Part shown: piece after piece, positions 1-64,000 of the stretch
Numbering within the stretch: the stretch's first letter is position 1
How the letters are laid out: each line of letters begins with the position of its first letter
Assembly (NCBI RefSeq): GCF_019891175.1
Contig: NZ_CP072600.1
Coordinates: 5,332,001 to 5,396,000 of the forward strand
DNA length: 64,000 nt
Source of the DNA: Leptothermofonsia sichuanensis E412
Lineage (GTDB): Bacteria > Cyanobacteriota > Cyanobacteriia > Leptolyngbyales > Leptolyngbyaceae
Direction of reading: 5' to 3'
Made by a program: the position numbers and the translations under genes
The notes under the pieces: model-generated
The model's input: the letters and a program-made list of their open reading frames with translations, nothing else
What the model was told of the DNA's origin: nothing
Databases searched by the model: none

Positions 1-2
1 CC

Positions 3-629
3 GTCACGTCTTTGATCCAGCGAATCCGACGTACTTCCCAGTTCACCCTGCTGCTGACGATTGCCCCTGCCAGCGTTGAATATGCCATTCGGGGAGGGGC
101 ACCCATCCTGGCTATCGCCCGTGAATCAGGGGATTACAATTTTGTCCTGGGACAGCGAGGACAACTCCTGGTTTTCTGGCTCAAAACGGCTCTGAGCGAA
201 ACCAGCCATGATTTCTACCAGCCAGATGGCTTTGCAGGTGGGTTGATCACCCATACCGGCCCCCAGCGGTTGCTCATTTCCTACTCCGGGTCAGTGCTGC
301 GGATATATAGCAATCGCTCAACCGACCAATACACCTTTTCCCTCCTTTCAACGAATACCAGGGTAATTTCCCTGGGACTGCTCTTCACCCCACTGGGAAT
401 TCTCCTGTCTTTAATTGCCAGAAAAATGCAGGGAAGGCGAATTCTCTGGACAGGCCTGGTCTGCGGTGGAATTTTGCTGCCACCGATACTTCTGGAACTT
501 TGCTTAATTGGCGTGACCCACCGAAATATCAGTTGGGAAAATCTGTTGCTGGGAATACTGATTGTAGCCAGTGCTTTGCTGGTGTTTCAGGGAACTCGTG
601 GGCTGTTCCCAGGGGGTTACAATTCGTAA
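3..629 (+). CDS. Partial membrane protein, C-terminal part
   Basis: The reading frame is open to the left edge of the window, so the true start is outside. A TTG at position 12 is the first possible internal start but is unlikely to be real. The visible part begins with about 110 residues rich in beta-strand-like segments (around YNFVLGQRGQLLVFWL and GGLITHTGPQRLLISYSG), which resembles a LamG/concanavalin-like fold. Two or three hydrophobic helices follow (VISLGLLFTPLGILLSLIA, then LWTGLVCGGILLPPILLELC and LLLGILIVASALLVF). The topology suggests an extracytoplasmic sensing or binding domain followed by membrane anchors, as in some VanZ/LamG proteins. That comparison is an inference and no catalytic motif is visible. 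Confidence 0.6.
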   Translation, partial: VTSLIQRIRRTSQFTLLLTIAPASVEYAIRGGAPILAIARESGDYNFVLGQRGQLLVFWLKTALSETSHDFYQPDGFAGGLITHTGPQRLLISYSGSVLRIYSNRSTDQYTFSLLSTNTRVISLGLLFTPLGILLSLIARKMQGRRILWTGLVCGGILLPPILLELCLIGVTHRNISWENLLLGILIVASALLVFQGTRGLFPGGYNS

Positions 630-1004
630 CTTTTCAGATCTCTTGTAGAACTGAAACCCGCAGGACATTTTTTTACATTTTGCCTGCTAATAATCCCTCA
701 CAACCATCATCTCGCTCCTGTATTCTGTTGCTAGTGACGCGAAGTGCGACAACCTTCAGATCCCCGGTGTCTGGGGAGATCAGCCAGTCATTCGCTTAAA
801 CTCCACGAAACACCAGGGATCTTGGCTTCCAAGTTGCACATGGCGTTAGTGGTTTGTCAACTATTTTGTCAACAATGTAGTTGTGAGTCTGGGATCAGGA
901 AGAGGTTATTATTTTGTGGGTTGAAAACCCACAAAATAACTCTTGACAGACCACCAGGGTTGAGCAAGCCATTTCTTTTGGGATTGAGTAAGGTACTCTA
1001 AATC
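630..1004. other. Intergenic stretch with one T-family repeat
   Basis: No convincing gene is seen here. Short open frames in this stretch run through repeat DNA and lack ribosome binding sites. The recognisable content is the T-family inverted-repeat element at 847-956, followed by the leader of the amidase gene. Confidence 0.6.
847..956. repeat. T-family MITE-like element (divergent copy)
   Basis: The ends are imperfect terminal inverted repeats: TTAGTGGTTTGTCAA on the left, and TTGACAGACCACCA on the right, whose complement is TGGTGGTCTGTCAA. Inside is a perfect hairpin at about 908-938 (TTATTTTGTGGGTT and its complement). The ends match the 107-bp elements at 9243 and 19340 and resemble the ends of the IS630-type element at 9350. 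The interior differs from those two copies but shares GTGAGTCTGGGATCAGG with the degenerate copy at 34143. Confidence 0.7.
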
Positions 1005-2372
1005 ATGCTTCAAATCATTCAAGCGCCTCAGGGACCGATTCTGGTGAAGCAGCAGTTTCTGATAACGGGGGTGGCATCCCCTAACTATGCAGGAAGAACC
1101 CTGACCCTGACGATAGACAATCAGTACACCACAACGGGACCCAGAATAGCTGCCGATGGCACCTGGCAACTCAACTTTTTGTTTCAGCAAGCAGGTTCAC
1201 GTCGGCTGCGGATAGCAATTGATAATGTCAGCGTTGAGATCCCTCTGGAGGTTGTTACCACGCTACCCCGGTTACAGTTTACCCAGTTTCCTACCCGGGC
1301 AGCGGTTGGGCAGACCATTACCTTTGCCGGCGAGGCAAAAAATTATGCCAGCGGCACAACGCTGGTGTTGCGGGTGGACGGGCGGTTTGAGATTGCGCGT
1401 CCTGTCGTCCAGTCAGAGCGATGGCAGGCTCCTGTCTCGTTTAATCAATCGGGCACACGGCTGGTGGAAATTATTGGCTCAGGGCAGGACCGGGCACAAA
1501 TTACGCTTGTGGTTGATCCCGCTCCTCCCAGACCCCCCCGTTTGAGTTTTACCAACCCGCCGCAGCGGATTACGGCTGAACAGGCTGTCAGAATTACGGG
1601 AGGTGCGATCGACTATGCCAACGGTGAACAACTCCTGCTACGGGCAGATCAGTTATTTACCTTAGCCCGCCCCCAGGTTATGAATCAACAATGGGAAGCT
1701 CAGATTTTCTTTCATCAACCAGGCAAGCGTCTGATTGAAATCATTGGTTCAGAGCAGGACAGGGCGCAGGTGGTGATTGAGGTTCAGGCGGCCCCTGCCG
1801 GGCAACTGCAAGTTCAGGCACGCACGACCTGGTCAGCGGAGCCTACCCCATCCGAGGTTCCCAATCTGCTATCCCCTAAGGGCATTACCATTCATCACAC
1901 TGCTCTCAGCGGCGCACTGGGTGTCAGTGCCACCCTGGCTCAGGAAATCGCGCGAATGCGTTTCATCTGGAGCAGCCATGTCAACGGTAATGGCTGGATT
2001 GATATTGGCTATCACTATATCATTATGCCCAGCGGTAGAGTATTTGAAGCTCGCTCTGAACGGAAACGGGGGGCACATGATGCCATTAACGATGGGTTGG
2101 GAGTGGCATTTGATGGGATTTATTCCAGTCAAACCATTTCTCAACAGCAGTACCAGTCTGCGGTTGCTTTATGCACCATCCTCTGTAAACGCTATGGAAT
2201 TACCAACACCATCACTCCAATCCCTACGGTGACAGCCAGTTTTGGAACGCGCAACCTGCCTCCCATCTTTGGGCATCGCGATCGCGTGGCTACCGAGTGC
2301 CCTGGTACAGAAGGCGGTAGAACGGTTCGCCTGACAGAGATTCGGCAGGCGGTGAATAGCCAGTTGCGATGA
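1005..2372 (+). CDS. Ig-like-repeat N-acetylmuramoyl-L-alanine amidase (PGRP type)
   Basis: Predicted zinc amidase that cleaves the bond between muramic acid and the stem peptide of peptidoglycan. The C-terminal 170 residues carry the amidase_2/PGRP pattern: IHHTA (first zinc His), GYHYIIMPSGRVFEAR (the conserved Tyr-His segment), GHRD (second zinc His) and ECPG (zinc Cys). The first 270 residues hold three similar beta-rich units of about 85 residues. Each ends in a variant of RLIEIIGSEQDRAQV, and they look like Ig-type wall-binding or spacer modules. No signal peptide is evident, so export by a non-classical route or a cytoplasmic or phage-lysin-like role remains open. It stands alone, 100 bp upstream of the SPFH gene. 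The ATG has a weak AAGG upstream. Confidence 0.85.
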   Translation: MLQIIQAPQGPILVKQQFLITGVASPNYAGRTLTLTIDNQYTTTGPRIAADGTWQLNFLFQQAGSRRLRIAIDNVSVEIPLEVVTTLPRLQFTQFPTRAAVGQTITFAGEAKNYASGTTLVLRVDGRFEIARPVVQSERWQAPVSFNQSGTRLVEIIGSGQDRAQITLVVDPAPPRPPRLSFTNPPQRITAEQAVRITGGAIDYANGEQLLLRADQLFTLARPQVMNQQWEAQIFFHQPGKRLIEIIGSEQDRAQVVIEVQAAPAGQLQVQARTTWSAEPTPSEVPNLLSPKGITIHHTALSGALGVSATLAQEIARMRFIWSSHVNGNGWIDIGYHYIIMPSGRVFEARSERKRGAHDAINDGLGVAFDGIYSSQTISQQQYQSAVALCTILCKRYGITNTITPIPTVTASFGTRNLPPIFGHRDRVATECPGTEGGRTVRLTEIRQAVNSQLR

Positions 2373-2473
2373 GGGGAATCAGTAGGTCAGTTGTTTTACT
2401 CCCTGAGTCTCAAACATTTAGACTGGGAATACAATCTCTATAGATTTCCGTAAGCTCCCAGGAGCATGCACCC

Positions 2474-3283
2474 ATGGAACCTCTTCTAGCAGCATTGACC
2501 CTGGCAATTGTGGGGTATATTTTTGGTTCGATTAAGATAATTTACCAGGGGAACGAGGCGCTGGTGGAACGATTTGGCCAGTATCGTCGGACCCTGAAAC
2601 CGGGGCTGAATTTTGTAATTCCAGTGATTGACACTGTGATTGAAGAATCAACCCGTGAGCAGTTACTTGACATTGAACCTCAATCGGCGATTACAAAGGA
2701 CAACGTCACGCTCCAGGTCGATGCTGTCATGTACTGGAGGATTCTGGATGTCCAGAAAGCCTACTATGCGATCGAGGATTTAGGAGCAGCGCTGAAAAAT
2801 CTGGTGATCACGACCCTGCGGTCTCAGATTGGCAGCATGGATCTGAGAGAAACGGTTTCTTCCCGGAGCAAAATTAATAAGGCACTGTTGAGTCAGCTGG
2901 ATGAAGCCACGGAAAGTTGGGGAGTCAAAGTCATCCGAGTGGAGGTTCAGGATATTAAACTGTCGGATGCGCTGAGGGATGCCCTGGAAAAGGAACGCAC
3001 AGCAGAAAGTTTACGGAAAGCGGCGATTTCAGAAACAGAAGGGATGGTGGCATCGATTGAGCAAATTTCAAGGGCAATTCAGGCACAGCCCAACTCTGAA
3101 ATGGTGTTGAAGTATCTGATTGCCCAGAAATATGTGGATGCAAACTACAACCTGGGGAAAAGCAATAACTCTAAAGTCGTTTTTATGGATCCTGGTCAGC
3201 TCACAGAGGCGGTCAGTCACTTAATTCATTATTCGGAGAAGAAGCCCAATCCCGATGGGGGTTCCAGTTCCAATCCAGAGTGA
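2474..3283 (+). CDS. SPFH/band 7 (stomatin/prohibitin-like) membrane protein
   Basis: A 269-residue protein with an N-terminal membrane segment (LLAALTLAIVGYIFGSIKII) followed by the SPFH/band 7 domain. Signatures are ALVERFGQYRRTLKPGLNF, the TKDNVTLQVDAVMYWRI block, and a charged helical C-terminal region (LRDALEKERTAESLRKAAI). Bacterial stomatin/QmcA proteins form oligomeric scaffolds in membrane microdomains and often act with NfeD-type proteases. No nfeD gene is adjacent here. AGGAG lies 9 bases before the ATG. The C-terminal PNPDGGSSSNPE is a low-complexity tail. The family call is secure but the partner is unknown. Confidence 0.9.
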   Translation: MEPLLAALTLAIVGYIFGSIKIIYQGNEALVERFGQYRRTLKPGLNFVIPVIDTVIEESTREQLLDIEPQSAITKDNVTLQVDAVMYWRILDVQKAYYAIEDLGAALKNLVITTLRSQIGSMDLRETVSSRSKINKALLSQLDEATESWGVKVIRVEVQDIKLSDALRDALEKERTAESLRKAAISETEGMVASIEQISRAIQAQPNSEMVLKYLIAQKYVDANYNLGKSNNSKVVFMDPGQLTEAVSHLIHYSEKKPNPDGGSSSNPE

Positions 3284-3377
3284 TGGGTTGTGATCAATCC
3301 GAAAGTTCAGGTTTCGACAGCCTGGCTCGCTTCTGTGTCTGGAGTTTTGCCCCGGAACACTTCCTGTCCAGAATTAA

Positions 3378-3508
3378 CCACGAAGACACAAAGGACACAA
3401 AGCAAGTTCCTGGTACTCTATACCCTCTGGTCAGGCTGCACCAATGGGTCTTAAAGCTTTCCGAAAACTTCCTCAGTCTGGGTTTGGGCTTTTCGGAATG
3501 GCTTTTAG
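3378..3508. repeat. B-family half with S-family element
   Basis: A CACGAAGACACAAAGGACACAAAG tract (B-family arm) begins near 3380. An S-family element follows at 3452-3508 (TTAAAGCTTTCCGAAAAC to TTTTCGGAATGGCTTTTAG). The right B arm is missing or too degraded to recognise. A short open frame here encodes the familiar artefact peptide HEDTKDTK and is not a gene. Together with the A and B families elsewhere, this fills the 325-base gap between the SPFH gene and the next gene. Confidence 0.65.
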
Positions 3509-3608
3509 TGGTTTTGTTTAGTTAAACTCTCTTGATTAATTCACACTCCTGAGGGGCTTGCATGAAAATGGACTGCCCAGGGAACAGGCTTCGGGTTAAA
3601 AATTCGGG

Positions 3609-4028
3609 TTAGAAGTAAAGTCGTTCTTCGAGCCAGATTAGCACCTCTTCCTCTGAGTCCAGATAGGTGGTTTGTCCGGTCAGGGGATCGTATGCCTGCC
3701 ACCATGTATGCCCCTCCTGATCCAAAATTTGCCTGACCTGGGGTTCTGGATGGGTATGGAGCGATCGCTCACCTCCCAGAGGTTGATTCAGCCCATTCCA
3801 GATTCGTTGCCACAAATGGGGATAGGCTGTGGACTGAGAATAGTCCAGGTCAAAGCATCGTTCCAGATAATCCACCTTCACCTCAACCGTAAAGTGGCTG
3901 GTCAGGCTTTTAAGCAGCATTTGCCAATAGCGATCCAGCCAGGACAGGCATCCGGGATTCTCCGGCGGAGCCTGAATGGAGTTGGGAATTAACTCCAGTT
4001 CTTGATAGATGGACCATTGGTTTTTCAT
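3609..4028 (-). CDS. Conserved hypothetical protein, 139 aa
   Basis: I do not recognise a named family. The protein is soluble and rich in Trp, Leu and acidic residues, ending in EEEVLIWLEERLYF, a tail style common among small conserved cyanobacterial proteins. An upstream in-frame start at 4079 is possible, but the ATG at 4028 is preceded by GGAG at 8 bases spacing and is preferred. It is transcribed alone, facing away from the allantoinase gene. No catalytic motif or membrane segment is visible, so no function is proposed. Confidence 0.6.
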   Translation of the reverse strand: MKNQWSIYQELELIPNSIQAPPENPGCLSWLDRYWQMLLKSLTSHFTVEVKVDYLERCFDLDYSQSTAYPHLWQRIWNGLNQPLGGERSLHTHPEPQVRQILDQEGHTWWQAYDPLTGQTTYLDSEEEVLIWLEERLYF

Positions 4029-4720
4029 ATAGAACGCTCCATAAATTTTTTTAAAACGCAGCCCAGACTGGACGATCACAGAACACTGTGCCAGGAAGTC
4101 CTGTTTTCCTGGTTCCTGCCTGGTTCAGGATTGAGGATCCCGTCCCATGCATTTGAATAGCGCACTTGCACAAGTGGGCAAATAGCGCCTGACTGACCTG
4201 GTAACGACCCTCAACCCACCAGCTACCCCAATCCTTAACATTGATTAACGTCTCGTCTGCCAGGGACGATTCAGCCGGGAGCAGGGAAAAAAGGAAAACT
4301 GGGTTTTACTTCTGTATCTATTTTTACGAAATTCAATTTTAAGCGCAATTTTTTGTTTTGAATTCCTGACTTTTCAATTTCTGACTTTTTACAGTCACAA
4401 ACTGGTTGGTTAGGACATAGTTACTGTTGAGGCTCCTGGTGAGGACTTAAGTCCTCACTACAAACGTCCTGACTAACCTGCGTATAGCTGGGTGGTTGGC
4501 TGACCGTCTGTGCTCAGAAATGAGGATTTATCCTGAAATTTCACCCCAAAGGCACGGGGAATACAGAACAATTTCTCAGTGCCCTCTGTGCCTCTGTGGT
4601 GGAATCATAAGTTTTTCGGTTTATTGAATCCACGATCCTCAGGATGCAAGTCTGATGCCGCGAACCTGATAAGTTATATCCGATGAAGATGAAATTCTGA
4701 ATTGAGAGGAGGTTTCAACC
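4029..4720. other. 690-base intergenic region with palindromes and an A-family repeat
   Basis: No gene is seen. A perfect palindrome GTGAGGACTTAAGTCCTCAC lies at 4439-4458. An A-family element spans about 4516-4644 (CCCCAAAGGCACGGGGAA ... CTCTGTGCCTCTGTGGTGG, then the conserved tail TTTTTCGGTTTATTGAATCC). A smaller palindrome CACTTGCACAAGTG is at about 4164-4177. The last 70 bases are the leader of the allantoinase gene. Confidence 0.6.
4516..4644 (+). repeat. A-family palindromic repeat
   Basis: Full-length A-family unit. It has ATCCTGAAATTTCACC, then a purine-rich arm, a short loop, the complementary arm CTCTGTGCCTCTGTGGTGG, and the tail TTTTTCGGTTTATTGAATC. The same arrangement with tail is seen at 29428-29550 and, in part, at 37430-37532. 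Confidence 0.7.
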
Positions 4721-5641
4721 ATGACAGTGGACTACCCTCGGAACATGGTTGGTTACGGCAGACATCCAATTGATCCGAAATGGCAAAATCAGGCTCGTAT
4801 TGCTGTCCAGTTTGTGATCAACTATGAGGAGGGGGGTGAAACCTGTATTTTGCATGGCGACCAGACCTCTGAAGTGTTTCTGTCAGAGATTGTGGGGGCA
4901 GTTCCCCTGCATGGACTTCGCCATATGAATATGGAGTCATGCTATGAGTATGGGAGTCGGGCGGGCTTCTGGCGGTTACATCGGCTGTTTACTGAACGGG
5001 GCATTCCAGTCACGGTTTATGGGGTGGCAATGGCCTTGGAGCGTAACCCAGAAGCGGTGGCTGCCATGCTTGCCGCCGATTGGGAAATTGCCAGTCACGG
5101 ATACCGCTGGATTGACTACAAGTATTTTGGAGAAGAACAGGAACGGGAACATTTACAAGCTGCGATCGCCATCCACACTCGCGTAACTGGCAGCCGTCCC
5201 CTTGGCTGGTACACCGGACGCACCAGCCCCCATACTCGCAAACTGGTGGTCGAAGCCGGGGGCTTCCTCTACGATGCTGACAGTTACGCGGATGATTTAC
5301 CCTACTGGGTACTGGACTACGGCAAGCCCCACCTGGTTATTCCCTACACGCTGGACAACAACGATATGCGCTTTGCCACGCCCCAGGGCTTTAATTCTGG
5401 CGATCAGTTTTTTGCTTACCTGCGCGATGCCTTCGATGTTCTCTACGCCGAAGGCGAGACTGCGCCCAAAATGATGAGTGTGGGGTTACACTGTCGTCTG
5501 GCAGGCAGACCTGGGCGAGCAGCCGCCCTGGCAAGATTTCTCGACTATGTGCAAAAGCATGAACGGGTGTGGCTTTGCCGCCGGGTTGATATCGCCCATC
5601 ACTGGCATAAACACCATCAGCCATATGTCAACAACCAGTAG
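4721..5641 (+). CDS. puuE: Allantoinase, polysaccharide-deacetylase type (PuuE)
   Basis: Predicted to hydrolyse allantoin to allantoate in ureide (purine) breakdown. The 306-residue length and a NodB-like fold match PuuE, which is unrelated to the dihydroorotase-type allantoinases. Signatures visible are YGRHPIDPKW near the N-terminus, QFVINYEEGGE, MNMESCYEYGSRAGFWRL, ASHGYRWIDYK (metal-side His) and GWYTGRTSPHTRKLV. The start is well supported: GAGGAGG lies 8 bases before the ATG. No urate oxidase, OHCU decarboxylase or allantoate amidohydrolase gene is next to it, so any pathway must be scattered. A deaminase-type amidohydrolase lies 25 kb away at 30298, but linkage is only suggestive. Confidence 0.88.
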   Translation: MTVDYPRNMVGYGRHPIDPKWQNQARIAVQFVINYEEGGETCILHGDQTSEVFLSEIVGAVPLHGLRHMNMESCYEYGSRAGFWRLHRLFTERGIPVTVYGVAMALERNPEAVAAMLAADWEIASHGYRWIDYKYFGEEQEREHLQAAIAIHTRVTGSRPLGWYTGRTSPHTRKLVVEAGGFLYDADSYADDLPYWVLDYGKPHLVIPYTLDNNDMRFATPQGFNSGDQFFAYLRDAFDVLYAEGETAPKMMSVGLHCRLAGRPGRAAALARFLDYVQKHERVWLCRRVDIAHHWHKHHQPYVNNQ

Positions 5642-5734
5642 CTACACAGCATGACTGAATTTCTGACACCGGGCACCGTTCGGCTGGGATGCGGGATGAT
5701 CCCTGTCGAAGCCCGGCACCTGCAACCGAACCTT

Positions 5735-6010
5735 TTACTTCAACCGTTCCCAACCACTGATCTGGGTGGGGATGGGAGACTGATTGGCGATGGCTGCACT
5801 TTGTGCCACTTTAACGGTCCCCCAAGCCAGGGCAGCTAAACTTAAGAACAACAGCAGCAATGTGATGGTAAAAGTAGTCGTTAAAGCATCTGAAGCATCT
5901 GACGATTGCTCAGTGACAGGATGGAAGCGTTGTTGATTGTGTCCAGGCAGAATCGCGGGCCAATCTGGCTCAAAGGCCAGAACCTCGACTCTTTCGTATT
6001 CGTGAAGCAT
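5735..6010 (-). CDS. Small single-span membrane protein, 91 aa
   Basis: A polar N-terminal half (LHEYERVEVLAFEPDWPAIL) is followed by one strong membrane helix (TFTITLLLLFLSLAALAWGTV) and a short polar tail. GGAG lies 8 bases before the ATG, which supports a real gene despite the small size. It runs toward the allantoinase gene, with about 93 bases between their ends. I do not recognise the family. The composition fits the many small membrane subunits of cyanobacterial photosynthetic or assembly complexes, but nothing in the sequence proves that. Confidence 0.6.
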   Translation of the reverse strand: MLHEYERVEVLAFEPDWPAILPGHNQQRFHPVTEQSSDASDALTTTFTITLLLLFLSLAALAWGTVKVAQSAAIANQSPIPTQISGWERLK

Positions 6011-6269
6011 GGTTTTTGCTCCGGGGCATTTTCGGAGTGTGTAGATAATTTATTTATAGGAGTTGCCTGGTCTGGGTTCAATGTAGAAAAGTTAGGAAGG
6101 GTTAAGTTCGACAAACCAATCAGGTTTTTCATCTATTGCTCAAGTGCTTACAGGATGCGTGAACGGAAAGATACAGTCAGTCTCACCAATCCATTGACGA
6201 TGTAAATTTTTATTGCTCAAAGCCCTGGTCGTTGCCTGGCTGACCGGATGAGATCTCGTAGAATAGCGC

Positions 6270-7049
6270 CTACCTGGTGCGTTGATAGGCCAGGTAAATC
6301 CCTTCTAAAAACGCATCCGGGGTCATTTTGAAGGGGAGTTCCTGGAGCTGGATGAGTTCTCGAATTTGCCGCGCCAACTGCAAGCTCAACGTTTCTCTGG
6401 CACGGGGGGCCATCTGCGATCGCCGTTGAAGATACTCCCGAATTACCGCAAAATCATCCGGTAACAGTTGATCCAGATCCGCTCTGGCTAATAGCTCTGT
6501 CGCCAGAGCCTGGGCTTCGGGGGGTAAAGCGATTTCACTGACCACCGTGGGACGTTCTTCTTGCACCACAATGGTTCCTGCGAACCAATCCCCCAGACGT
6601 TTTTCCCGCCTGGTCAGGATGATCAACAACGCCCCAAGGAACATGACATCGTCTATCGGGCGTAGCAGTGATCTGATCGTGGCCTGTGCCAGTCCGGCTG
6701 GTTGACCGTTTTCCCGGATGACTCGAATTTTGACGTAGCGCTTACCCGGTGTTTGCCCCTGCCAGAGGGTTTCAAAGAAGGCGAAATAGCCCACATAGAT
6801 TGAAAAGACCAGCAGCAGGGAAATGGCCGTTAGCCAGAGTTCCATGGTGCGATCGCCCGCAAATTGCACCAGATAGGCTGACAGTTGCACGGACAAAACT
6901 GCCCAGATAACCAGGAGCAAAATCAGACTGCCACCCCAAATCAGGTAATCAATCACCAGTGCCTGGACCCGGTTACCAATCCCAGCCAGGGTAAATTCCA
7001 ATTCCACGCTTTCAGGCGTTTGCAAGGTGACTCGATTGAATAAGCTCAT
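6270..7049 (-). CDS. RDD family membrane protein
   Basis: The RDD domain is a membrane module named for conserved Arg and Asp residues. Here the N-terminal segment LEFTLAGIGNRVQALVIDYL carries them, followed by three to four hydrophobic helices and the typical GQTPGKRYVKIRVIRENGQP and RSLLRPIDDVMFLGALLIILT blocks. The C-terminal 80 residues are soluble and helical. The start at 7049 is chosen because GGAG sits 7 bases upstream; an upstream in-frame extension to 7094 is less likely. It is in the same orientation as the gene at 7269 and close to the divergent SpoIIM-like gene at 8186. This combination recurs in bacteria, often with MoxR/DUF58 genes, which are not visible here. Function unknown. 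Confidence 0.88.
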   Translation of the reverse strand: MSLFNRVTLQTPESVELEFTLAGIGNRVQALVIDYLIWGGSLILLLVIWAVLSVQLSAYLVQFAGDRTMELWLTAISLLLVFSIYVGYFAFFETLWQGQTPGKRYVKIRVIRENGQPAGLAQATIRSLLRPIDDVMFLGALLIILTRREKRLGDWFAGTIVVQEERPTVVSEIALPPEAQALATELLARADLDQLLPDDFAVIREYLQRRSQMAPRARETLSLQLARQIRELIQLQELPFKMTPDAFLEGIYLAYQRTR

Positions 7050-7268
7050 GGATGATAGTCTCCATGCAACAGCGGTGTATCTTGCCTTCCTCAACGCCTC
7101 TGGCTTGATGGTGGCCGTCGAGGATTAAATCATCTGGAGCACTAACCACAAAGGACACGAAGTATATTCCTGATAATTTTTGTGCCTCATTTTGCATGTC
7201 ATTTTGTATCCCAATGGCTGTGCTTCAGGGGGACTGTTCAAGTGGCGCATTTGAGTTCGTCCCTGGTC

Positions 7269-8102
7269 CTAACGGCGACGCAGGCCCAACCCCAGTCCTT
7301 CTCGCCGCGCCCGCAAGTCGTAATAAATAACTGCTTTAATCACCTGCCAGAAAGGCATGATCAACGCCGCAACCCCAAACGAAAGTGCCAGATTGATTAG
7401 AAACAATAACAGGGCAACGCCACTATTTCCTCCAGTCGTGGCGGCGGACTCCGTTGCCAGTTGAAATAGGAAACTGATGACTTGCACTGGAACATTGACC
7501 AGCAGGGTAATTAGAAAGGCAACCACGGCAATCCATTGAATTCGCCCAACGGACCCTTTAGTCAACTCCCAACTGCGGCTGATAGCGCCAGAGGCATTCA
7601 TATTCGGTTCAATTGCCAGAGGCACTTCCACAATCATCAAGCGCGAAAAGACTCGAATCAAAAGAACAATAAAAAAGATCAGTGCCACCAATAGCAGCAG
7701 TGGCGCTACTATAAATCCCCCCCTTGGGATGGTTTGAGAAATTAGAACTCCAGCGAACATCAGAATAGTAAAGACAATGACCGCTCCCAGGTACAGGCCA
7801 AGGAAAATGAGCATCAGCAAAATACCTGCTCCCAAAAAACTCCACATGCGCGGGTGGGTGTGTTTGCGGGCTTCTGTCAGGGTTTCTGGCTGGTTGGTCA
7901 GTTCACCAAATGCCAGCCGCGAAATCAAGCCAGCGATCGCAGAATACTTAGCCCAACCATAGATGGGAACCAGGATCCACAGGTGAGCAATCAAAGCCTG
8001 GGTGAAGTATTGTTGAAGATGGGAACGATAAATTCGGACGCCGGCACTGACAACATTACCAACGCTGAGAGGACCGGCAGGGTTTGAACTGGTGGTGGAC
8101 AT
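7269..8102 (-). CDS. Multi-pass integral membrane protein
   Basis: A 277-residue protein with about six hydrophobic segments and a Pro-, Ser- and Gly-containing N-terminus (STTSSNPAGPLSVGNVVSAG). The pattern AISRSWELTKGSVGRI in the middle resembles the loop of DUF975/glycerophosphodiesterase-type membrane domains found in genes linked to RDD and SpoIIM proteins. The start at 8102 (AAGG, 8 bases spacing) is preferred over an in-frame one at 8150. It diverges from the SpoIIM-like gene with an 83-base gap, so the two could share a regulatory region. The family is assigned by architecture and context rather than a diagnostic motif. Confidence 0.7.
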   Translation of the reverse strand: MSTTSSNPAGPLSVGNVVSAGVRIYRSHLQQYFTQALIAHLWILVPIYGWAKYSAIAGLISRLAFGELTNQPETLTEARKHTHPRMWSFLGAGILLMLIFLGLYLGAVIVFTILMFAGVLISQTIPRGGFIVAPLLLLVALIFFIVLLIRVFSRLMIVEVPLAIEPNMNASGAISRSWELTKGSVGRIQWIAVVAFLITLLVNVPVQVISFLFQLATESAATTGGNSGVALLLFLINLALSFGVAALIMPFWQVIKAVIYYDLRARREGLGLGLRRR

Positions 8103-8185
8103 AAGATGCCTTCTGTGAGATAGAACCAGACCGAACTTAGATGCTGTCATCTTAGGCGAAGCTCAATCCAGATTCCGAAAATTTT

Positions 8186-9142
8186 ATGAATGTTAAACGT
8201 TGGATTGCACGGCGAGAACCGAATTGGAAACACCTGGATGCCCTGTTGAACCGGGTTGAAAAACGGGGCTTGAAGTCGTTGAAAACGGAGGAAATTAAAC
8301 ACCTGGCCAGTTTGTATCGGTCCGTCTCAGCCGATTTGGCCCGGGCACGCACCAATCAGGTGGGTAATACGCTGATTCAAAGTTTGCAAAGCCTCACTTC
8401 CCGCAGCTACAACCAGATTTACCAGGGGTCGCGCCGTCAGGAATGGCATAAGGTTGTGGATTTTTACCGTTGGGGATTTCCGGCGGTGGTGCAACAAACG
8501 TGGGGATGCATCGCGATCGCAACCACCATTTTTGTGCTGGGTGGGTTGATTGGCTGGTGGTTTAGCTGGCATGATCCGGCCTTTATGCCCCTGATTCTAC
8601 CGGAAAGCTTGATTGTGCAAGTGCGGGACAGGCGGGAACTGTGGATGGGATCGATCTTGGGTGTTGAACCCATTGCCTCCAGCAGCATTATGATTAATAA
8701 CCTGTTGGTGAGTTTCCGGGCGATCGCGGGCGGAGTCACCCTGGGGCTGTTCACTGTTTATGTGCTATTCCTGAATGGGGTACTGATTGGCACAGTCTCG
8801 GTGCTGGTCGGTCAAAATAACCTAGCCTATCCCTTCTGGGCATTTGTCTTTCCCCACGGTTCCCTGGAATTACCCGCCATTTTTCTGGCCGGGGGGGCAG
8901 GGCTGCTGATTGCCAGAGGAATCCTGTTTCCTGGTCCATATCGACGAGGGGATGCCCTCAAACTAAATGGGTTACAGGCTGCCCAACTGGTGTACGGGAT
9001 TGTGCCACTGCTGGTCATTGCAGGGGTGATTGAAGGATTTATTTCGCCCAATCCGGCTATTCCCAACCTGTTCAAATATCTGATGGGTACCGGGCTGTTT
9101 GTGCTCCTGGTGCAGTATTGCAGCCAGCAGAAACCCCAGTAG
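8186..9142 (+). CDS. SpoIIM-like (stage II sporulation protein M family) membrane protein
   Basis: The 318-residue protein starts with a soluble helical part (about residues 1-105, KHLDALLNRVEKRGLKSL) and continues with five or six membrane helices. The block ILGVEPIASSSIMINNLLVS, then FPHGSLELPAIFLAGGAGLL, is typical of the SpoIIM family outside spore formers, where PHG-x-x-E-L-P is the most conserved motif. In Bacillus, SpoIIM helps peptidoglycan hydrolysis during engulfment. Cyanobacteria do not sporulate, so the role here is unknown. Its neighbours, RDD at 6270 and the membrane protein at 7269, form the recurrent RDD/SpoIIM gene neighbourhood. Confidence 0.85.
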   Translation: MNVKRWIARREPNWKHLDALLNRVEKRGLKSLKTEEIKHLASLYRSVSADLARARTNQVGNTLIQSLQSLTSRSYNQIYQGSRRQEWHKVVDFYRWGFPAVVQQTWGCIAIATTIFVLGGLIGWWFSWHDPAFMPLILPESLIVQVRDRRELWMGSILGVEPIASSSIMINNLLVSFRAIAGGVTLGLFTVYVLFLNGVLIGTVSVLVGQNNLAYPFWAFVFPHGSLELPAIFLAGGAGLLIARGILFPGPYRRGDALKLNGLQAAQLVYGIVPLLVIAGVIEGFISPNPAIPNLFKYLMGTGLFVLLVQYCSQQKPQ

Positions 9143-9242
9143 TCTGCCAGCCAGATTTTGAAGGGTTTACAACGTCTTGTTCCAGGCAGAGCCGCTTTCC
9201 AGGTGCACCGGAGACAGAGCCTCTGAACCTCTCATTCCAAGC

Positions 9243-9349
9243 TAGTGGTCTGTCAAATTAAATTTGACAGGTAACTGAATACTGAAAGGCTGATTGAAGT
9301 TAAATTTTGAGGGTCTGCGACCCGTCAAAATTTTCCTGACGGAACACTA
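9243..9349. repeat. T-family MITE, 107 bp
   Basis: Bounded by TA dinucleotides at both ends, with imperfect terminal inverted repeats: TAGTGGTCTGTCAAA on the left and TAGTGTTCCGTCAGG as the complement of the right end. It is nearly identical over its full length to 19340-19446, with one visible base difference (GACAGGTAA against GACGGGTAA). It has no coding capacity. Near the right end, TTTTGAGGGTCTGCGACCC forms part of an internal stem. The IS630-type element at 9350 abuts its right-hand TA. Confidence 0.85.
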
Positions 9350-10564
9350 GTAGCTTGTCAAGAAAGAATTGAGGGATAGAGTCGCTTAAGTTTGATGCGA
9401 GCATCTTCAGTCGTAAATTGCCAATCAATGGTGCGAGATTGATCATTTCTGCGTTCTTCCCAAGCAGCAATTTCCCGTTTCAACGTATCTTGATCTGGGA
9501 TGCGACGATCCAAGCACTGACGGGCTAAAACACTGAGTTCAATTTCTGCCATGTTAAGCCAACTGCCATGTTTTGGTGTGTAATGAATCTCTAATTTGTC
9601 TAGAATCCGCTTGGCTTCTTGAGGTGCAAACGTCTCATACAAGGCAGATGGGTCATGAATATTGAGTTGGTCATGCACGATGGTAATCCATTCGGCATCG
9701 GGGTAACGCACATCCACCAGATATTTCATTTGTTTGGCATAGTCTTGTTTGGTGCGCCGTTCAGTGACTTCTACATGCCGCCATCCAGCTAAGGGTTCAG
9801 AAATCATGAAGAGATTACAGACCCCATTGCGTTCATATTCATAGTCATAGCGCTTCGGTTGACCGGGTTGGGGGGGAGGGGAACTTGCGTTTCGAGGACT
9901 AATTGTTTGCTGGTTTCATCGAAACAAACGACCGGGTAGCGCGGGTCATAAGGGCGTGTATAAACGCTCAAAACATCTTCCATGTAGTAAACAAACTCGC
10001 CATTGGACTTCGGCGGAATTACCCAGCATTCCTGCAACCAGGGTTTGAGTTCGTTTTTTTCAGCGTTTGCCGCACGGTTTCATGCGAAATGCTCTCTACA
10101 TATCCCAACTCAACCAGTTGGTCTGCTAACAGGCGAACGCTCCATTTCCCTTGTCCTTCAGGAGTCTCGGCACACGCCAGCGCAATCAAATGCGCTTCTT
10201 GTTCGCCATCGAGTAAGCGGGGCTTGGTTCGACTTGGAGTTTGACGCCCTAAGGCAGCCTCTAAACTCTGTGCAACAAAGCGTTGCCGGACTCGTTCAAT
10301 CGTAGATACGCTAATATCGAGTGCATCACTGATATCTTGATCCCGCCAACCGCCGCCTTCCTGGTTGATGTCAGCTTTCAGCAAAATTCGAGCATGATTG
10401 AGTTTATAAACGGATGTTTTTCCGGTTGTTGTCAGACTTTCTAAAGTCTCCCGCTCTTCACAGCTAAGGGCTACGATGTATCTCTTTTGGGGCATGGTTG
10501 GTAAGAGGTATCTGCCTCTCCATTCTCCCCTAATCTATCCATCAAAACAAAGTTGACAGACTAC
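9350..10564 (-). mobile_element. IS630-family insertion sequence
   Basis: A 1.2-kb element with short terminal inverted repeats: GTAGCTTGTCAA on the left, and TTGACAGACTAC on the right, whose complement is GTAGTCTGTCAA. It is flanked by TA at 9348-9349 and 10565-10566, the duplication expected of the IS630/Tc1/mariner superfamily. It encodes one transposase split over three frames, described separately. The ends are close to the T-family MITE ends (GTGGTCTGTCAA). The left flanking TA is also the terminal TA of the MITE at 9243, so the insertion happened exactly at the MITE boundary. Confidence 0.85.
9358..10495 (-). pseudogene. IS630-family transposase, split over three frames
   Basis: The first frame (10495 to 10019) holds the helix-turn-helix DNA-binding part (DQDISDALDISVSTIERVRQ). 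At a run of seven A on the coding strand (10054-10060), a -1 shift restores the expected continuation KKNELKPWLQECWVIPPKS. Such A-runs are known programmed frameshift sites in this family. The second frame carries YPVVCFDETSKQLV, with the first catalytic Asp of the DDE set. A further -1 shift at a C7 run near 9870-9880 is needed to reach the third frame (PGQPKRYDYEYERNGVC, then IVHDQLNIHDPSALY and HGSWLNMAEIELSVLARQC, with the remaining acidic residues). The first shift may be functional. The second is more likely an inactivating deletion or a homopolymer sequencing error. Confidence 0.85.
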
Positions 10565-10660
10565 TAGTGGCCCGCGGGTTGTCCTGGGCAGCAAGCTGGA
10601 AATGGGAGATGAGGGGGTTGGACATGGAGAGATGGGGTTGAGCGTTTACCCGTTAATTGG

Positions 10661-12106
10661 TTACCCATTCATTTTGGAATGGCCATCAGTTGAACGCCCG
10701 ATGGGGGGATGATACACCCGAATTGCCTGGATTGGTAAGGGTTGCCCATCACTGGAGACGATCTCAAGGATATGCTTTTGATTGGTTAGCCCCTGAGCCA
10801 GGGTTGTGGTCTGTTCAATCGTTGGGTCAGGATTTGGACGGGGTACATAGGTATCGACGAAGTTGGGCACAACCGACCACCTGATCTTAAATCCATTGGT
10901 AATCGAAACATTTTTGAGGGAGGAAAGCCACCAGTCAGCCTGATCAATGACCACTCGCCCAGATCTCGAAATAAATGGATTGTTCGCATAGGACCCAGAA
11001 CCATCTTCTCCCGTGACACTTCCTGCTACGGTGAAATCGAAGTCAGTACCTGATCGAAAATTCCTGATGGTTACCGCCCAATCCTCCACCTCCAATTTCG
11101 CCTGGGAACGAACTCGCATGATCGCGCCTACCTCCCAGGGCCAGTCCTTACCGCTGTTGGGTGACTCGATCCAGTCGGCAGCATACTGACCATTGGGACG
11201 GGTGATGCTATAAAGCTCTGGAAACTCAGAGGGTTTGCGTCCATCGATGCGAATGGAACCGATTGCGCCAGTGGAATTGGTGGCAGATGAAATGATATCG
11301 ATGCGATTGCCGGTAAATGGCAATGTCAGCTTCCCATTATCAAAGGAGACATCTTTGCCAATCCAATAGGTTTTCACCAGCTCATCGGGGTCTGATTCCT
11401 GATCGGGCTTGTAGATGAGATACTGCTTGACCAGTTCAGCCATCAGAAAGTTACCCTGGGCATTCAGGTGATTCCTGTCGGTCAGCAACTTTCCAGGTGA
11501 ATAGGAATGGTCCCGCAGGTATCGCAGCCAGGAATTTCGAATATCCACCAGTCCACAGCGATACCGGGCCGCAAACTCAGGGATGAACTCAAATGACATT
11601 CGGTCACTCCAGGCATCAGGTCCTGTGTAGTGGTCCGTCATCAGCAGAACTTCAGCGGTCGTCGTTTCACGAACCTTACGAATAATTTTCTCGTAATCTA
11701 TGTGAGAGCCATACACATGAAAGATGAGCAGGTCCGGGTAGAACGGGTAAAGGTCATGTTCTGCGGGCGCGACCAGGCATTGGGAAGCACACCCTCCGAT
11801 CGCCCGATTTTTAACCACAAAATGGGTGTTGGGAAACCGGGTGCGTAAATCTTCAGCGACCTGGCGTGACCAATCATCTTTCGTAATCGATTGCCCATAG
11901 AAAAGAATTCGAACGGTGTTTCGATGCTGGGGATTGCTATTGGCCATCAGCGCCATTGTTCGCTGGATGTTGGCTCCTAAGCTGGATGGATCAGGCGGCA
12001 GGGCAGGGAGTGGGTATGCCTGAGCCGCGAAGCAAGAGAAGTAGAGGGTGGCAACGACCAGAATTTTCCACAGCCATTTGAATTTCACGGGTTGCGGCGC
12101 TCTCAA
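10661..12106 (-). CDS. Secreted SGNH/GDSL-type hydrolase
   Basis: The 481-residue protein starts with a signal peptide (KILVVATLYFSCFAAQAYP), so it is exported. The SGNH core occupies about residues 60-230. It has the nucleophile block RILFYGQSIT, an oxyanion segment NRAIGGCASQ, and the catalytic Asp-His pair in LLTDRNHLNAQG. The last 220 residues form a beta-rich module (FTGNRIDIISSATNSTG, DFDFTVAGSVTG) that could bind carbohydrate. Esterase or deacetylase action on polysaccharide is the usual role of this type, but the substrate cannot be read from sequence. It ends 95 bases from the right boundary of the IS630 element. Confidence 0.8.
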   Translation of the reverse strand: MRAPQPVKFKWLWKILVVATLYFSCFAAQAYPLPALPPDPSSLGANIQRTMALMANSNPQHRNTVRILFYGQSITKDDWSRQVAEDLRTRFPNTHFVVKNRAIGGCASQCLVAPAEHDLYPFYPDLLIFHVYGSHIDYEKIIRKVRETTTAEVLLMTDHYTGPDAWSDRMSFEFIPEFAARYRCGLVDIRNSWLRYLRDHSYSPGKLLTDRNHLNAQGNFLMAELVKQYLIYKPDQESDPDELVKTYWIGKDVSFDNGKLTLPFTGNRIDIISSATNSTGAIGSIRIDGRKPSEFPELYSITRPNGQYAADWIESPNSGKDWPWEVGAIMRVRSQAKLEVEDWAVTIRNFRSGTDFDFTVAGSVTGEDGSGSYANNPFISRSGRVVIDQADWWLSSLKNVSITNGFKIRWSVVPNFVDTYVPRPNPDPTIEQTTTLAQGLTNQKHILEIVSSDGQPLPIQAIRVYHPPIGRSTDGHSKMNG

Positions 12107-12191
12107 GTGAAACTTCTGTCTTTTGATAACACAGAAGTCTCATTCCCCAGGAGTTGTGGTCATCCCCCGGTATGGGTGAACCCAGCATTGT

Positions 12192-12815
12192 TTACCCTGC
12201 GGCGGCAAAAATCTGGGTTGGGGTAACGGGAAGTGCTCCAAATTGGGGTGATTGAATCCCATCATCGCCCTGGAATGTACCAACCTCGGTGTGGCGATCG
12301 CCCACCAGGGTTAACACCAAAACGGTTGATTGTGGCGGATCGATAATCCAGTATTCTGGGATTCCCCGATCCTGATACTGCATTCGTTTAGCAATATAGT
12401 CGTGCTCCCGTTGCAAATCACCAGGGCTGACAATCTCAACCACTAACAGGGGCGGAGCCATGCCGAGCCGGAGCGTGTTGCGATGCTTGAGCAGTTGACT
12501 ATGTTCTTCCTGAATAATCGTCAGGTCAGGATAACGATTTTTAGGCTCGCCTCTCACTTCCAGTTCTAACCCATGCCCCCTGATTCGACGGTATCCCACC
12601 ACAGACAGGAATAAGGCAAACAGAAAACTTGCGATTTCTACATTCAATCCACATTCGGGTGGCACCTCGATCAGTTCCCCATTGAACAATTCATACAAAT
12701 TCTCTGTGCCATCGTCGTAGGACAGATACTCATCAAAGCTCAGAAATCGCTGTTCGACCTGCTGTTTAACTGGGGTCATGGGGTCATAGGGTGATGCTCC
12801 CACGTTTTCATTCAT
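12192..12815 (-). CDS. Uma2 family (DUF820) putative endonuclease
   Basis: The protein is about 207 residues with the PD-(D/E)XK-like pattern of the Uma2 family. It has RFLSFDEYLSYDDGTENLYE at the N-terminus, NRYPDLTII (active-site Asp), PPLLVVEIVSPGDLQREHD (active-site Glu) and YQDRGIPEYWIIDP. Uma2 genes are highly multiplied in cyanobacteria, and two further copies lie in this window (46878 and 62143). Their biological role is not established. The start is taken at the ATG at 12815; a GTG one codon upstream is also possible. It is an isolated gene ending at the GCGGCGGCAAAAATC segment. Confidence 0.85.
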   Translation of the reverse strand: MNENVGASPYDPMTPVKQQVEQRFLSFDEYLSYDDGTENLYELFNGELIEVPPECGLNVEIASFLFALFLSVVGYRRIRGHGLELEVRGEPKNRYPDLTIIQEEHSQLLKHRNTLRLGMAPPLLVVEIVSPGDLQREHDYIAKRMQYQDRGIPEYWIIDPPQSTVLVLTLVGDRHTEVGTFQGDDGIQSPQFGALPVTPTQIFAAAG

Positions 12816-12858
12816 CACTCTGCTCTCTATTGTAGTGTCCCTCCCTACCCCCTACCCC

Positions 12859-13539
12859 CTACCGTTTGACCCGGTAATGCAGATATACCTCCTGCTCCAC
12901 GGTTTTTACCTCCATCAGTTGTAACTGGGGGGCAGTGGTTTGCAGGAAACCGGCACCTTCTACAGCAGTGGGAGCCTCTGCCCCACCCAGAATCAGGGGA
13001 CAGACGGTAAACCAAAACTCATCCACCAACCCCTCTGCCAGCAGGGAGGCAACCAGTTCTCCCCCACCCAGAATTGCCAGGTGCTTCAAACCCAGATCAG
13101 TAAGCTGCTGAAAGGCAGTCACCCAGTCAATTTCTCCAGTAGGGGTTTCAGCGACCAGAATGCGCTCGAACTGAGTTGCGGGTTGACAGCGATCGCTCCC
13201 CAACCGGGTTGTCAGCAACCAGCGCGGCACTGGTTGGCAAAAGAACGGATAATCCGGGTCAATTTTTCCAGATTGGGAGCAGAGAATTTGTACAGGTTGT
13301 TGGGGTTTGCTCTGCTGCTGCCGCTGCTGCAACAGGTTGGGTTGCATCACCCTCATCGTTGTGCCGTATGCCCTCAGAGTTCCCGCCCCAAACAGCACCC
13401 CATCCACCTGCGCAATCTGCTGCTCAAGGTGAGCTTTGTCCCAGGGTGAACCAAAGCGGGCAGCAGCACGAGTCCGGTCAGCAATCTTACCGTCGGCGCT
13501 CATTGCCAGAATCACAGTTGTTAAGGGGCGATCGCCCAT
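12859..13539 (-). CDS. RibD C-terminal-like reductase
   Basis: Predicted NADPH-dependent reductase of the RibD C-terminal/dihydrofolate reductase-like fold, which acts on 5-amino-6-ribosylamino-uracil phosphate in riboflavin synthesis. Signatures are TTVILAMSADGKIADRTRAA at the N-terminus, VDGVLFGAGTLRAYGTT (cofactor and substrate region), LAILGGGELVASLLAEGLVD and DEFWFTVCPLILGG. The length (226 residues) fits a stand-alone reductase without the deaminase domain. The ATG at 13539 follows GGTGAGGG and places the conserved block right at the N-terminus; a longer TTG-start form is unlikely. No other rib gene is adjacent. Confidence 0.85.
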   Translation of the reverse strand: MGDRPLTTVILAMSADGKIADRTRAAARFGSPWDKAHLEQQIAQVDGVLFGAGTLRAYGTTMRVMQPNLLQQRQQQSKPQQPVQILCSQSGKIDPDYPFFCQPVPRWLLTTRLGSDRCQPATQFERILVAETPTGEIDWVTAFQQLTDLGLKHLAILGGGELVASLLAEGLVDEFWFTVCPLILGGAEAPTAVEGAGFLQTTAPQLQLMEVKTVEQEVYLHYRVKR

Positions 13540-13609
13540 AGCCCTCACCCCAGGGTGCTGCTGACTTTGGGTATAAATTGGAGCATTGTATAGCAATCCT
13601 ATCTGGATT

Positions 13610-13642
13610 GTGAGAAAGGATTCCCCAGGAATCCTTTCTCAC
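13610..13642. repeat. Perfect hairpin, D-type repeat
   Basis: Arms GTGAGAAAGGATTCC and GGAATCCTTTCTCAC are separated by CCA. It lies between divergent genes, so it is not a simple terminator for either. A similar sequence with mismatches occurs in inverse orientation at 49903-49950 (GGATTGTGAGAAAGAATTCC on the complement), which supports a dispersed repeat. Confidence 0.7.
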
Positions 13643-13657
13643 AGAGCCTCTCACTCT

Positions 13658-13733
13658 CATAACTGATTTAGGACTGCACGATGAATTAGAGGCTTTCAAT
13701 TCATCGTGCTATTCAAGTGCTATTCAGCACCAC
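13658..13733 (-). repeat. G-family repeat, divergent copy
   Basis: Read on the complement it begins GGTGCTGAATAGC and contains GATGAATTGAAAGCC and its inverted partner. It then ends near AAATCAGTTATG, the same order as the better copies at 17705, 25472, 51832 and 52979. Confidence 0.5.
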
Positions 13734-13947
13734 CCATACCACAGGAGTTCACAAATTTAAACGGTCAGGTTACTTGGACTATTGGATGCAAGATTGCGAT
13801 AATTGAGATTAGTCTTTTGCCAGGAATTCTTGAGCGGCGCTGGTAGTTTAAGGACTGGTTGCGATCGCCTCTCCGTGAGGATGGGTCTTCGTTAGTTGGG
13901 CTGAGAGTGTTTGCTATCAGAGTTTTCAGAGCAGTTTAAGCGTTTCT

Positions 13948-15990
13948 ATGGCTAAGCCCCGTCAGTCATCTTTCCGCCGCCTTCTTTTCACCAGAATTTT
14001 GCTGCTGAGCATTCCAGTCTTGCTGGTCGGTGAGTATGTAGTCTACCGTAAAGCTCGCTCTGGTCTATTAGAAACTGCTCAACTCAATCTCACGTCCAGC
14101 GCGATTCGTAAGGGAGAAACCATTAAAGACTTGCTGGAGGCGTACCGTTCGAATCTGGTGACTGCCAGTGAAGCATTTTCTCCCCAAATTGATCGACCTG
14201 AGAAGGGGCGGGAGTTTGTTAGCCGCCTGTCCCGTTCGCTGCCCAAAGCGGTGCAGTGTATCCAGCTCACCAACATGCAAACGGGACAAATTGAAGCCAG
14301 TACCTGTGGCAAACAACCTGTCAGTCGGGACCTTGACCGCTTTTGGTCGAATTCAACTCCGGTGGCGCTGGATCCTCAATCAAACATCAGGATTTCATCG
14401 GTTAATCCAGACACCCTGGCAAAGCTGGCAACCCCTTTGAGGCAGCTTTATCTGGTGCTCCACGCTCCCATCTTTGACTCGTCTGGGCAACTGCACTATG
14501 CCCTGAGTATGCAGGTTGCCCTTCATACCCAGGCAGACAGCCAGCAGGGGACCCTGTCCGGCGATACCGTCGTGTTTGACCAGGAAGGTACCATTCTTGC
14601 CCATCCCAGAACCAGTCAGATTGGTCGAAACATTAGCCAGGAGGGTGACGGAGCCGTACTTCAGGGAATTTTGACCGCGATCCTGGCAAACCCTGAGAAG
14701 CAAGATTTTCTACACCTGTTTGCCTTTGACCCAGACGGCAGTGAATGGCTGGCCGCCTACAGCCCAATCAAAATTCCAGTCCGATCCGGTGAGGACCGCA
14801 CCTGGGTGGTGATGGCAGTTGCCCCCATCAGCAGTGCCCTGTTTAGCCTGGAAGAGGTGAAGCAAATCCTGATGGTCCTGACCCTGGGGCTGTTGGGTGC
14901 CAGTCTGCTGGCAACCATCTATGTTGCTCGCGACTTAGCCCTTCCTTTAGAACAACTGGGTGATTATGCTCTGCACATTGATCAGCGTCATGGAGCGGAG
15001 CGGGCACCCAGGGACTTTAAGGTGCGAGAGATCAATCACCTTGCCGAAGCGCTGGACAGCATGGTACGGCGGTTAGCAGAGCGGGCTGAGGAACTGGAAG
15101 CCGCCTGGCAGGAAGCTCAGGTGGCTAACCAACTGAAAAGCGCATTTCTGGCAACCACATCCCATGAACTGCGAACCCCTCTGAATGCGATCATTGGCTG
15201 TCTGCGCCTGGTGAAAGATGGTTGCTGCGATAGCCCTGAAGAAGAACTGGATTTTTTGCAGCGGGCAGATGACGCCTCAATCCACTTGCTGAAAATTATT
15301 GATGACCTGCTCAATATTTCCAAAATAGAAGCTGGCAAGGTAGAACTACAGCTTCAACCAACTTCAATTCAAGACCTCTGCCAGCAATGCTTAAGGATGG
15401 TACAGCCAGGTGCGGATAACAAGGGTCTGACCCTGTCCCTGGAGGTTGCTCCCCATCTAGATCGGGTGGCCCTGGATGAGCGGCGTGTTCGCCAGATGGT
15501 GATTAATCTCCTGTCGAATGCCGTGAAATTTACACCAGAGGGAGGGCAGGTTCGGCTCAGGGCATGGACTGGCTATGGACATCAGTTGGAACAGGACATC
15601 CGTCCTGATCGCAGTCCGGTGAATTCCAGCACTCCCTATCTTTGTCTGGAAGTGAAAGACTCAGGAATCGGGATTCCCGAAGATCGGTGGCACCTTTTGT
15701 TCCGTCCGTTTCAGCAAGTGGACTCCTCATTGACCCGCAGACATGAGGGGACAGGATTGGGGTTGGCACTGACCAAGCGTCTGGCTGAACTGCATGGGGG
15801 CACCATTTCATTTCAATCCGTCCCCAATCAGGGGAGTACATTTCGGATCTGGCTGCCCTCACGGGAGGTGCAACCGTCCACTGAAGCCGCGATCGCCCAC
15901 AGTTCCCCAGACAATCCCCCAAATGGCAACACCGCCGATGGAACTCCATCGATCGATGCCCCTGATTCGACGATTTCATCAAGGTTTTGA
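13948..15990 (+). CDS. Membrane sensor histidine kinase
   Basis: Predicted two-component sensor. Layout over 680 residues: first membrane helix (about 10-30, LLFTRILLLSIPVLLVGEYV); a 270-residue extracytoplasmic sensor resembling double-Cache domains; second helix (about 307-328, LGLLGASLLATIYVARDLAL); HAMP linker; HisKA with the phosphoacceptor in FLATTSHELRTPLNAIIG (His near 406); and the HATPase domain with VINLLSNAVKFTPEGG, DSGIGIPED and GTGLGLALTK. The C-terminal 45 residues are Ser/Pro-rich and disordered. No response regulator gene is adjacent, so it is an orphan kinase. The ligand is unknown; Cache domains usually bind small metabolites. Confidence 0.92.
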   Translation: MAKPRQSSFRRLLFTRILLLSIPVLLVGEYVVYRKARSGLLETAQLNLTSSAIRKGETIKDLLEAYRSNLVTASEAFSPQIDRPEKGREFVSRLSRSLPKAVQCIQLTNMQTGQIEASTCGKQPVSRDLDRFWSNSTPVALDPQSNIRISSVNPDTLAKLATPLRQLYLVLHAPIFDSSGQLHYALSMQVALHTQADSQQGTLSGDTVVFDQEGTILAHPRTSQIGRNISQEGDGAVLQGILTAILANPEKQDFLHLFAFDPDGSEWLAAYSPIKIPVRSGEDRTWVVMAVAPISSALFSLEEVKQILMVLTLGLLGASLLATIYVARDLALPLEQLGDYALHIDQRHGAERAPRDFKVREINHLAEALDSMVRRLAERAEELEAAWQEAQVANQLKSAFLATTSHELRTPLNAIIGCLRLVKDGCCDSPEEELDFLQRADDASIHLLKIIDDLLNISKIEAGKVELQLQPTSIQDLCQQCLRMVQPGADNKGLTLSLEVAPHLDRVALDERRVRQMVINLLSNAVKFTPEGGQVRLRAWTGYGHQLEQDIRPDRSPVNSSTPYLCLEVKDSGIGIPEDRWHLLFRPFQQVDSSLTRRHEGTGLGLALTKRLAELHGGTISFQSVPNQGSTFRIWLPSREVQPSTEAAIAHSSPDNPPNGNTADGTPSIDAPDSTISSRF

Positions 15991-16067
15991 TTCATGGGGA
16001 ATGGCAAAAAATCTTCACTATCGTTCTCCATCAAACCCATTCTCCACAAAGGGCTACTCTAACCCTC

Positions 16068-16150
16068 TTCTGTAAATTTCATTACAGAGGCACGGAGAAC
16101 ACAGCGCAATTCCTCTGTGCCCTCTGGTTCTCTGTGGTAAGGTGACTAAT
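16068..16150 (+). repeat. A-family palindromic repeat
   Basis: ATTACAGAGGCACGGAGAAC and the complementary CTGTGCCCTCTGGTTCTCTG form a long imperfect stem between the convergent sensor kinase and ABC ATPase genes. It could double as a transcription barrier in this position. Confidence 0.65.
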
Positions 16151-16157
16151 CCTTTCG

Positions 16158-17690
16158 TTACTCCTCTCCTTCGTTCCCTCTCCCCCTCTCCACATGCCCG
16201 CCAGCCATCAGTAAACCAACATGCTCCAGCGTGGTAGTTCTGACATCCAGCATTGCAATAAATTGCCCTTCGTACATCACCGCGATGCGATCGCCCATCG
16301 CCATTACCTCTTCCAGTTCCGTTGAGATGTAAAGAATGGCGGCTCCCCGCGCTCGTTCTGCCAGCAGGGCTTTTTGCACATACTCCGTTGCCCCCACGTC
16401 CAGACCACGGGTGGGTTGCATGGCAATAATCAAACCTGGCTCGCCAGATAACTCCCGTGCCAGTACGACTTTCTGCTGGTTGCCACCGGACAGTTGGTTC
16501 ACCCGCAGTTTGCCACTGGTTGCCCGAATGTCAAATAACTGGATGGCATGGGCAGCGTTGGCAGCAATTGCAGCGGGACGCAACAACCAGCGACGGCAGA
16601 AGGGCAGAAACTTGAACGCTTTGAGAATCAGATTGCGGGCAATGGTAAAGCGCATCACCAGCCCCATCTTTTGCCGATCCTCCGGAATATAACCCAGTTT
16701 CAGATGTTTGACCCGTTGTTGGGGGGACCAGTCCGTAATCGTTTGTCCATTTAACTGGATAGTCCCGGAGGTGACTGGACGCAGACCCGCGATCGCATCT
16801 GCCAGTTCCCGTTGCCCGTTACCATCGACTCCGGCGATCGCCAGAATTTCCCCCGCCCTCAGTTGAAACGTCACTCCCCGCAGGGCAGGCAGGTTGCGAT
16901 TGTCCCTCACCTGCAAGCGCTGTACATCCAGAACTACCTCCCCTGGCGTTTGCGCGGGTTTATCCACCTGCAACAGCACATCCCGCCCCACCATCAGCCG
17001 TGCCAGTTCATGCCGGGTCGTGGTTTGAGTTGTCGTCGTTGCCACCACCCGCCCCCGCCGCAATACAGTCACCCGATCGCACAGGCTCAACACTTCCTCC
17101 AGCTTGTGACTGATGAAGATAATCGTGTGTCCACGATTGGCTAACTGGCGCAGAATTCTAAAAAAATTCTCGACTTCCAGCGGAGTCAGCACCGCCGTTG
17201 GCTCATCTAAAATCAACAACCGTGCCTGCCGATAAAGCGCCTTCAAGATCTCTACCCGCTGCTGGCTACCCACGGGCAAATCTCCAACCCGGGCAAATGG
17301 GTCAACCATCAAACCATAGGTTTCAGCCATTCTGGCAATCTCACGGGCTTTCTGAGACAGTTTCAGATGCAGAGATGACTCGACGCCCAGAACAATGTTT
17401 TCAGTAACGGTAAGCTGGGGCACCAGCATAAAATGCTGGTGGATCATGCCAATCCCCTGCCGAATTGCGGCACCGGCAGAGGTGATCTGCACAGGTTTGC
17501 CCTCTAAGTAAATTTGTCCTGCATCCGGCGCATAAAGCCCCGAAAGGATATTCATCAGGGTGGTCTTGCCTGCTCCGTTTTCTCCCAGCAATGCATGAAT
17601 GGAACCAGACTCAACCGCCAGATTGATGCCATCGTTGGCTACAAACGCACCAAACCGTTTGGTAATTTCCTCAAGGCGAAGATAGGTCAT
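16158..17690 (-). CDS. Double-domain ABC ATPase, sugar/nucleoside type
   Basis: The 510-residue protein contains two fused nucleotide-binding domains, as in RbsA/MglA and YufO. The N-terminal half has LLGENGAGKTTLMNILSG (Walker A), a variant signature VGSQQRVEILKAL and LLILDEPTAVLTPLE (Walker B). The C-terminal half has a degenerate Walker A region (IAGVDGNGQRELADAIAG), LSGGNQQKVVLAREL and the family-typical LIIAMQPTRGLDVGA. It energises uptake of sugars or nucleosides through two permeases and a Bmp/PBP1-type binding protein. None of these is encoded next to it, so they must be elsewhere or beyond reach. The reading of nucleoside-type over sugar-type rests on the AMQPTRGLD variant and is moderate. 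Confidence 0.85.
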   Translation of the reverse strand: MTYLRLEEITKRFGAFVANDGINLAVESGSIHALLGENGAGKTTLMNILSGLYAPDAGQIYLEGKPVQITSAGAAIRQGIGMIHQHFMLVPQLTVTENIVLGVESSLHLKLSQKAREIARMAETYGLMVDPFARVGDLPVGSQQRVEILKALYRQARLLILDEPTAVLTPLEVENFFRILRQLANRGHTIIFISHKLEEVLSLCDRVTVLRRGRVVATTTTQTTTRHELARLMVGRDVLLQVDKPAQTPGEVVLDVQRLQVRDNRNLPALRGVTFQLRAGEILAIAGVDGNGQRELADAIAGLRPVTSGTIQLNGQTITDWSPQQRVKHLKLGYIPEDRQKMGLVMRFTIARNLILKAFKFLPFCRRWLLRPAAIAANAAHAIQLFDIRATSGKLRVNQLSGGNQQKVVLARELSGEPGLIIAMQPTRGLDVGATEYVQKALLAERARGAAILYISTELEEVMAMGDRIAVMYEGQFIAMLDVRTTTLEHVGLLMAGGHVERGRGNEGEE

Positions 17691-17704
17691 AGGAGAGAGA
17701 AAAG

Positions 17705-17785
17705 GGCGCTGCTAAATAGCAGTATGAATTGGGACGACGTTTCAATTCATACTCGCTCTAATTCATACCCAGATTCAACAACACC
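17705..17785. repeat. G-family repeat, about 81 bp
   Basis: GGCGCTGCTAAATAGC at one end and AGATTCAACAACACC at the other form imperfect terminal inverted repeats. An inner inverted repeat is made of GTATGAATT and AATTCATAC. It lies just upstream of the ABC ATPase start and is nearly identical in its core to 25472-25552. Confidence 0.75.
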
Positions 17786-17863
17786 GAGAAAAGAGAATAC
17801 CTGAGCATACCTCCTAACCTGCCACAGGTGAGGCAGGGGGCAGAAGCAGGTTAGCATAGAGCT

Positions 17864-18748
17864 ATGCCAACCATCGACATTTTGGGTGTTCCGCATGTCT
17901 ATGACCTGACGGAGCCAACCTCCTCAACCGATGTTTTAGTCTTCGTCCACGGCTGGCTTCTGAGCCGTTGCTACTGGCAACCTTTGATTGAACGGTTGTC
18001 AGGCGATTATCAATGCCTGGCTTACGACCTGCGGGGCTTTGGTGGCTCCCAACTGGTTTCAACCCCAGAGTCTGCCCATTCTGCCTGCCAACATTACAGT
18101 TTGTCTGCCTATGCCGCTGATCTGGTACTGATGCTCAAACAACTGGGGATTCGGCAGGCGTGGTTGATTGGGCATTCCCTGGGGGGCAGTATTGCCCTGT
18201 GGGCCGCAGACCAATCGCCTGAGATGGTGAAAGGGGTGATTTGTCTGAATGCAGGTGGAGGAATTTATCTCAAGGAAGAGTTTGAGCGGTTTCGGGCAGC
18301 CGGGCAGCAGTTGGTTAGATGGCGACCCCGCTGGTTACCCTACGTGCCCCTGTTAGATTTGCTATTTACGCGGGTCAGCGTGGCACGGGCGATCGCCCGC
18401 CGCTGGGGCAGGCAACGGCTGATTGATTTTGTCACTGCCCACCCTGAAGCCGCTCTGGGAGCACTGTTAGACTCCACTACCGAAGTCGAAGTCCACCGCC
18501 TGCCCCAGATTGTGGTCCGCCTGCAACAACCTGTTTACTTCATTGCCGGAGCCAACGATCCAATCATGGAACCTAGGTATGTGCGTCATCTGGCCAGTTT
18601 TCATTCCCTATTTCAGGAGCATGGAGCCAACGTTGTAGAAATTCCCAACTGTGGTCACATGGCAATGGTAGAACAGCCTGATCTGGTCACTGAAAAAATT
18701 CGGGTCATCCTTGCCGGGCAGGGCTGTGACGAGGCTATTGCCGAATAG
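17864..18748 (+). CDS. Alpha/beta hydrolase
   Basis: A 294-residue serine hydrolase fold. It shows the oxyanion block VFVHGWLLSRCYW, the nucleophile elbow LIGHSLGGSIALW (Ser near 107), the acid in YFIAGANDPIMEP and the catalytic His in NCGHMAMVEQPD. AYDLRGFGGS is also typical. No signal peptide is seen, so it is probably cytoplasmic. The family covers esterases, haloperoxidase-like and C-C bond hydrolases, and the sequence alone does not identify the substrate. It stands alone between a G-family repeat and the small secreted protein gene. Confidence 0.88.
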   Translation: MPTIDILGVPHVYDLTEPTSSTDVLVFVHGWLLSRCYWQPLIERLSGDYQCLAYDLRGFGGSQLVSTPESAHSACQHYSLSAYAADLVLMLKQLGIRQAWLIGHSLGGSIALWAADQSPEMVKGVICLNAGGGIYLKEEFERFRAAGQQLVRWRPRWLPYVPLLDLLFTRVSVARAIARRWGRQRLIDFVTAHPEAALGALLDSTTEVEVHRLPQIVVRLQQPVYFIAGANDPIMEPRYVRHLASFHSLFQEHGANVVEIPNCGHMAMVEQPDLVTEKIRVILAGQGCDEAIAE

Positions 18749-18833
18749 CTGGATGAACTGAAAGCCTCCAATTCTTCCCGATACCCTGCCCCCTGTTCCC
18801 TGTCTCTTGCGATAAAAATTTCAGGAGAATCCT

Positions 18834-19232
18834 ATGAAAATCTCTCCATTCAAGGCTTTTTGTCTAACTGTTTTGTTTCTCATGGTTGCGACTCTATGGA
18901 AGGCAGATCCAGCATTCAGCCACCCCTTGCCTGAACATCTGTTTCAGAACGCAGTGATTGTGGCTGAAACGCCTGTAGCTCTTCCTGAACCAACGGGTGC
19001 TCCCGCTTCAGAGCAGCCAGGGGTTTCAGAGCAGCCAGTGACTGATACAGAGTCCAGTGCTCCCCTGGACCAGCAAGAAGAACCCTCCCGGCTGTCCCAA
19101 CCCGTACCCGGTAACCAGCCCACTACAGTCAAGCAAGAGCAACAACCTGCTGCTGGGGAGCGATCGCAACCCTCAAAGCCCTCCAACACCGATACCTTTG
19201 GTGCATTCGACCGGGCTTTGTACGGATCCTAA
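18834..19232 (+). CDS. Small secreted Pro/Gln/Ser-rich protein
   Basis: A 132-residue protein with a signal peptide (KAFCLTVLFLMVATLWKADP, probable cleavage after AFSH). A long disordered segment rich in Pro, Ser, Glu and Gln follows, including two close repeats of SEQPGVSEQPVT type. AGGAG lies 6 bases before the ATG. No domain is recognised. It may be an exported linker or wall-associated protein. It could be cotranscribed with the alpha/beta hydrolase 86 bases upstream. Confidence 0.6.
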   Translation: MKISPFKAFCLTVLFLMVATLWKADPAFSHPLPEHLFQNAVIVAETPVALPEPTGAPASEQPGVSEQPVTDTESSAPLDQQEEPSRLSQPVPGNQPTTVKQEQQPAAGERSQPSKPSNTDTFGAFDRALYGS

Positions 19233-19338
19233 ATCTGGAAGATTGAATCAACCAAAACCCTCAGAACTTTACCACAGAGACCCCAGAGAAATCGCTCTGT
19301 GTTCTCCGTGCCTCTGTGGTTTTTCAACATTGGAAAAT
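19233..19338 (-). repeat. A-family repeat, inverted copy
   Basis: ACCACAGAGACCCCAGAGAA and GTTCTCCGTGCCTCTGTGGT form the stem. The upstream GAATCAACCAAAACCCTCAG corresponds to the complement of the conserved A-family tail, so this copy lies in the opposite orientation to 4516. Confidence 0.65.
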
Positions 19339-19339
19339 C

Positions 19340-19446
19340 TAGTGGTCTGTCAAATTAAATTTGACGGGTAACTGAATACTGAAAGGCTGATTGAAGTTAA
19401 ATTTTGAGGGTCTGCGACCCGTCAAAATTTTCCTGACGGAACACTA
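19340..19446. repeat. T-family MITE, 107 bp
   Basis: Same length as, and almost the same sequence as, the copy at 9243-9349, with TA at both ends and the same imperfect terminal inverted repeats. It sits directly between an A-family and a B-family element. Confidence 0.85.
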
Positions 19447-19566
19447 GTTCAGATTGCCAAAAATAACCTGCCAGTTTTGGTTTCAACCACAAAGACACAA
19501 AGCCCACGAAGAAACTTTGTGTCCCTTTGTGCCTTTGTGGTGAAAAACTTCTGCTGCAATGCACCA
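19447..19566. repeat. B-family repeat, uninterrupted copy
   Basis: Begins GTTCAGATTGCCAAAAATAA, then CAACCACAAAGACACAAAG, a loop CCCACGAAGAAAC, the complementary CCTTTGTGCCTTTGTGGTG and AACTTCTGCTGCAATGCACC. This is the cleanest uninterrupted B copy in forward orientation and serves as the empty-site reference for the S insertion at 25321. Confidence 0.75.
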
Positions 19567-19577
19567 GAGGATTGTCT

Positions 19578-19655
19578 GGACAAAGAAATCGCTCTGTGTT
19601 CTCCGTGCCTCTGTGGTGCAAATTTCAGACTATAAAATCCTCATTTCTCAAAGGA
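19578..19655 (-). repeat. A-family repeat, partial inverted copy
   Basis: GAAATCGCTCTGTGTTCTCC, then GTGCCTCTGTGGTGCAAATT, and TATAAAATCCTCATTTCTCA match the complement of the left half of the A unit (AGGATTTATATCCTGAAATT). It abuts the 3' end of the multicopper oxidase gene. Confidence 0.6.
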
Positions 19656-19657
19656 TT

Positions 19658-21526
19658 TCATCCTTCAGGGCAACTATTGGGTAATGCTTCAAAACAACGG
19701 CAGGGGAGACAGTCTTCTACCAGCAGAGGAGGTTCTCTGGATCCCAGGGGTTCAGCCGGAAGGGGACGGGCTGGATCCGATAGGGGATCCGGTCCACCAC
19801 TGCCGACTTCAAACTGATTCATCATGTCATGGTCTTCATGCACCAGGTTATGGCAGTGCATCATGTATTTGCCCCGGTGGGGGCCAAACCGGGCAACCAC
19901 CTGAACCCGTTCCGCATCTTTCAGTAAGACGACATCCTTCCAGCCTCTCTCATAGGGGAGGGGTTCCCGGCCATTGCGATTAAGGATCTGAAAGTCGATC
20001 AGATGAATGTGAACTGGATGGGTCCAACCGCCGGTATTAATCAGGTTCCAGACTTCAATCGCACATTGTCCTGGAACACCATCAACCCGCGATGGACTCC
20101 AGGTTTGACCATTGATGGTCCAGTCGCGTCCCCGTCCAAACCGGAACGTCCGGGTCTGGGTTTTGCGTCTTTCCATGGCTTGCTTATTGGTCAGTTTGCC
20201 CAGTCTGGCCGGAATATAGGAGGGGTCACTGACGCTGCCATCCTCCAGATCAAACCGCATCAGCGCCTCGGAATGGGTTCCCAGATTGCCAGAAAACACC
20301 AGGTTTCTGAGGTACAGGTGTTTGACCTCCGGGCGGATTTTTGAGAAGTCGATCACAATCCCATAGCGTTCGGCAACGCCAATCTGGAGTGGCTGGTAAG
20401 GAGCCGTCAGGGGTTCAGGTTTTGCCAGCAATCCCGCATCAGTGCCAATGACAATAATCTGGGGAGGAGCACCATCGGTGGTAAGACCATTCCCCGTCAG
20501 CCGGATGGCATCTCCACTCAAAACCAGTTGGTAGGTGCGGGAAGGGGAAGCGTTCAACAGCCGGAAGTAGTACTTTCGCCGCTTGACCTTGAAGTAGGGA
20601 AAGGGAACACCATTGACCATGATCACATCGGCATAAACTCCCCGCCGATCGCGATCGCTAAACACCAGTCGCCATTCATCGCTGACAGCGGAAGAGGGGG
20701 CAAAGGATTTATCTTGAATAATCAGGGGCACCTCAAACTCCCCACTGGGCAGGCAACCAAAGTCATCTGGGTTGCAAAAATCTTCCCTGCCATATTCCAC
20801 AATGTACATACCAGCCAGTCCCATATAGACATTGCGCGAGGTTTTGTGGACGGCATGGTCATGGTACCAGAGCGTAGAGGCACGGTTGTTGGGATAGTAA
20901 TAGTCTTTGTAGTGCTCCGGGGGAATCAAATCTTCTGCATAGCCATCGTACTGGGGCAGGGATGCCATGCCATGCAAATGAACGGATGTACAGATGGGCT
21001 GATTGGCGGCATCATTTCCCAGTTTGTTAATGAAGCGGATGCAAGATGCCCGCCCCTTGGGTTGCCGGATCAGGGGTCCCAGGCACCAGGGTTGGGTCGT
21101 CTGGGTCCCGGTTCCCTGATAGATCCAAAAGTTGGCTTTGATGGGGGGCTGTCCATCTCTGGCAGGCAGAATTTCGAGGGTCTGCTTCCGCATCGTGATT
21201 TCGTAATAGTCAAACGCCAGATCAACCGATGCTTCGGCACAAACGGAGGGGGGATTGGCGATCGCGCACTGGGCGATCGCACGGTCGTCAAAGGTTTTAC
21301 GGGTAACGGATTGGCTGAGGGAAGGTTTGAGGACTTCGAGGCGATGAAGTGGCTGTTGAAATAGCTCAACTCTGGGACTGAACTGAGGTGATGGAGTGGT
21401 GGTCATTTCCTCCCGTTTACAATCAGCCAGGGCATCTGCCTTAGCCTCTCCACTACCTATTGGTGACAGAATGACCCCACTACCAGCCAAACCAAGCTTC
21501 AGAACCTTACGGCGGGTAATTTTCAT
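19658..21526 (-). CDS. Secreted multicopper oxidase (bilirubin oxidase/CotA-like)
   Basis: The 622-residue protein begins with a twin-arginine signal (ITRRKVLKLGLAGSGVIL), so it is exported folded. All four copper-ligand blocks are present: TSVHLHGMASLPQ, TLWYHDHAVHKT, the HPVHIHLIDFQI block and MMHCHNLVHEDHDMM, the last carrying the type 1 copper Cys. This makes it a three-domain laccase-like enzyme that couples oxidation of phenols, metals or tetrapyrroles to reduction of O2 to water. Arrangement and spacing resemble CotA/bilirubin oxidase more than CueO, as no Met-rich insert is seen. The start at 21526 is chosen because GGAG lies 6 bases upstream; the ATG at 21532 overlaps that site. Monocistronic. 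Confidence 0.92.
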   Translation of the reverse strand: MKITRRKVLKLGLAGSGVILSPIGSGEAKADALADCKREEMTTTPSPQFSPRVELFQQPLHRLEVLKPSLSQSVTRKTFDDRAIAQCAIANPPSVCAEASVDLAFDYYEITMRKQTLEILPARDGQPPIKANFWIYQGTGTQTTQPWCLGPLIRQPKGRASCIRFINKLGNDAANQPICTSVHLHGMASLPQYDGYAEDLIPPEHYKDYYYPNNRASTLWYHDHAVHKTSRNVYMGLAGMYIVEYGREDFCNPDDFGCLPSGEFEVPLIIQDKSFAPSSAVSDEWRLVFSDRDRRGVYADVIMVNGVPFPYFKVKRRKYYFRLLNASPSRTYQLVLSGDAIRLTGNGLTTDGAPPQIIVIGTDAGLLAKPEPLTAPYQPLQIGVAERYGIVIDFSKIRPEVKHLYLRNLVFSGNLGTHSEALMRFDLEDGSVSDPSYIPARLGKLTNKQAMERRKTQTRTFRFGRGRDWTINGQTWSPSRVDGVPGQCAIEVWNLINTGGWTHPVHIHLIDFQILNRNGREPLPYERGWKDVVLLKDAERVQVVARFGPHRGKYMMHCHNLVHEDHDMMNQFEVGSGGPDPLSDPARPLPAEPLGSREPPLLVEDCLPCRCFEALPNSCPEG

Positions 21527-21938
21527 AGCCATCTCCAGTCGAACTTCGACAAGCGGTCAAACTTAATTTAGCTCGACTGAAAATATCGACCGGCTGAATA
21601 TATCCAGAAGTTTATGTTTCGAGTTAAAAGTTGATATTACAGCCTATGGGCTGTGTGCCGAAATGCTCCAGGAAAGCTATCAAAAAATTCCATTACGCTA
21701 TAAAGTCACTCCGGTGGAAGAATGAGAGGGAACTCAACAAGCGCAATGAAGCTTTTGTTGCCTTAACGCAGGCAAAAATTTGGTGTGTGGTTACAGGAGT
21801 CGAAAGCCCAATTTTTGACGAGCTAAGGACTGCTCAAAATCAATATCCAGTGTTCCCTTTCCAGCCTTTAACCAGAGGACAATTAAACGAATCAATAATG
21901 AAGAAGAAATGAAGAAGAGGAAGAAGACTAGGGTTTGA
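21527..21938. other. Intergenic stretch with a doubtful 80-90 residue open frame
   Basis: An open frame on the plus strand at 21631-21912 (ATG at 21646) encodes a basic, unrecognised peptide ending FQPLTRGQLNESIMKKK. No ribosome binding site is visible and the composition gives no family, so I do not call it a gene. It could be a fragment of a lost gene. The 5' leader of the multicopper oxidase gene also lies here. Confidence 0.4.
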
Positions 21939-22763
21939 CTAAATCCCTGACCCATCCAAAAATTCTTCAATAATTTTGTCTCGAATCCGACAGCTTGTGG
22001 AGTGGGTGACGGCGGAGGTTTCCCTCTGGGGTTGATCCAGGGAAGATGCAGCAGGCAGGGTAGTCACCGGAGAAACCGCTGAGGTCTTTGCGATCGCTGA
22101 AACCATAGCGAGGGACTGATCCAGCGATTGCTTTGCCTGGATAACCTGCAATTGCTGCTCCAGAGCCTCAATCCGATCAACCAGGGCGCGAATGACCTGA
22201 GCCTCAGAGTCAGGTAAACGCCCGTGTTCCAGGGGATCAACCCGTTCGCCAGAGCGGTAAACAATGCGTCCAGGCACGCCCACAACAGTACAATCGGCTG
22301 GCACATCCCGCAATACAACAGAACCTGCCCCAATTCGGACATTATCTCCAATATTAAGATTGCCCAGTACCTTTGCTCCGGCTCCAACAACCACGTTATC
22401 ACCCAGGGTTGGATGGCGTTTGCCACTTTCCTTTCCTGTCCCGCCTAAAGTGACCCCCTGATAAATCAGGACATAGTCACCAACAATTGCCGTTTCCCCA
22501 ATGACTACCCCCATCCCGTGATCGATGAAAACTCCCTGCCCGATTTGAGCACCAGGGTGGATCTCAATCCCTGTGATAAAACGAGCGACATGGGAAATCA
22601 GTCGGGGGATGAAAGGAATGTGCAGGCTGTATAACCAGTGGGCAAACCGATGAAACAGGAGTGCCTGCAAACCGGGATAGCAGAACAAAACTTCCAGCCA
22701 GTTGCGGGCAGCCGGGTCGCGCTCAAAGATGATACGAAAATCAGCCACAAGAGTAGAAAGCAC
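21939..22763 (-). CDS. cysE: Serine O-acetyltransferase
   Basis: Catalyses serine plus acetyl-CoA to O-acetylserine, the first committed step of cysteine synthesis; the cysK product encoded at 53776 uses the product. The N-terminal helical part carries [20 protein letters not shown]. The left-handed beta-helix of hexapeptide repeats follows with [20 protein letters not shown] (catalytic His), [20 protein letters not shown] and [20 protein letters not shown]. The last 70 residues are a coiled, Ser/Thr-rich extension beyond the usual short tail. The start is a GTG with GGGGA upstream. It is a single gene, not next to cysK. Confidence 0.93.
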
Positions 22764-23032
22764 GAGAATTCCCCAGAGAGTTCACTTTTTTAATCTTAAC
22801 GTTTGAGTGCCACTCCAGAGCGAGAGACCACCCAGCGTCAGAGAAAGAGGGGAGAAAGGGAAAGAGGGGAGAAAGGAGAAATGGGGGCTGGTGTTTTCAC
22901 GCCTCACTCAGATTAAAAATTTTGTCAGAATATAAGCGTCATAACCTCTATGGGGTTGTTTGTTGAACGATAAATTGTATACTTTCGTAAAGATAAGGAA
23001 AAATACTTATTTGAAAGGATGAGGTTGTAAGC

Positions 23033-24511
23033 ATGTACATCGTGCAAATTGCTTCTGAGTGTGCCCCCGTCATCAAAGCTGGAGGCTTGGGAGACGTGGT
23101 TTATGGACTCAGTCGCGAGCTGGAGACCCGTGGTCACTGTGTTGAGATCATCCTCCCGATGTATGACTGTATGCGCTATGACCACATCTGGGGTTTGCAT
23201 GATGCCTATCGCGATCTGTGGGTGCCCTGGTATGACGGTAAAGTCCATTGCTCTGTTTATTGCGGTTGGGTGCATGGACGGTTGTGCTTCTTCATCCAAC
23301 CCCATTCCAGCGATAATTTTTTCAACCGGGGGCACTATTACGGCGCTAAAGATGATGACATGCGGTTTGCATTCTTCAGTAAAGCCGCTATGGAATTTTT
23401 GCTGGTCAGCAACAAGCGTCCTGATGTGATTCATTGCCATGACTGGCAAACAGGTCTGGTACCCGTCTTGCTATACGAAATTTATAAATGGCACGGTATG
23501 TGGAATCAGCGCGTACTGTATACCATTCACAACTTCAAGCATCAGGGCATTACAGGCATGGAGACTCTGCGAGCAACGGGATTGAACAACGCCGCTTACT
23601 ATTTCGACTATGAACGTCTGCGGGATAACTTTAATCCCTTTGCCCTCAACCTGATGAAGGGAGGCATTGTTTATGCTAACCACGTTAATACAGTTTCGCC
23701 CCACCATGCCTGGGAGGCACATCATGGCAACGAGGGCTATGGTCTGGGGCACACGCTGCACATGAAACAATACAAGTTCAGCGGTATTTTGAATGGAATT
23801 GATTGGGAGATCTGGAACCCAGAAGTCGATCGCTACATTCCTGTCAAGTACAGCAAGGAAACCCTGGAAGACAAGGCTAAGAATAAAAAAGCACTGCGGG
23901 ACCGGCTGCTGTTACGGGATGACCCGGAAAAGCCCATCGTTTGCTACATTGGGCGTCTGGACGATCAAAAGGGGGTCCATCTGGTTCACCATGCTATTTA
24001 CTATGCCCTGCACCGGGAAGCCCAATTTGTTCTGTTAGGTTCTGCAACTGAAGCGGCAATCAACTCCTGGTTCTGGCATGAAAAGCACTTCCTGAACGAT
24101 AACCCGGATGTGCATCTGGAGCTGGGCTTTAACGAAGAGCTGTCCCATCTGATCTATGCTGGAGCTGACATGATCGTGGTACCCAGTAACTTTGAGCCTT
24201 GTGGCTTGACTCAAATGATTAGCTTAAAGTATGGTACAGTGCCAATTGTGCGGGGTGTCGGGGGGCTGTTAGATACAGTCTTTGATCGGGACTATGACGA
24301 AAACCATCCACCGGAAGAGCGAAATGGGTATGTCTTCTACCAGACCGATCATCCGGCACTGGAGTCAGCGATGGATCGGGCGATCGGGTTATGGAAGTAT
24401 TACCCGGAAGAATTTGAAAAGCTGGTGCTTCAGGGAATGAACTATAACTATTCCTGGGCAAATCCTGGTACGGATTACGAAAATGTATACGAATACATTC
24501 GGCACAAGTAG
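23033..24511 (+). CDS. glgA: Glycogen synthase (GlgA2 type)
   Basis: Transfers glucose from ADP-glucose to growing alpha-1,4-glucan chains (GT5 family). The 492-residue length fits. The N-terminal block IVQIASECAPVIKAGGLGDV contains the KxGGLGD ADP-glucose site. The C-terminal half has CYIGRLDDQKGVHLV and VPSNFEPCGLTQMISLKYGT (catalytic Glu and substrate loop). The N-terminal wording and the YDCMRYDHIWGLHDAYRDLW segment match the second cyanobacterial isoform (GlgA2) rather than GlgA1; that isoform call is from memory of the family. The leader has an AGGATGAGG stretch. It is not next to glgC or glgB. The GH57 protein gene at 34604 is the only other glucan-type gene in the window. Confidence 0.93.
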   Translation: MYIVQIASECAPVIKAGGLGDVVYGLSRELETRGHCVEIILPMYDCMRYDHIWGLHDAYRDLWVPWYDGKVHCSVYCGWVHGRLCFFIQPHSSDNFFNRGHYYGAKDDDMRFAFFSKAAMEFLLVSNKRPDVIHCHDWQTGLVPVLLYEIYKWHGMWNQRVLYTIHNFKHQGITGMETLRATGLNNAAYYFDYERLRDNFNPFALNLMKGGIVYANHVNTVSPHHAWEAHHGNEGYGLGHTLHMKQYKFSGILNGIDWEIWNPEVDRYIPVKYSKETLEDKAKNKKALRDRLLLRDDPEKPIVCYIGRLDDQKGVHLVHHAIYYALHREAQFVLLGSATEAAINSWFWHEKHFLNDNPDVHLELGFNEELSHLIYAGADMIVVPSNFEPCGLTQMISLKYGTVPIVRGVGGLLDTVFDRDYDENHPPEERNGYVFYQTDHPALESAMDRAIGLWKYYPEEFEKLVLQGMNYNYSWANPGTDYENVYEYIRHK

Positions 24512-24513
24512 GG

Positions 24514-24560
24514 GCTTGCTGAATATCAATAGAAATTGAACCGCTTTCATACATACAACC
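24514..24560. repeat. G-family repeat fragment
   Basis: CTTGCTGAATATCAATAG followed by AAATTGAACCGCTTTCATAC resembles the left half of the G family, immediately after the glgA stop codon. It is too short and divergent to be sure. Confidence 0.35.
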
Positions 24561-24660
24561 TTCAATTCATTTAGTCCCTCAAGCCAGATTCCGATTAAGA
24601 TCTCACACAGAAACTTGTTTTCTAATCGGCACCCCATTGATGAAAGGAAAGACGTAAGGC

Positions 24661-25257
24661 ATGGCAGAAGAAACAACTCCCAACGGACCTGGTGAAAAGG
24701 CTCCCAGTTCTGCTGAACCCGGAACCCCCGATGTATCGGCAGAGACTCCGGCAACCAGTGAAAAGCCAGCCAAAAAACCTGCGGCTAAAAGATCTCCTAA
24801 GGCAACTGAACCAGGAGATGTCACAGCGGAAGATAAACCAGTTCCCAAAGCTGCCAGGAAAGAGAAGCCCCCTGCTGTTGAAGATAAACCCTTTGCCGAT
24901 TTCATTCAACAAGACTATTTGCCAGCTTTAAAGGAGGGTCTGGCAAAGCAAGGCATTCAAGATGTCGATCTTTCATTTGAAAAGAAAAAAATATCTGTTC
25001 ACGGCTTTATTGATGCGCCGGAGTGCTGGCAGGTGATCGGGCAGTGGGGCAGCAGCCGAAAGCAGCCCAGACAGTTTAACATTTACTTTCTTAAGGAAGA
25101 CATTCAAGGGGCGAAAGCCTTTTCCTATGCTGAAAGTGGTGGTCAGCCAAGCACCCTGGAGTCATTCTTGATTGATGAACGCAAGGTTACTCTTCCTCTA
25201 CTGGTGTTTGGTGCGCTGCAACGCCTGAATGCTCAGAAATGGCTGGTGCGAAATTAG
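24661..25257 (+). CDS. DUF2996 family protein
   Basis: A 198-residue protein with a disordered first third rich in Pro, Ala, Lys and Glu (EKPAKKPAAKRSPKATEPG). A compact conserved domain follows from about residue 75: DKPFADFIQQDYLPALKEGL, CWQVIGQWGSSRKQPRQFNI and LNAQKWLVRN at the end. This matches the DUF2996 family of cyanobacteria and chloroplasts, for which I know no established activity. AAGG precedes the ATG. It lies 149 bases after glgA in the same direction, so cotranscription is possible but not shown. Confidence 0.8.
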   Translation: MAEETTPNGPGEKAPSSAEPGTPDVSAETPATSEKPAKKPAAKRSPKATEPGDVTAEDKPVPKAARKEKPPAVEDKPFADFIQQDYLPALKEGLAKQGIQDVDLSFEKKKISVHGFIDAPECWQVIGQWGSSRKQPRQFNIYFLKEDIQGAKAFSYAESGGQPSTLESFLIDERKVTLPLLVFGALQRLNAQKWLVRN

Positions 25258-25432
25258 TGCAGGTTGCCGAAAATAACCTGCCAGTTTTAGTTTGAACCAC
25301 AAAGACACAAAGCGCACTAACAGCCTATCTGAAAAGCCCCAACTGTTAAAGCCCAGACCCAGACTGAGGAACTTTTCGGACAGGCTTTAAGAAACTTTGT
25401 GGTCCTTTGTGCCTTTGTGGTTATTTCTAAAG
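25256..25432. repeat. B-family repeat interrupted by an S-family element
   Basis: The B unit starts GTGCAGGTTGCCGAAAATAA and has its left arm CCACAAAGACACAAAGC at about 25297-25313. The right arm CCTTTGTGCCTTTGTGGTT ends near 25421. Between them, 25321-25390 is an S-family element (CAGCCTATCTGAAAAGCCCC to TTTTCGGACAGGCTTTAA). The flanks CACTAA and GAAACTTTG join to give the loop of the uninterrupted B copy at 19447, so S was inserted into B. Confidence 0.8.
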
Positions 25433-25471
25433 GTATTCAATTCTCGCTTCTAAAGGGGATCGCCATACACT

Positions 25472-25552
25472 GGCGCTGCTGAATAGCCGTATGAATTGGG
25501 ACGAAGTTTCAATTCATACACGCTCTAATTCATACCCAGATTCAGCAATGCC
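25472..25552. repeat. G-family repeat, about 81 bp
   Basis: Terminal inverted repeats GGCGCTGCTGAATAGC and GATTCAGCAATGCC, with inner inverted repeat GTATGAATT and AATTCATAC. It lies just 3' of the nrtD-like gene end. The core is nearly identical to 17705-17785. Confidence 0.8.
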
Positions 25553-25561
25553 CCATACACC

Positions 25562-26401
25562 TTACCCATCCAATACAAAGTAGCGATCTAGAAAATTTAG
25601 TGCGTGGTTGCGGAGTTCAAAGTATTCAGAAGACTCGCGGATTTGCTGGCGATCGCGGGGATGGGGAAAAGGCACTTCCAGGATTTCCCCGATCTGGGCA
25701 GCGGGACCGTTGGTCATCATCACAATTCGGTCAGACATGTAAATTGCCTCGTCTACATCATGGGTCACCATCAAGACTGCCTGCCGATGGTTTTCCCAGA
25801 TATCGAGTACCTGCTTTTGTAACTTGCCCCGTGTCAGGGCATCCAGTGCGCCGAAGGGTTCATCCATCAGTAGCATTTTGGGACGAATGGCCAGGGCACG
25901 AGCAATTCCAACTCGCTGTTTCATGCCGCCGGAAATTTCATCAGGATATTTGCTGGCCGCAGCGGTCAGGTTCACCATAGCCAGGTGTTCATTAACAATT
26001 CTGGATTTTTCACTATTGGAAAGACCTTCGAGCACTTCATCAACAGCCAGGCGAATATTCTCGCGCACGGTCAACCAGGGCAGCAGGGAGTAATGCTGAA
26101 ACACCATCATGCGATCGCACCCCGGCTTGCGAATTTCCTTTCCTTCCAGGGTCACCAGTCCGGATGTGGCTCGCTCCAACCCTGCTACGATCTTGAGCAG
26201 CGTGGATTTACCGCAGCCAGAGTGCCCAATCAAGGAAACAAACTCATCTTCACGCACGGTCAGGTTGATATCGCTTAATACAACAAACTCACCCCCATCG
26301 GGGGTTGCATAGGATTTTGTCAGGTTATTAATGACCAGAAAATCAGTTTCTACTGGTTGGCTGTAGCTGGTGTTGGCGGAATGCAGGGTTGATTTGACCA
26401 T
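25562..26401 (-). CDS. Nitrate/sulfonate-type ABC transporter ATP-binding protein (NrtD-like)
   Basis: The ATPase of an importer in the nitrate/bicarbonate/cyanate/taurine class. It has SLIGHSGCGKSTLLKIVAGL (Walker A), EISGGMKQRVGIARALAIRP (signature), LLMDEPFGALDALTRGKLQK (Walker B) and MVTHDVDEAIYMSDRIVMMT. It is 279 residues long, so it lacks the solute-binding-like C-terminal domain of NrtC and CmpC and resembles NrtD, CmpD or CynD. GGAG is 7 bases before the ATG. It is the last gene of a permease, binding protein, ATPase operon running leftward. Confidence 0.88.
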   Translation of the reverse strand: MVKSTLHSANTSYSQPVETDFLVINNLTKSYATPDGGEFVVLSDINLTVREDEFVSLIGHSGCGKSTLLKIVAGLERATSGLVTLEGKEIRKPGCDRMMVFQHYSLLPWLTVRENIRLAVDEVLEGLSNSEKSRIVNEHLAMVNLTAAASKYPDEISGGMKQRVGIARALAIRPKMLLMDEPFGALDALTRGKLQKQVLDIWENHRQAVLMVTHDVDEAIYMSDRIVMMTNGPAAQIGEILEVPFPHPRDRQQIRESSEYFELRNHALNFLDRYFVLDG

Positions 26402-26495
26402 AGATGTCTCCTTGGATTAGGGGATAGGGGACAGGGGACGGAAGAGCAATGGAGAGTGAAAAGGTTGTTAGCGTTTAATGCTCAACGGCTTTTCC

Positions 26496-26547
26496 CTCAA
26501 TGTCATAGTTAACTGACATAGTTAACTGACATAGTTAGCTGACATAT
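26496..26547. repeat. 13-bp tandem repeat overlapping the nrtA-like stop
   Basis: Three tandem copies of a 13-bp unit (on the minus strand TATGTCAGTTAAC) follow the stop of the binding-protein gene. The first, slightly different unit overlaps its last codons and TAA stop. The array fills part of the gap to the ATPase gene. Confidence 0.75.
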
Positions 26548-27956
26548 ATCTGGTGTGGACGATTGGCTCGAATTTCAAAGCTATTCAGATACCCAACGGG
26601 ATCGCTGGGATCGAAGCCTTTATGATCAATAAATGCCTCTGGCGATTCCATTTTGTAATCTTCCCTGGGGCATTCAATCCCTAATTCAGCGGCGACTTCC
26701 CGATAGATATCCGATCGCCAACCTTTTGCTGCTAACTCGTCGGCATTTGCTGGAATTTCCCGGATCTGTCCCCAGCGAGCTGCCTGAGTCATGAGCCAGA
26801 TAGCCTGCGATCGCCAGAGGAAAGTGGAATGATCACCTGCTACGCGGGCAAGATGGCTGGGAAGGTCATAAAAGAGGGTGGTATCGTCTGCGGTTTTGAT
26901 GCGATCGTTGCCATCAAAGCCGCCGTAGTTGTATTCACCCAGAATGGCTGGACGGGTAAATTTATCAATCGGTCCTCTGGCGGGTTTTGCACCTGTAAAA
27001 GAGCGACCTGTAATCAGTTCTGCAACTTCTGGCCGATTTTCCGGTTTGCTGCAATACTGGCAGGCTTCGATCATTGCCTTCAGTAAGGAGCGGTAGGTTT
27101 TGGGATACTGTTCGATGAAGCTCTCCATCACCCCCAGCAGGCGATCCGGGTGCCCTGCCCAGACTTCTTTTCCCTGGGCAAACGTGAAACCGACTCCAGC
27201 ATTTCCAGTGATAGCGCGAGTATTCCACGGTTCTGCCACCATGTAGCCCTGCATCGCTCCAATCCTTACATTCGTCACCATTTGGGGCGGCGGCACAATG
27301 ATGATGCGAAATTCTTGATCGGGTTCCACGCCGGCGGCGGCAGCGATATAGCGAATGAAGTATTCATAAATGGCTGAACTCAGTACCACTGCCCACACAC
27401 GATTTTCTGGAGTCTGGCGGTCAAAAAAGGCGCGGAACTGTCTGCCAACTTCCTCCAGATTGCCGTTGTACTCATACCAGGGACGCAGTCCCGCATCCCA
27501 CATGGCTCTGTTCATGGTCATGGCATTACCGTGGCGGTGGATGGTCATCCCGGCACAGAGAGGGGCATGGCGGGCACCTTCTGCCCCTGTGCGGGCGTTC
27601 ATTACTGCACCCGAAACCACTGGTGAGGCATCCAGACGACCAAAAATGATGCCATCCCGTGAGGTTGCCCAACTGGCTTCCCGACTCAGGCTGACATTTA
27701 ACCCATACTTGCGAAAGAATCCCTTTTTCCAGGCGATCGCAAACGGGGCACAGTCATTGACAGGGACGTACCCGACTGTAATATTAGGCTTTTCCAGGGA
27801 CTCCGGTTTCACCACCTGTTCCACTGCCAGGGCTTCTTCCGTTAATCCCCGGGCAGAGCGATCAGCGCTGATCTGGCAGGAGGACAATGCACCAACGGTG
27901 GTGGCAGCCCCCAGGCCAAGCATAAACTCTCGTCGTGTCCAATTTTGTCTGGTCAT
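26535..27956 (-). CDS. Nitrate/bicarbonate-type ABC transporter substrate-binding protein (NrtA/CmpA family)
   Basis: The 473-residue protein starts with a twin-arginine-like lipoprotein signal (TRREFMLGLGAATTVG, then LSSCQ with a lipobox Cys), so it is exported and probably lipid-anchored. The fold is the NrtA/CmpA type: ITVGYVPVNDCAPFAIAWKK near the N-terminus, then MTIHRHGNAMTMNRAMWDAG in the middle. In NrtA the His of an HGN motif contacts nitrate, while CmpA has a different residue there, so this copy looks closer to nitrate binding. That is an inference from a remembered structure. The substrate could also be nitrite, cyanate or an organic anion. The last third differs from classical NrtA, with many charged residues. 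Confidence 0.85.
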   Translation of the reverse strand: MTRQNWTRREFMLGLGAATTVGALSSCQISADRSARGLTEEALAVEQVVKPESLEKPNITVGYVPVNDCAPFAIAWKKGFFRKYGLNVSLSREASWATSRDGIIFGRLDASPVVSGAVMNARTGAEGARHAPLCAGMTIHRHGNAMTMNRAMWDAGLRPWYEYNGNLEEVGRQFRAFFDRQTPENRVWAVVLSSAIYEYFIRYIAAAAGVEPDQEFRIIIVPPPQMVTNVRIGAMQGYMVAEPWNTRAITGNAGVGFTFAQGKEVWAGHPDRLLGVMESFIEQYPKTYRSLLKAMIEACQYCSKPENRPEVAELITGRSFTGAKPARGPIDKFTRPAILGEYNYGGFDGNDRIKTADDTTLFYDLPSHLARVAGDHSTFLWRSQAIWLMTQAARWGQIREIPANADELAAKGWRSDIYREVAAELGIECPREDYKMESPEAFIDHKGFDPSDPVGYLNSFEIRANRPHQIYVS

Positions 27957-28018
27957 AAGGAATGGTAGGTGAAGGGTAGGGGGAATTTAGTATTTATGGG
28001 GAAGTAGCTTTCAGCTCC

Positions 28019-28055
28019 CAACGCTCAACTCCAACGCTCAACTCCAACGCTCAAC
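28019..28055. repeat. 13-bp tandem repeat
   Basis: About three copies of CAACGCTCAACTC between the binding-protein and permease genes. It is a simple expansion and no function is evident. Confidence 0.7.
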
Positions 28056-28092
28056 CTTGCTCTTCTACTCCCCACGCTCTACTCTCTACTCC

Positions 28093-28950
28093 CTAATTTG
28101 TTGCCGCGGTGGGGCGGCGATGGGTCACCAGGACTTGCAATTGAGCGATCGCAAAGTCGAGTAGCAGCCCGGTCAAACCAATCACAAACACCGCCAGGAA
28201 AACAGAACTGAGGTTCAAACGGCTCCATTCATCCCAGACGAAGAAGCCAATACCAATTCCCCCCGTTAACATCTCGACGGCCACAATCACCAGCCACGCA
28301 ATTCCTAAACTGATCCGCAATCCAGTAAAGATGTAAGGCAGGCTGGCGGGCAAAATGATTTTATAAATCTGTCGCCATCTGGGCATTTCCAGCACCCTTG
28401 CCACATCCAGAAAGTCCTGAGAAACACTGGAAACCCCCAGGGATGTGTTAATAATCGTGGGCCACAGGGATGTAATGAAAATCACGAAGATTGCAGAGGG
28501 ATTAGCCAGATTGAAAATGGCAAGGGCAATGGGTAGCCACGCCAGAGGAGACACGGGTTTGAGAATCTGAATCAGCGGATTTAACGCCAGCATCATTGGT
28601 CTGGACATGCCAATTAAAAATCCAACTGGAATCGCAACCACCGCCCCCAGCAAAAAGCCAATTAACACTCGTCGTAAACTGGCAAGCAGCAGCCAGCCAA
28701 TTCCCAGATCTCCAGGACCTCTCTGATAAAAGGGATTCAGAATAAAGTCCAGGTTATTGACCAGTGCTTCCGCCGGGGTGGGCATCAGGTCGCGCCGAAA
28801 CAGGGCGATCGCCCACCAGAGCAAAATCAATCCCAGAAACCCCAGTCCGGGTAGAATAACCGTGTCCCGAATGACCAGCGCTTTTGAACGTTTCCAACTG
28901 GCACGAGCAACTGCGGCAAAAACCGCAGCAATATTCATCTGAAAAATCAT
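28093..28950 (-). CDS. Nitrate/sulfonate-type ABC transporter permease (NrtB-like)
   Basis: A 285-residue inner membrane permease with six hydrophobic helices. The binding-protein-dependent transport signature is seen in ILPASLPYIFTGLRISLGIA (EAA loop) and PLAWLPIALAIFNLANPSAI. It is the first gene of the leftward operon permease, binding protein, ATPase. Classical nitrate operons run binding protein, permease, NrtC, NrtD, so the order is unusual and the NrtC subunit is missing. AGGA lies 7 bases before the ATG. The first 33 residues before VIRDTVILPGLGFLG form a basic cytoplasmic extension. Confidence 0.88.
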   Translation of the reverse strand: MIFQMNIAAVFAAVARASWKRSKALVIRDTVILPGLGFLGLILLWWAIALFRRDLMPTPAEALVNNLDFILNPFYQRGPGDLGIGWLLLASLRRVLIGFLLGAVVAIPVGFLIGMSRPMMLALNPLIQILKPVSPLAWLPIALAIFNLANPSAIFVIFITSLWPTIINTSLGVSSVSQDFLDVARVLEMPRWRQIYKIILPASLPYIFTGLRISLGIAWLVIVAVEMLTGGIGIGFFVWDEWSRLNLSSVFLAVFVIGLTGLLLDFAIAQLQVLVTHRRPTAATN

Positions 28951-29722
28951 CTTCAGTTCCTCAGTGTCAGGTGTCAGGTAAGATGAGCAGTCCTGGCTAG
29001 AGACACTGACGAGCCTGAAGCATTGCCAGTTATGGAATGCTGACTCCTCAGTCCTCCCTCAATGCTGACGGAGTTAGCTGACGGGCTAGGGCTGAGAGAT
29101 GCCCTTCAGGAAGGATAAAGGATGAGGGATGCAAGGATAAAAATTTGAATTTCTATTGAATTTCAAGCCTTTATCGTCTGATCCTCTGTTTCTTCCAGAT
29201 TCGCCCCAAAGGTTTGGGTCCTCCGCTCTACCACTTACATCAGTCTTATGGGTTCTCAAGTAAGCACAAGTAAGCGGTAGATTAAGCTGACTGGCTCAAG
29301 TTGTTCCCGACAATGTAACACATTTCATCTCTCTTCTGCCCTGAGAAGTGAGGAATTTATACCCTGAAATTTCACCACAGAGGCACAGAGAACACAGCGC
29401 AATAACTTAGTCGAGTGTCCTGGTGTTGCACCGAATCTGAAATTTCACCACAGAGGCACAGAGAACACAGCGCAATTTCTTCGTGCCCCCGGTGTCTCTG
29501 TGGTGGAACCCTCAGTTTTTCGGTTTATCTGATCCAGAATCCTGAGTACTAGAGCATCGGTCCAGAATTCCAAGAAATCGGATTTCTGGTGAGAAATTCA
29601 ACGAAACCTGGGCATCCGGTAGAAGAAATCCGATTTCTGTACCGGCGTTCTAGATTGCCCGGAAAGCTGTGTTACCTAGTGAATGATCCTTGTACAACCA
29701 ATCCAGACCCCAAGGATTCACC
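28951..29722. other. 770-base intergenic region with two A repeats and an inverted repeat
   Basis: No gene is seen between the divergent transporter operon and the secreted protein gene. Two A-family copies lie in tandem (about 29340-29408, left half only, and 29428-29550, complete). Near 29574-29588 and 29624-29638, AGAAATCGGATTTCT and AGAAATCCGATTTCT form a pair of inverted repeats. Promoters for both flanking genes should be in the remaining sequence, but I cannot point to them. Confidence 0.55.
29428..29550 (+). repeat. A-family repeat, complete copy
   Basis: GAAATTTCACCACAGAGGCA, the loop with GCGCAATTTCTTCG, then GTGTCTCTGTGGTGGAACCC and the conserved tail CAGTTTTTCGGTTTATCTGA. A half copy lies immediately to its left (29340-29408), ending before the second arm. 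Confidence 0.75.
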
Positions 29723-30271
29723 ATGATTAAGAAAGAGAGTCGGGCGATCGCTTGCCTGCCCGTGACTAAAGGGCTGAGTATTGCATTACTTTCAACCTTG
29801 CCTGCGTTGCTTTTATCGACTGGTCCAGCGATCGCCAGTGAATGTCAGCAGGCAACTTCGTTGATTCAGACGGCGGATGGCCGATGTTTTGACCTGGGTT
29901 ATTTAACGGTGCTGGGGCGATCGCGACAGAATCTCCAGAATGCATCGAACCTGTATCAGCAGGCAATTCAGACCAATCCTCCGGGTCCTTCGGCTTCGCT
30001 CACATCGACAGCGGTCACCAGAAACTCAACTACATCGGTCATGACTGTGGATATCTACAACCCCACAGCCGAGGAACGAAAGGAGAGTCGGGAAATCATC
30101 CGCCATACCAGTGAGTATTTACAACAACGAGCCATTACCAATGAAGATATTGAGCGATGGGCTTTTCGCAAACAACAGCGGGTTTTGAATGGAGTGTCCG
30201 GCACTTTCTCCAACCCCTCTCCGGTCTATCACTACCCGGTGCAGGTCTGTCTTGAAGTGTGCTCCTGGTAA
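29723..30271 (+). CDS. Secreted hypothetical protein, 182 aa
   Basis: Has a signal peptide (GLSIALLSTLPALLLSTGPA, likely cleavage after AIAS) and three or four Cys residues in the mature part (ECQQATS, GRCFDLG, VCLEVCSW), which could form disulfides outside the cytoplasm. The start at 29723 follows AAGGA at 6-7 bases; an in-frame start at 29690 is less likely. The middle contains LYQQAIQTNPP, weakly reminiscent of a tetratricopeptide helix pair. No family is recognised. It converges on the amidohydrolase gene with a 26-base gap. Confidence 0.65.
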   Translation: MIKKESRAIACLPVTKGLSIALLSTLPALLLSTGPAIASECQQATSLIQTADGRCFDLGYLTVLGRSRQNLQNASNLYQQAIQTNPPGPSASLTSTAVTRNSTTSVMTVDIYNPTAEERKESREIIRHTSEYLQQRAITNEDIERWAFRKQQRVLNGVSGTFSNPSPVYHYPVQVCLEVCSW

Positions 30272-30297
30272 AAAGGGGAAAGGGATGCCCTGCCAGA

Positions 30298-31719
30298 CTA
30301 CCTGAACCCGCATTCGGGTAAATCCATCACGGTCCGGTAGTGTGCTTCGACCTGATGGATCATGGGAAACTGGGGGCTGGAATGTTCCTGAGCTGGATGG
30401 AGCAGGGTTTGTCGGAAGCGATCGCCATCCACACTTTGCATGACTCCATCTGCCACAACTCGCCTGCCCTGTACCCAGACGCTATCGACCGCCTGGGCAG
30501 GTCTACCCAAAACCAGTAGTTGCACCGGATCAGTGCGGGGAAGGAGTGAGAGATTTGTGAGGTCATACAGCACTAAATCAGCCACCTGTCCAACTGTGAG
30601 GGAACCTACCTGGTCTGCCAGATTCACTCCTTTGAATCCCCCGGTGGATGCCATGGCGATCGCCGCACGGGGCGTAATCCAGTGTTTGTATTCAAAGTCT
30701 GTGACGTTGTGCAGAATGGAGCCTAATTTAATGGATTCCAGCAAATCTTGAGCATCATTACTGGCCGCTCCATCACAACCAAAGGCAACATTCACCCCTG
30801 CCTGCCGGTACTTCAAAATGGGGGCAATCCCGCTGCCCAGCCGCAGGTTGCTGAGGGGGTTATGAACCACGGTGGATTGGGTTTCTGCCAGGATGGCAAT
30901 ATCTGGTTCATCCAGCCAGATGGCGTGTGCCAGCGAAGTCCGGTCATCCAGGAACCCCAACTGATACAGATGGTGAACGGCACTGCCCCCGTACCGTTCC
31001 CGGGCAAGTTTGTATTGAGCTTTGGTTTCTAACAGGTGCGTGTGGCGACAGAGGTTGTAGCGATCGCTGAGTTCAACACATCCGGCAAACAATTCATCGG
31101 AACAGCGCTGAAAGCCCGTGGGACCAACTGCAATGTAAATTCCAGCCTCCGGTTCATGAAATTGGGTAATGATCGCTTCCATTTGCGCCAGCACTTCCCC
31201 GGTAGACAGTGGGAAAGGTTTAAGCGCCAGGGATTTCATCCCCTCTGGAAGACCCGCTGCAAAAGATTGATCCTGGAGCATGGGGGCGATGAAGGCGCGG
31301 ATGCCAACTTCTTTATAGGCCCGAACGGCAGCCGCGATCGTCTCCAGTTCATAGTTGGGAATGGGTAACAGGTGGTCCATGAGGCAGGTACCACCAGACA
31401 GCAGTGTGTTAATGGCGGTTCCCAGTGCTCCCAGGTAAATTTTCTCCAGATCCCTGGTTGAAGAATCAAAGACATCAGCTAACCACAATTCCAGGGGCAG
31501 TTGACGAATCAACCCCCGTTGCCAGAACTGGGGCGAATGGGTATGTCCATTGACAAACCCTGGGAGCAGGAGTTTGTTGGTGGCATCCACCAGCGTTCCC
31601 ACCACGGGCAAACTGGCTGCGATCGCCCCAATCCGTTCTGCCTCAATCTGGACATCCACCGTGGTGTATCCCTCTGCAATCGGGATCAAAGCACCACAAA
31701 TTGTATAAGTGGCCGGCAT
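30298..31719 (-). CDS. Amidohydrolase of the TrzA/guanine deaminase-like group
   Basis: Metal-dependent deaminase or hydrolase of 473 residues in the amidohydrolase superfamily. Metal ligands are visible as LLLPGFVNGHTHSPQ (HxH), RHTHLLET (third His), SLAHAIWLDEPD (fourth His) and VAFGCDGAASND (Asp). The subgroup includes 8-oxoguanine, guanine, S-adenosylhomocysteine and s-triazine deaminases. The exact substrate cannot be fixed. Its ATG overlaps the TGA of the upstream Rieske gene (TGATG), so the pair was translationally coupled. The upstream partner is now broken, while this gene looks intact. A role in purine salvage would fit the distant allantoinase, but that is inference. Confidence 0.85.
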   Translation of the reverse strand: MPATYTICGALIPIAEGYTTVDVQIEAERIGAIAASLPVVGTLVDATNKLLLPGFVNGHTHSPQFWQRGLIRQLPLELWLADVFDSSTRDLEKIYLGALGTAINTLLSGGTCLMDHLLPIPNYELETIAAAVRAYKEVGIRAFIAPMLQDQSFAAGLPEGMKSLALKPFPLSTGEVLAQMEAIITQFHEPEAGIYIAVGPTGFQRCSDELFAGCVELSDRYNLCRHTHLLETKAQYKLARERYGGSAVHHLYQLGFLDDRTSLAHAIWLDEPDIAILAETQSTVVHNPLSNLRLGSGIAPILKYRQAGVNVAFGCDGAASNDAQDLLESIKLGSILHNVTDFEYKHWITPRAAIAMASTGGFKGVNLADQVGSLTVGQVADLVLYDLTNLSLLPRTDPVQLLVLGRPAQAVDSVWVQGRRVVADGVMQSVDGDRFRQTLLHPAQEHSSPQFPMIHQVEAHYRTVMDLPECGFR

Positions 31720-32410
31720 CAATCCTTCCGCCGTTGCTCAACTTCTCCATGTTCCTTTAACAAAGCCGCTAGGCGACGACGCATCAAAATTCCAGGCTTG
31801 TCTGACGGCATATGCTGCTCTTCCTGAATACTTAGGGGAGCGTCATAATCCGTAGTTTCGAGCACTTGCTGGTCTTCCTGGGTCACAATTCGGTCAAAGG
31901 CAATCACATCCTCCGCTTTAGCTTCTGCCTCCGTGTCATTTCTGAAGCAGAACTGCACCATCTGAGAAGTCTGGTCATCAATGGGAGTAACGGCATTAAA
32001 AATCAGGTGAATCAAACCATTGGGGTAATGGATTTTGAGGGTGCGTGCAAAGGGTTCGCCCAAACATACCCAGACGTAGTCGTACCGTTCCTGGCAGTGA
32101 TAGGCACTCACCTGATAACTTCTGGGAATGGCACTTTTCTCTAACTGAGGAACCCTGACACAAACACCGTCTGCATTGAAGGACCAGCCGTGGTAAGGGC
32201 AGCGAATATTGCCCTCCACAACCTTGCCTTTCGAGAGTTGGGCAGAACGATGACAGCAGCGATCGCACACCGCCGCTGGTTTTCCCGCCCCATCCAGCCA
32301 AAGCACCAGTGGTTCCCCAGGGTGAATGCCTGAGGACCGGCTTGCAGAGACGAAACAGGGATAACGGGATACCAGAATCGCTTCAGAACAGGTTGCTTGG
32401 TGATCAGCAT
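31719..32410 (-). pseudogene. Degenerate Rieske oxygenase gene
   Basis: The N-terminus (MLITKQPVLKRFWYPVIPVS) and the rest of the Rieske domain lie in different frames. A run of four C at 32315-32318 appears to have lost one base, since restoring it gives FTLGEPLVLWLDGAGKPAAV. The Rieske iron-sulfur motif follows (CDRCCHRSAQL then RCPYHGWSFN). After YDYVWVCLGEPFARTLKIHY the protein jumps straight to the C-terminal strand and tail (IHLIFNAVTPIDDQTSQMVQ). The segment expected between them, about 100 residues that carry the D-x2-H-x4-H mononuclear iron site in related oxygenases, is absent. Both lesions point to loss of function. The frameshift alone could be a sequencing error, but the deletion could not. 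Confidence 0.75.
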
Positions 32411-32565
32411 AGGAGGGAGGCGATGATCGCTGATAAGGAACATCGCCAAATTTTATAGGAACAATCTATCCGAAACGGTAATTGAGGTAGCCATTTGTTC
32501 CAGGTTCATTGGTCTTCAGAGCTTCAAGTTAGATCTCCCAGGGTCTGGTATGGACGCATTCAAAT

Positions 32566-33714
32566 CTACCCAATTCCTTCAATCACTGGGTGAAAGTAAA
32601 ATGCCAGCCCCAGGACGGTATAAGTCGCTAATAAAAGTGCTCCTTCTAACCAGTTCGATCGCCCATCGGAGCTAATTGAGTTGGCAATCAACACAGAGAC
32701 GGCAACGGCGACCAGTTCAAACGGGTTGAAGTCCAGATCCATGGGTTTACCCAGGAACCACCCGACAATCACCAGCACAGGAGCCACAAACAACGCAATC
32801 TGCATACTGGAACCGACCGCCACCGATACAGACAGATCCATTTTGTTCTTTAATGCAACCGTCACAGCAGTTGCATGTTCGGCAGCGTTGCCCACGACTG
32901 GTAGCAGAATCACCCCTGTAAACAGGGCAGTCAGCCCCAGACGGGCAGTGGCTTCCTCCAGAGTTCCGACCAGCAATTCAGATTCGATCGCCACCAGCAG
33001 TGTCGATACCAGCAACACCCCAACCCAGACCCACAGATCAGGGCGGGGAGCGGACACCTCTTCAGTTAATCCTTCTGCCAGTGTTTCGGCTGTCCGATCC
33101 TCATTTTCGGATTCAGCAATCCCCACCTCATAGAGATAGGTGTGAGTTTGCATAGAAAATAAAAGACTTAAACCATAGACCAGAATCAGCACGACTGCCA
33201 CCGCTACCGACAGGGTTTGAATAGTGGCTTCGTCGATCCCATCGGAAGTGTAGTCAACCGCTGTGGGCAGCAGCAGGGCAATCACCGCCAGATTCATGGA
33301 TGAAGCATTGACCCGCGCCACCACAGACTGAAACTCCTGCTCCTTATATCGCAATCCCCCCAATAGCATGGCAAACCCCATGACCAGCAGCAGATTGCTA
33401 ATAATTGACCCGGTCAGGCTGGCTTTCACCACATCAATCAGTCCCGCATTGAGTGCCACCAGAGCAATGATCAGTTCAGTCGCATTGCCAAAGGTGGCAT
33501 TGAGTAATCCTCCCAGAGAGGGACCTGCGACCCCAGCGATCTCTTCAGTGGCGACCCCCATCCAGGCTGCCAGAGGAATGATCCCCAACCCCGCCGTCAG
33601 AAATACGGCTAGCGATCCCCATTTCAAGAAATAGGCTGTTAATGAAATTGGAATAAAGACCAAAAAGCCAATGAAGATCAGGTTTTTGAAGGAAAAGATG
33701 CTTTTAAGGGACAT
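32566..33714 (-). CDS. Ca2+/H+ antiporter (CAX family)
   Basis: A 382-residue cation/proton exchanger with eleven predicted membrane helices in two homologous halves. The signature GGLLNATFGNATELIIALVA is the first cation-binding repeat and ILLPVVGNAAEHATAVTVAL the second. Between the halves lies an acidic loop (AESENEDRTAETLAEGLTEE), typical of CAX proteins. It exports Ca2+ from the cytoplasm using the proton gradient. There is no partner gene in the neighbourhood and no clear ribosome binding site before the ATG. Confidence 0.92.
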   Translation of the reverse strand: MSLKSIFSFKNLIFIGFLVFIPISLTAYFLKWGSLAVFLTAGLGIIPLAAWMGVATEEIAGVAGPSLGGLLNATFGNATELIIALVALNAGLIDVVKASLTGSIISNLLLVMGFAMLLGGLRYKEQEFQSVVARVNASSMNLAVIALLLPTAVDYTSDGIDEATIQTLSVAVAVVLILVYGLSLLFSMQTHTYLYEVGIAESENEDRTAETLAEGLTEEVSAPRPDLWVWVGVLLVSTLLVAIESELLVGTLEEATARLGLTALFTGVILLPVVGNAAEHATAVTVALKNKMDLSVSVAVGSSMQIALFVAPVLVIVGWFLGKPMDLDFNPFELVAVAVSVLIANSISSDGRSNWLEGALLLATYTVLGLAFYFHPVIEGIG

Positions 33715-34603
33715 GAGGCATGGGGTTGGTTACAGGCTCAGCGTTATTGTGTATCAAATTATTTCATTTGTTGTCAAAATTACAAAGTCTTGTTGTGATC
33801 CCTTAAAGCAGGATTAATTTTGTCTGAATTTTGCGATTGAATCAGTTATGGTCGAGCAATTGGATAGAACTGGGAGCCGACCTGTTCCTGATGGACACCA
33901 GAGTCAGTGTTTGCTTCGACTTTGAACAGAAAACCAACGATGGGAAGTCTGTCTTTCAGCCAATTTTCCGTCCAATTTGCAGGGGGTAACATTCTATCTA
34001 TTCGGTTGCCCTTTCAGTCTTTAACCTTTTCTGATTCATTGCTTCTGATTCATTATCAATACATGACGGCATTAGTTTAGCAACGGTTTATGAGGAGCCA
34101 GAAGTCAGGAGTCAGTAGGGGGCAGATTTACGCCCAGGTCTGCCAGTGGTTTGTCAACTTTGTAGTTGTTTGTAGTTGTGATTTGTCGTTGTGAGTCTGG
34201 GATCAGGCAGGGGTGATTATTTCGGGATTTTCAACCCACACAATACTTCCTGACAATCTACGGGTAGTCCATCAAAGGAACTCTGCCTGGTCATCTGAGC
34301 CTGGTCATCTAAACCCAGAAAAACCATTTTGCCGGGTTTTGAAGGGTTGCAAACCCTTCAAATTTTGCCTGACAGACTATCTGCTATTTTGTTGGCTCTG
34401 GACTGGTACCATCTCCTCCTAGTCGATGCCAATTGATAAATCGCCTATTATGCCAGCTTTCAAGTTTTTTTGTGACGCACTCTGGTTTAACGTTGTCTGC
34501 CTGCCTGGCTAAATTCCAATTTGATTTCGATCAAACAGGCTTCAACCCTAATTCCAGTTGAAGCAAAGGTTTCGTGTCCTTTTGCCCTTTCGCAACTTTT
34601 CTT
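33715..34603. other. 890-base intergenic region with T-family remnants
   Basis: No gene is seen between the divergent antiporter and GH57 genes. A degenerate T-family element spans about 34143-34260. A second T-type right end lies at 34338-34380 (TTTTGAAGGGTTGCAAACCC, then GCCTGACAGACTAT). TTCTGATTCATT is directly repeated at about 34029-34055. A GAGCCAGAAGTCAGGAGTC stretch is a common dispersed cyanobacterial motif. Confidence 0.55.
34143..34260. repeat. T-family element, degenerate copy
   Basis: The left end AGTGGTTTGTCAACTTTG and internal GTGAGTCTGGGATCAGG match the copy at 847. The right end CCTGACAATCTA is decayed. Confidence 0.55.
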
Positions 34604-37366
34604 ATGACCTTATCTGACATCCCTGCCGATCCCAACGCAAGCCAGTCCCTGGCAGCTCAGTTGGCGATCGCTGAACACCTGGCATCCAGTCATGACAATG
34701 GCTCTGTTCTTCTAAATAGATGGCAGCCGTCACAGTCCAGCCCTGGCATCGACCCGGCTCTGGATCCCCTGAAAACCGCAAGGGGAGTTTACATTACCGT
34801 CCACGGTCATTTCTACCAGCCACCTCGAGAGAACCCCTACCTGGATGCCATTGAACGTCAGCCCAGTGCGGCTCCCTTCCATGACTGGAACGAGCGAATT
34901 CATTACGAATGCTACCGTCCGAATGCCTTTGCCCGGATTCTGGACGACCGGGGACAGGTGATGGGGATCATCAATAATTACGAGTTTCTCAGCTTTAACA
35001 TTGGTCCCACCCTGATGAACTGGATGGAGCGCTATGACATTGAAACTTACCAGCGCATCCTGGAAGCAGACCGCAAAAGCTGTGAGCGATTAAATGGGCA
35101 TGGCAATGCGATCGCCCAGGTCTACAACCACATCATCATGCCCCTGGCCAATGAACGGGACAAACGGACTCAGATCCGCTGGGGCAAAGAAGATTTTCGT
35201 TCCCGGTTTGGGCGCGAACCAGAAGGGATGTGGCTGGCAGAAACAGCCGTGGATTACCCCACCCTGGAGGCACTCGTCACTGAAGGGATCAAATTCATCA
35301 TTCTGGCGCCTTCCCAGGCTCAGCGCTGTCGCCCTTTACCAACCGCTGACCATCCCCAGCCAGAATGGATTGAAGTGGGAGGTAGCCAGATTGATCCCAC
35401 CCGCCCCTATCGCTGCTATTTGAAGGGAACAGAAACAGAAGGCAACCAACCCGGATCCCACTCCCCATCTCCTTACATCGACATCTTCTTTTACGACGGT
35501 CCCATCTCCCGCGACATGGGATTTGATGACAATGCCCTCAGCAGTTCCTACCAGTTTGCAAGTCGTCTGGGTCAGGCAGTCCGGGGTGATCATCGTCCAG
35601 CCCAACTGATTGCAGTCGCAACGGATGGCGAAACCTTTGGACACCACAAGGGGGGCACAGAGAAATGCCTGGCCTACAGCTTTGTCTGCGAGTTTCCTGC
35701 CCGGGGCTGGACTGTGACCAACTTTGCCCACTACCTGTCCCTCAGTCCACCGGAGTGGGAAGTAGAACTCAAACCTGTAACTGCCTGGAGTTGTGCCCAC
35801 GGTGTTGACCGCTGGCAGGATGACTGTGGCTGTGGTGGTGGCGGTGAGTGGCACCAGCAGTGGCGGCGTCCCCTGCGAGATGCCCTGGACTGGCTGCGGG
35901 ATCAATTGATCAGGGTCTATGAAGAGGCTGGTAGGAAGGTGTTTTGTGATCCCTGGCTGGCACGGGATGAGTATATCCAGGTGATTCGCGATCGCACCCC
36001 CAGGAACATTCGAGCCTTCCTCAGCCGCCACCAGGGGCATCCACTCAATGCTGCCGAGCAAACCGATGCCCTGCGTTTGCTGGAAATGCAGCGCCATGCA
36101 CTGCTGATGTATACCAGTTGTGGCTGGTTTTTTGAAGAAATCTCCCGTCCAGAGGGAACCCAGATCCTGCGCTATGCTGCCAGAGCATTGGAACTTGCTG
36201 GAGATGTGACTGGCATCCAGCTTGAAAAAGCGTTTATTAAGCGTCTGGCAAATGCTCCCAGTAATGTGGAGTGCTTCAAACAGGGGGCCGAAATCTATCG
36301 TCAACTTGTGAAGTCAGCCCAGATCAGCCTGGAGCAGGTCGCTGCCCACTATGCCATCAGTTCCCTGTTCACCAATTTTGCCAAGGAACAATCGGTTTAT
36401 TGCTATACCGCCCATCAGGTAGATTATCAACTTCAGCGCATGGGCGCATTGACCCTGGCAGTCGGACAACTCCAACTGACATCGGAGATTACGCGAGAAA
36501 CGGCCAATCTCATCTTTGCGGTGTTGCACCTGGGCGGCTGGGACTTTCACTGCTGCATTCAACCTTTCTCTGGACGCCGGGACTACAGCTCACTGAAAGA
36601 CCGGCTGTTTGAGCCATTGCAGCGAGCCAGTGCTGCCCAGACGATCCTGGCCATGAGCCAGATGTTTGGCAATCAGTCATACAGTCTGCAAAGCCTGTTT
36701 GCAGAGGAACGTCACCGCATCATGCAATTACTGACCCAGGAAACGCTTACCCGCCTGGATCAGCTTTACACCCAGGTCTATCGGGACAACTACGGAGTAT
36801 TGATGGCATTTCATCGGGATGACCTGCCCGTGCCGCAGGAGCTTCAGGTGGCGGCTGAGGTCGCCCTCAGCCAGCGGGTGCTGCTGTCTATCCGTGCCCT
36901 GGAACAGGAGAGTAGCGATTTATCCGCGGAGACCACCTCAATCGGGCTGAATCACCTGGTAGAACTGGAAGCGATCGCAACCGAAGCGGCTCACATGCGC
37001 TGCCAGATTAACCTGCCTGAAGCCAGACAAATCCTGGAACGACTGATTGTGCGATCGCTCTGGAATCTTCTGCACAAAGTTGATCTAGCCACCTGTGACG
37101 CTCAAATACAACGTCTGGAGCGGCTGATTGACCTGGGTTCAGACCTGAAACTGGGGCTATCCCTGGCTCAGGCACAGGAACTTTATTTCGATTGCCTGAA
37201 TCGCTGGATTATCCCTGAGTGCCACCATCAGATGGCATTGATTGAAGCCAGCGGAACCCAGCCAGCAAAACCCTCCCCTACTCTGCTTCAGCTCCGCTCC
37301 TTGCTCCACCTGGGACAAAAACTGGCCGTGGATGTGGACAATCTGTTAGCCCAGTTGAGCAGCTAG
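34604..37366 (+). CDS. GH57/DUF3536 family glycoside hydrolase-like protein
   Basis: A 920-residue protein. The GH57-type N-terminal domain shows VYITVHGHFYQPPRENPYLD, GIINNYEFLSFNIGPTLMNW, GMWLAETAVDYPTLEALVTE (the expected nucleophile region) and FFYDGPISRDMGF. The following DUF3536 domain has DGETFGHHKGGTEKCLAYSF and SCAHGVDRWQDDCGCGGGGE, a Cys/His-rich stretch typical of this group. Helical C-terminal half. These proteins are thought to act on alpha-glucans (4-alpha-glucanotransferase or amylopullulanase-like), but activity is unproven for the DUF3536 type. It fits with glgA in glycogen metabolism. The ATG at 34604 is preferred over a GTG at 34574, although no ribosome binding site is clear for either. 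Confidence 0.88.
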   Translation: MTLSDIPADPNASQSLAAQLAIAEHLASSHDNGSVLLNRWQPSQSSPGIDPALDPLKTARGVYITVHGHFYQPPRENPYLDAIERQPSAAPFHDWNERIHYECYRPNAFARILDDRGQVMGIINNYEFLSFNIGPTLMNWMERYDIETYQRILEADRKSCERLNGHGNAIAQVYNHIIMPLANERDKRTQIRWGKEDFRSRFGREPEGMWLAETAVDYPTLEALVTEGIKFIILAPSQAQRCRPLPTADHPQPEWIEVGGSQIDPTRPYRCYLKGTETEGNQPGSHSPSPYIDIFFYDGPISRDMGFDDNALSSSYQFASRLGQAVRGDHRPAQLIAVATDGETFGHHKGGTEKCLAYSFVCEFPARGWTVTNFAHYLSLSPPEWEVELKPVTAWSCAHGVDRWQDDCGCGGGGEWHQQWRRPLRDALDWLRDQLIRVYEEAGRKVFCDPWLARDEYIQVIRDRTPRNIRAFLSRHQGHPLNAAEQTDALRLLEMQRHALLMYTSCGWFFEEISRPEGTQILRYAARALELAGDVTGIQLEKAFIKRLANAPSNVECFKQGAEIYRQLVKSAQISLEQVAAHYAISSLFTNFAKEQSVYCYTAHQVDYQLQRMGALTLAVGQLQLTSEITRETANLIFAVLHLGGWDFHCCIQPFSGRRDYSSLKDRLFEPLQRASAAQTILAMSQMFGNQSYSLQSLFAEERHRIMQLLTQETLTRLDQLYTQVYRDNYGVLMAFHRDDLPVPQELQVAAEVALSQRVLLSIRALEQESSDLSAETTSIGLNHLVELEAIATEAAHMRCQINLPEARQILERLIVRSLWNLLHKVDLATCDAQIQRLERLIDLGSDLKLGLSLAQAQELYFDCLNRWIIPECHHQMALIEASGTQPAKPSPTLLQLRSLLHLGQKLAVDVDNLLAQLSS

Positions 37367-37429
37367 TGGTCTGCGGCAGACGCTCAGGCAGTCCCTCGGA
37401 AGCAAAATACCCAGGCAGGATGGCCAGAG

Positions 37430-37532
37430 TCTGCCAGAGGCACAGGGAACACAGAGCCATTCCTCTGTGGCCTCTGTGTCTCCATGGTTAAGTCCTGAGT
37501 CTTTTGGTTTATTTAGTCCAGGTTCCTTAGCT
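37430..37532 (+). repeat. A-family repeat with conserved tail
   Basis: CAGAGGCACAGGGAACACAG and CTGTGGCCTCTGTGTCTCC form the stem, followed by the tail CCTGAGTCTTTTGGTTTATT. An in-frame GTG inside this repeat would lengthen the RNase III protein, but the added peptide would be repeat-encoded. Confidence 0.7.
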
Positions 37533-37565
37533 GTGCTGGCGGAATTTGCTGATACACTGACAGGA

Positions 37566-38276
37566 ATGGCTCTTTCCTATCCCCATCGGCAAAAACAGCT
37601 CCAGCATCTGATTCAAAAGCTTGGATTGCCAGCAGACACTGCTATTCAATGGCATCTGCTGAATCTGGCGCTCACCCATCCGACGGTTTCGACTGCTGAG
37701 AATTATGAGCAGTTAGAATTTGTAGGCGATGCGGTCGTCCGGTTGGCGGCGGCTGAGTTTTTATATGAAACCTATCCGCATTTGCCCGTAGGCGAATATG
37801 CCGCCATCCGCTCGGTGCTGGTCAGCGATCGCATTCTGGCCAGCATTGCCACCAGTTACAGTCTAGAACGATATCTGCTCATTGCTGACAGTGCTTTGAA
37901 AGACCCGTTGGGGCATGAGTCTCGCATGGCACAGGCTTTCGAGGCGGTTCTGGCAGCTCTTTATTTAACTACACGCACGCTGGAACTGGTGCGCCCCTGG
38001 CTGGATGATCATTTCAACCGGTTGGTTGATGAAATTCTTCAGGATCCTGCCCGCAAAAACTACAAAGCCGCTCTACAAGAATGGAGTCAGGCTCACTATA
38101 AAACCCTGCCAGAGTATAAAGTCAGGGAGGCGGTTGCACGGCACGGGGCTGAAGACCGTTTTACCGCAGAAGTCTGGTTGCAGGGGCAATGCCTGGGACA
38201 GGGCAGTGGACGTTCAATCAAGGCGGCAGAACAGGCGGCTGCCCAGGTGGCATTTATTGCTATCCGCGATCGCTGA
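37566..38276 (+). CDS. rnc: Ribonuclease III
   Basis: Endonuclease for double-stranded RNA, acting in rRNA and mRNA processing. The catalytic domain has NYEQLEFVGDAVVRLAAAEF, with the two Glu and the Asp of the signature in place. The second metal-binding segment reads RMAQAFEAVLAALYL, where the family normally has Asp (ILAD-x-FEA) and here a Gln is seen. The following Glu is kept. The C-terminal double-stranded RNA-binding domain runs from NYKAALQEWSQAHYKTLPEY to SIKAAEQAAAQVAF. The start at 37566 gives a normal N-terminus (MALSYPHRQKQLQHLIQKL). Upstream in-frame codons lie in A-family repeat DNA. Confidence 0.88.
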   Translation: MALSYPHRQKQLQHLIQKLGLPADTAIQWHLLNLALTHPTVSTAENYEQLEFVGDAVVRLAAAEFLYETYPHLPVGEYAAIRSVLVSDRILASIATSYSLERYLLIADSALKDPLGHESRMAQAFEAVLAALYLTTRTLELVRPWLDDHFNRLVDEILQDPARKNYKAALQEWSQAHYKTLPEYKVREAVARHGAEDRFTAEVWLQGQCLGQGSGRSIKAAEQAAAQVAFIAIRDR

Positions 38277-38352
38277 GTAGCCTTCAACGCAGCCCTACAG
38301 TGATTGTCCATTGACTTTGCCGTACCCGGTCCCCAATACCCGATACCTCAAA

Positions 38353-38434
38353 TTGGGTATTACTGAATCTGGGGATGAAAAAGGTGCTGAATGCTTGAAA
38401 CTTCCTTTCAATTCATCCCACTTTTCAGCAACGT
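38353..38434. repeat. G-family repeat, degenerate or chimeric copy
   Basis: ATTACTGAATCTGGGGATGAA (complement-type right end) runs into GGTGCTGAATGCTTGAAAC. The copy closes with CACTTTTCAGCAACG. It appears to be two overlapping G-family remnants in the 305-base gap after rnc, which otherwise shows a GCTGCAAAACCTGAATT direct repeat. Confidence 0.45.
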
Positions 38435-38581
38435 CTCAAATTGTAGTTGCCCCTCTGAAAATTGCTGCAAAACCTGAATTGCTGCAAAACCTGAATTCTG
38501 CCCCATTTCTACCCCATTTCTACATAGAGTCTACTAAAGTAAAAGAATGTAACTAATTCTCAGGCAGGGGTTTCGACATTC

Positions 38582-39772
38582 ATGCGCGTAATTTTGATGA
38601 CGGGAAAGGGAGGTGTTGGAAAAACCTCTGTTGCTGCCGCCACCGGACTGCGTTGTGCTGAACTGGGTTATAAAACCCTTGTCCTGAGCACTGACCCTGC
38701 CCATTCCCTGGCAGATAGTTTTGACATGGAACTGGGGCATGACCCCAGACCTGTTCGCCCCAATTTATGGGGAGCCGAGCTTGATGCGCTGATGGAACTG
38801 GAAGGCAACTGGGGTGCTGTTAAGCGCTATATTACCCAGGTGTTACAGGCCCGTGGTTTAGAAGGAGTCCAGGCAGAAGAACTGGCAATCCTGCCCGGTA
38901 TGGATGAGATCTTTGGTCTGGTTCGCATGAAACGCCATTATGATGAAGGCGAATACGACGTGTTGATTATTGACTCTGCCCCCACCGGCACTGCCCTGCG
39001 CCTGTTGAGTATCCCAGAGGTGGGAGGATGGTATATGCGCCGCTTCTACAAGCCGTTTCAGGGAATTTCCGTTGCTTTGCGCCCCCTGGTAGAGCCAATC
39101 TTTAAACCAATTGCCGGTTTCTCCTTGCCGGATAAAGAGGTGATGGATGCTCCCTACGAGTTTTATGAGCAGATTGAAGCCCTGGAAAAGGTTCTGACTG
39201 ATCCCACTCAGACCTCTGTGCGGTTGGTCATGAACCCAGAAAAAATGGTGATTAAAGAGTCCCTGCGTGCCCACGCCTATCTGAGTCTGTACAATGTGGG
39301 TACCGACCTGGTAATTGCGAACCGAATTCTGCCTAACAGCGTGACGGACCCCTTCTTTCAACGCTGGAAGGAATCGCAACAGCAGCACAAGCAGGAAATC
39401 TACGACAACTTCTCGCCGTTGCCGATTAAAGAAGTGCCTCTGTACTCAGAGGAGATGTGTGGGCTGGATGCCCTGGATCGCCTCAAGGAAACCCTCTATG
39501 GCAACAGTGAAGATCCATCCCAGGTTTACTATAAAGAGACGACTCTGCGGGTGATTCAAGAACAACAGTACTACAGCTTGGAACTGTATCTGCCTGGAAT
39601 TGCCAAGAACCAGATCGAGTTGAGCAAGACTGGGGATGAACTTAATATTCGCATTGGTAATCACCGGCGCAACCTGGTGCTTCCTCAGGCATTAGCGGCC
39701 CTCCAGCCCTCTGGAGCAAAAATGGAGGAAGACTACCTCAAAATTCGCTTTGCTAATGGTGCGAGTGTATAG
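38582..39772 (+). CDS. GET3/ArsA-type ATPase with HSP20-like C-terminal domain
   Basis: A 396-residue ATPase of the TRC40/GET3/ArsA group. It has the deviant P-loop [20 protein letters not shown], switch [16 protein letters not shown] and [20 protein letters not shown]. The C-terminal 80 residues ([20 protein letters not shown], then [10 protein letters not shown]) resemble an alpha-crystallin/HSP20-type beta sandwich, a fusion known in cyanobacterial and plastid homologues. GET3 proteins insert tail-anchored membrane proteins; ArsA powers arsenite export. No ars genes are nearby, so a targeting or chaperone role is the likelier reading. The leader has GCAGGGG before the ATG. Confidence 0.9.
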
Positions 39773-39805
39773 AAATCTGCTGTCTTCAATTCCTCAGGTT
39801 CGAAG

Positions 39806-39862
39806 GTTGTATAACCTGAGATTTCACCACAGAGGCACGGAGAACACAGAGCCATTCCCCTG
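39806..39862 (+). repeat. A-family repeat, left half
   Basis: ATAACCTGAGATTTCACCAC followed by AGAGGCACGGAGAACACAGA and GCCATTCCCCTG. The second arm is missing. Confidence 0.6.
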
Positions 39863-39927
39863 CTCCCTGCTGTAATTCACGAGTTTCAGTCGATTTTCAG
39901 AAAAGAGTTTACTCGTTAAAATCGCAC

Positions 39928-40305
39928 CTATCGTCCAAAGTGCTGTTTGAGGACATCCAGCCGGGAACAGTGCCAGTGGTCAACGTGAGAGACGATTTTG
40001 TCTGCGGCATTGAGGGTCAGTTCACTCCAACCGCTAATGGAGATGGGTGGTTTCCAGGGCAGGGGGGTATTCCAGCTTAGGGTCCAGTCGGTGCGGATGG
40101 TGCGATCGCTCTGCTGAATATTGTGCAGATCCATTTTGCAATTGAGGAAGTATTTCTGGATGAAACCGATCATTTTTTGGTAACGATGAATTCCCCGGAA
40201 TTCAGTCATCGGGTCTTTGAAATAAACATCGTCAGCGTAGACGCTGTAGGTCTGGTTGAGAGGGAAGCGCTGGTAGTCTTCTTTTAGAATCTCCAGGATG
40301 TTCAT
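39928..40305 (-). CDS. DUF2358 family protein
   Basis: A 125-residue protein with the cone-like SnoaL/NTF2 pattern of the DUF2358 family found in cyanobacteria and plastids. The blocks ILKEDYQRFPLNQTYSVYAD, DVYFKDPMTEFRGIHRYQ, WTLSWNTPLPWKPPISISGW and KIVSHVDHWHCSRLDVLKQH are typical. I know no established function; ligand binding in a central cavity is plausible from the fold. It converges on the GET3-like gene and is preceded by a palindrome at 40378. Confidence 0.8.
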   Translation of the reverse strand: MNILEILKEDYQRFPLNQTYSVYADDVYFKDPMTEFRGIHRYQKMIGFIQKYFLNCKMDLHNIQQSDRTIRTDWTLSWNTPLPWKPPISISGWSELTLNAADKIVSHVDHWHCSRLDVLKQHFGR

Positions 40306-40377
40306 GGGGGAAGAGAGGAGAGAGAAGAGAGAAGAAAGAGCAGTTGTTAGTTGTTACAGGATGAGGGGTAAGCCCTC

Positions 40378-40411
40378 AGACCTCGGAGGTTTTGGAAAAC
40401 CTCCGAGGTCT
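40378..40411. repeat. Perfect 16-bp-arm palindrome
   Basis: AGACCTCGGAGGTTTT and AAAACCTCCGAGGTCT are separated by GG. It sits 3' of the helicase gene (minus strand) and 5' of the DUF2358 gene. There is no T-run on either side, so it is more likely a dispersed palindrome than an intrinsic terminator. Confidence 0.65.
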
Positions 40412-40514
40412 AAAACAGGCCTATCAGAAAATTAGTTACCAAAAAATCAGGGTGAGAACAACCTACCCTAATCTTATTTACTGACCAGTAGTGTGGAGCG
40501 GAATTGACCAGCCC

Positions 40515-41933
40515 TTACCGATCGCGGGTAGGGGAAACTCGTCCTTTAGATTCGGCAGGTTTCACCCGCTTGATTGGTTTGGGTTTGGGAGCATCCACGG
40601 GCGGTGCATCCTCAATCGGGTCATGGTTAGAGCGCATCCAGGCAGGACGGGTCTGGTCATAGGCCATTTGTAATGCGGCGGCTGCGATCGCGTGTGGCTC
40701 ATACTCTTCTGACAACTGTGCCACAATGGGCAGGAAAGACGCCATCCGTTCGCCGGTCAATGCTTCCCTCACCTGAGTTTGTAGCTTCTCTAGCTGGCGG
40801 GCTTCAATTTGAGCACGGGTCGGAATCGAAGCAATTTCCAGGCGCTGACGGACATGGTACTCAATATCCCGCAGTTTGCGCCGATCCAGAGGATGAATGA
40901 TCGAAATGGCTGTTCCTTCCTTCCCGGCCCGGCCCGTCCGTCCAATCCGGTGAACGTAGTTTTCCACACTGTCGGGCAGATCATAGTTGATCACATGGGT
41001 CAGGTCATCCACATGGATTCCACGAGCGGCAATATCCGTTGCCACCACCCAACGGACCTGGCGCTGGCGGAACCGCAGCAACAACCGTTCCCGCTGAGTT
41101 TGACTCAGATCCCCGTGGTACTCATCCACGCTATGTCCGGCGGCTTGAAGCTGGCTGGTCAGTTCCGCTGCCGCTTTGCGGGTACGGACAAAGATCAGCG
41201 CTGACTCCGGATCTTCCAGTTCCAGAATAGGCAACAGAGCACGGGATTTGGTCCAACCACGGGGCACCATGTAGGCTACCTGGTTAATCCGGGTGGGAGC
41301 CGCTTTTGGTTGTTCAATGGTGATGGTAATGGGCGATCGCAAAAACTTGGTCACCAGCTTGCGAATCGACGGATCCATCGTGGCAGAGAAGAAAGCCGTC
41401 TGCCGCTCAATTGGCACCTGGTTCAGAATCTTCTCCACGTCCTGGATAAAGCCCATATTGAGCATCTCATCGGCTTCATCCAACACCAGCCAGTTGAGGT
41501 TGTTCAACTTCAGGTCACCGCGACCGAGTAAATCAAGAACTCGACCGGGTGTGCCAACAACAATCTGGGCACCCCGTTGGAGGCGGGATACCTGGGTTTC
41601 AATCGCCTGTCCTCCATAGATCGTGACGACACGCAGCCGCCGATCATCCACAAAGGTGCGAATTGCCTGACAGACCTGGAGTGCTAGTTCACGGGTGGGG
41701 GTCAAAATCAATGCCTGGACAACCGGCATTTTGACATCAATCCGCTCCAGAATGGGGAGCGAGAAAGCAGCGGTTTTGCCGGTTCCCGTCTGTGCCTGAC
41801 CCACCACATCTCGTCCAGAGAGCAGATGGGGGATCGCCTGGGATTGGATCTCAGTCGGATTGGTGAAGCCAATGGATTCCAGGTGACGAGCACGGTGTTC
41901 GGAAATTCCGAGGCTATGAAACGAAAGGGTCAT
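40515..41933 (-). CDS. DEAD-box RNA helicase
   Basis: A 472-residue ATP-dependent RNA helicase. The motifs appear in order: the Q motif around GFTNPTEIQSQAIP, AQTGTGKTAAF (I), PTRELALQV (Ia), TPGRVLDLL (Ib), LVLDEADEMLNMGF (II), FFSATM (III), ALIFVRTRKAA (IV), ATDIAARGIHVDDLTHVIN (V) and YVHRIGRTGRAG (VI). The C-terminal tail is Lys/Arg-Pro-rich (APKPKPIKRVKPAESKGR). Size and motifs fit DeaD/CrhR-type helicases, which act in ribosome assembly and cold or redox response; which orthologue this is cannot be settled from sequence alone. AGGAG lies 6 bases before the ATG. Confidence 0.93.
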   Translation of the reverse strand: MTLSFHSLGISEHRARHLESIGFTNPTEIQSQAIPHLLSGRDVVGQAQTGTGKTAAFSLPILERIDVKMPVVQALILTPTRELALQVCQAIRTFVDDRRLRVVTIYGGQAIETQVSRLQRGAQIVVGTPGRVLDLLGRGDLKLNNLNWLVLDEADEMLNMGFIQDVEKILNQVPIERQTAFFSATMDPSIRKLVTKFLRSPITITIEQPKAAPTRINQVAYMVPRGWTKSRALLPILELEDPESALIFVRTRKAAAELTSQLQAAGHSVDEYHGDLSQTQRERLLLRFRQRQVRWVVATDIAARGIHVDDLTHVINYDLPDSVENYVHRIGRTGRAGKEGTAISIIHPLDRRKLRDIEYHVRQRLEIASIPTRAQIEARQLEKLQTQVREALTGERMASFLPIVAQLSEEYEPHAIAAAALQMAYDQTRPAWMRSNHDPIEDAPPVDAPKPKPIKRVKPAESKGRVSPTRDR

Positions 41934-41962
41934 TGAATCTCCTGTTTAGGTCGATTTAGTAC

Positions 41963-41982
41963 AAAAAAGCCAGAGGCTTTTG
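41963..41982 (-). terminator. Intrinsic terminator after rimO
   Basis: On the minus strand, AAAAGCC, the loop TCT and GGCTTTTTT form a GC-containing stem followed by a T-run, about 45 bases beyond the rimO stop and before the helicase start. This is the clearest intrinsic terminator in the window. Confidence 0.7.
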
Positions 41983-42025
41983 AAAAGCTTGAGCAGCAAT
42001 CATCATCAAGCCATTACTTGAAACG

Positions 42026-43381
42026 TTATGGAACGCTGAGTGAGGGGGTGTGGAGCAAATCAGACGCCGGGGCCACATGACCATACAGGTCATACACATC
42101 GGCATGGTCAATCACCACCGGAACCATCGATCCCAGACGGGCATCTCCCTGAACGTAGACCAGTCCATCCACTTCAGGTGAGAAGCGAGCAGAGCGCCCT
42201 ACCAGTTCGCCGGTTTCCGGGTTTTCTTGTTCAATCAAAACATTCACAACTTTGCCAATTTCAGCCTGATTTTTCTTGAGGGAAATGGGTTGTTGTCTGG
42301 TCATCAGCGCGTCACGCCGCTCATCCATGAGGGATTGGGGCAGTTGATCCGGCAGGTTGTAAGCAGGAGTTCCTTCCTCCGGCGAAAAGGTGAAAACGCC
42401 GACATGGTCAAATTCGTGACGCTCAACAAAGTGCAGCAGGTGTTCAAAGTGTTCATCAGTTTCACCGGGGAAGCCCACGATGAAGGTTGTCCGCATCACA
42501 GCATGGGGAATGGATGCCTTAATCCGTTCGATGATGCCATCGTTGACATGCCCCTGCCAGGGACGATTCATTGCCCGCAATACTTCCGGGTGGGAGTGCT
42601 GCAAGGGCAAATCGAGATAGGGAAGCGCATTGGGGGTTTCACGGATTGCCTCAATCACCCTGGGGGTTAGCCCCGTGGGATAGGCATAGTGCATTCGAAT
42701 CCAGGGAATATCGACCGTTCCCAAAGCTCGCAGTAATTCTGCCAGTCTGGGTTCCCCGTAAAGATCCAGGCCATAGTTGGTGGTAATCTGGGAAATCAAA
42801 ATGAGTTCCTGCACACCCTCAGATGCCAGGCGCTCTGCCTCTGCCACGATGGACTCGATTGGGCGCGATCGTTGGCTCCCCCGCAGGTGAGGAATGATGC
42901 AAAAGGCACACCGATAATCACACCCTTCTGCAATCCGCAGATAGGCAACTCCTTCTGTCGTGGTTCGATAGCGGGGAGTCGTCTCATCCGCAATGTAAGT
43001 CGGCTCCTGGGATACTTCCTTCACCCGTTCGCCCGCTTCTGCCCGCTGAATCACATCCACAATCTTGTGATAGTCCCCAGTCCCCACCAACGCCACAGCC
43101 TCCGGTAGCGCCTCTAAGAGTTGCTCCTGAAAGTGCTGCGCCATGCAACCAGTAATCACAATTTTTTTACGGGCTTCTGCAAGCTCAACCAGCGTGCGTA
43201 CCGATTCCTCACGGGCAGCCTGGATAAAACTGCAAGTGTTCACAATCACATAGTCGGCGAATTCTTCATCAGAATCAACCGGAAAGCCCGCCTGAACCAG
43301 GAGACCAAGCATATGCTCAGTGTCTACCCGGTTCTTTTCGCAGCCTAAATGCGTGACAGCAATCGTCGGCTTATTGCCCAT
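42026..43381 (-). CDS. rimO: Ribosomal protein S12 methylthiotransferase RimO
   Basis: Radical-SAM enzyme that adds a methylthio group to Asp88 of ribosomal protein S12. The N-terminal UPF0004 domain holds the first cluster Cys residues ([33 protein letters not shown]). The radical SAM site is [20 protein letters not shown] (CxxxCxxC). A C-terminal TRAM domain follows (from around [20 protein letters not shown]). The 451-residue length and the [11 protein letters not shown] and [19 protein letters not shown] blocks favour RimO over MiaB. Terminated by the hairpin at 41963. Confidence 0.95.
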
Positions 43382-44115
43382 GAAGTCCAGTCTACAGTAA
43401 GAAGAAAGTAACCAATCGTTAAGCTGTAGCGATCGCTCATGCGATGGATTGACTCCTCGCTGTAAAACCTCATAGCTGAATGCTCAGTGGCTACCGCTGA
43501 TTGCAATCGCTCAAACAACATTTGTAATCTATCCTAACGCAAAAACCAAAATATTACGATATTTTACAAAGACAATGACTTCCCGGTTGATGGGCACTGG
43601 ATCCCTGCTATGAGCAACGGACATAGATAGCGCCAACCAAAATACAACATGGCTACCCGAAATTCTTCTCTCGAGACACCGGGGATCACCAGAAATGACT
43701 GTTCATCAAGAGAGCATATTTCGGCATGAAAAAATGTAACTTTCATCACAGTTCCCTATAAAACTCGTTACCCTGGGATCAGTAAGGGACTTGAGAATGG
43801 GCAGATAGATAACGCCTGCCAGTCCGGGTATTTACGCAAGTCTCTTCAGGTTTATAGAGCAAATCAATACCAGAACCAGAGATGGTTTGAGTGTGAACCG
43901 TAAGCAACTGTTTGTAAATGAATATAAACGCCACGATTAGCGAATATAAACGCCACGATTAGCAAGGAATTCAGGGCGTGAACACATGACCTGTGCTTGC
44001 ATCCTTTGAGCTGCAAGCACCTGGATGGATTTAACACTGGTTTACAAACAGTTTCTAATTTCGATTGAGGCAATTCATGGGGGTTGCGCAGAAAACACGC
44101 AGTGGGAGGATGTTA
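43382..44115. other. 730-base intergenic region with a 22-bp tandem repeat
   Basis: No secure gene. A 22-bp unit (GAATATAAACGCCACGATTAGC) is present twice in tandem at 43920-43963. A minus-strand frame at 43564-43749, ATG after GTG, with GGGA about 7 bases upstream, would encode 60 residues (KVTFFHAEICSLDEQSFLVI ...). It is possible but unrecognised. A HIP1-like site CAGCGATCGCTC lies after rimO. Confidence 0.45.
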
Positions 44116-44571
44116 ATGAATTTCAACAATGATCTTGTGGGTCTGGATGAACAGGCGACGCTTGTGTTCGGGGATGTGACTTTAAGTTTGAGTGAATTAC
44201 GGTATGCGATCGACCTTGCCACGCTGAGCTCCTTCTCCCATGCGCTGATGGCATCCTTGCAGTCCCAGGGCATTCAGGTGCCGATTGGGGCTTATGACCA
44301 GCAGGGGCAATGGTGCCCGCTTAGCAATAGCGCCTGGTTCCAGCAGGGGGTTGCCTGTGAAGTCCGTGCCCCTGAGCCGCAACAAGGGAGACTGAAATTG
44401 CGGATTGTCCTGGAATTTCTGCCTGAGGCGATCGAGCACCTGGTGATGCCCCAGCCTGCTACCTGTGATGAAATTACCTGTGACGAAATTATCCGTGATA
44501 GGTATCTGACTACTCCGTCGCGAACATCGACTAACGTTCTGTGCAATTTGGAAGCCCAGATCCCGGTGTAA
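44116..44571 (+). CDS. Hypothetical protein, about 151 aa
   Basis: No family recognised. The protein is soluble and mixed alpha/beta in appearance, with NNDLVGLDEQATLVFGDVTL at the N-terminus. A short acidic internal duplication (CDEITCDEIIRDRY) reflects the local repeat ACCTGTGATGAAATT then ACCTGTGACGAAATT. GGGAGG lies 6 bases before the ATG at 44116, which is a strong reason to prefer this start over in-frame ATGs at 44077 and 44110. It converges on the nucleoside transporter gene with 14 bases between stops. Confidence 0.6.
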   Translation: MNFNNDLVGLDEQATLVFGDVTLSLSELRYAIDLATLSSFSHALMASLQSQGIQVPIGAYDQQGQWCPLSNSAWFQQGVACEVRAPEPQQGRLKLRIVLEFLPEAIEHLVMPQPATCDEITCDEIIRDRYLTTPSRTSTNVLCNLEAQIPV

Positions 44572-44585
44572 AGTTGCACATCCCG

Positions 44586-46232
44586 TTACTGGGGGGACGG
44601 AGACGCCACTGGTGCCGTCGGCGAACCCACCGGGCTGGGGCTGGCAGCAGGCGTTGGTGACGGAGCGGGACTGGTGACCGGGGCTGGTGGCTCTCTTTCT
44701 CCCAAGATGCTGGGGCTGCCATCGTCATAGAACCCGGCAATACAGGCAATCATGATAGTTGCCAGGGTGCCAATGAATAGCGCCTTCCAACCCAATTCAG
44801 AAATGTCTTTGCGACGAGAAGGGGCAAGGGCAATGGTGCCGCCAACAAAGATACCCACCGAGGCGATGTGGGCAAAGCCAGAGAGGGCATAGCTGATGAT
44901 CAAAATGGCGCGATCGCTCAACTCTCCGGCTGCCCCTGCCCGTCCCAACTCCTGATACGGGGGAATCGCCGTTTCAAACAGTCGTCGTCCAATAATCACC
45001 GAGGATTTCCAGAGTTCGCCTGGCTCCAGGGAAACCCCGGTCAGAAACGTAAGAGGGACAAACAGAAACCCCAGAATGTTTTGCAGGGTCACGACCTTAA
45101 AGAAAGGCCCAATGGGTGCTGGCAGCCCTGCCAATCCGGCAAACCCCTGGTTGATCAGCGAAACAAAACCCACAATTAGGATCAGCACCGCCGCGATCGC
45201 AACTGCCATCTTGACCCCGTCCAGAGCACCGACAATTGCCGCATCCATGGGGCTAACCCGTTCAATTGGCTCCCCTCCTACGGTTTCTTTGGGGGCTTCT
45301 TCCACCCGTTCTTCTTCGATGGGCAGTCTGGAATCAGGATAGCGATCCTCAATTTTATCGGCAATATTATTTCGCCGTTCCGCTTCTTCCACGGCTTCCA
45401 GTTCAGTGCCCCGAATTTGCTTTTTCTCTTCAGGGATGCCACCCATCGTTTCGGGCACCCCCGTCTCGGGCACCAGAATTTTAGACAGCACAAAACAGGC
45501 GGGGATTGCCATGACAGAAGCCGAAACCAGGTGCCCCAGGATATTGGGAAACACCGGTCTTAAATAGCTGACATAGATTGCCAGTGTTGATGAGGCTGCC
45601 GTCCCAAAACAGCACGCCAGAATCGCCGCAATTTCGCTGCGGGTCATTCTGGCAATGTAAGGCTTGACGGCGATCGCCGCCTCAATTCCAACAAAAATAT
45701 TGGCGGCTCCACTCAGGGATTCTGCCCCACTCAGGCGCATTGTCCGGTAAAACATCCTGGCAAAGACCCCTGTAATGGCCTGAATCACACCCAGGTTATA
45801 GAGCAATCCCATTAATCCGGAGAAAAAGATAACAGCCGGTAGTGCCCGAAATGCCAAAGCGTAGTTCAGTTTGTCTGTGGCACAATAGCCTGGAATGAAG
45901 GGAATTTGGGGTGGCGGGCAGGTCTGGGCACCGGGTGGCAGGGGGCGCACAACAAACGGATCCTGCCCCGGTACAGGAACCAGATTGGGACCGAACACAA
46001 AGCGAGCACCCGCATCAGCCGCAATGAAAATACCATCTAACAGTTCACTGAAAACTCTTAAAACCTCGCGGGTAGCATCAAATCGAAAGACAAAGAAACC
46101 CAGCAATAACTGCAAACCAATACCACCAACAATGACCCGCCAGGGAACGACCCGTCGATCTTCTGACAATACCCAGGCAATCAAACATAGACCAAAAATG
46201 CCGAAGAAGGAAATGGCGTTGAGGTAGGTCAT
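44586..46232 (-). CDS. Concentrative nucleoside transporter (NupC/CNT family)
   Basis: A 548-residue membrane protein that probably imports nucleosides with H+ or Na+. CNT signatures are LPAVIFFSGLMGLLYNLGVI, SLSGAANIFVGIEAAIAVKP and a TRSEIAAILACCFGTAASST block. After the first core half there is a highly charged cytoplasmic insert of about 75 residues (KQIRGTELEAVEEAERRNNI). The C-terminus is a Pro/Ser/Ala repeat tail (SPAPSPTPAASPSPVGSP). The insert and tail make it longer than typical bacterial NupC (about 400 residues). The start at 46232 follows GAGGA at about 10 bases; an upstream TTG start is unlikely. Not linked to nucleoside-degrading genes. Confidence 0.9.
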   Translation of the reverse strand: MTYLNAISFFGIFGLCLIAWVLSEDRRVVPWRVIVGGIGLQLLLGFFVFRFDATREVLRVFSELLDGIFIAADAGARFVFGPNLVPVPGQDPFVVRPLPPGAQTCPPPQIPFIPGYCATDKLNYALAFRALPAVIFFSGLMGLLYNLGVIQAITGVFARMFYRTMRLSGAESLSGAANIFVGIEAAIAVKPYIARMTRSEIAAILACCFGTAASSTLAIYVSYLRPVFPNILGHLVSASVMAIPACFVLSKILVPETGVPETMGGIPEEKKQIRGTELEAVEEAERRNNIADKIEDRYPDSRLPIEEERVEEAPKETVGGEPIERVSPMDAAIVGALDGVKMAVAIAAVLILIVGFVSLINQGFAGLAGLPAPIGPFFKVVTLQNILGFLFVPLTFLTGVSLEPGELWKSSVIIGRRLFETAIPPYQELGRAGAAGELSDRAILIISYALSGFAHIASVGIFVGGTIALAPSRRKDISELGWKALFIGTLATIMIACIAGFYDDGSPSILGEREPPAPVTSPAPSPTPAASPSPVGSPTAPVASPSPQ

Positions 46233-46394
46233 GGTATCAGTATCCTCAGCAGGGTTCAATCTCCAGGCAATTACCGTACAGCAAGCTTCCTGGTCTGGCT
46301 GCCATCATCAAGACAATAACCAGAGTAAGCGACATTCGGGCACTTACAGCAATACAATACCTGTTAAGTTTTCATAACGGGGTAGAGGCAACGC

Positions 46395-46688
46395 ATGGAA
46401 GCTTTTGACCTGACTCCACCGGACTGGACGGCTTCAGCCATCCACGCCAGCGAGTTTTGCTGTCCAGCCTGTCGCCAGTCTGCGAAAGTGGCACAGCGCG
46501 TCTGGATTAATCGGCGATCGCCCGTCTTTACGGAAGATCACCGCCGCAAGTGGCAGGAGTTTTACCAGTGTCAGTGTGGTCAGTCCTGGTGGGCATGGAG
46601 CAGCGATCGCCCCCCTTCGGAACTGGCAAACCAGGAGCGGGAAATACCTCCACCCTTGAGAGGGTGGTCCAATCCATTGGACGAGTAA
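46395..46688 (+). CDS. Small zinc-ribbon-like protein, 97 aa
   Basis: The ATG follows GAGG at 6 bases. The sequence has FCCPACRQSAKVAQRVWINR (CxxC) and YQCQCGQSWWAWSS (CxC), a spacing suited to one structural zinc. The rest is Trp- and Pro-rich. Possibly a nucleic-acid or protein-binding ribbon. No named family is recognised. It diverges from the nucleoside transporter gene. Confidence 0.6.
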   Translation: MEAFDLTPPDWTASAIHASEFCCPACRQSAKVAQRVWINRRSPVFTEDHRRKWQEFYQCQCGQSWWAWSSDRPPSELANQEREIPPPLRGWSNPLDE

Positions 46689-46877
46689 TTTGCAGTTTGT
46701 AAGCATGGGTATAGCAGAGAACAGGGGACAGGGGAGGGGGAAGTAAGGATCGGAATCAGGCTTTGAGTGTTCTCCTCGGTCCTACCTGGATGGCTACTGC
46801 TAACGGCATGGCTGCGCTAATTCGTTTAGGCTGTTCACGCACAATTAGTCTGTTCACTCACAATCAGAGAAGTTCCA

Positions 46878-47510
46878 ATGTACGCTGTCATTTCCCGCGA
46901 AAAAATCTACCTTCCTCCTGGTAGCGTGATGCGAATGCCCGGAACCTGGCAGGACTACTGCGCTCTGCGAGATAGCCGGGGCGATGGTTCCATTCCCCGC
47001 ATTAAATACCGTAATGGTGAAATTCTGCTTATGAGTCCACTCCCCCGTCATGGACGCGAAGCCAACATCCTGGCAGATATTGTTAAAGCCTTACTGGATA
47101 GCGAAACCCGCAACTACGAAGCCTTTACCCCCATCACAATGGACATCCCCGAAGCGGGAGGGATTGAGCCAGACTACTGTTTTTATATCGACAACTGGCA
47201 GGCGGCGGCTGGCAAAGACCGGATTGACTGGCAGGTTGACCCACCTCCCGATTTGGTGATTGAAATTGATGTCACCACTTATACTGCCGCCGAAGATTAT
47301 GCTCCTTATGGTGTGCCAGAGGTGTGGTTGTTCAAAAAGAGCGGCTTAACGATGTATCACCTGCAAGGGCAGACCTATCAACAGCAACCCAGGAGTCGCT
47401 ATTTTCCCACGGTAGATCTACCCGGTCTGATGAACCGGGTATTGCGAATCGCAGCCGAGCAGGGGACCGGGGTTGCCCTCCGAGAATTGCGGCAACAGTT
47501 GATGAAATAG
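46878..47510 (+). CDS. Uma2 family (DUF820) putative endonuclease
   Basis: The second of three Uma2 proteins in the window (210 residues). It has RYRNGEILLMSPLPRHGREA, GIEPDYCFYIDNW (active-site Asp), PPDLVIEIDVTTYTA (active-site Glu) and YAPYGVPEVWLFKKSGL. It differs strongly in sequence from the other two, so these are distant paralogues and not a recent duplication. Monocistronic. Confidence 0.85.
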   Translation: MYAVISREKIYLPPGSVMRMPGTWQDYCALRDSRGDGSIPRIKYRNGEILLMSPLPRHGREANILADIVKALLDSETRNYEAFTPITMDIPEAGGIEPDYCFYIDNWQAAAGKDRIDWQVDPPPDLVIEIDVTTYTAAEDYAPYGVPEVWLFKKSGLTMYHLQGQTYQQQPRSRYFPTVDLPGLMNRVLRIAAEQGTGVALRELRQQLMK

Positions 47511-47940
47511 CCGGTATAGCGATCGCCATAAATGCCATAAAGGTGTAGAACAAATTAGCAAACACGAACCCTGGTCATCCGGTCCTTTTCACCCTGCCCC
47601 CCTGCCCTCTGCTGTTCAGGTACCAGATGTCATGGGAATGCTAATAGTGCATTGCGGCAGAAGGTTTTCACCACAAAGGCACGAAGGGACACAAAGTTTC
47701 TTCGTGTGCTTGGTGTCTTTGTGGTTCAAACTAAAACTGGCGGGTTATCTTCGGCAACCTGCACTAGAGGCAGCCAGAGCGGTTTTCGTGATGTAACCGT
47801 CTGGGGTCAGAACTTCCACTTCATACCCCAAAATCAGCAATCCCAGGCTGGCTTCGGTGCCTATCGTTACTGAGTATGATGGATAAACCTGCCCCAACCC
47901 CATTGGGAACTGCCTGAACTCTCATCTCTCATTCTTTCCC
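47511..47940. other. 430-base intergenic region with a B-family repeat
   Basis: Contains the complete inverted B-family element at 47647-47769 and a G-family end fragment (CCAAAATCAGCAATCCCAG at about 47826-47844). No gene is seen. Confidence 0.55.
47647..47769 (-). repeat. B-family repeat, complete inverted copy
   Basis: The ends are TAGTGCATTGCGGCAGAAGG and TTATCTTCGGCAACCTGCACTA, whose complement begins TAGTGCAGGTTGCCGAAG, so the ends are imperfect inverted repeats starting TAGTGCA. The inner stem is CCACAAAGGCACGAAGG with GTGTCTTTGTGGTTCAAAC. No S element is inserted in this copy. Confidence 0.75.
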
Positions 47941-49551
47941 ATGCAATCTGAATCCCCTGAGCCGTTTCCCGATAACTGGACGTATCTGAAGGCAGAACTC
48001 AACTGGTTAGATCGGGTTTTGAGTCTAGCGGTGGCACGGCAGCGGAAGGAAACAAAGGAAGTTGAACGCCTTGCCCGTACCCGTGCAGACCGGGCAACCA
48101 GCCACTGGTGGAAAGGATTAATGTCTCTGGATGGAGAAGCTTCCTACGATTCTCCCGCAGAGATGCCCCGTCGCAGGGGTACCAGGAATGGCTATCAGCA
48201 GCAGATGGAGGCAAAAATTCTGGCGAGTGAGCAGCGCGGCATTTGCCTGGGCTTGCCGTCCCTCCGGCGACAGCTACAGCTTTCGGTGTTTGAGAAAAAC
48301 CTGGTGTTGATGGCACTTGCTCCAGAAATTAGCCGTCGCTATGGGCAGATTTATAACTACTTACAGGAAACAGAATTCCCTGGGGCTTCTGGACTGCCCA
48401 CTGTAGATTTACTCCTGCGAATTCTGTGTCGCAACGATGCCGAGTGGCGAATGGCACGGCAATATCTGGTCGAAGGTTCTGTGTTGCTTCAGTATCAATT
48501 GCTGGAGGTGCGATCGCGAGTCGCCCTCGACAACAGAGCTTCTCCCCCAGAACCGTTCCTGTCCCGTCTGGTGAAACTGTCTGACTCCCTGGTCAGCTAT
48601 CTCCTGGCGGATCAGCCAGATGAGGCTTTTCTAAAATCACTCTTGCAACCCAACCGGGTGATTGATCTGATTCCAGCAGAATCCGAGCAACCCTACTTTT
48701 TCGCCCCTTCCTCCCTCCCCTCCCAATCCTCCCCCCAATCCTCCCCTTCCCTCCTTTCTCCCCTCCTGCCGCCTGCTCACCTGTCCTGGTCAAACCTGAT
48801 CCTTCCCACTCCGCTGATGGAAGACCTCCAGCACCTTTGCCATTCCATTCAGTATGGGTCCCAGGTAGATGTCGCGCTGGGATTTCAGGAACTGGCAGCC
48901 CCCTTCCTGCCCCCTCAGGGCACAATGGTTCTGTTAATTGGAGCAGCCGGTACCGGAAAAACGACGGCAGCACTGGCGATCGCTCAAACCCTGGGAACTC
49001 CCCTTTTCTGCATCGATCTGGCACTTCTGAATCCTGCTGACCATCCCCGCCTGTTACAGGAACTGATGGGGCAATCCCCTATCCTCTCCCTGTTGAAATC
49101 AGCCCAGGTCTGGTTGGGACATCCATCGCCCTTATCGGCAACAGAAATCCATCAATTTCTGGACTGGCGACATCGGCACCGGGGCATCACGCTGCTCAGT
49201 ATTACCCATAAACAGACGGTCAAAACCCAATGGCGACAGCAAATGACTCGAATGCTGGAGTTTCCCATGCCGGATGAAGCGAGTCGCCTGCGCCTGTGGC
49301 AACAGGCATTTCCAGCCCAACTCCCCCTCGATGCCGCCATTGACTGGAAATACCTGTCACAACGATTTCGGTTGTCTGGCGGGGAAATTTGTGCGATCGC
49401 CCGCGAAGCTGCATTCTATGCCGTGGCTGAATCTTCAAATCCCCAATTAGGCATGAGGCACCTGTTAAAAGCCATTCAGGCGAAGCGGAGTGGAAAGGGC
49501 GGGAAGTTGAGCATTTTTACCGCAGGGGCAGGCGATCGCTCAGATCACTGA
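47941..49551 (+). CDS. AAA protein resembling contractile-injection-system ATPases
   Basis: A 536-residue protein. The N-terminal half matches the helical/winged region preceding the AAA domain in CIS-linked ATPases (Cis15/Afp15 type): NWTYLKAELNWLDRVLSLAV and QLSVFEKNLVLMALAPEISR, then YGQIYNYLQET. A Pro/Ser/Gln linker follows (LPSQSSPQSSPSLLSPLLPP). The AAA module has a good Walker A (LLIGAAGTGKTTAALAIAQT, near residue 335). The expected Walker B position (VLLFDEAD in relatives) reads ILSLLKSAQVWLGH, without acidic residues. The lid is conserved (EFPMPDEASRLRLWQQAFP, then YLSQRFRLSGGEICAIAREA). It may bind but hardly hydrolyse ATP. No sheath, tube or baseplate gene is nearby. Confidence 0.7.
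   Translation: MQSESPEPFPDNWTYLKAELNWLDRVLSLAVARQRKETKEVERLARTRADRATSHWWKGLMSLDGEASYDSPAEMPRRRGTRNGYQQQMEAKILASEQRGICLGLPSLRRQLQLSVFEKNLVLMALAPEISRRYGQIYNYLQETEFPGASGLPTVDLLLRILCRNDAEWRMARQYLVEGSVLLQYQLLEVRSRVALDNRASPPEPFLSRLVKLSDSLVSYLLADQPDEAFLKSLLQPNRVIDLIPAESEQPYFFAPSSLPSQSSPQSSPSLLSPLLPPAHLSWSNLILPTPLMEDLQHLCHSIQYGSQVDVALGFQELAAPFLPPQGTMVLLIGAAGTGKTTAALAIAQTLGTPLFCIDLALLNPADHPRLLQELMGQSPILSLLKSAQVWLGHPSPLSATEIHQFLDWRHRHRGITLLSITHKQTVKTQWRQQMTRMLEFPMPDEASRLRLWQQAFPAQLPLDAAIDWKYLSQRFRLSGGEICAIAREAAFYAVAESSNPQLGMRHLLKAIQAKRSGKGGKLSIFTAGAGDRSDH
48709..48779. repeat. Low-complexity C/T-rich tract inside the AAA gene
   Basis: TCCTCCCC-type imperfect repeats encode the Pro/Ser linker between the two halves of the AAA protein. 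Such tracts are prone to length variation. Confidence 0.6.
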
Positions 49552-49879
49552 CCACAGGTAACTTTAAGGGCTTGCGCTGCCACAGACGCACCATCAGCCA
49601 GAGGTTGGTCAGGAAATAGCCAGAAGTGAGCAAACTACTGGTAATCAGCAGGGGTAAGGAAAGGGAGTCAGAAACTTCCGCTCCTGTTCCCAGTAAACAG
49701 TAACCCAGCATCCATCCCAGAGCTAAGGTCACAACCAGACGACTCAAATTTCTTTCCCGCCGGGTTCCCTGCCGACGATACAAGGTCCAGAGTGCTGGAA
49801 AGAACCCCACCACCGGAATCAGGTAGAGAAATAACTGGAGATGTCTGACATCCTCGTTTTCAAAGGGATCTTGAGTCAT
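49517..49879 (-). CDS. Small multi-pass membrane protein, 120 aa
   Basis: Three to four hydrophobic segments (LFLYLIPVVGFFPALWTLYR, LVVTLALGWMLGYCLLG, LLITSSLLTSGYFLTNLWLM) separated by a basic loop (RRQGTRRERNLSR). The C-terminal residues overlap the 3' end of the AAA gene by 35 bases, tail to tail. The overlap has been kept without damaging either frame. It looks like a conserved cyanobacterial membrane protein of unknown function. Confidence 0.7.
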   Translation of the reverse strand: MTQDPFENEDVRHLQLFLYLIPVVGFFPALWTLYRRQGTRRERNLSRLVVTLALGWMLGYCLLGTGAEVSDSLSLPLLITSSLLTSGYFLTNLWLMVRLWQRKPLKLPVVSDLSDRLPLR

Positions 49880-50303
49880 AGGGAGGAAGTGGGAGGGAAA
49901 CTGTGTGATAAAAAATTCCGCTGGAATTCTTTCTCACAATCCAAACAGATCTGAAACCTGGCAAGTAGAAGAAAAGCCGTTTTCTGGACTGATCTTTGGT
50001 CATCGGCTTGGAGGTACAATTGGTCAGTTTGTCAAAGATTTAGAATTGATTGCTGAAGCTTCAGAACCAGATGAATGAATGAATACAATTGAGTATATAG
50101 CCCTTTTCAATAGCCCTTTTCAAGGGTGTGAGGTACAGTGAGGGGGCGGAGCACCCCACTGTGCCTTACACCCCGTATCTCACTCAATTAAGAAACGCTA
50201 TATTCCCTTCAAAGGATTGGAATTCAGGGCTATCTGCGGCAGGTGATTGGGAACGTTCGGCTTCTGGAGAGAAGCGACAGATAAAATCAATGATTATTAA
50301 TCA
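49880..50303. other. 420-base intergenic region with D-type and C-family repeats
   Basis: Holds the D-type hairpin relative (49903-49950) and a C-family element (50095-50203). A partly repeated TTCAATAGCCCTTTTCAAGG lies at the left of the C copy. No gene. The region must contain the ccs1 promoter. The sequence before the ccs1 start is AT-rich (ATTATTAATCA). Confidence 0.55.
50095..50203 (-). repeat. C-family repeat
   Basis: Ends TATATAGCCC and AGAAACGCTATAT. The inner stem is made of GTGTGAGGTACAGTGAGGGG and CCCCACTGTGCCTTACACCC. The reverse complement matches 55278-55367 closely, including ATAGCGTTTCT and CGCCCCCTCACTGTA. Confidence 0.7.
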
Positions 50304-51713
50304 ATGACTATTAAAGACGGGTTTACCTTTAAGGTTCCCAAAGTGGGAACAGGCTTTCAGCACTTTTTTAAGCGCGAGTTAGTGCCGTTGCTGGCAGATT
50401 TGCGGTTGGCGATCGCCCTGCTGCTGATCATTGCCCTGTTCAGCATCTCTGGCACCTTAATTGAACAGGGACAGGAGATCGAGTTTTACAAAGCTAACTA
50501 TCCAGAGCACCCGGCTCTATTTGGGTTTCTAAGCTGGAAGGTGCTGCTGACCCTGGGACTGGATCATGTCTACCGCACCTGGTGGTTTCTGGCCTTACTG
50601 ATTCTGTTTGGCTCCAGTCTGACTGCCTGCACCTTTAAGCGGCAAATTCCGGCTCTCCGCTGGTTTTCCCGCACCTGGAACTTTTACACCCAACCGCGCC
50701 AGTTTCAAAAATTTGCCCTCAGTGCCGAGTTTAAACAGGCGAATCTGGAAGCCGTGGTACCAATTCTGGAACAGCGACGTTATCGGATTTTTCGCCAGGG
50801 AGATTCTCTCTACGCCCATAAAGGACTTTCTGGGCGGATTGGTCCGATTATTGTCCACGTTGGTATTCTGGTGATTCTGGCAGGAGCAATTTGGGGAGCG
50901 TTTACCGGATTCATCGCTCAGGAGATGGTTCCCAGTGGAGAAACGTTCCGAGTTGAGAATATTACCGATGCAGGCCCCCTGGCAGCCGCCCAGATACCAA
51001 AGGACTGGTCGGTGAAGGTGAACCGCTTCTGGATTGACTACACTCCGGATGGTACGATTGACCAGTTTTACTCCGATATGTCGGTGCTGGATCGGGATGG
51101 CAAAGAGGTGAAGCGCAAAACCATTCATGTGAATGAACCTTTGCGTTACCGGGGAGTCACTCTTTACCAGGCAGATTGGGCGATCGCGGCTGTGCGGGTC
51201 AAACTCAACAATAGCCCCATCTTTCAAATCCCAATGGCCCAGTTAGATACTGGCGGCAAAGGACGCCTCTGGGGCACCTGGGTTCCAACCAAACCCGATA
51301 TGAGCGATGGAGTATCTCTGGTAGCAAAGGACTTGCAGGGCATGGTGCTGGTCTATGATATGTCTGGCAATTTGGCTGCTACAGTGCGGGCAGGCATGTC
51401 TACCCAGGTGAATGGGTTGACCCTAGCGGTGAAGGAACTGGTCGGCAGTACCGGGCTGCAAATTAAAGCTGATCCAGGCATCCCGATTGTTTATGCGGGT
51501 TTTGGTTTGCTGATGCTGGGGGTATTGATGAGTTATGTTTCCCATTCCCAGATCTGGGTCTTGCAGCAGAACAGCCAACTGTTTATCGGTGGCAGAACCA
51601 ACCGTGCCCAGGTTGTGTTTGAGCGGGAATTTCTGGCGCTGCTGGATCAACTTGGGCAAACCAGGAGTGATATCCCGTCCGCATCCATGCCAGAACCAGC
51701 AACTATGAATTAA
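50304..51713 (+). CDS. ccs1: Cytochrome c biogenesis protein Ccs1 (CcsB/ResB)
   Basis: System II heme delivery and apocytochrome c reduction protein in the thylakoid or plasma membrane, partner of CcsA. The 469-residue layout is ResB-like: three N-terminal membrane helices ([27 protein letters not shown]-type and [20 protein letters not shown]; a third around [17 protein letters not shown]), a large lumenal domain, and a last helix near the C-terminus ([20 protein letters not shown]) with a conserved His. [20 protein letters not shown] and [16 protein letters not shown] are also typical. ccsA is not adjacent in this window. Confidence 0.93.
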
Positions 51714-51831
51714 TCCGTCACACAGCGGTCCCTGGCATAGATCAAGAGTGAAATGATGCAATGTGCAACTTCTTGACCCAGATTCTCGGTGTCTCGTTGA
51801 CCTGTATATAATTGGCTAAAGCAAATTTGGT

Positions 51832-51909
51832 GGTGCTGCATAGCAGTATGAACTGGAACGAAGTTTCAATTCATACAATGCTCAATTCATACCCGAAATC
51901 AGCAACGCC
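51832..51909. repeat. G-family repeat
   Basis: GGTGCTGCATAGCAGTATGA at the left and CGAAATCAGCAACGCC at the right. The inner inverted repeat has AATTCATAC arms. About 78 bp, downstream of ccs1. Confidence 0.75.
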
Positions 51910-51963
51910 GCAAATTTCACAGATGCCAGGGAACTGGGGATTGTCGCAAACCGAATGAACTTG

Positions 51964-52319
51964 TCATTGGGCAACTTCATGGAGCGCCAACCAATGTTCC
52001 AGATCAGATAGAGTCGTGAACTCTAACAAGGCCTTACTGAGGTCCTCGAGAATGGGAAGCGGCAGGGCTGAGAGGCGCGACTTCATTGTTTCAGAAAGTC
52101 CCTGTTGCAGTCGTCATGTTGCTGGGTCTCATCAGCAATCTTGAGGATTTCCCAAATTGCCCGTCGCAAGGTTTGAATTGGGTCTGCTGCCTGACTTAAG
52201 GCGACAAATGACAATAGACCCGAAAATGGCATTAACTCCTCAGCGGGAATCTCCCAAATCCGTAGCCATCCATGCAAATTATTGATCTCACTTGCGACAA
52301 CAAGGCTGCGATCGCTCAA
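51964..52319 (-). pseudogene. Remnant of an Rpn-family/DUF4351 protein gene
   Basis: Two fragments in different frames remain. The upstream one (LHGWLRIWEIPAEELMPFSG, then LSFVALSQAADPIQTLRRAI) matches the middle of Rpn-type PD-(D/E)XK nuclease or transposase-like proteins. The downstream one (SALPLPILEDLSKALLEFTT, then LSDLEHWLAL, stop at 51964) is a clear DUF4351 end. Between them a frame change is needed and a stretch of about 30 residues seems lost. The N-terminal nuclease part is absent, replaced by the divergent GNAT gene whose start at 52272 lies inside the remnant. Confidence 0.65.
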
Positions 52320-52856
52320 ATTATTGATTTTTTCGTCGCTGCTTTTGAGGGGCGATCGTCGAAAAATTTTGCCAATCGGGAAAATGCTCTGGAGGAAATT
52401 CAGGACTCCTTTGCCTCCGATCGCATCAGCCGGATTGCGATTGACGAGAATGGTACCGTTTTAGGCTGGATTGGGGCAATCCAACATTATGAAGGACATG
52501 CCTGGGAATTGCATCCCCTGGTGGTGAGGGGCGATCGCCAGCGCCAGGGAGTGGGTAAAGCACTGGTCGCAGACCTGGAAGCACAGGTGAGACAGCGGGG
52601 TGGGACAACCATCTACATTGGCACTGATGATGAAAGCGGTGAAACCAGCCTGTCAGGGATTGATCTCTATCCCAATGTCTGGGAGCACCTTGCCCAGATT
52701 AAAAACCTGCGCCACCACCCTTATGAGTTTTATCAGAAGCAGGGATATGTCATTGTTGGTGTTATCCCCGATGCCAATGGCTTTGGCAAACCCGATATCC
52801 TGATGGCAAAACGGATAGGGGAACCTTATTCCCCACTGGGGCAACATTTGTTCTGA
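52272..52856 (+). CDS. GNAT family N-acetyltransferase, AAC(6')-like
   Basis: A 194-residue acetyl-CoA-dependent acetyltransferase. The acetyl-CoA binding motif is VRGDRQRQGVGKALVADLEA (Q/R-x-x-G-x-G/A). ELHPLVV precedes it, and YEFYQKQGYVIVGVIPDANG, with GFGKPDILMAKRI at the end, are typical of aminoglycoside 6'-acetyltransferase-like members. The N-terminal part (IIDFFVAAFEGR) is complete. Whether it modifies an antibiotic, a polyamine or a protein cannot be decided, and chromosomal relatives often have no resistance role. Its first 48 bases overlap the Rpn-family remnant on the other strand. Confidence 0.85.
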   Translation: MQIIDLTCDNKAAIAQIIDFFVAAFEGRSSKNFANRENALEEIQDSFASDRISRIAIDENGTVLGWIGAIQHYEGHAWELHPLVVRGDRQRQGVGKALVADLEAQVRQRGGTTIYIGTDDESGETSLSGIDLYPNVWEHLAQIKNLRHHPYEFYQKQGYVIVGVIPDANGFGKPDILMAKRIGEPYSPLGQHLF

Positions 52857-52978
52857 CTCAGGAACGAGAATTTTATATCCTGAACCTTCGCCCTAGAGGA
52901 CCAGAAGGCACATAAGGAATGGTTCTGTGCTTCATAATGGGGCTAAAGCGATCGCAGAGGACTTGAAAAGTAAAAGGT

Positions 52979-53052
52979 GGTGCTGAATAGCCGTATGAAT
53001 GAAGATTTTCAATTCATACAGCGCCCAATGCATATCCAAAATCAGCAACGCC
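52979..53052. repeat. G-family repeat
   Basis: GGTGCTGAATAGCCGTATGA and AAAATCAGCAACGCC ends, 74 bp, between the GNAT and ABA4-like genes. Its middle (AAGATTTTCAATTCATACAG) is more divergent than in the 17705 and 25472 copies. Confidence 0.75.
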
Positions 53053-53091
53053 AGGTAAAAAGAATAAAGAATCAGGAGGTTTCCCAACGTT

Positions 53092-53556
53092 ATGACGATC
53101 GCCCAACTTTTCGACCTGTCCAACCTGTTTGTTCTACCCTTCTGGGCATTAATGATTTTTCTGCCCAACTGGAGTGTAACCCGCCGGGTGATGGAATCTT
53201 TCATTCCCTTTGTGGTACTGGCAGGGCTATATCTGTACCTCATTTCTGGTACTCTGACGGCTGAAACCGCCCAGGCACTGGCTAACCCCAAACTGGCAGA
53301 CATTGCCCACTTTTTTGGAGACGAACGTGCCGCTGCCACAGGCTGGACCCATTTTCTTGTCATGGATTTATTCGTCGGGCGCTGGGTTTATTGGGAAGGA
53401 CAACGTACTGGAGTCTGGACACTTCACTCCATTGCCCTCTGCCTGTTTGCAGGACCGTTGGGCTTACTCTCCCACATTCTGACAAGCTGGATCAGCCAGA
53501 AATTTCTGTCAAAGCCAGCTTCTGAAACGGTGGAAAATGAGACAGCAGGAGCCTGA
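53092..53556 (+). CDS. ABA4-like (DUF4281) membrane protein
   Basis: A 154-residue protein with four membrane helices. It matches the ABA4 family: LFDLSNLFVLPFWALMIFLP, WSVTRRVMESFIPFVVLAGL, ADIAHFFGDERAAATGWTHF and LVMDLFVGRWVYWEGQRTGV. In plants ABA4 is needed for neoxanthin formation. Cyanobacteria lack neoxanthin, and the role of their homologues is unclear, possibly in carotenoid modification or protection. An AGGAGG sequence lies upstream of the ATG. Confidence 0.9.
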   Translation: MTIAQLFDLSNLFVLPFWALMIFLPNWSVTRRVMESFIPFVVLAGLYLYLISGTLTAETAQALANPKLADIAHFFGDERAAATGWTHFLVMDLFVGRWVYWEGQRTGVWTLHSIALCLFAGPLGLLSHILTSWISQKFLSKPASETVENETAGA

Positions 53557-53775
53557 GGCTGACAGTCTTGAGGGCTGTAATTCTGTAATTTAAGTTGGGT
53601 AGAGCGTCAGCGTAGCTTGCTTCCCGCAGGGTAACTCAACACTTTCAACGGGTCGATGTTGCAAAACCAATGGCTTACTACACGACACTCTAACCCATTC
53701 CTCAAATCAAGCATGGGATCTGTTTAGCGTATATGATTGGTCGATTTGCCCATCCTTGCAATGACTCATCGCGGA
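53557..53775. other. Intergenic with a common cyanobacterial repeat
   Basis: Contains GCGTAGCTTGCTTCCCGCAG at about 53611-53630, a short sequence I recognise as widespread in cyanobacterial genomes. Otherwise nothing is visible in this convergent gap. Confidence 0.5.
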
Positions 53776-54768
53776 TCAATTAATCGCTGACAGTTCCTGA
53801 TTCACTTCCTTCAGATTCGACACGTCTACATCTGGCAGGTCTTGAAATAGCGGTGTGCTGAGATAGCGTTCTCCATAGCTGGGTTGGACAAAGACCACCA
53901 GTTTCCCTGCATTTTCTGGGCGTCTGGCAACCTGAATCGCCGCTGCCAATGCTGCCCCAGAAGAAATGCCCGACAACAGTCCTTCTTCTCGCGCCAAACG
54001 GCGGCCAAAGTCCAGGGCTTCCTCACTACTGATTTGAATCACTTCATCAATTAATTCCAGTTTCAATACCTGGGGCACAAACCCGGCTCCAATTCCCTGG
54101 ATCTTATGGGGTCCCGGTTGCCCCCCGGAGAGGACAGGGCTTTCTTTTGGCTCAACAGCGATCGCCTGAAATGCTGGTTTGCGTTGTTTGAGCACCTCTG
54201 CCACGCCTGTAATCGTGCCACCTGTGCCCACACCGGCAATCAGGATATCAATTTTGCCATCCGTATCTGTCCACAGTTCTTCCGCGGTGGTTTCCCGGTG
54301 AATTTTGGGGTTTGCCGGATTGGCAAACTGTTGCAGCATAAAAGTGTGGGGCACTTGACTGACAATCTCCTCTGCCCGTGCGACTGCTCCTTTCATCCCC
54401 TGTGCTCCCGATGTCAGTTCTAACTGGGCACCATACGCTTTCAGCATTGCCCGTCGCTCCAGGCTCATTGTTTCCGGCATGGTCAGAATCAATCGGTACC
54501 CCTTAGCGGCTGCCACCATTGCCAGTGCAATGCCGGTGTTCCCAGAGGTCGGTTCTACCAGAATGGTTTTTCCGGGTTGAATCAGACCCGCTTCCTCTGC
54601 TGCCTCAACCATACTGACACCAATCCGGTCTTTGACCGATGCCGCCGGATTAAATCCTTCCAGTTTAGCGACCACCTCCGCCACACACCCTTCTACCTGA
54701 GGAATGCGATTTAGCCGCACCAGTGGGGTTCTGCCAATTAGTTCCGTGATGTTGTTTGCAATATGCAT
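53776..54768 (-). CDS. cysK: Cysteine synthase A (O-acetylserine sulfhydrylase)
   Basis: Pyridoxal-phosphate enzyme that converts O-acetylserine and sulfide to cysteine. The internal aldimine Lys lies in [20 protein letters not shown]; the substrate loop is [20 protein letters not shown]; and the phosphate-binding loop is [36 protein letters not shown] is also typical. The 330-residue length is normal for CysK. It acts downstream of the cysE product encoded at 21939. Monocistronic, with a 5' leader rich in AT (TTACGGTAAACCGATAG). Confidence 0.95.
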
Positions 54769-54901
54769 AGGCTACTCCGTACAGGGAAAGGATGATGGCT
54801 ATCCACAGGTTACTCAGCGGAACTGAATTTCAAGGGACTATCATTCAGTGTATTACGGTAAACCGATAGAGTTTAGGGATTTAATTCAGACTTAAGAAAA
54901 T

Positions 54902-54965
54902 GTTTCAGGAATCCAGCGTTTCAGGAATCCAGCGTTTCAGGAATCCAGCGTTTCAGGAATCCAGC
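54902..54965. repeat. 16-bp tandem repeat, four units, overlapping a stop codon
   Basis: Four copies of GTTTCAGGAATCCAGC. On the minus strand this unit contains the last codons and TGA of the gene at 54953, so the array is made from duplications of that gene's 3' end just past its stop. Confidence 0.8.
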
Positions 54966-55228
54966 GCACGAAATTCATCAATCGTCAGCGACACCACAAA
55001 CTCATCGGGAATTACCCGCACCAACCAGCGATCGCCCGACCTCGCCTTAGACAGTTCTTCCTTGCCGCACACGATGCCTGTTTTGCCAACCAGATAGCTT
55101 GGTTGCAAAATCTCTACCCGATCGCCCACCTGAATCGTCTCTGATTGATGCAACTCAAGACCCTCTCGCCAACTCTTTCTATTCTGAGGTGCTTGAGCAA
55201 AAAAATAACTATTCCGCAAGCTAAACAA
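54953..55228 (-). CDS. Small KOW-like hypothetical protein, 91 aa
   Basis: The central part (IQVGDRVEILQPSYLVGKTG, then IVCGKEELSKA and DRWLVRVIPDEFVVSLTIDE) resembles a KOW/SH3-type beta barrel, as in proteins that contact RNA or other proteins. The first 25 residues are Gln/Asn-rich and variable. It ends within the 16-bp tandem array at 54902. No named family. The start could also be further in, but no better ribosome binding site is visible. Confidence 0.6.
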   Translation of the reverse strand: MFSLRNSYFFAQAPQNRKSWREGLELHQSETIQVGDRVEILQPSYLVGKTGIVCGKEELSKARSGDRWLVRVIPDEFVVSLTIDEFRALDS

Positions 55229-55277
55229 CTTTTAACCTGAACTTAATCTCAGGAATTCATCATACATCACTCAAACC

Positions 55278-55367
55278 ATAGCGTTTCTCCCTTGAGTGCG
55301 GTACGGGAGTGTGAGTACAGCGGGGTATCCGCCCCCTCACTGTATCTCACACCCCTGAGGGCTATAT
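55278..55367 (+). repeat. C-family repeat
   Basis: ATAGCGTTTCTCCCTTGAGT at the left and CACACCCCTGAGGGCTATAT at the right, with inner inverted GTGTGAGTACAGCGGGGTA and CCCCCTCACTGTATCTCAC. Inverse orientation relative to 50095-50203. Confidence 0.7.
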
Positions 55368-55767
55368 TCGCTTTTTGCCCACCGATCTCTGAAGTAATCA
55401 CGAGAAAACGCAATGCGCAACCACCTGATAGCCGAAATTCTCCCTGTCTGGTTGATCGGAAGGGCATTAACTGAACAGATCCTCCCAGGCTTCAAGAATC
55501 CGGCGAGTGTTGTGCACCGGGTAAAAGAGGTCAGGGAATGGCTCTATGCTATCTGTGGTGAAGTTTCAGGTGATAAAATTGCCCTTCCTAATGCCGTCTC
55601 AATTAACCTGCTGTGCGAGCATCCAGTGCGCCCTCACCCTGAATCCCTCTCCCAAAACTGGAAGAGGGACTTCAACCCTTTTTCACTCCCCTTCTCCCAG
55701 GTTTGGGAGAAGGGGTTGGGGGATGAGGGCTGGGTGGATCTTCCAAAAAAGGTTTCTTGAATATGCA
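55368..55767. other. 400-base region with an interspersed hairpin repeat
   Basis: An open frame at 55413-55760 runs from unique sequence into an interspersed C-rich repeat at 55630-55733. That repeat contains hairpins CCCTCTCCC/GGAAGAGGG and CCCCTTCTCCC with GGGAGAAGGGG at 55688-55715. The translated peptide looks like repeat-encoded filler and I do not call it a gene, although the first 60 residues could be a relic. Confidence 0.5.
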
Positions 55768-56127
55768 CTAAGGAGAGGGTCTGAGGCGATCGGAGATAGC
55801 AGCAGAACTGATTCCATCCGGTAAAATTGCGCCTTGCAGACATGCATGCCTCAGGATCGCTTCGTTCAGGTTTGCGTTGCTGAAGTTTGCCTTTGACAGA
55901 TTGGCCCCACTCAAATTGGTGGTGGTTAAATTGGCTCCAGTCAAATTCGCTGCGGTCAAATTCGCATTTGCCAGATTCGCGCGGGTCAGGTTTGCCTTAG
56001 TCAGATCAGCACCGCTCAGGTCAACCCCCCTCAGGTTCATATTTCTCAGATTGGCTGCCATCAAATTCAGATTTCTGAAATCTCTTTGCCCGGCGGCATA
56101 ACGGCTTAAAAGCTCCTGGATATTCAT
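55768..56127 (-). CDS. Pentapeptide repeat protein, 119 aa
   Basis: About fifteen tandem A(N/D)Lxx units (LSGADLTKANLTRANLANAN in the middle) form a right-handed quadrilateral beta helix. A short N-terminal helix ([19 protein letters not shown]) resembles other cyanobacterial pentapeptide proteins. Its ATG overlaps the stop of rpsU (TGATG), with AGGAGAAGG in the end of rpsU as ribosome binding site. Translational coupling with a ribosomal protein gene is unusual for this family. The function of the protein is unknown. Confidence 0.85.
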   Translation of the reverse strand: MNIQELLSRYAAGQRDFRNLNLMAANLRNMNLRGVDLSGADLTKANLTRANLANANLTAANLTGANLTTTNLSGANLSKANFSNANLNEAILRHACLQGAILPDGISSAAISDRLRPSP

Positions 56128-56309
56128 CAAGACCTTCTCCTGCGCTGCTTGTGCTTAGCAATAGCCTTTCGCTTACGTTTTTCAATTGGTGTTTCAAAAT
56201 GACGATGTTTTCTCATGTCTGGGAAAATTTCCGCTTTAGAAACAACACGCTTGAACCGTCGTAAAGCTGACTCAATTCCTTCATCTTCGCCAAGAATTAC
56301 TTGAGCCAT
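56127..56309 (-). CDS. rpsU: Ribosomal protein S21
   Basis: 60 residues, matching bS21: [20 protein letters not shown], then [20 protein letters not shown] and a terminal Arg-rich end. It is often found downstream of an RNA-binding protein (rbp) gene in cyanobacteria, and here rbp is on the same strand upstream at 56564. The rbp-rpsU gap of about 250 bases is occupied by S- and B-family repeats. The stop overlaps the start of the pentapeptide gene. Confidence 0.95.
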
Positions 56310-56337
56310 TCTGTCTCCTTCGTCAGTGAACTGAACT

Positions 56338-56473
56338 TAAAGCCTATCCGAAAAGCCCCAACGGCCAAAGCTCGAACCCAGACTGAGGAAGTTTTCGGAT
56401 AGGCTTTTAGTCTGCTTTGTGTCTTTGTGGTTCAACCTGAAACTGGCGGGTTATTTTCGGCAACCCCCACTAG
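56338..56473. repeat. S-family element next to a B-family half
   Basis: The S element spans 56338-56410 (TAAAGCCTATCCGAAAAGCC to TTTTCGGATAGGCTTTTAG). It is followed by the B-family right part in inverted orientation (TGTGTCTTTGTGGTTCAACC, then GGCGGGTTATTTTCGGCAAC and CCCCACTAG). The other B arm is missing, so this is again S inserted in or joined to B. Confidence 0.75.
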
Positions 56474-56563
56474 TTCTTGATATGCCTGAAAAAGGGCAAA
56501 CTCCTTGCCTGCTCCGGAAGACTACAGAGTTACGAAGAGTTATGATGCCTGGTTGCCCGATCC

Positions 56564-56869
56564 CTAGTAGCGTCGAGAAGAGCGATTATTGTTTGACCAG
56601 TTACCGCCTCCTGAAGGTTTCCTTTCTTCACGGGGTCTTGCCTTGTTCACCTTCAGGTCACGCCCCATCCATTCAGCTCCGTCTAAGGCTTCGATCGCAG
56701 AGTCTTCCTCTGCTTCGGTTTCCATTTCTACAAAAGCGAAGCCTCTCATACGTCCCGTCTCCCGATCAGTCGGCAATTGAATCCGCTTGACAGTTCCGTA
56801 TTCTCCAAAAGCCTGAGTCAGATCACCCTCAGTGACCTCGTAGGACAAATTTCCGACATAAATAGACAT
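56564..56869 (-). CDS. RNA-binding protein, Rbp type (single RRM)
   Basis: A 101-residue protein with one RRM. RNP2 is SIYVGNLSYEVTEGDL and RNP1 is RMRGFAFVEMETEAEEDSAI. The Gly/Asn/Ser-rich tail (SGGGNWSNNNRSSRRY) is like cold-induced cyanobacterial Rbp proteins. The start at 56869 follows GGAG at 6 bases; the ATG at 56875 overlaps that site. In other cyanobacteria the rbp-rpsU pair is cold regulated and cotranscribed; the gap here contains repeats, so cotranscription is uncertain. Confidence 0.92.
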   Translation of the reverse strand: MSIYVGNLSYEVTEGDLTQAFGEYGTVKRIQLPTDRETGRMRGFAFVEMETEAEEDSAIEALDGAEWMGRDLKVNKARPREERKPSGGGNWSNNNRSSRRY

Positions 56870-57160
56870 AATCATCTCCAGAATCAGAGCGTGCAGAGAG
56901 TTAGATTCGGAGAAATGCGTATGAAACGAATTACACAGCCGAAAATAATCTGTGCTAGTAGCCTAGCACAGGATGTCCAAAGACTGTTGCTGAACTGGGT
57001 CGATCAATTCATTTGCGGCAATATCGTTCATAATAAAGGCACCTGCTCAAGCTTTTACGTTTCTTATCTACAACCGTGAGTTTGGATCCTGGGTGGAGCA
57101 AGGAACTGCCTGGGACAAGCACCCATTTTTAAGAAAATTCTTTCAAAGAGAGGTTGGGCT

Positions 57161-58108
57161 GTGAATGTAAGCCAAGATATGGTCCGAACCTATTTACTTG
57201 AAATTGCTCAAATCCCTCTACTGACAAAAGACCAGGAAGTCATCTATGGTAGGCAAGTTCAGCAAATGATGGCCCTAAGGGGGATACGAGAAACTTTGAC
57301 AAAGAGGGCAGGTTGCGAACCAAGTACGGCTGTATGGGCACAGGAAGCTAACCTGGAGGAGGACGAGTTAACCGCTGTTCTGGCGAGTGGACAGCGGGCA
57401 AAGCACAAAATGGTTGAGGCAAACCTGCGCCTGGTGGTTTCTGTCGCCCAAAAATATCAGAGACGGGGTGTCGAGCTGTTAGATTTAATTCAGGAAGGAA
57501 CCCTGGGCTTGGAGCGTGGCATTGAAAAGTTTGATCCCCTACAAGGTTATAAGGTATCGACCTATGTTTACTGGTGGATTCGTCAGGGGATAACCCGTGC
57601 GATCGCCTATCAGGGTCGCACCATCCGTATCCCTATTCATGTTTATGATCGGCTGAGTAAAATTCGGCAAACTCAAAGACACCTGTCTCAGCAACTTGGG
57701 CGGAAGGCAACCCCATCAGAAATTGCCACGGTCTTAGAGTTAGAGATTTCTAAGGTCAGGGACTGTTTGGTCATAACCCGCCAACCCATTTCGTTGGAAA
57801 TTCGATTTGGTGAGAATCAGGAAACAGAATTAGTAGAGTGGTTGAAAGATGACGGCCCCTCCCCTGAAGACTACACGACAACGGAGGCGCTACGTCATGA
57901 TATCCAAAAATTACTGGCAGAACTGCCTTTGCGTCAGCAGGAAGTGATTATGTTGCGCTTTGGCCTAGCGGGAAATGAGGCGCAAAGTTTACAGGAAATT
58001 GGTGAACGACTGGGGTTGAGCCGTGAACGGGTCCGTCAAATTGAAAATCAAGCTTTGACTCGCCTGCGTCGAAACCGGAATCAAGTCCGGGAATATCTGG
58101 TGATTTGA
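57161..58108 (+). CDS. Group 2 sigma-70 factor
   Basis: A 315-residue alternative sigma factor of the primary-like group 2. Region 1.2 is DMVRTYLLEIAQIPLLTKDQ. Regions 2.1 to 2.4 run from LVVSVAQKYQRRGVELLDLI to YKVSTYVYWWIRQGITRAIA, the -10 recognition helix. Region 3 follows, and region 4.2 is SLQEIGERLGLSRERVRQIE with ALTRLRRNR. It lacks the long region 1.1 of RpoD/SigA. Cyanobacteria have several of these for carbon, nitrogen, light or heat responses, and which one this is cannot be told. The start is a GTG with GAGAGG about 8 bases upstream. Confidence 0.93.
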   Translation: MNVSQDMVRTYLLEIAQIPLLTKDQEVIYGRQVQQMMALRGIRETLTKRAGCEPSTAVWAQEANLEEDELTAVLASGQRAKHKMVEANLRLVVSVAQKYQRRGVELLDLIQEGTLGLERGIEKFDPLQGYKVSTYVYWWIRQGITRAIAYQGRTIRIPIHVYDRLSKIRQTQRHLSQQLGRKATPSEIATVLELEISKVRDCLVITRQPISLEIRFGENQETELVEWLKDDGPSPEDYTTTEALRHDIQKLLAELPLRQQEVIMLRFGLAGNEAQSLQEIGERLGLSRERVRQIENQALTRLRRNRNQVREYLVI

Positions 58109-58221
58109 AAGAATTGTGTTGAATTTGAAAGAACTGTGTTGATTCGTAACAGATTAGACATAAATCTATGGCGAGTTGAGAAAAAATGGGAATATAAAAA
58201 AATCCTTAAGAAGGAAGACTT

Positions 58222-58458
58222 ATGGTGACTGCCAGAATGATGCAACAGCTTTGGGCTGTAATCGAGTCTACTCAAGTCAGCACACTGCTTCAGTTTGATG
58301 ATGCGGCTCTAGTCCAGCTACTGCTCAATCGGTTCAAGACTCAGCAAGCCATTGATGCCCAAGCCGCTAACAGCCTTAACTGCTACATTCACTCAAAACT
58401 TCCTTTAATTCGGGATATCGCGGAAGGAAAACTAACGATTGGTCAGGGCAGTCGTTAA
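58222..58458 (+). CDS. Small hypothetical protein, 78 aa
   Basis: AAGGA lies 8 bases before the ATG. The sequence is helical and hydrophilic (QLWAVIESTQVSTLLQFDDA, then LLNRFKTQQAIDAQAANSL). The family is not recognised. It lies 113 bases downstream of the sigma factor gene in the same direction, separated by a 19-bp imperfect direct repeat (TTGAAAGAATTGTGTTGAA). Confidence 0.6.
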   Translation: MVTARMMQQLWAVIESTQVSTLLQFDDAALVQLLLNRFKTQQAIDAQAANSLNCYIHSKLPLIRDIAEGKLTIGQGSR

Positions 58459-58514
58459 GATTAAGACCAGCGATCGCCCTTTTCCAGATATCCCCACTGG
58501 ATGTCACTCTCATC

Positions 58515-58790
58515 ATGAACCACTGGCTAACCATTGCCCTGACCGCATATTTCATCGGAGCCGTGATTGAGGGGGTTAATGCGGCCAGTCAGCTAACTAG
58601 CTCAGTGGCCGATCTGGACGCAGAGACAGAAAATGCAGAGACAGAAAATGAGGAGCCACCGTCTTCCACTGCGGAGCCATCGGGCGAGTGGCAGGTGTTT
58701 GCGGTGATTGCAGGTGTCAGCCTTTGTGGGGCGTTCCTGTGGCCCTGCCGCCTGATCCACCGCTCTATCAAGGGCGATCAAACCATCTAG
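58515..58790 (+). CDS. Small membrane protein, 91 aa
   Basis: Two hydrophobic segments (LTIALTAYFIGAVIEGV near the start and VFAVIAGVSLCGAFLWPC toward the end) flank an acidic low-complexity stretch (DAETENAETENEEPPSST). It lies in the same direction as, and 56 bases after, the preceding small gene. No family recognised and a weak ribosome binding site. Confidence 0.55.
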   Translation: MNHWLTIALTAYFIGAVIEGVNAASQLTSSVADLDAETENAETENEEPPSSTAEPSGEWQVFAVIAGVSLCGAFLWPCRLIHRSIKGDQTI

Positions 58791-58827
58791 AGAAAAATAG
58801 CACTGAATTAAGCCAGACACGATGGCT

Positions 58828-58862
58828 AAGATCTCCAACTTCTTGAAGAAGTTGGAGATCTT
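58828..58862. repeat. Perfect 17-bp-arm palindrome
   Basis: AAGATCTCCAACTTCTT and AAGAAGTTGGAGATCTT around a single G. It lies between convergent genes, where it may act as a bidirectional terminator; after the right arm the plus strand reads TAACC and shows no T-run beyond TTT. Confidence 0.7.
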
Positions 58863-58974
58863 TAACCTCTTATATCAATCAACTAACAACTTTTCCTGTC
58901 CTCTATCCCCTGTCCCCTGCTATACAAGGTGCTATACAAGGAAGAGGGCAGCTTGACCTGGAAGCCGCCTGGGG

Positions 58975-59655
58975 TTACTGGCAAATCTTGAGCATTTCGT
59001 TCCCGCCCCGCTGTAGTTCATAGGAAACTTTTTGAATCTCCCAGGTATAACCCATTGCCTCTAAGCGTTCCAAAGTGGGCTTTAGATGTTGTGAGCGGTT
59101 CAACCTCAGGGTCAGTAATGGGAAAATCCGGACTTCCTGACAAACCCTCAACATTTCGCCAATAGAGTGAAAATGAAAATCTGCATCGAAATGATCGGAG
59201 TAAAGAAAAAGAAAATGGGAACAAAGCCCCAGGTCGTACTCCCGATCGCCATCGATTAAACCGGGTAGTTCGCCCACCTGATAGCGTTTTTGAGCTTTCC
59301 CCACTTCATAATCCCGACAGAAAATATCCAGTGATTGCTGGCGATTTCTTCTCAGTCCTTCTGGTGAACCATGATAGGTCCAGACCCAGTCATCTGGCGT
59401 AGCTTTGATTTGCTGAATAATGTCATCAACAACGTGATTGAATCGGTTCCTGATTTGAGTGGTGGACAGTGCATAAATTGGATCAACGGATGTAATCTTG
59501 TAGCCCAGTTTTGTGCCTTCAGCATTGAAACTGGCTGGACCATCTGCAACTCCCAAAATCCGTTTCTGAAGATCCTGCCTGGTGAGATTAAACATTTGAA
59601 CGTATTCATCGAGCGATCGTCCAAATGGCACAACCTTCTCCAATTGAATCGCCAT
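58975..59655 (-). CDS. Methyltransferase-like protein, 226 aa
   Basis: The segment ILGVADGPASFNAEGTKLGY near residue 33 resembles motif I (nucleotide/SAM-binding loop) of a class I methyltransferase. YDLGLCSHFLFLYSDHF resembles motif IV, and MLRVCQEVRIFPLLTLR a following strand. It is compatible with a family of small cyanobacterial SAM-dependent methyltransferase-like proteins of unknown substrate. The N-terminal block EKVVPFGRSLDEYVQMFNLT is distinctive. AAGGTGG lies 7 bases before the ATG. Single gene. Confidence 0.7.
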   Translation of the reverse strand: MAIQLEKVVPFGRSLDEYVQMFNLTRQDLQKRILGVADGPASFNAEGTKLGYKITSVDPIYALSTTQIRNRFNHVVDDIIQQIKATPDDWVWTYHGSPEGLRRNRQQSLDIFCRDYEVGKAQKRYQVGELPGLIDGDREYDLGLCSHFLFLYSDHFDADFHFHSIGEMLRVCQEVRIFPLLTLRLNRSQHLKPTLERLEAMGYTWEIQKVSYELQRGGNEMLKICQ

Positions 59656-59953
59656 TGAATGCCACCTTCAAATTTTCCTGACGGAACACCAGACAGTCAT
59701 AGAACAACAAAAGGGTTTAAGCCCCTCGTCCTAACCGATAGAGCGACTGGTATAGTTTTCACCGGCTTCATCGGTAAACCATCCAACCGCGATATATCAC
59801 CTTCCTGACTCCAATGACTGGGCTTTCGTTGTTCAGTATTTCGGATAGACTTTAAAACTGACCAGATGGAGTTTCTGTTTCGTCAAGTGATGCACGTTTT
59901 TTAGGGAAGAAAAATATCCCTGGGGGCTGTGACACCTACGTTACAAACTGATT
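59656..59953. other. 300-base intergenic region with repeat fragments
   Basis: A T-family right-end fragment at about 59667-59690 (CTTCAAATTTTCCTGACGGA) and a short S-family end (TCGGATAGACTTTAAAA) at about 59841-59857. No gene. Confidence 0.5.
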
Positions 59954-60157
59954 ATGAATTCATCCAACTCGGTTAATCAGGAAAGTTTGGGTTCAGACAA
60001 GCTGAATCCAGAAATGTTAATCACAAGCTATGAGATGGCTGTACTGTCTACCCTGTTTGAGCAGGGAGACTCGGTTAAAGTGGCTGAACTGGCTAAACAG
60101 TGGGGCTATCAATCAGAATTTCTCCACGCCATCTGGAAGGAAATTCATGCCCGATAA
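59954..60157 (+). CDS. Small hypothetical protein, 67 aa
   Basis: A short open frame whose C-terminal half (SVKVAELAKQWGYQSEFLHA) looks like a helix-turn-helix or a helix pair. No ribosome binding site is clear, and the N-terminus is Ser/Asn-rich. It converges on the ABC permease gene. Plausible but weak. Confidence 0.35.
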   Translation: MNSSNSVNQESLGSDKLNPEMLITSYEMAVLSTLFEQGDSVKVAELAKQWGYQSEFLHAIWKEIHAR

Positions 60158-60172
60158 CTTATGTCCGATAAT

Positions 60173-61054
60173 TCAGGTCAGCGCCCGGCGCAGTCTGGGC
60201 TGAATGCTGAGTAAAATGACCACAGCAAAACTGAATAGAACCAGTAGTGACGCGCCCAGGGTTACTTCGCCCCAGGGTGCCTGCATCACAACACTGTTCA
60301 AAGACCAATCCTCGTGCAGGTAGATATAGCGAATTGGCTCGATCGCGTAACTGAGGGGATTTAGCGTTGCTACCCATTGCAACCAGCGGGGCATGAAGGA
60401 AAGAGGCACCAGGGCAGTGCTGGCAAATAGCAGCGGCAGATTGGTGACAAAAATTACGGCAATCAGCTCAATGTGACCGGGTAAGGAGAAGGCAAGCCCC
60501 AGACTGAGGGCAGTCACCCCCACCACCAGCAGCAACACAATCAGCGCCATCAGCCCCAGTCCCAGGACATCGGGTAGTCCAGCGCCTAAAAAGGCACTCA
60601 TAATCACGATCGCCGCTGTCTGGATCAAACTCATCACCGTAATAAAGATGGCAGATGCCGCCACAATGGAATAGCGAGATGACAGGGGCGCCACCAGGAG
60701 CCGATTCAGGAAGCCAAATTCCCGGTCAAACATGACCGGCAAGCCCGCATTCAGAGCGCCGCCAAACGCCGTAAAGACAATCACCCCCGCCCCCAGGAAT
60801 TGCCCGTAGTTAACGTTGTTGCCAAACAGGCCTTGAGGCGCATTCTGAAACAATGCTCCAAATAAAACCAGCCACATCAATGGTTGAATTATTCCAGCCA
60901 CCAGGGTGGAGGGTCGTCGTTGAAGCTGAATAAACAGTCGTCGAGTAAGGGCAAGGGTTTCTTGAAGAAAATCACTGAATGGGCTGGCAGAGTCCGGTTT
61001 CTGAGCAACGGCAACTTTTCCATTGAGGGTGGGCGGTGTAATGGTGCTACTCAT
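60173..61054 (-). CDS. ABC-2 type transporter permease (DrrB-like)
   Basis: A 293-residue membrane protein with six helices in the ABC-2 arrangement. It has LFIQLQRRPSTLVAGIIQPL, TAFGGALNAGLPVMFDREFG (the conserved segment before FLNRLLVAP) and FMPRWLQWVATLNPLSYAIE near the end. Its start lies 8 bases after the ATPase gene stop, and its ribosome binding site GAGG is within the ATPase 3' end. The pair forms an exporter of unknown substrate. DrrAB-type exporters carry drugs or polyketide/lipid products. Confidence 0.88.
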   Translation of the reverse strand: MSSTITPPTLNGKVAVAQKPDSASPFSDFLQETLALTRRLFIQLQRRPSTLVAGIIQPLMWLVLFGALFQNAPQGLFGNNVNYGQFLGAGVIVFTAFGGALNAGLPVMFDREFGFLNRLLVAPLSSRYSIVAASAIFITVMSLIQTAAIVIMSAFLGAGLPDVLGLGLMALIVLLLVVGVTALSLGLAFSLPGHIELIAVIFVTNLPLLFASTALVPLSFMPRWLQWVATLNPLSYAIEPIRYIYLHEDWSLNSVVMQAPWGEVTLGASLLVLFSFAVVILLSIQPRLRRALT

Positions 61055-61062
61055 AGGTTCTC

Positions 61063-62082
61063 TTACCTCATGTTTTTCTTACGCTCTGCCTTTTCATCCC
61101 GGCTATTAGAGGCAGCTATTTCGGCATCCAGCAGGGTTCGTCCAGTAGCTGCCAGGTACACATCATCCAGACTGGGGCGCGACTGAGCAATGCCAAAGGT
61201 TGGCATTCCTGCTTCCTGAAGGACTTTCTGCACCGTCAGTAAAGCATCACTCTGGGGAGAAACCACCAGATTCAGCGAATTACCCTGGGCACTGTTGATA
61301 ATAACTTCCTGAACGACAGGAACAGATTCGAGGAGTACTCTGGCTTTTTCAGCTTCTTCCAGGGGAGCGAACTCACGGATGCGCAGGGTGATGCGATCGC
61401 CCCCCACCTTATCCTTCAATTCGGAGGGTTTGCCACAGGCGATGACCACTCCCTGGTCAATAATGGCCACCCGGTCTGCCAGGGCATCCACTTCTTCCAG
61501 GTAGTGGCTGGTCAGCAGCACCGTCGTTCCCTGATCCCGGAGGCGGCGCAAAAAGTCCCAAACCACCCGGCGACTCTCAATATCCAGCCCCACGGTAGGT
61601 TCATCCAGCACCAGTACATCTGGCTGATGGAGCAGCCCGGCTGCCAGGTCAAGGCGTTTTTTCAGCCCCCCCGAATAGGTGCCTGTTTTCTGGTCTGCAT
61701 AGTCCTGTAAGCCCAACAGACTGAGAACACTGTTAATCCGATCTTGAGTGACTGAACGGGGCAGGTGATAGAGTGCCGCCTGTAACTGAAGCAGTTCTCT
61801 CCCGGTCAACACTTTGTCTAAGGCAATTTCCTGAGCCACATAGCCCAACCGCCGTCTTGCCAGCCTGGGGTTGTCAATGATTGAGATACCAGAAACCTCG
61901 ATTCTCCCGGCATCTGGTTCCGTAAGGGTACAGAGGCAGCGGAGGGTTGTGGTTTTACCGGCTCCGTTGGGTCCCAACAGCCCAAAGATTTCTCCTGGTT
62001 CTATCTGAAACGAAACCGCTTTGACGGCTTCGACAGCACCGTAGTTCTTTTGCAGGTTTTCAACTAAAACAGTAGGAGCCAT
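61063..62082 (-). CDS. ABC transporter ATP-binding protein (DrrA-like)
   Basis: A 339-residue ATPase. LLGPNGAGKTTTLRCLCTLT is Walker A, YSGGLKKRLDLAAGLLHQPD is the signature and VLVLDEPTVGLDIESRRVVW is Walker B. The C-terminal 110 residues beyond the ATPase core (ITLRIREFAPLEEAEKARVL, then PSLDDVYLAATGRTLLDAEI) are typical of DrrA-type exporters. GGGAG is 6 bases before the ATG. First gene of a two-gene operon with the permease at 60173. Confidence 0.92.
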   Translation of the reverse strand: MAPTVLVENLQKNYGAVEAVKAVSFQIEPGEIFGLLGPNGAGKTTTLRCLCTLTEPDAGRIEVSGISIIDNPRLARRRLGYVAQEIALDKVLTGRELLQLQAALYHLPRSVTQDRINSVLSLLGLQDYADQKTGTYSGGLKKRLDLAAGLLHQPDVLVLDEPTVGLDIESRRVVWDFLRRLRDQGTTVLLTSHYLEEVDALADRVAIIDQGVVIACGKPSELKDKVGGDRITLRIREFAPLEEAEKARVLLESVPVVQEVIINSAQGNSLNLVVSPQSDALLTVQKVLQEAGMPTFGIAQSRPSLDDVYLAATGRTLLDAEIAASNSRDEKAERKKNMR

Positions 62083-62142
62083 AGATACTCCCTATCAAAA
62101 TCGATACAAATCTCAATCTTCATTGTAGCGGGGCGATCGCAT

Positions 62143-62868
62143 TCACGCTTCCAGATCGATCCCTTTCCTTTGCAGTTGCGCCCGTAGCTCCCGTAATGTT
62201 TGCTCTGCCTGCTCTGCCCGCTGACGTTCCTGCTCTGCCCGCTGGCGTTCCTGTTCTACCAGTTCTTCTGGAGTCAGTAAGCGATTGCCCTGCTGATCGT
62301 ACCAGTACAACCACTCCCGTGTACGCCCCAGGTAAGTCCCCCGCTCCCGTCCCAATGCCAGCCCAATTTCAGGCATCCAGATTCGATCACCCTTCTGGAG
62401 AACATACTCTCCATCCACCAGCCGATGTACCTCAAGCAGTTGTCGCCTGCAACGATGGCGACGATCGGGGACATAGATTACGTAGTAAAGCACTCCTAAT
62501 TCAGCGTAGTCCTTTTTTTTGCGCTCGTATTCTCCACCATAGGTTTTTGAAGCCACTTCCAGGGTCAGGATGGGGACAATATTATCCTCTTCCCACAGTA
62601 CATAGCTCAACCGTCCCTCTTCCCCAACAAACCGTTCTACCCCTAAGCTGAGAAAGCCATCAGGTACCAGGGGTGGTACTTCAGGGGCATAGTAAATGCC
62701 CATGTCAATCCCCATAAACCAATCCTGGCGATCTGCCCAGGCGATCGCCAGGATTGCCTCCAGTAAATTGGGAATCAGGTTTTGGAGTTCATTGTCCACA
62801 GGGGTGTCATCCGAATCGGGCAACTCTGCTGCCGAAGGAAGACAATGGCGGGGGTCGTAGTGCAGCAT
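62143..62868 (-). CDS. Uma2 family protein with coiled-coil tail
   Basis: Third Uma2/DUF820 protein of the window, 241 residues. Markers are MLHYDPRHCLPSAAELPDSD, ILTLEVASKTYGGEYERKKK (active-site Glu) and YAELGVLYYVIYVPDRRHR. The last 35 residues are repeated coiled coil (EQERQRAEQERQRAEQAEQT) encoded by a near-exact DNA repeat, a tail common in cyanobacterial DUF820 proteins. Single gene between the ABC exporter and ctaB. Confidence 0.85.
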   Translation of the reverse strand: MLHYDPRHCLPSAAELPDSDDTPVDNELQNLIPNLLEAILAIAWADRQDWFMGIDMGIYYAPEVPPLVPDGFLSLGVERFVGEEGRLSYVLWEEDNIVPILTLEVASKTYGGEYERKKKDYAELGVLYYVIYVPDRRHRCRRQLLEVHRLVDGEYVLQKGDRIWMPEIGLALGRERGTYLGRTREWLYWYDQQGNRLLTPEELVEQERQRAEQERQRAEQAEQTLRELRAQLQRKGIDLEA

Positions 62869-62900
62869 GGGGAACTTGCCTGAAAAGCTCTGGCTGCATC

Positions 62901-63899
62901 TTAGCGAATTTCAGCAGGGGCGATCGCGGTCACTGCCTGTAGCCAGGTCTGCCAGTTGGTCGCCACCAGATTTATGACCTGGTGGGAGAAAGGCAGGCTA
63001 TCTAGTGCCATGCCAGCACAGAGCAACATCAGATAAAGAATGGAGTATTTAAAGACCGAGCGAGCCATCTGGAGGTCTGACGGAGTCTGCATCAACTGCC
63101 ATGCCTTTTTGACAAAGATGCCCCCCAGCAGCAGGGCGATCGCGGCATAAATCGCCCCCATGACCTGTAAGGGATAAACCAGCAGCAACGTGACCGGAAT
63201 CAGTGCCAGGGTGTAGTAAAAGATCTGGCGAGCCGTCGGTTCTGTCCCTTCCACCACAGGCAGCATGGGTACCCCAACTCTGGCATAGTCCTCCCGAATC
63301 ATGACAGCCAGTGCCCAAAAGTGGGGGGGAGTCCACAAAAAGATGATGGCAAACAACACCCAGGCAACCCAACTGAGTTCACCTGTGACGGCGGCCCAAC
63401 CCACCAGGGGTGGAATTGCCCCAGCCGCCCCGCCAATCACAATGTTTTGAGTGCTGTGGCGCTTCAGCCAGTGGGTGTAGACCAGAACGTAGACTACAAT
63501 CCCGGACATGGCAAGACAGGCACTCAGCAGATTGGCAAACACCGTCAGCAGCAAGAAGGACAGAAGGGCAAGGGCGATCGCAAACAGCAGCGCATCCCGT
63601 GGTTGTACCCGCCCAGACGGCAATGGACGATGACGGGTACGTTCCATAATGTAATCAATATCGCGATCGTAGAGGCAATTAATTGTATTGGCTGCCCCCG
63701 CTGCACAGGCTCCACTGATCAGGGTTACAAGCAGCAGCAGGGGGTTGACCTGCCCTTCCGCCGCTATCCCCATTCCTCCCGCCGTTGTAATTAACAGCAA
63801 CAGAATGATACGAGGTTTTGTCAATTGCCAGTAGCTTTGAATCACCTGGAGGAAGTTGTCGTGTCGGCGGGAAAACCCCGCTAAGGATGTTTCTTGCAT
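62901..63899 (-). CDS. ctaB: Protoheme IX farnesyltransferase (heme O synthase)
   Basis: UbiA-family prenyltransferase that attaches farnesyl to heme B, giving heme O for cytochrome c oxidase. The 332-residue protein has nine membrane helices. The first Asp-rich motif is [20 protein letters not shown] (N-x3-D-x3-D), and the second is in a loop around [40 protein letters not shown] near the N-terminus is typical. In cyanobacteria it usually follows ctaA, which would lie just beyond the right end of the window. The remaining 100 bases to the end show only simple GGGTA-type repeats. Confidence 0.93.
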
Positions 63900-64000
63900 T
63901 CGCTCGTTTCCTACAAACAGGAGTAATGGAACCGTTGAATTGGGTGAGGAGATCGGGTATCGGGTACTGGGTATTGGGAGGTGAGGAGTGAGGAAGTAAG

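What the first reader, a model, noticed from the sequence alone, without database searches (positions are those of the whole stretch)
25256..25432. Nested mobile repeats: an S element inserted in the loop of a B element
Seen directly: the B unit at 25256 has both arms (CCACAAAGACACAAAG and CTTTGTGCCTTTGTGG), but its loop is split by 70 bp whose ends are AGCCTATCTGAAAAG and CTTTTCGGACAGGCT. The B copies at 19447 and 47647 lack this insert and give the empty-site sequence. Two more S copies (3452 and 56338) also sit inside or against B halves. This shows that S moved after B spread, and that it may prefer the B loop. Which transposase moves S is unknown.
Basis: seen in the sequence. Interest (0 to 1): 0.6.

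Follow-up and report, generated by a model that had tools for sequence, protein, structure and literature searches.

The report
Small transposon nested in repeat hairpins
A 67-base gene-less transposon sits at the same spot in the loop of many copies of another hairpin repeat in one hot-spring cyanobacterium, probably because it landed there several times, and the kind of enzyme that most likely moved it can be named although no working copy was found in this genome.

Summary
The nested structure is real. S is a 67-bp MITE with imperfect inverted ends (AAGCCTATCCGAAAAG / AAGCCTATCCGAAAAC) and a 3-bp TTA/TAA target duplication. The genome's length equals that published for Leptothermofonsia sichuanensis E412. 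In 2.464 of 6.426 Mb I found 88 S copies and 52 B units. S sits at one position in the loop of 22 B units (GCAC-TAA-GAAAC or point variants), 17 in one orientation and 5 in the other; 30 units have no S in the loop. Filled and empty B copies share sequence subfamilies, and S and B distances do not correlate. This favours several independent insertions at one hotspot over a single B+S unit, but tree tests are weak and a right-arm variant is enriched in filled copies. Most S copies (66 of 88) lie outside B; repeat C probably did spread with S inside it. The likely mover is an IS5-family (DUF4096 + DDE) transposase: 886/889-bp elements with matching ends occur in a relative (very probably Kovacikia minuta); this genome shows no close homologue, only a remnant. 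Corrections: the window's two empty B copies have CGA, not TAA, in the loop; the S at 3454 is not in a true B; the focal B lacks its right end.

The parts
25255..25320 (+). left half of the B repeat, from its terminal TA (which also gives the TAG stop of the upstream ORF) to the TAA target in the loop
25297..25312 (+). B left arm CCACAAAGACACAAAG
25318..25320 (+). left copy of the target duplication TAA
   Evidence: rule derived
25321..25387 (+). S element, 67 bp MITE with IS5-type inverted ends; left tip C instead of the usual A
25388..25390 (+). right copy of the target duplication TAA
25391..25421 (+). right arm of B (CTTTGTGCCTTTGTGG at 25405-25420); the right terminus of B is missing
56340..56406 (+). 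second S copy in a B loop, reversed relative to its B, flanked by TTA on both sides
56410..56473 (-). B left half next to that S; right half absent
3454..3504 (-). third S copy, 51 bp, TTA on both sides, beside a CACAAAG repeat that is not B
19444..19565 (+). B copy without S; loop reads CGA instead of TAA
47645..47767 (-). B copy without S; loop reads CGA instead of TAA

Best explanation
S is a MITE: a 67-bp non-coding derivative of an IS5-family insertion sequence, moved in trans by that family's DDE transposase into T(A/T)A sites, which are duplicated. B is an older dispersed hairpin repeat whose loop often carries GCAC-TAA-GAAA. That TAA was a hotspot, hit several times and in both orientations in different B copies, so B and S are nested but not one fixed unit; some B+S copies may afterwards have been copied together, as most likely happened with repeat C. 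Shown: anatomy, position, both orientations, target duplication, filled and empty copies within the same B subfamilies. Inferred: transposase identity, the number of independent insertions (at least 2 unless S inverted in place, more likely 5 or more), and why the loop is favoured (a good local match, perhaps helped by the stem-loop).
For: 88 S copies in a 2.464 Mb sample. Of 33 full-length S copies labelled 'other' by context (outside B, C, D and tandem arrays), 21 have TAA or TTA on both sides and 20 of these 21 agree, 11.3 expected, 1 of 10000 permutations as high. 22 of 52 B units hold S in the loop, 17 + and 5 -. No S at the arm TAA of B (46 of 48 left halves have it). Each of four named B subfamilies has filled and empty members; 9 of 52 left-half columns carry polymorphism shared by same-orientation filled and empty copies. 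Mantel r -0.07, p 0.63 over 19 filled units; nearest B neighbour in the same state in 26 of 48 against 23.9 by chance, p 0.34. Rates: B loop 15 of 26 full-length units (22 of 33 with partial filled units), intergenic ACTAAG 4 of 126, other intergenic TAA 23 of 15450. The loop sequence scores in the top 1.8 to 6.5% of TAA sites by the S target profile. Matching ends on 889-bp and 886-bp IS5-family elements in G006, Pfam DUF4096 + DDE_Tnp_1, NCBIfam NF033580; a remnant with the same kind of end in this genome.
Against: The AU test rejects one clade of same-orientation filled B copies only at p 0.04, and does not reject one clade for all filled B (0.13) or for S copies in B (0.11, 0.26, 0.16). 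With 3 independent insertions the excess over intergenic ACTAAG has p 0.022, with 2 it is lost (0.098). A GTTG variant in the right arm is found in 9 of 15 full-length filled rows but 2 of 22 without S, which suggests descent of filled units from each other, or looser pairing once S is in. S orientation at the TAA is 17:5 in B but 7:13 outside, p 0.012, which a copied founder would also give. Outside B, S shows no preference for hairpin loops. Two Kovacikia-type helper copies have TAA on one side and TTA on the other, not identical repeats. No intact helper found in this genome.
Confidence: 0.7

Rival explanations
1. One founding insertion per orientation made a B+S composite that then multiplied as a unit through B's own ends; the shared position is descent, not a hotspot.
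For: Position is the same in the 21 left-half units aligned; small all-filled clusters in the B tree; AU tests do not firmly exclude it; GTTG right-arm variant in 9 of 15 filled against 2 of 22 rows without S; repeat C behaves this way: 7 of its 9 filled copies have S in the same orientation with the same S subtype or a one-base variant.
Against: Filled hosts are nearly as diverse as full-length empty ones (14.1% against 16.1%) while S copies in them are less diverse (8.1% against 14.4% for their hosts, 15 same-orientation units); polymorphisms are shared between filled and empty copies; S and B distances do not correlate; two orientations exist.
Confidence: 0.22
2. S has no preference for the B loop; it only survives there because B copies are harmless intergenic places.
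For: Only 2 of the 46 full-length S copies outside B loops fall inside coding-masked sequence, so selection against insertion in genes is strong.
Against: The arm TAA in the same B copies is not used (0), and full-length B loops with TAA are filled about 18 times more often than intergenic ACTAAG sites.
Confidence: 0.05
3. B and S together form one larger element, and empty B copies are deletion products.
For: L089 (empty) and L039 (filled) differ at 2.4% of positions, which would also fit precise loss of S.
Against: 66 of 88 S copies stand outside B, many with their own target duplications; about half of the full-length empties lack the TAA; S occurs in both orientations.
Confidence: 0.03

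Closest known systems
IS5-family (IS427-type) insertion sequences and their MITEs
   Same: S ends match those of 889/886-bp IS5-family elements in a relative that is very probably Kovacikia minuta CCNUW1 (same start coordinate on plasmid NZ_CP083583.1); T(A/T)A duplication; a two-ORF IS427-group element, ISPsp10, inserting at a TAA is described in PMC4133298 (passages seen).
   Different: S shares only about 15-22 bp at its ends with the helper, and no close helper gene was found in its own genome. The IS427 label is my inference from the two-ORF layout; ISfinder was not searched.
Insertion sequences that target REP palindromes (ISPsy8, ISPpu9, ISRm22 and others; PMC1525189, abstract and Results section seen)
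   Same: The repeat is broken at one exact base; ISPsy8 sits at the symmetry axis of a predicted REP hairpin with a 3-bp direct repeat.
   Different: There 100% of the copies of the type 1 ISs are in REPs; here 22 of 88 S copies are in B. The inserting element here is a 67-bp MITE, not a complete IS.
IS630-type MITEs
   Same: B has imperfect terminal repeats and lies mostly within CTAG-like flanks, by eye (IS630 preference for CTAG is recalled, from no call); E412 is reported as IS630-rich (67% of ISs; PMC8997340, passages seen).
   Different: No convincing B-like end pair flanks the DDE_3 genes in the 30 of 150 loci scanned.

Membership tests
MITE of an IS5-family element (S) | short, non-coding, terminal inverted repeats | tested here: met
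   67-bp consensus; 66 of 88 copies full length
MITE of an IS5-family element (S) | target duplication T-N-A | tested here: met
   20 of 21 copies with TWA on both sides agree; 12 of the 33 copies tested carried another triplet on at least one side
MITE of an IS5-family element (S) | ends shared with an autonomous IS that encodes the family transposase | tested here: met
   GAGCCTATC(C/T)GAAAAC on 889/886-bp elements; the ORF of the 886-bp copy matches DUF4096, DDE_Tnp_1 and NF033580
MITE of an IS5-family element (S) | intact helper in the same genome | tested here: not met
   whole-genome protein search: four matches, 27-35% identity. In 35 fetched loci (of 46 PF13359/PF01609 matches) no convincing S-like end pair flanks the gene; L133 has a 4-mismatch hit inside another ORF on one side and a truncated S on the other. 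One remnant in the sample
MITE of an IS5-family element (S) | demonstrated mobilisation | not testable with these tools
   needs a transposition assay
REP-targeting element, 'type 1' of PMC1525189 | insertion at one exact position of the repeat | tested here: met
   same position in the 21 left-half units with S, with point differences in a few (L240 left GAA, L042 left TAG, L054 right CAA)
REP-targeting element, 'type 1' of PMC1525189 | all copies lie in the repeat | tested here: not met
   22 of 88
IS630-type MITE (B) | ends shared with an IS630 element of the genome | tested here: inconclusive
   not found; 30 of 150 loci scanned
IS630-type MITE (B) | TA target duplication | tested here: inconclusive
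   TA at both ends in most copies by eye, no statistical test

The most novel reading that the evidence does not exclude
The S transposition complex recognises the B hairpin loop as such, through its shape in extruded or single-stranded DNA together with the TAA, so that one gene-less element uses another family's dispersed hairpins as a safe landing pad.
Probability: 0.25. Interest if true: 0.55.

Novelty: new member of a known kind. Interest (0 to 1): 0.35.

Why it matters
It gives a natural series of filled and empty copies of one site inside a single genome, with an internal control site, so that target choice of an IS5-type transposase (sequence or hairpin) can be tested directly. It also suggests two routes to nested repeats in bacteria: repeated insertion (B) and copying of a composite (C).

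Tried and rejected
Considered and rejected: S as a mere intergenic survivor (internal control). A general preference of S for hairpin loops: not seen at 20 non-B sites against 500 local controls (p 0.63, 0.12 and 0.32 for three measures). A helper among own-genome PF13359/PF01609 genes: 35 loci fetched of 46 matches, no convincing end pair; generic terminal repeats of 23 of these loci were listed and none equals the S end, though L131 has a similar layout. Rfam on 25000-25700: two sub-threshold eukaryotic matches taken as chance. S in plasmid records: no match; B: one partial match, E 0.09. S in 57 other relatives: no match at E 1e-3, with at most 15 candidates scored per genome. B in the same 57: matches in 6, and none of the listed ones covers full B. 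Trees of S and B: most forks unresolved; fewest changes 7 for filled/empty on the B tree, 10 for B+ on the S tree. The first script loaded only the window and was superseded; an early B profile absorbed other CACAAAG repeats and was dropped for B-specific halves. In one search one copy (L066_14621) was labelled C by a loose pattern; it is not in C and was left out of the C clade test, which did not reject one clade (p 0.53). In one search occupied sites were written as TAA even where one side differs, and copies in C, D and tandem arrays are included. The 22-of-32 figure mixed partial filled units with full-length empties; one search gives the like-for-like count. Literature searches; no listing showed a bacterial MITE hotspot in another repeat's loop, which says nothing about papers outside the open library. 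Passages only were seen of PMC10969869 and PMC2246112; neither uses the word nested in its main text.

Full report
What is there. At 25255-25421 the left part of a dispersed hairpin repeat (B) carries both arms, and its loop is split by 67 bp (25321-25387) flanked by TAA on both sides. The arm and S-end motifs occur above chance in the window. B here lacks its right terminus. The unit lies between two convergent genes: an upstream ORF with a DUF2996 domain, whose TAG stop is formed by the first bases of B, and an ABC-transporter ATPase gene on the other strand. As RNA the nested unit folds better than shuffles (z -4.45); the intact B at 19480-19548 folds as DNA at z -6.22.

Genome and sample. 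The window is part of a single 6,426,061-bp contig. This equals the length reported for Leptothermofonsia sichuanensis E412, whose paper reports 431 ISs, 67% of them IS630 (PMC8997340, passages).

S. nhmmer found 88 S copies, 66 of them full length; the whole-genome first look gave 226 candidates for a 73-base query, of which 15 were scored. Comparing a filled B with an empty TAA-bearing one fixes the element as AAGCC...GGCTT with a 3-bp duplication. Of 33 full-length copies outside B, C, D and tandem arrays, 21 have TAA or TTA on both sides and in 20 of these 21 the two sides agree (11.3 expected; 1 of 10000 permutations); the other 12 have another triplet on at least one side. Twenty sites with agreeing sides gave a consensus of roughly A-(C/T)-TAA-G-T; the B loop scores in the top 1.8 to 6.5% of TAA sites.

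S in B. 52 B units were found: 38 with both halves, 10 left-only, 4 right-only. S lies in the loop of 22 (17 in the B orientation, 5 reversed). In the 21 of these that have a left half, S starts at the same position, GCAC-TAA-GAAAC with point differences in a few; the 22nd (L092) has only the right half. In L106 and L240 other sequence separates S from the right half. 30 units have no S in the loop; one of them, L043, has S just outside its left end. Of 22 full-length rows without S, 10 have the loop TAA by pattern and L043 has it by reading. The TAA in the B left arm, present in 46 of 48 left halves, carries no S.

One insertion or many. Two orientations at one site need at least two insertions, unless S inverted in place. 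Filled hosts are almost as diverse as full-length empty copies (14.1% and 16.1%; all empties, with partial ones, 19.7%), each of four named B subfamilies has members of both states (17 of 48 left halves fit none of the four), and 9 of 52 left-half columns share polymorphism between same-orientation filled and empty copies. Across 19 filled units, distances of B and of the S inside it do not correlate (r -0.07, p 0.63), and a B copy's nearest relative is in the same state in 26 of 48 cases against 23.9 by chance. Against this, AU tests reject a single clade only for same-orientation filled B (p 0.04) and not for the other sets of B or S (0.11 to 0.26); a GTTG right-arm variant is in 9 of 15 full-length filled rows and 2 of 22 without S; and the S orientation in B differs from that outside (p 0.012). 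Copying of some B+S units would explain the last two. I conclude several independent insertions with some later copying, at confidence 0.7 (lowered slightly from a draft 0.72 after the GTTG count).

How strong is the hotspot. Outside B, full-length S copies occupy 23 of 15450 ordinary intergenic TAA sites, 17 of 1879 other (C/T)TAAG sites and 4 of 126 ACTAAG sites; 2 of about 34,000 TAA sites in coding-masked sequence carry S (copies in C, D and tandem arrays are included, and sites with one deviating side were written as TAA). In full-length B loops with TAA it is 15 of 26, or 22 of 33 with partial filled units. If only 7 insertions are independent the excess over intergenic ACTAAG remains (p 4e-5), with 3 p is 0.022, with 2 it is lost (0.098). 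S does not favour hairpin loops elsewhere, so whether the stem-loop itself matters at B is open.

Other nests. Repeat C has 14 copies in the sample, 9 with S and 5 without (one of the 5 lacks the site; the other 4 read CACTTGAG instead of CATTAG). Seven fillings have one orientation and the same S subtype or a one-base variant; two are reversed, truncated and share one junction. Here the composite most likely spread as a unit. A third context (D) is shared by the S copies at window 3454, L119 and L112.

Who moves S. The S end, often as GAGCC, occurs in several family relatives. In G006 it bounds 889-bp and 886-bp elements. The 154-aa ORF of the 886-bp copy (L185) matches Pfam DUF4096 and DDE_Tnp_1 and NCBIfam NF033580, IS5 family; the 889-bp copy (L208) has adjoining ORFs of 171 and 71 aa. 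The two copies are flanked by TAA on one side and TTA on the other. G006 is very probably Kovacikia minuta CCNUW1, since the match starts at the same coordinate on plasmid NZ_CP083583.1. The window's genome has no close homologue (four matches, 27-35% identity) but holds a remnant: an S-like end (GGGTCTATCCGAAAAC) and, from 48 bp after its start, 141 nt at 73% identity to the 5' part of that IS with the same spacing, at about 429,644-429,830. S was not found in the other 57 relatives, so its expansion looks specific to this species as far as sampled; MITE-like elements with similar ends but other interiors do occur in G001 and G006 and, in named genomes, in Pirellula, another planctomycete, Latescibacterota and others (31 stretches), where 12 of 33 copies have identical TTA or TAA on both sides.

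Placement. The parts are of known kinds: an IS5-type MITE and a hairpin repeat. ISs that break REP palindromes at one exact base, including at a hairpin's symmetry axis, are published (PMC1525189, abstract and Results). The present case differs in that the inserting element is a MITE and that only a quarter of its copies use the hotspot.

Noticed in passing
25255-25257: The TAG stop codon of the upstream DUF2996 ORF (24661-25257) is formed by the first bases of B.
   Followed up: partly
L084:13379-13714: Tandem array of S copies, four complete and one partial (also two adjoining copies in L083:7418-7556).
   Followed up: no
25465-25560: A further palindromic repeat (gctgaatagccgtatga...) right after the unit; a similar one lies in L133 near 2800-2875 (by eye).
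   Followed up: no
L076:1358-1486, L041:13807-13934, L035:17105-17218 and others: Repeat C (gctctgcgtgggaatg...cggcagagccgc) with S inside, apparently multiplied as a composite; two copies carry a reversed, truncated S with the same junction.
   Followed up: partly
L307-L337: MITEs of 57-80 bp with the same IS5-type ends in Planctomycetota, Latescibacterota, Bacteroidota, Ignavibacteria and Armatimonadetes.
   Followed up: partly
G000, whole genome: 150 DDE_3 (IS630-type) transposase matches in one 6.4-Mb genome.
   Followed up: partly
B units of the sample: A GTTG variant of the right arm, which breaks one stem pair, is in 9 of 15 full-length filled B rows but 2 of 22 without S; unexplained (descent, relaxed pairing or preference).
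   Followed up: partly
4533-4633, 29360-29536, 16071-16143: Many CACAGAG/CACAAAG hairpin repeats related to the B arms but without B ends; the hairpin core also matches in 6 of 57 other relatives.
   Followed up: no
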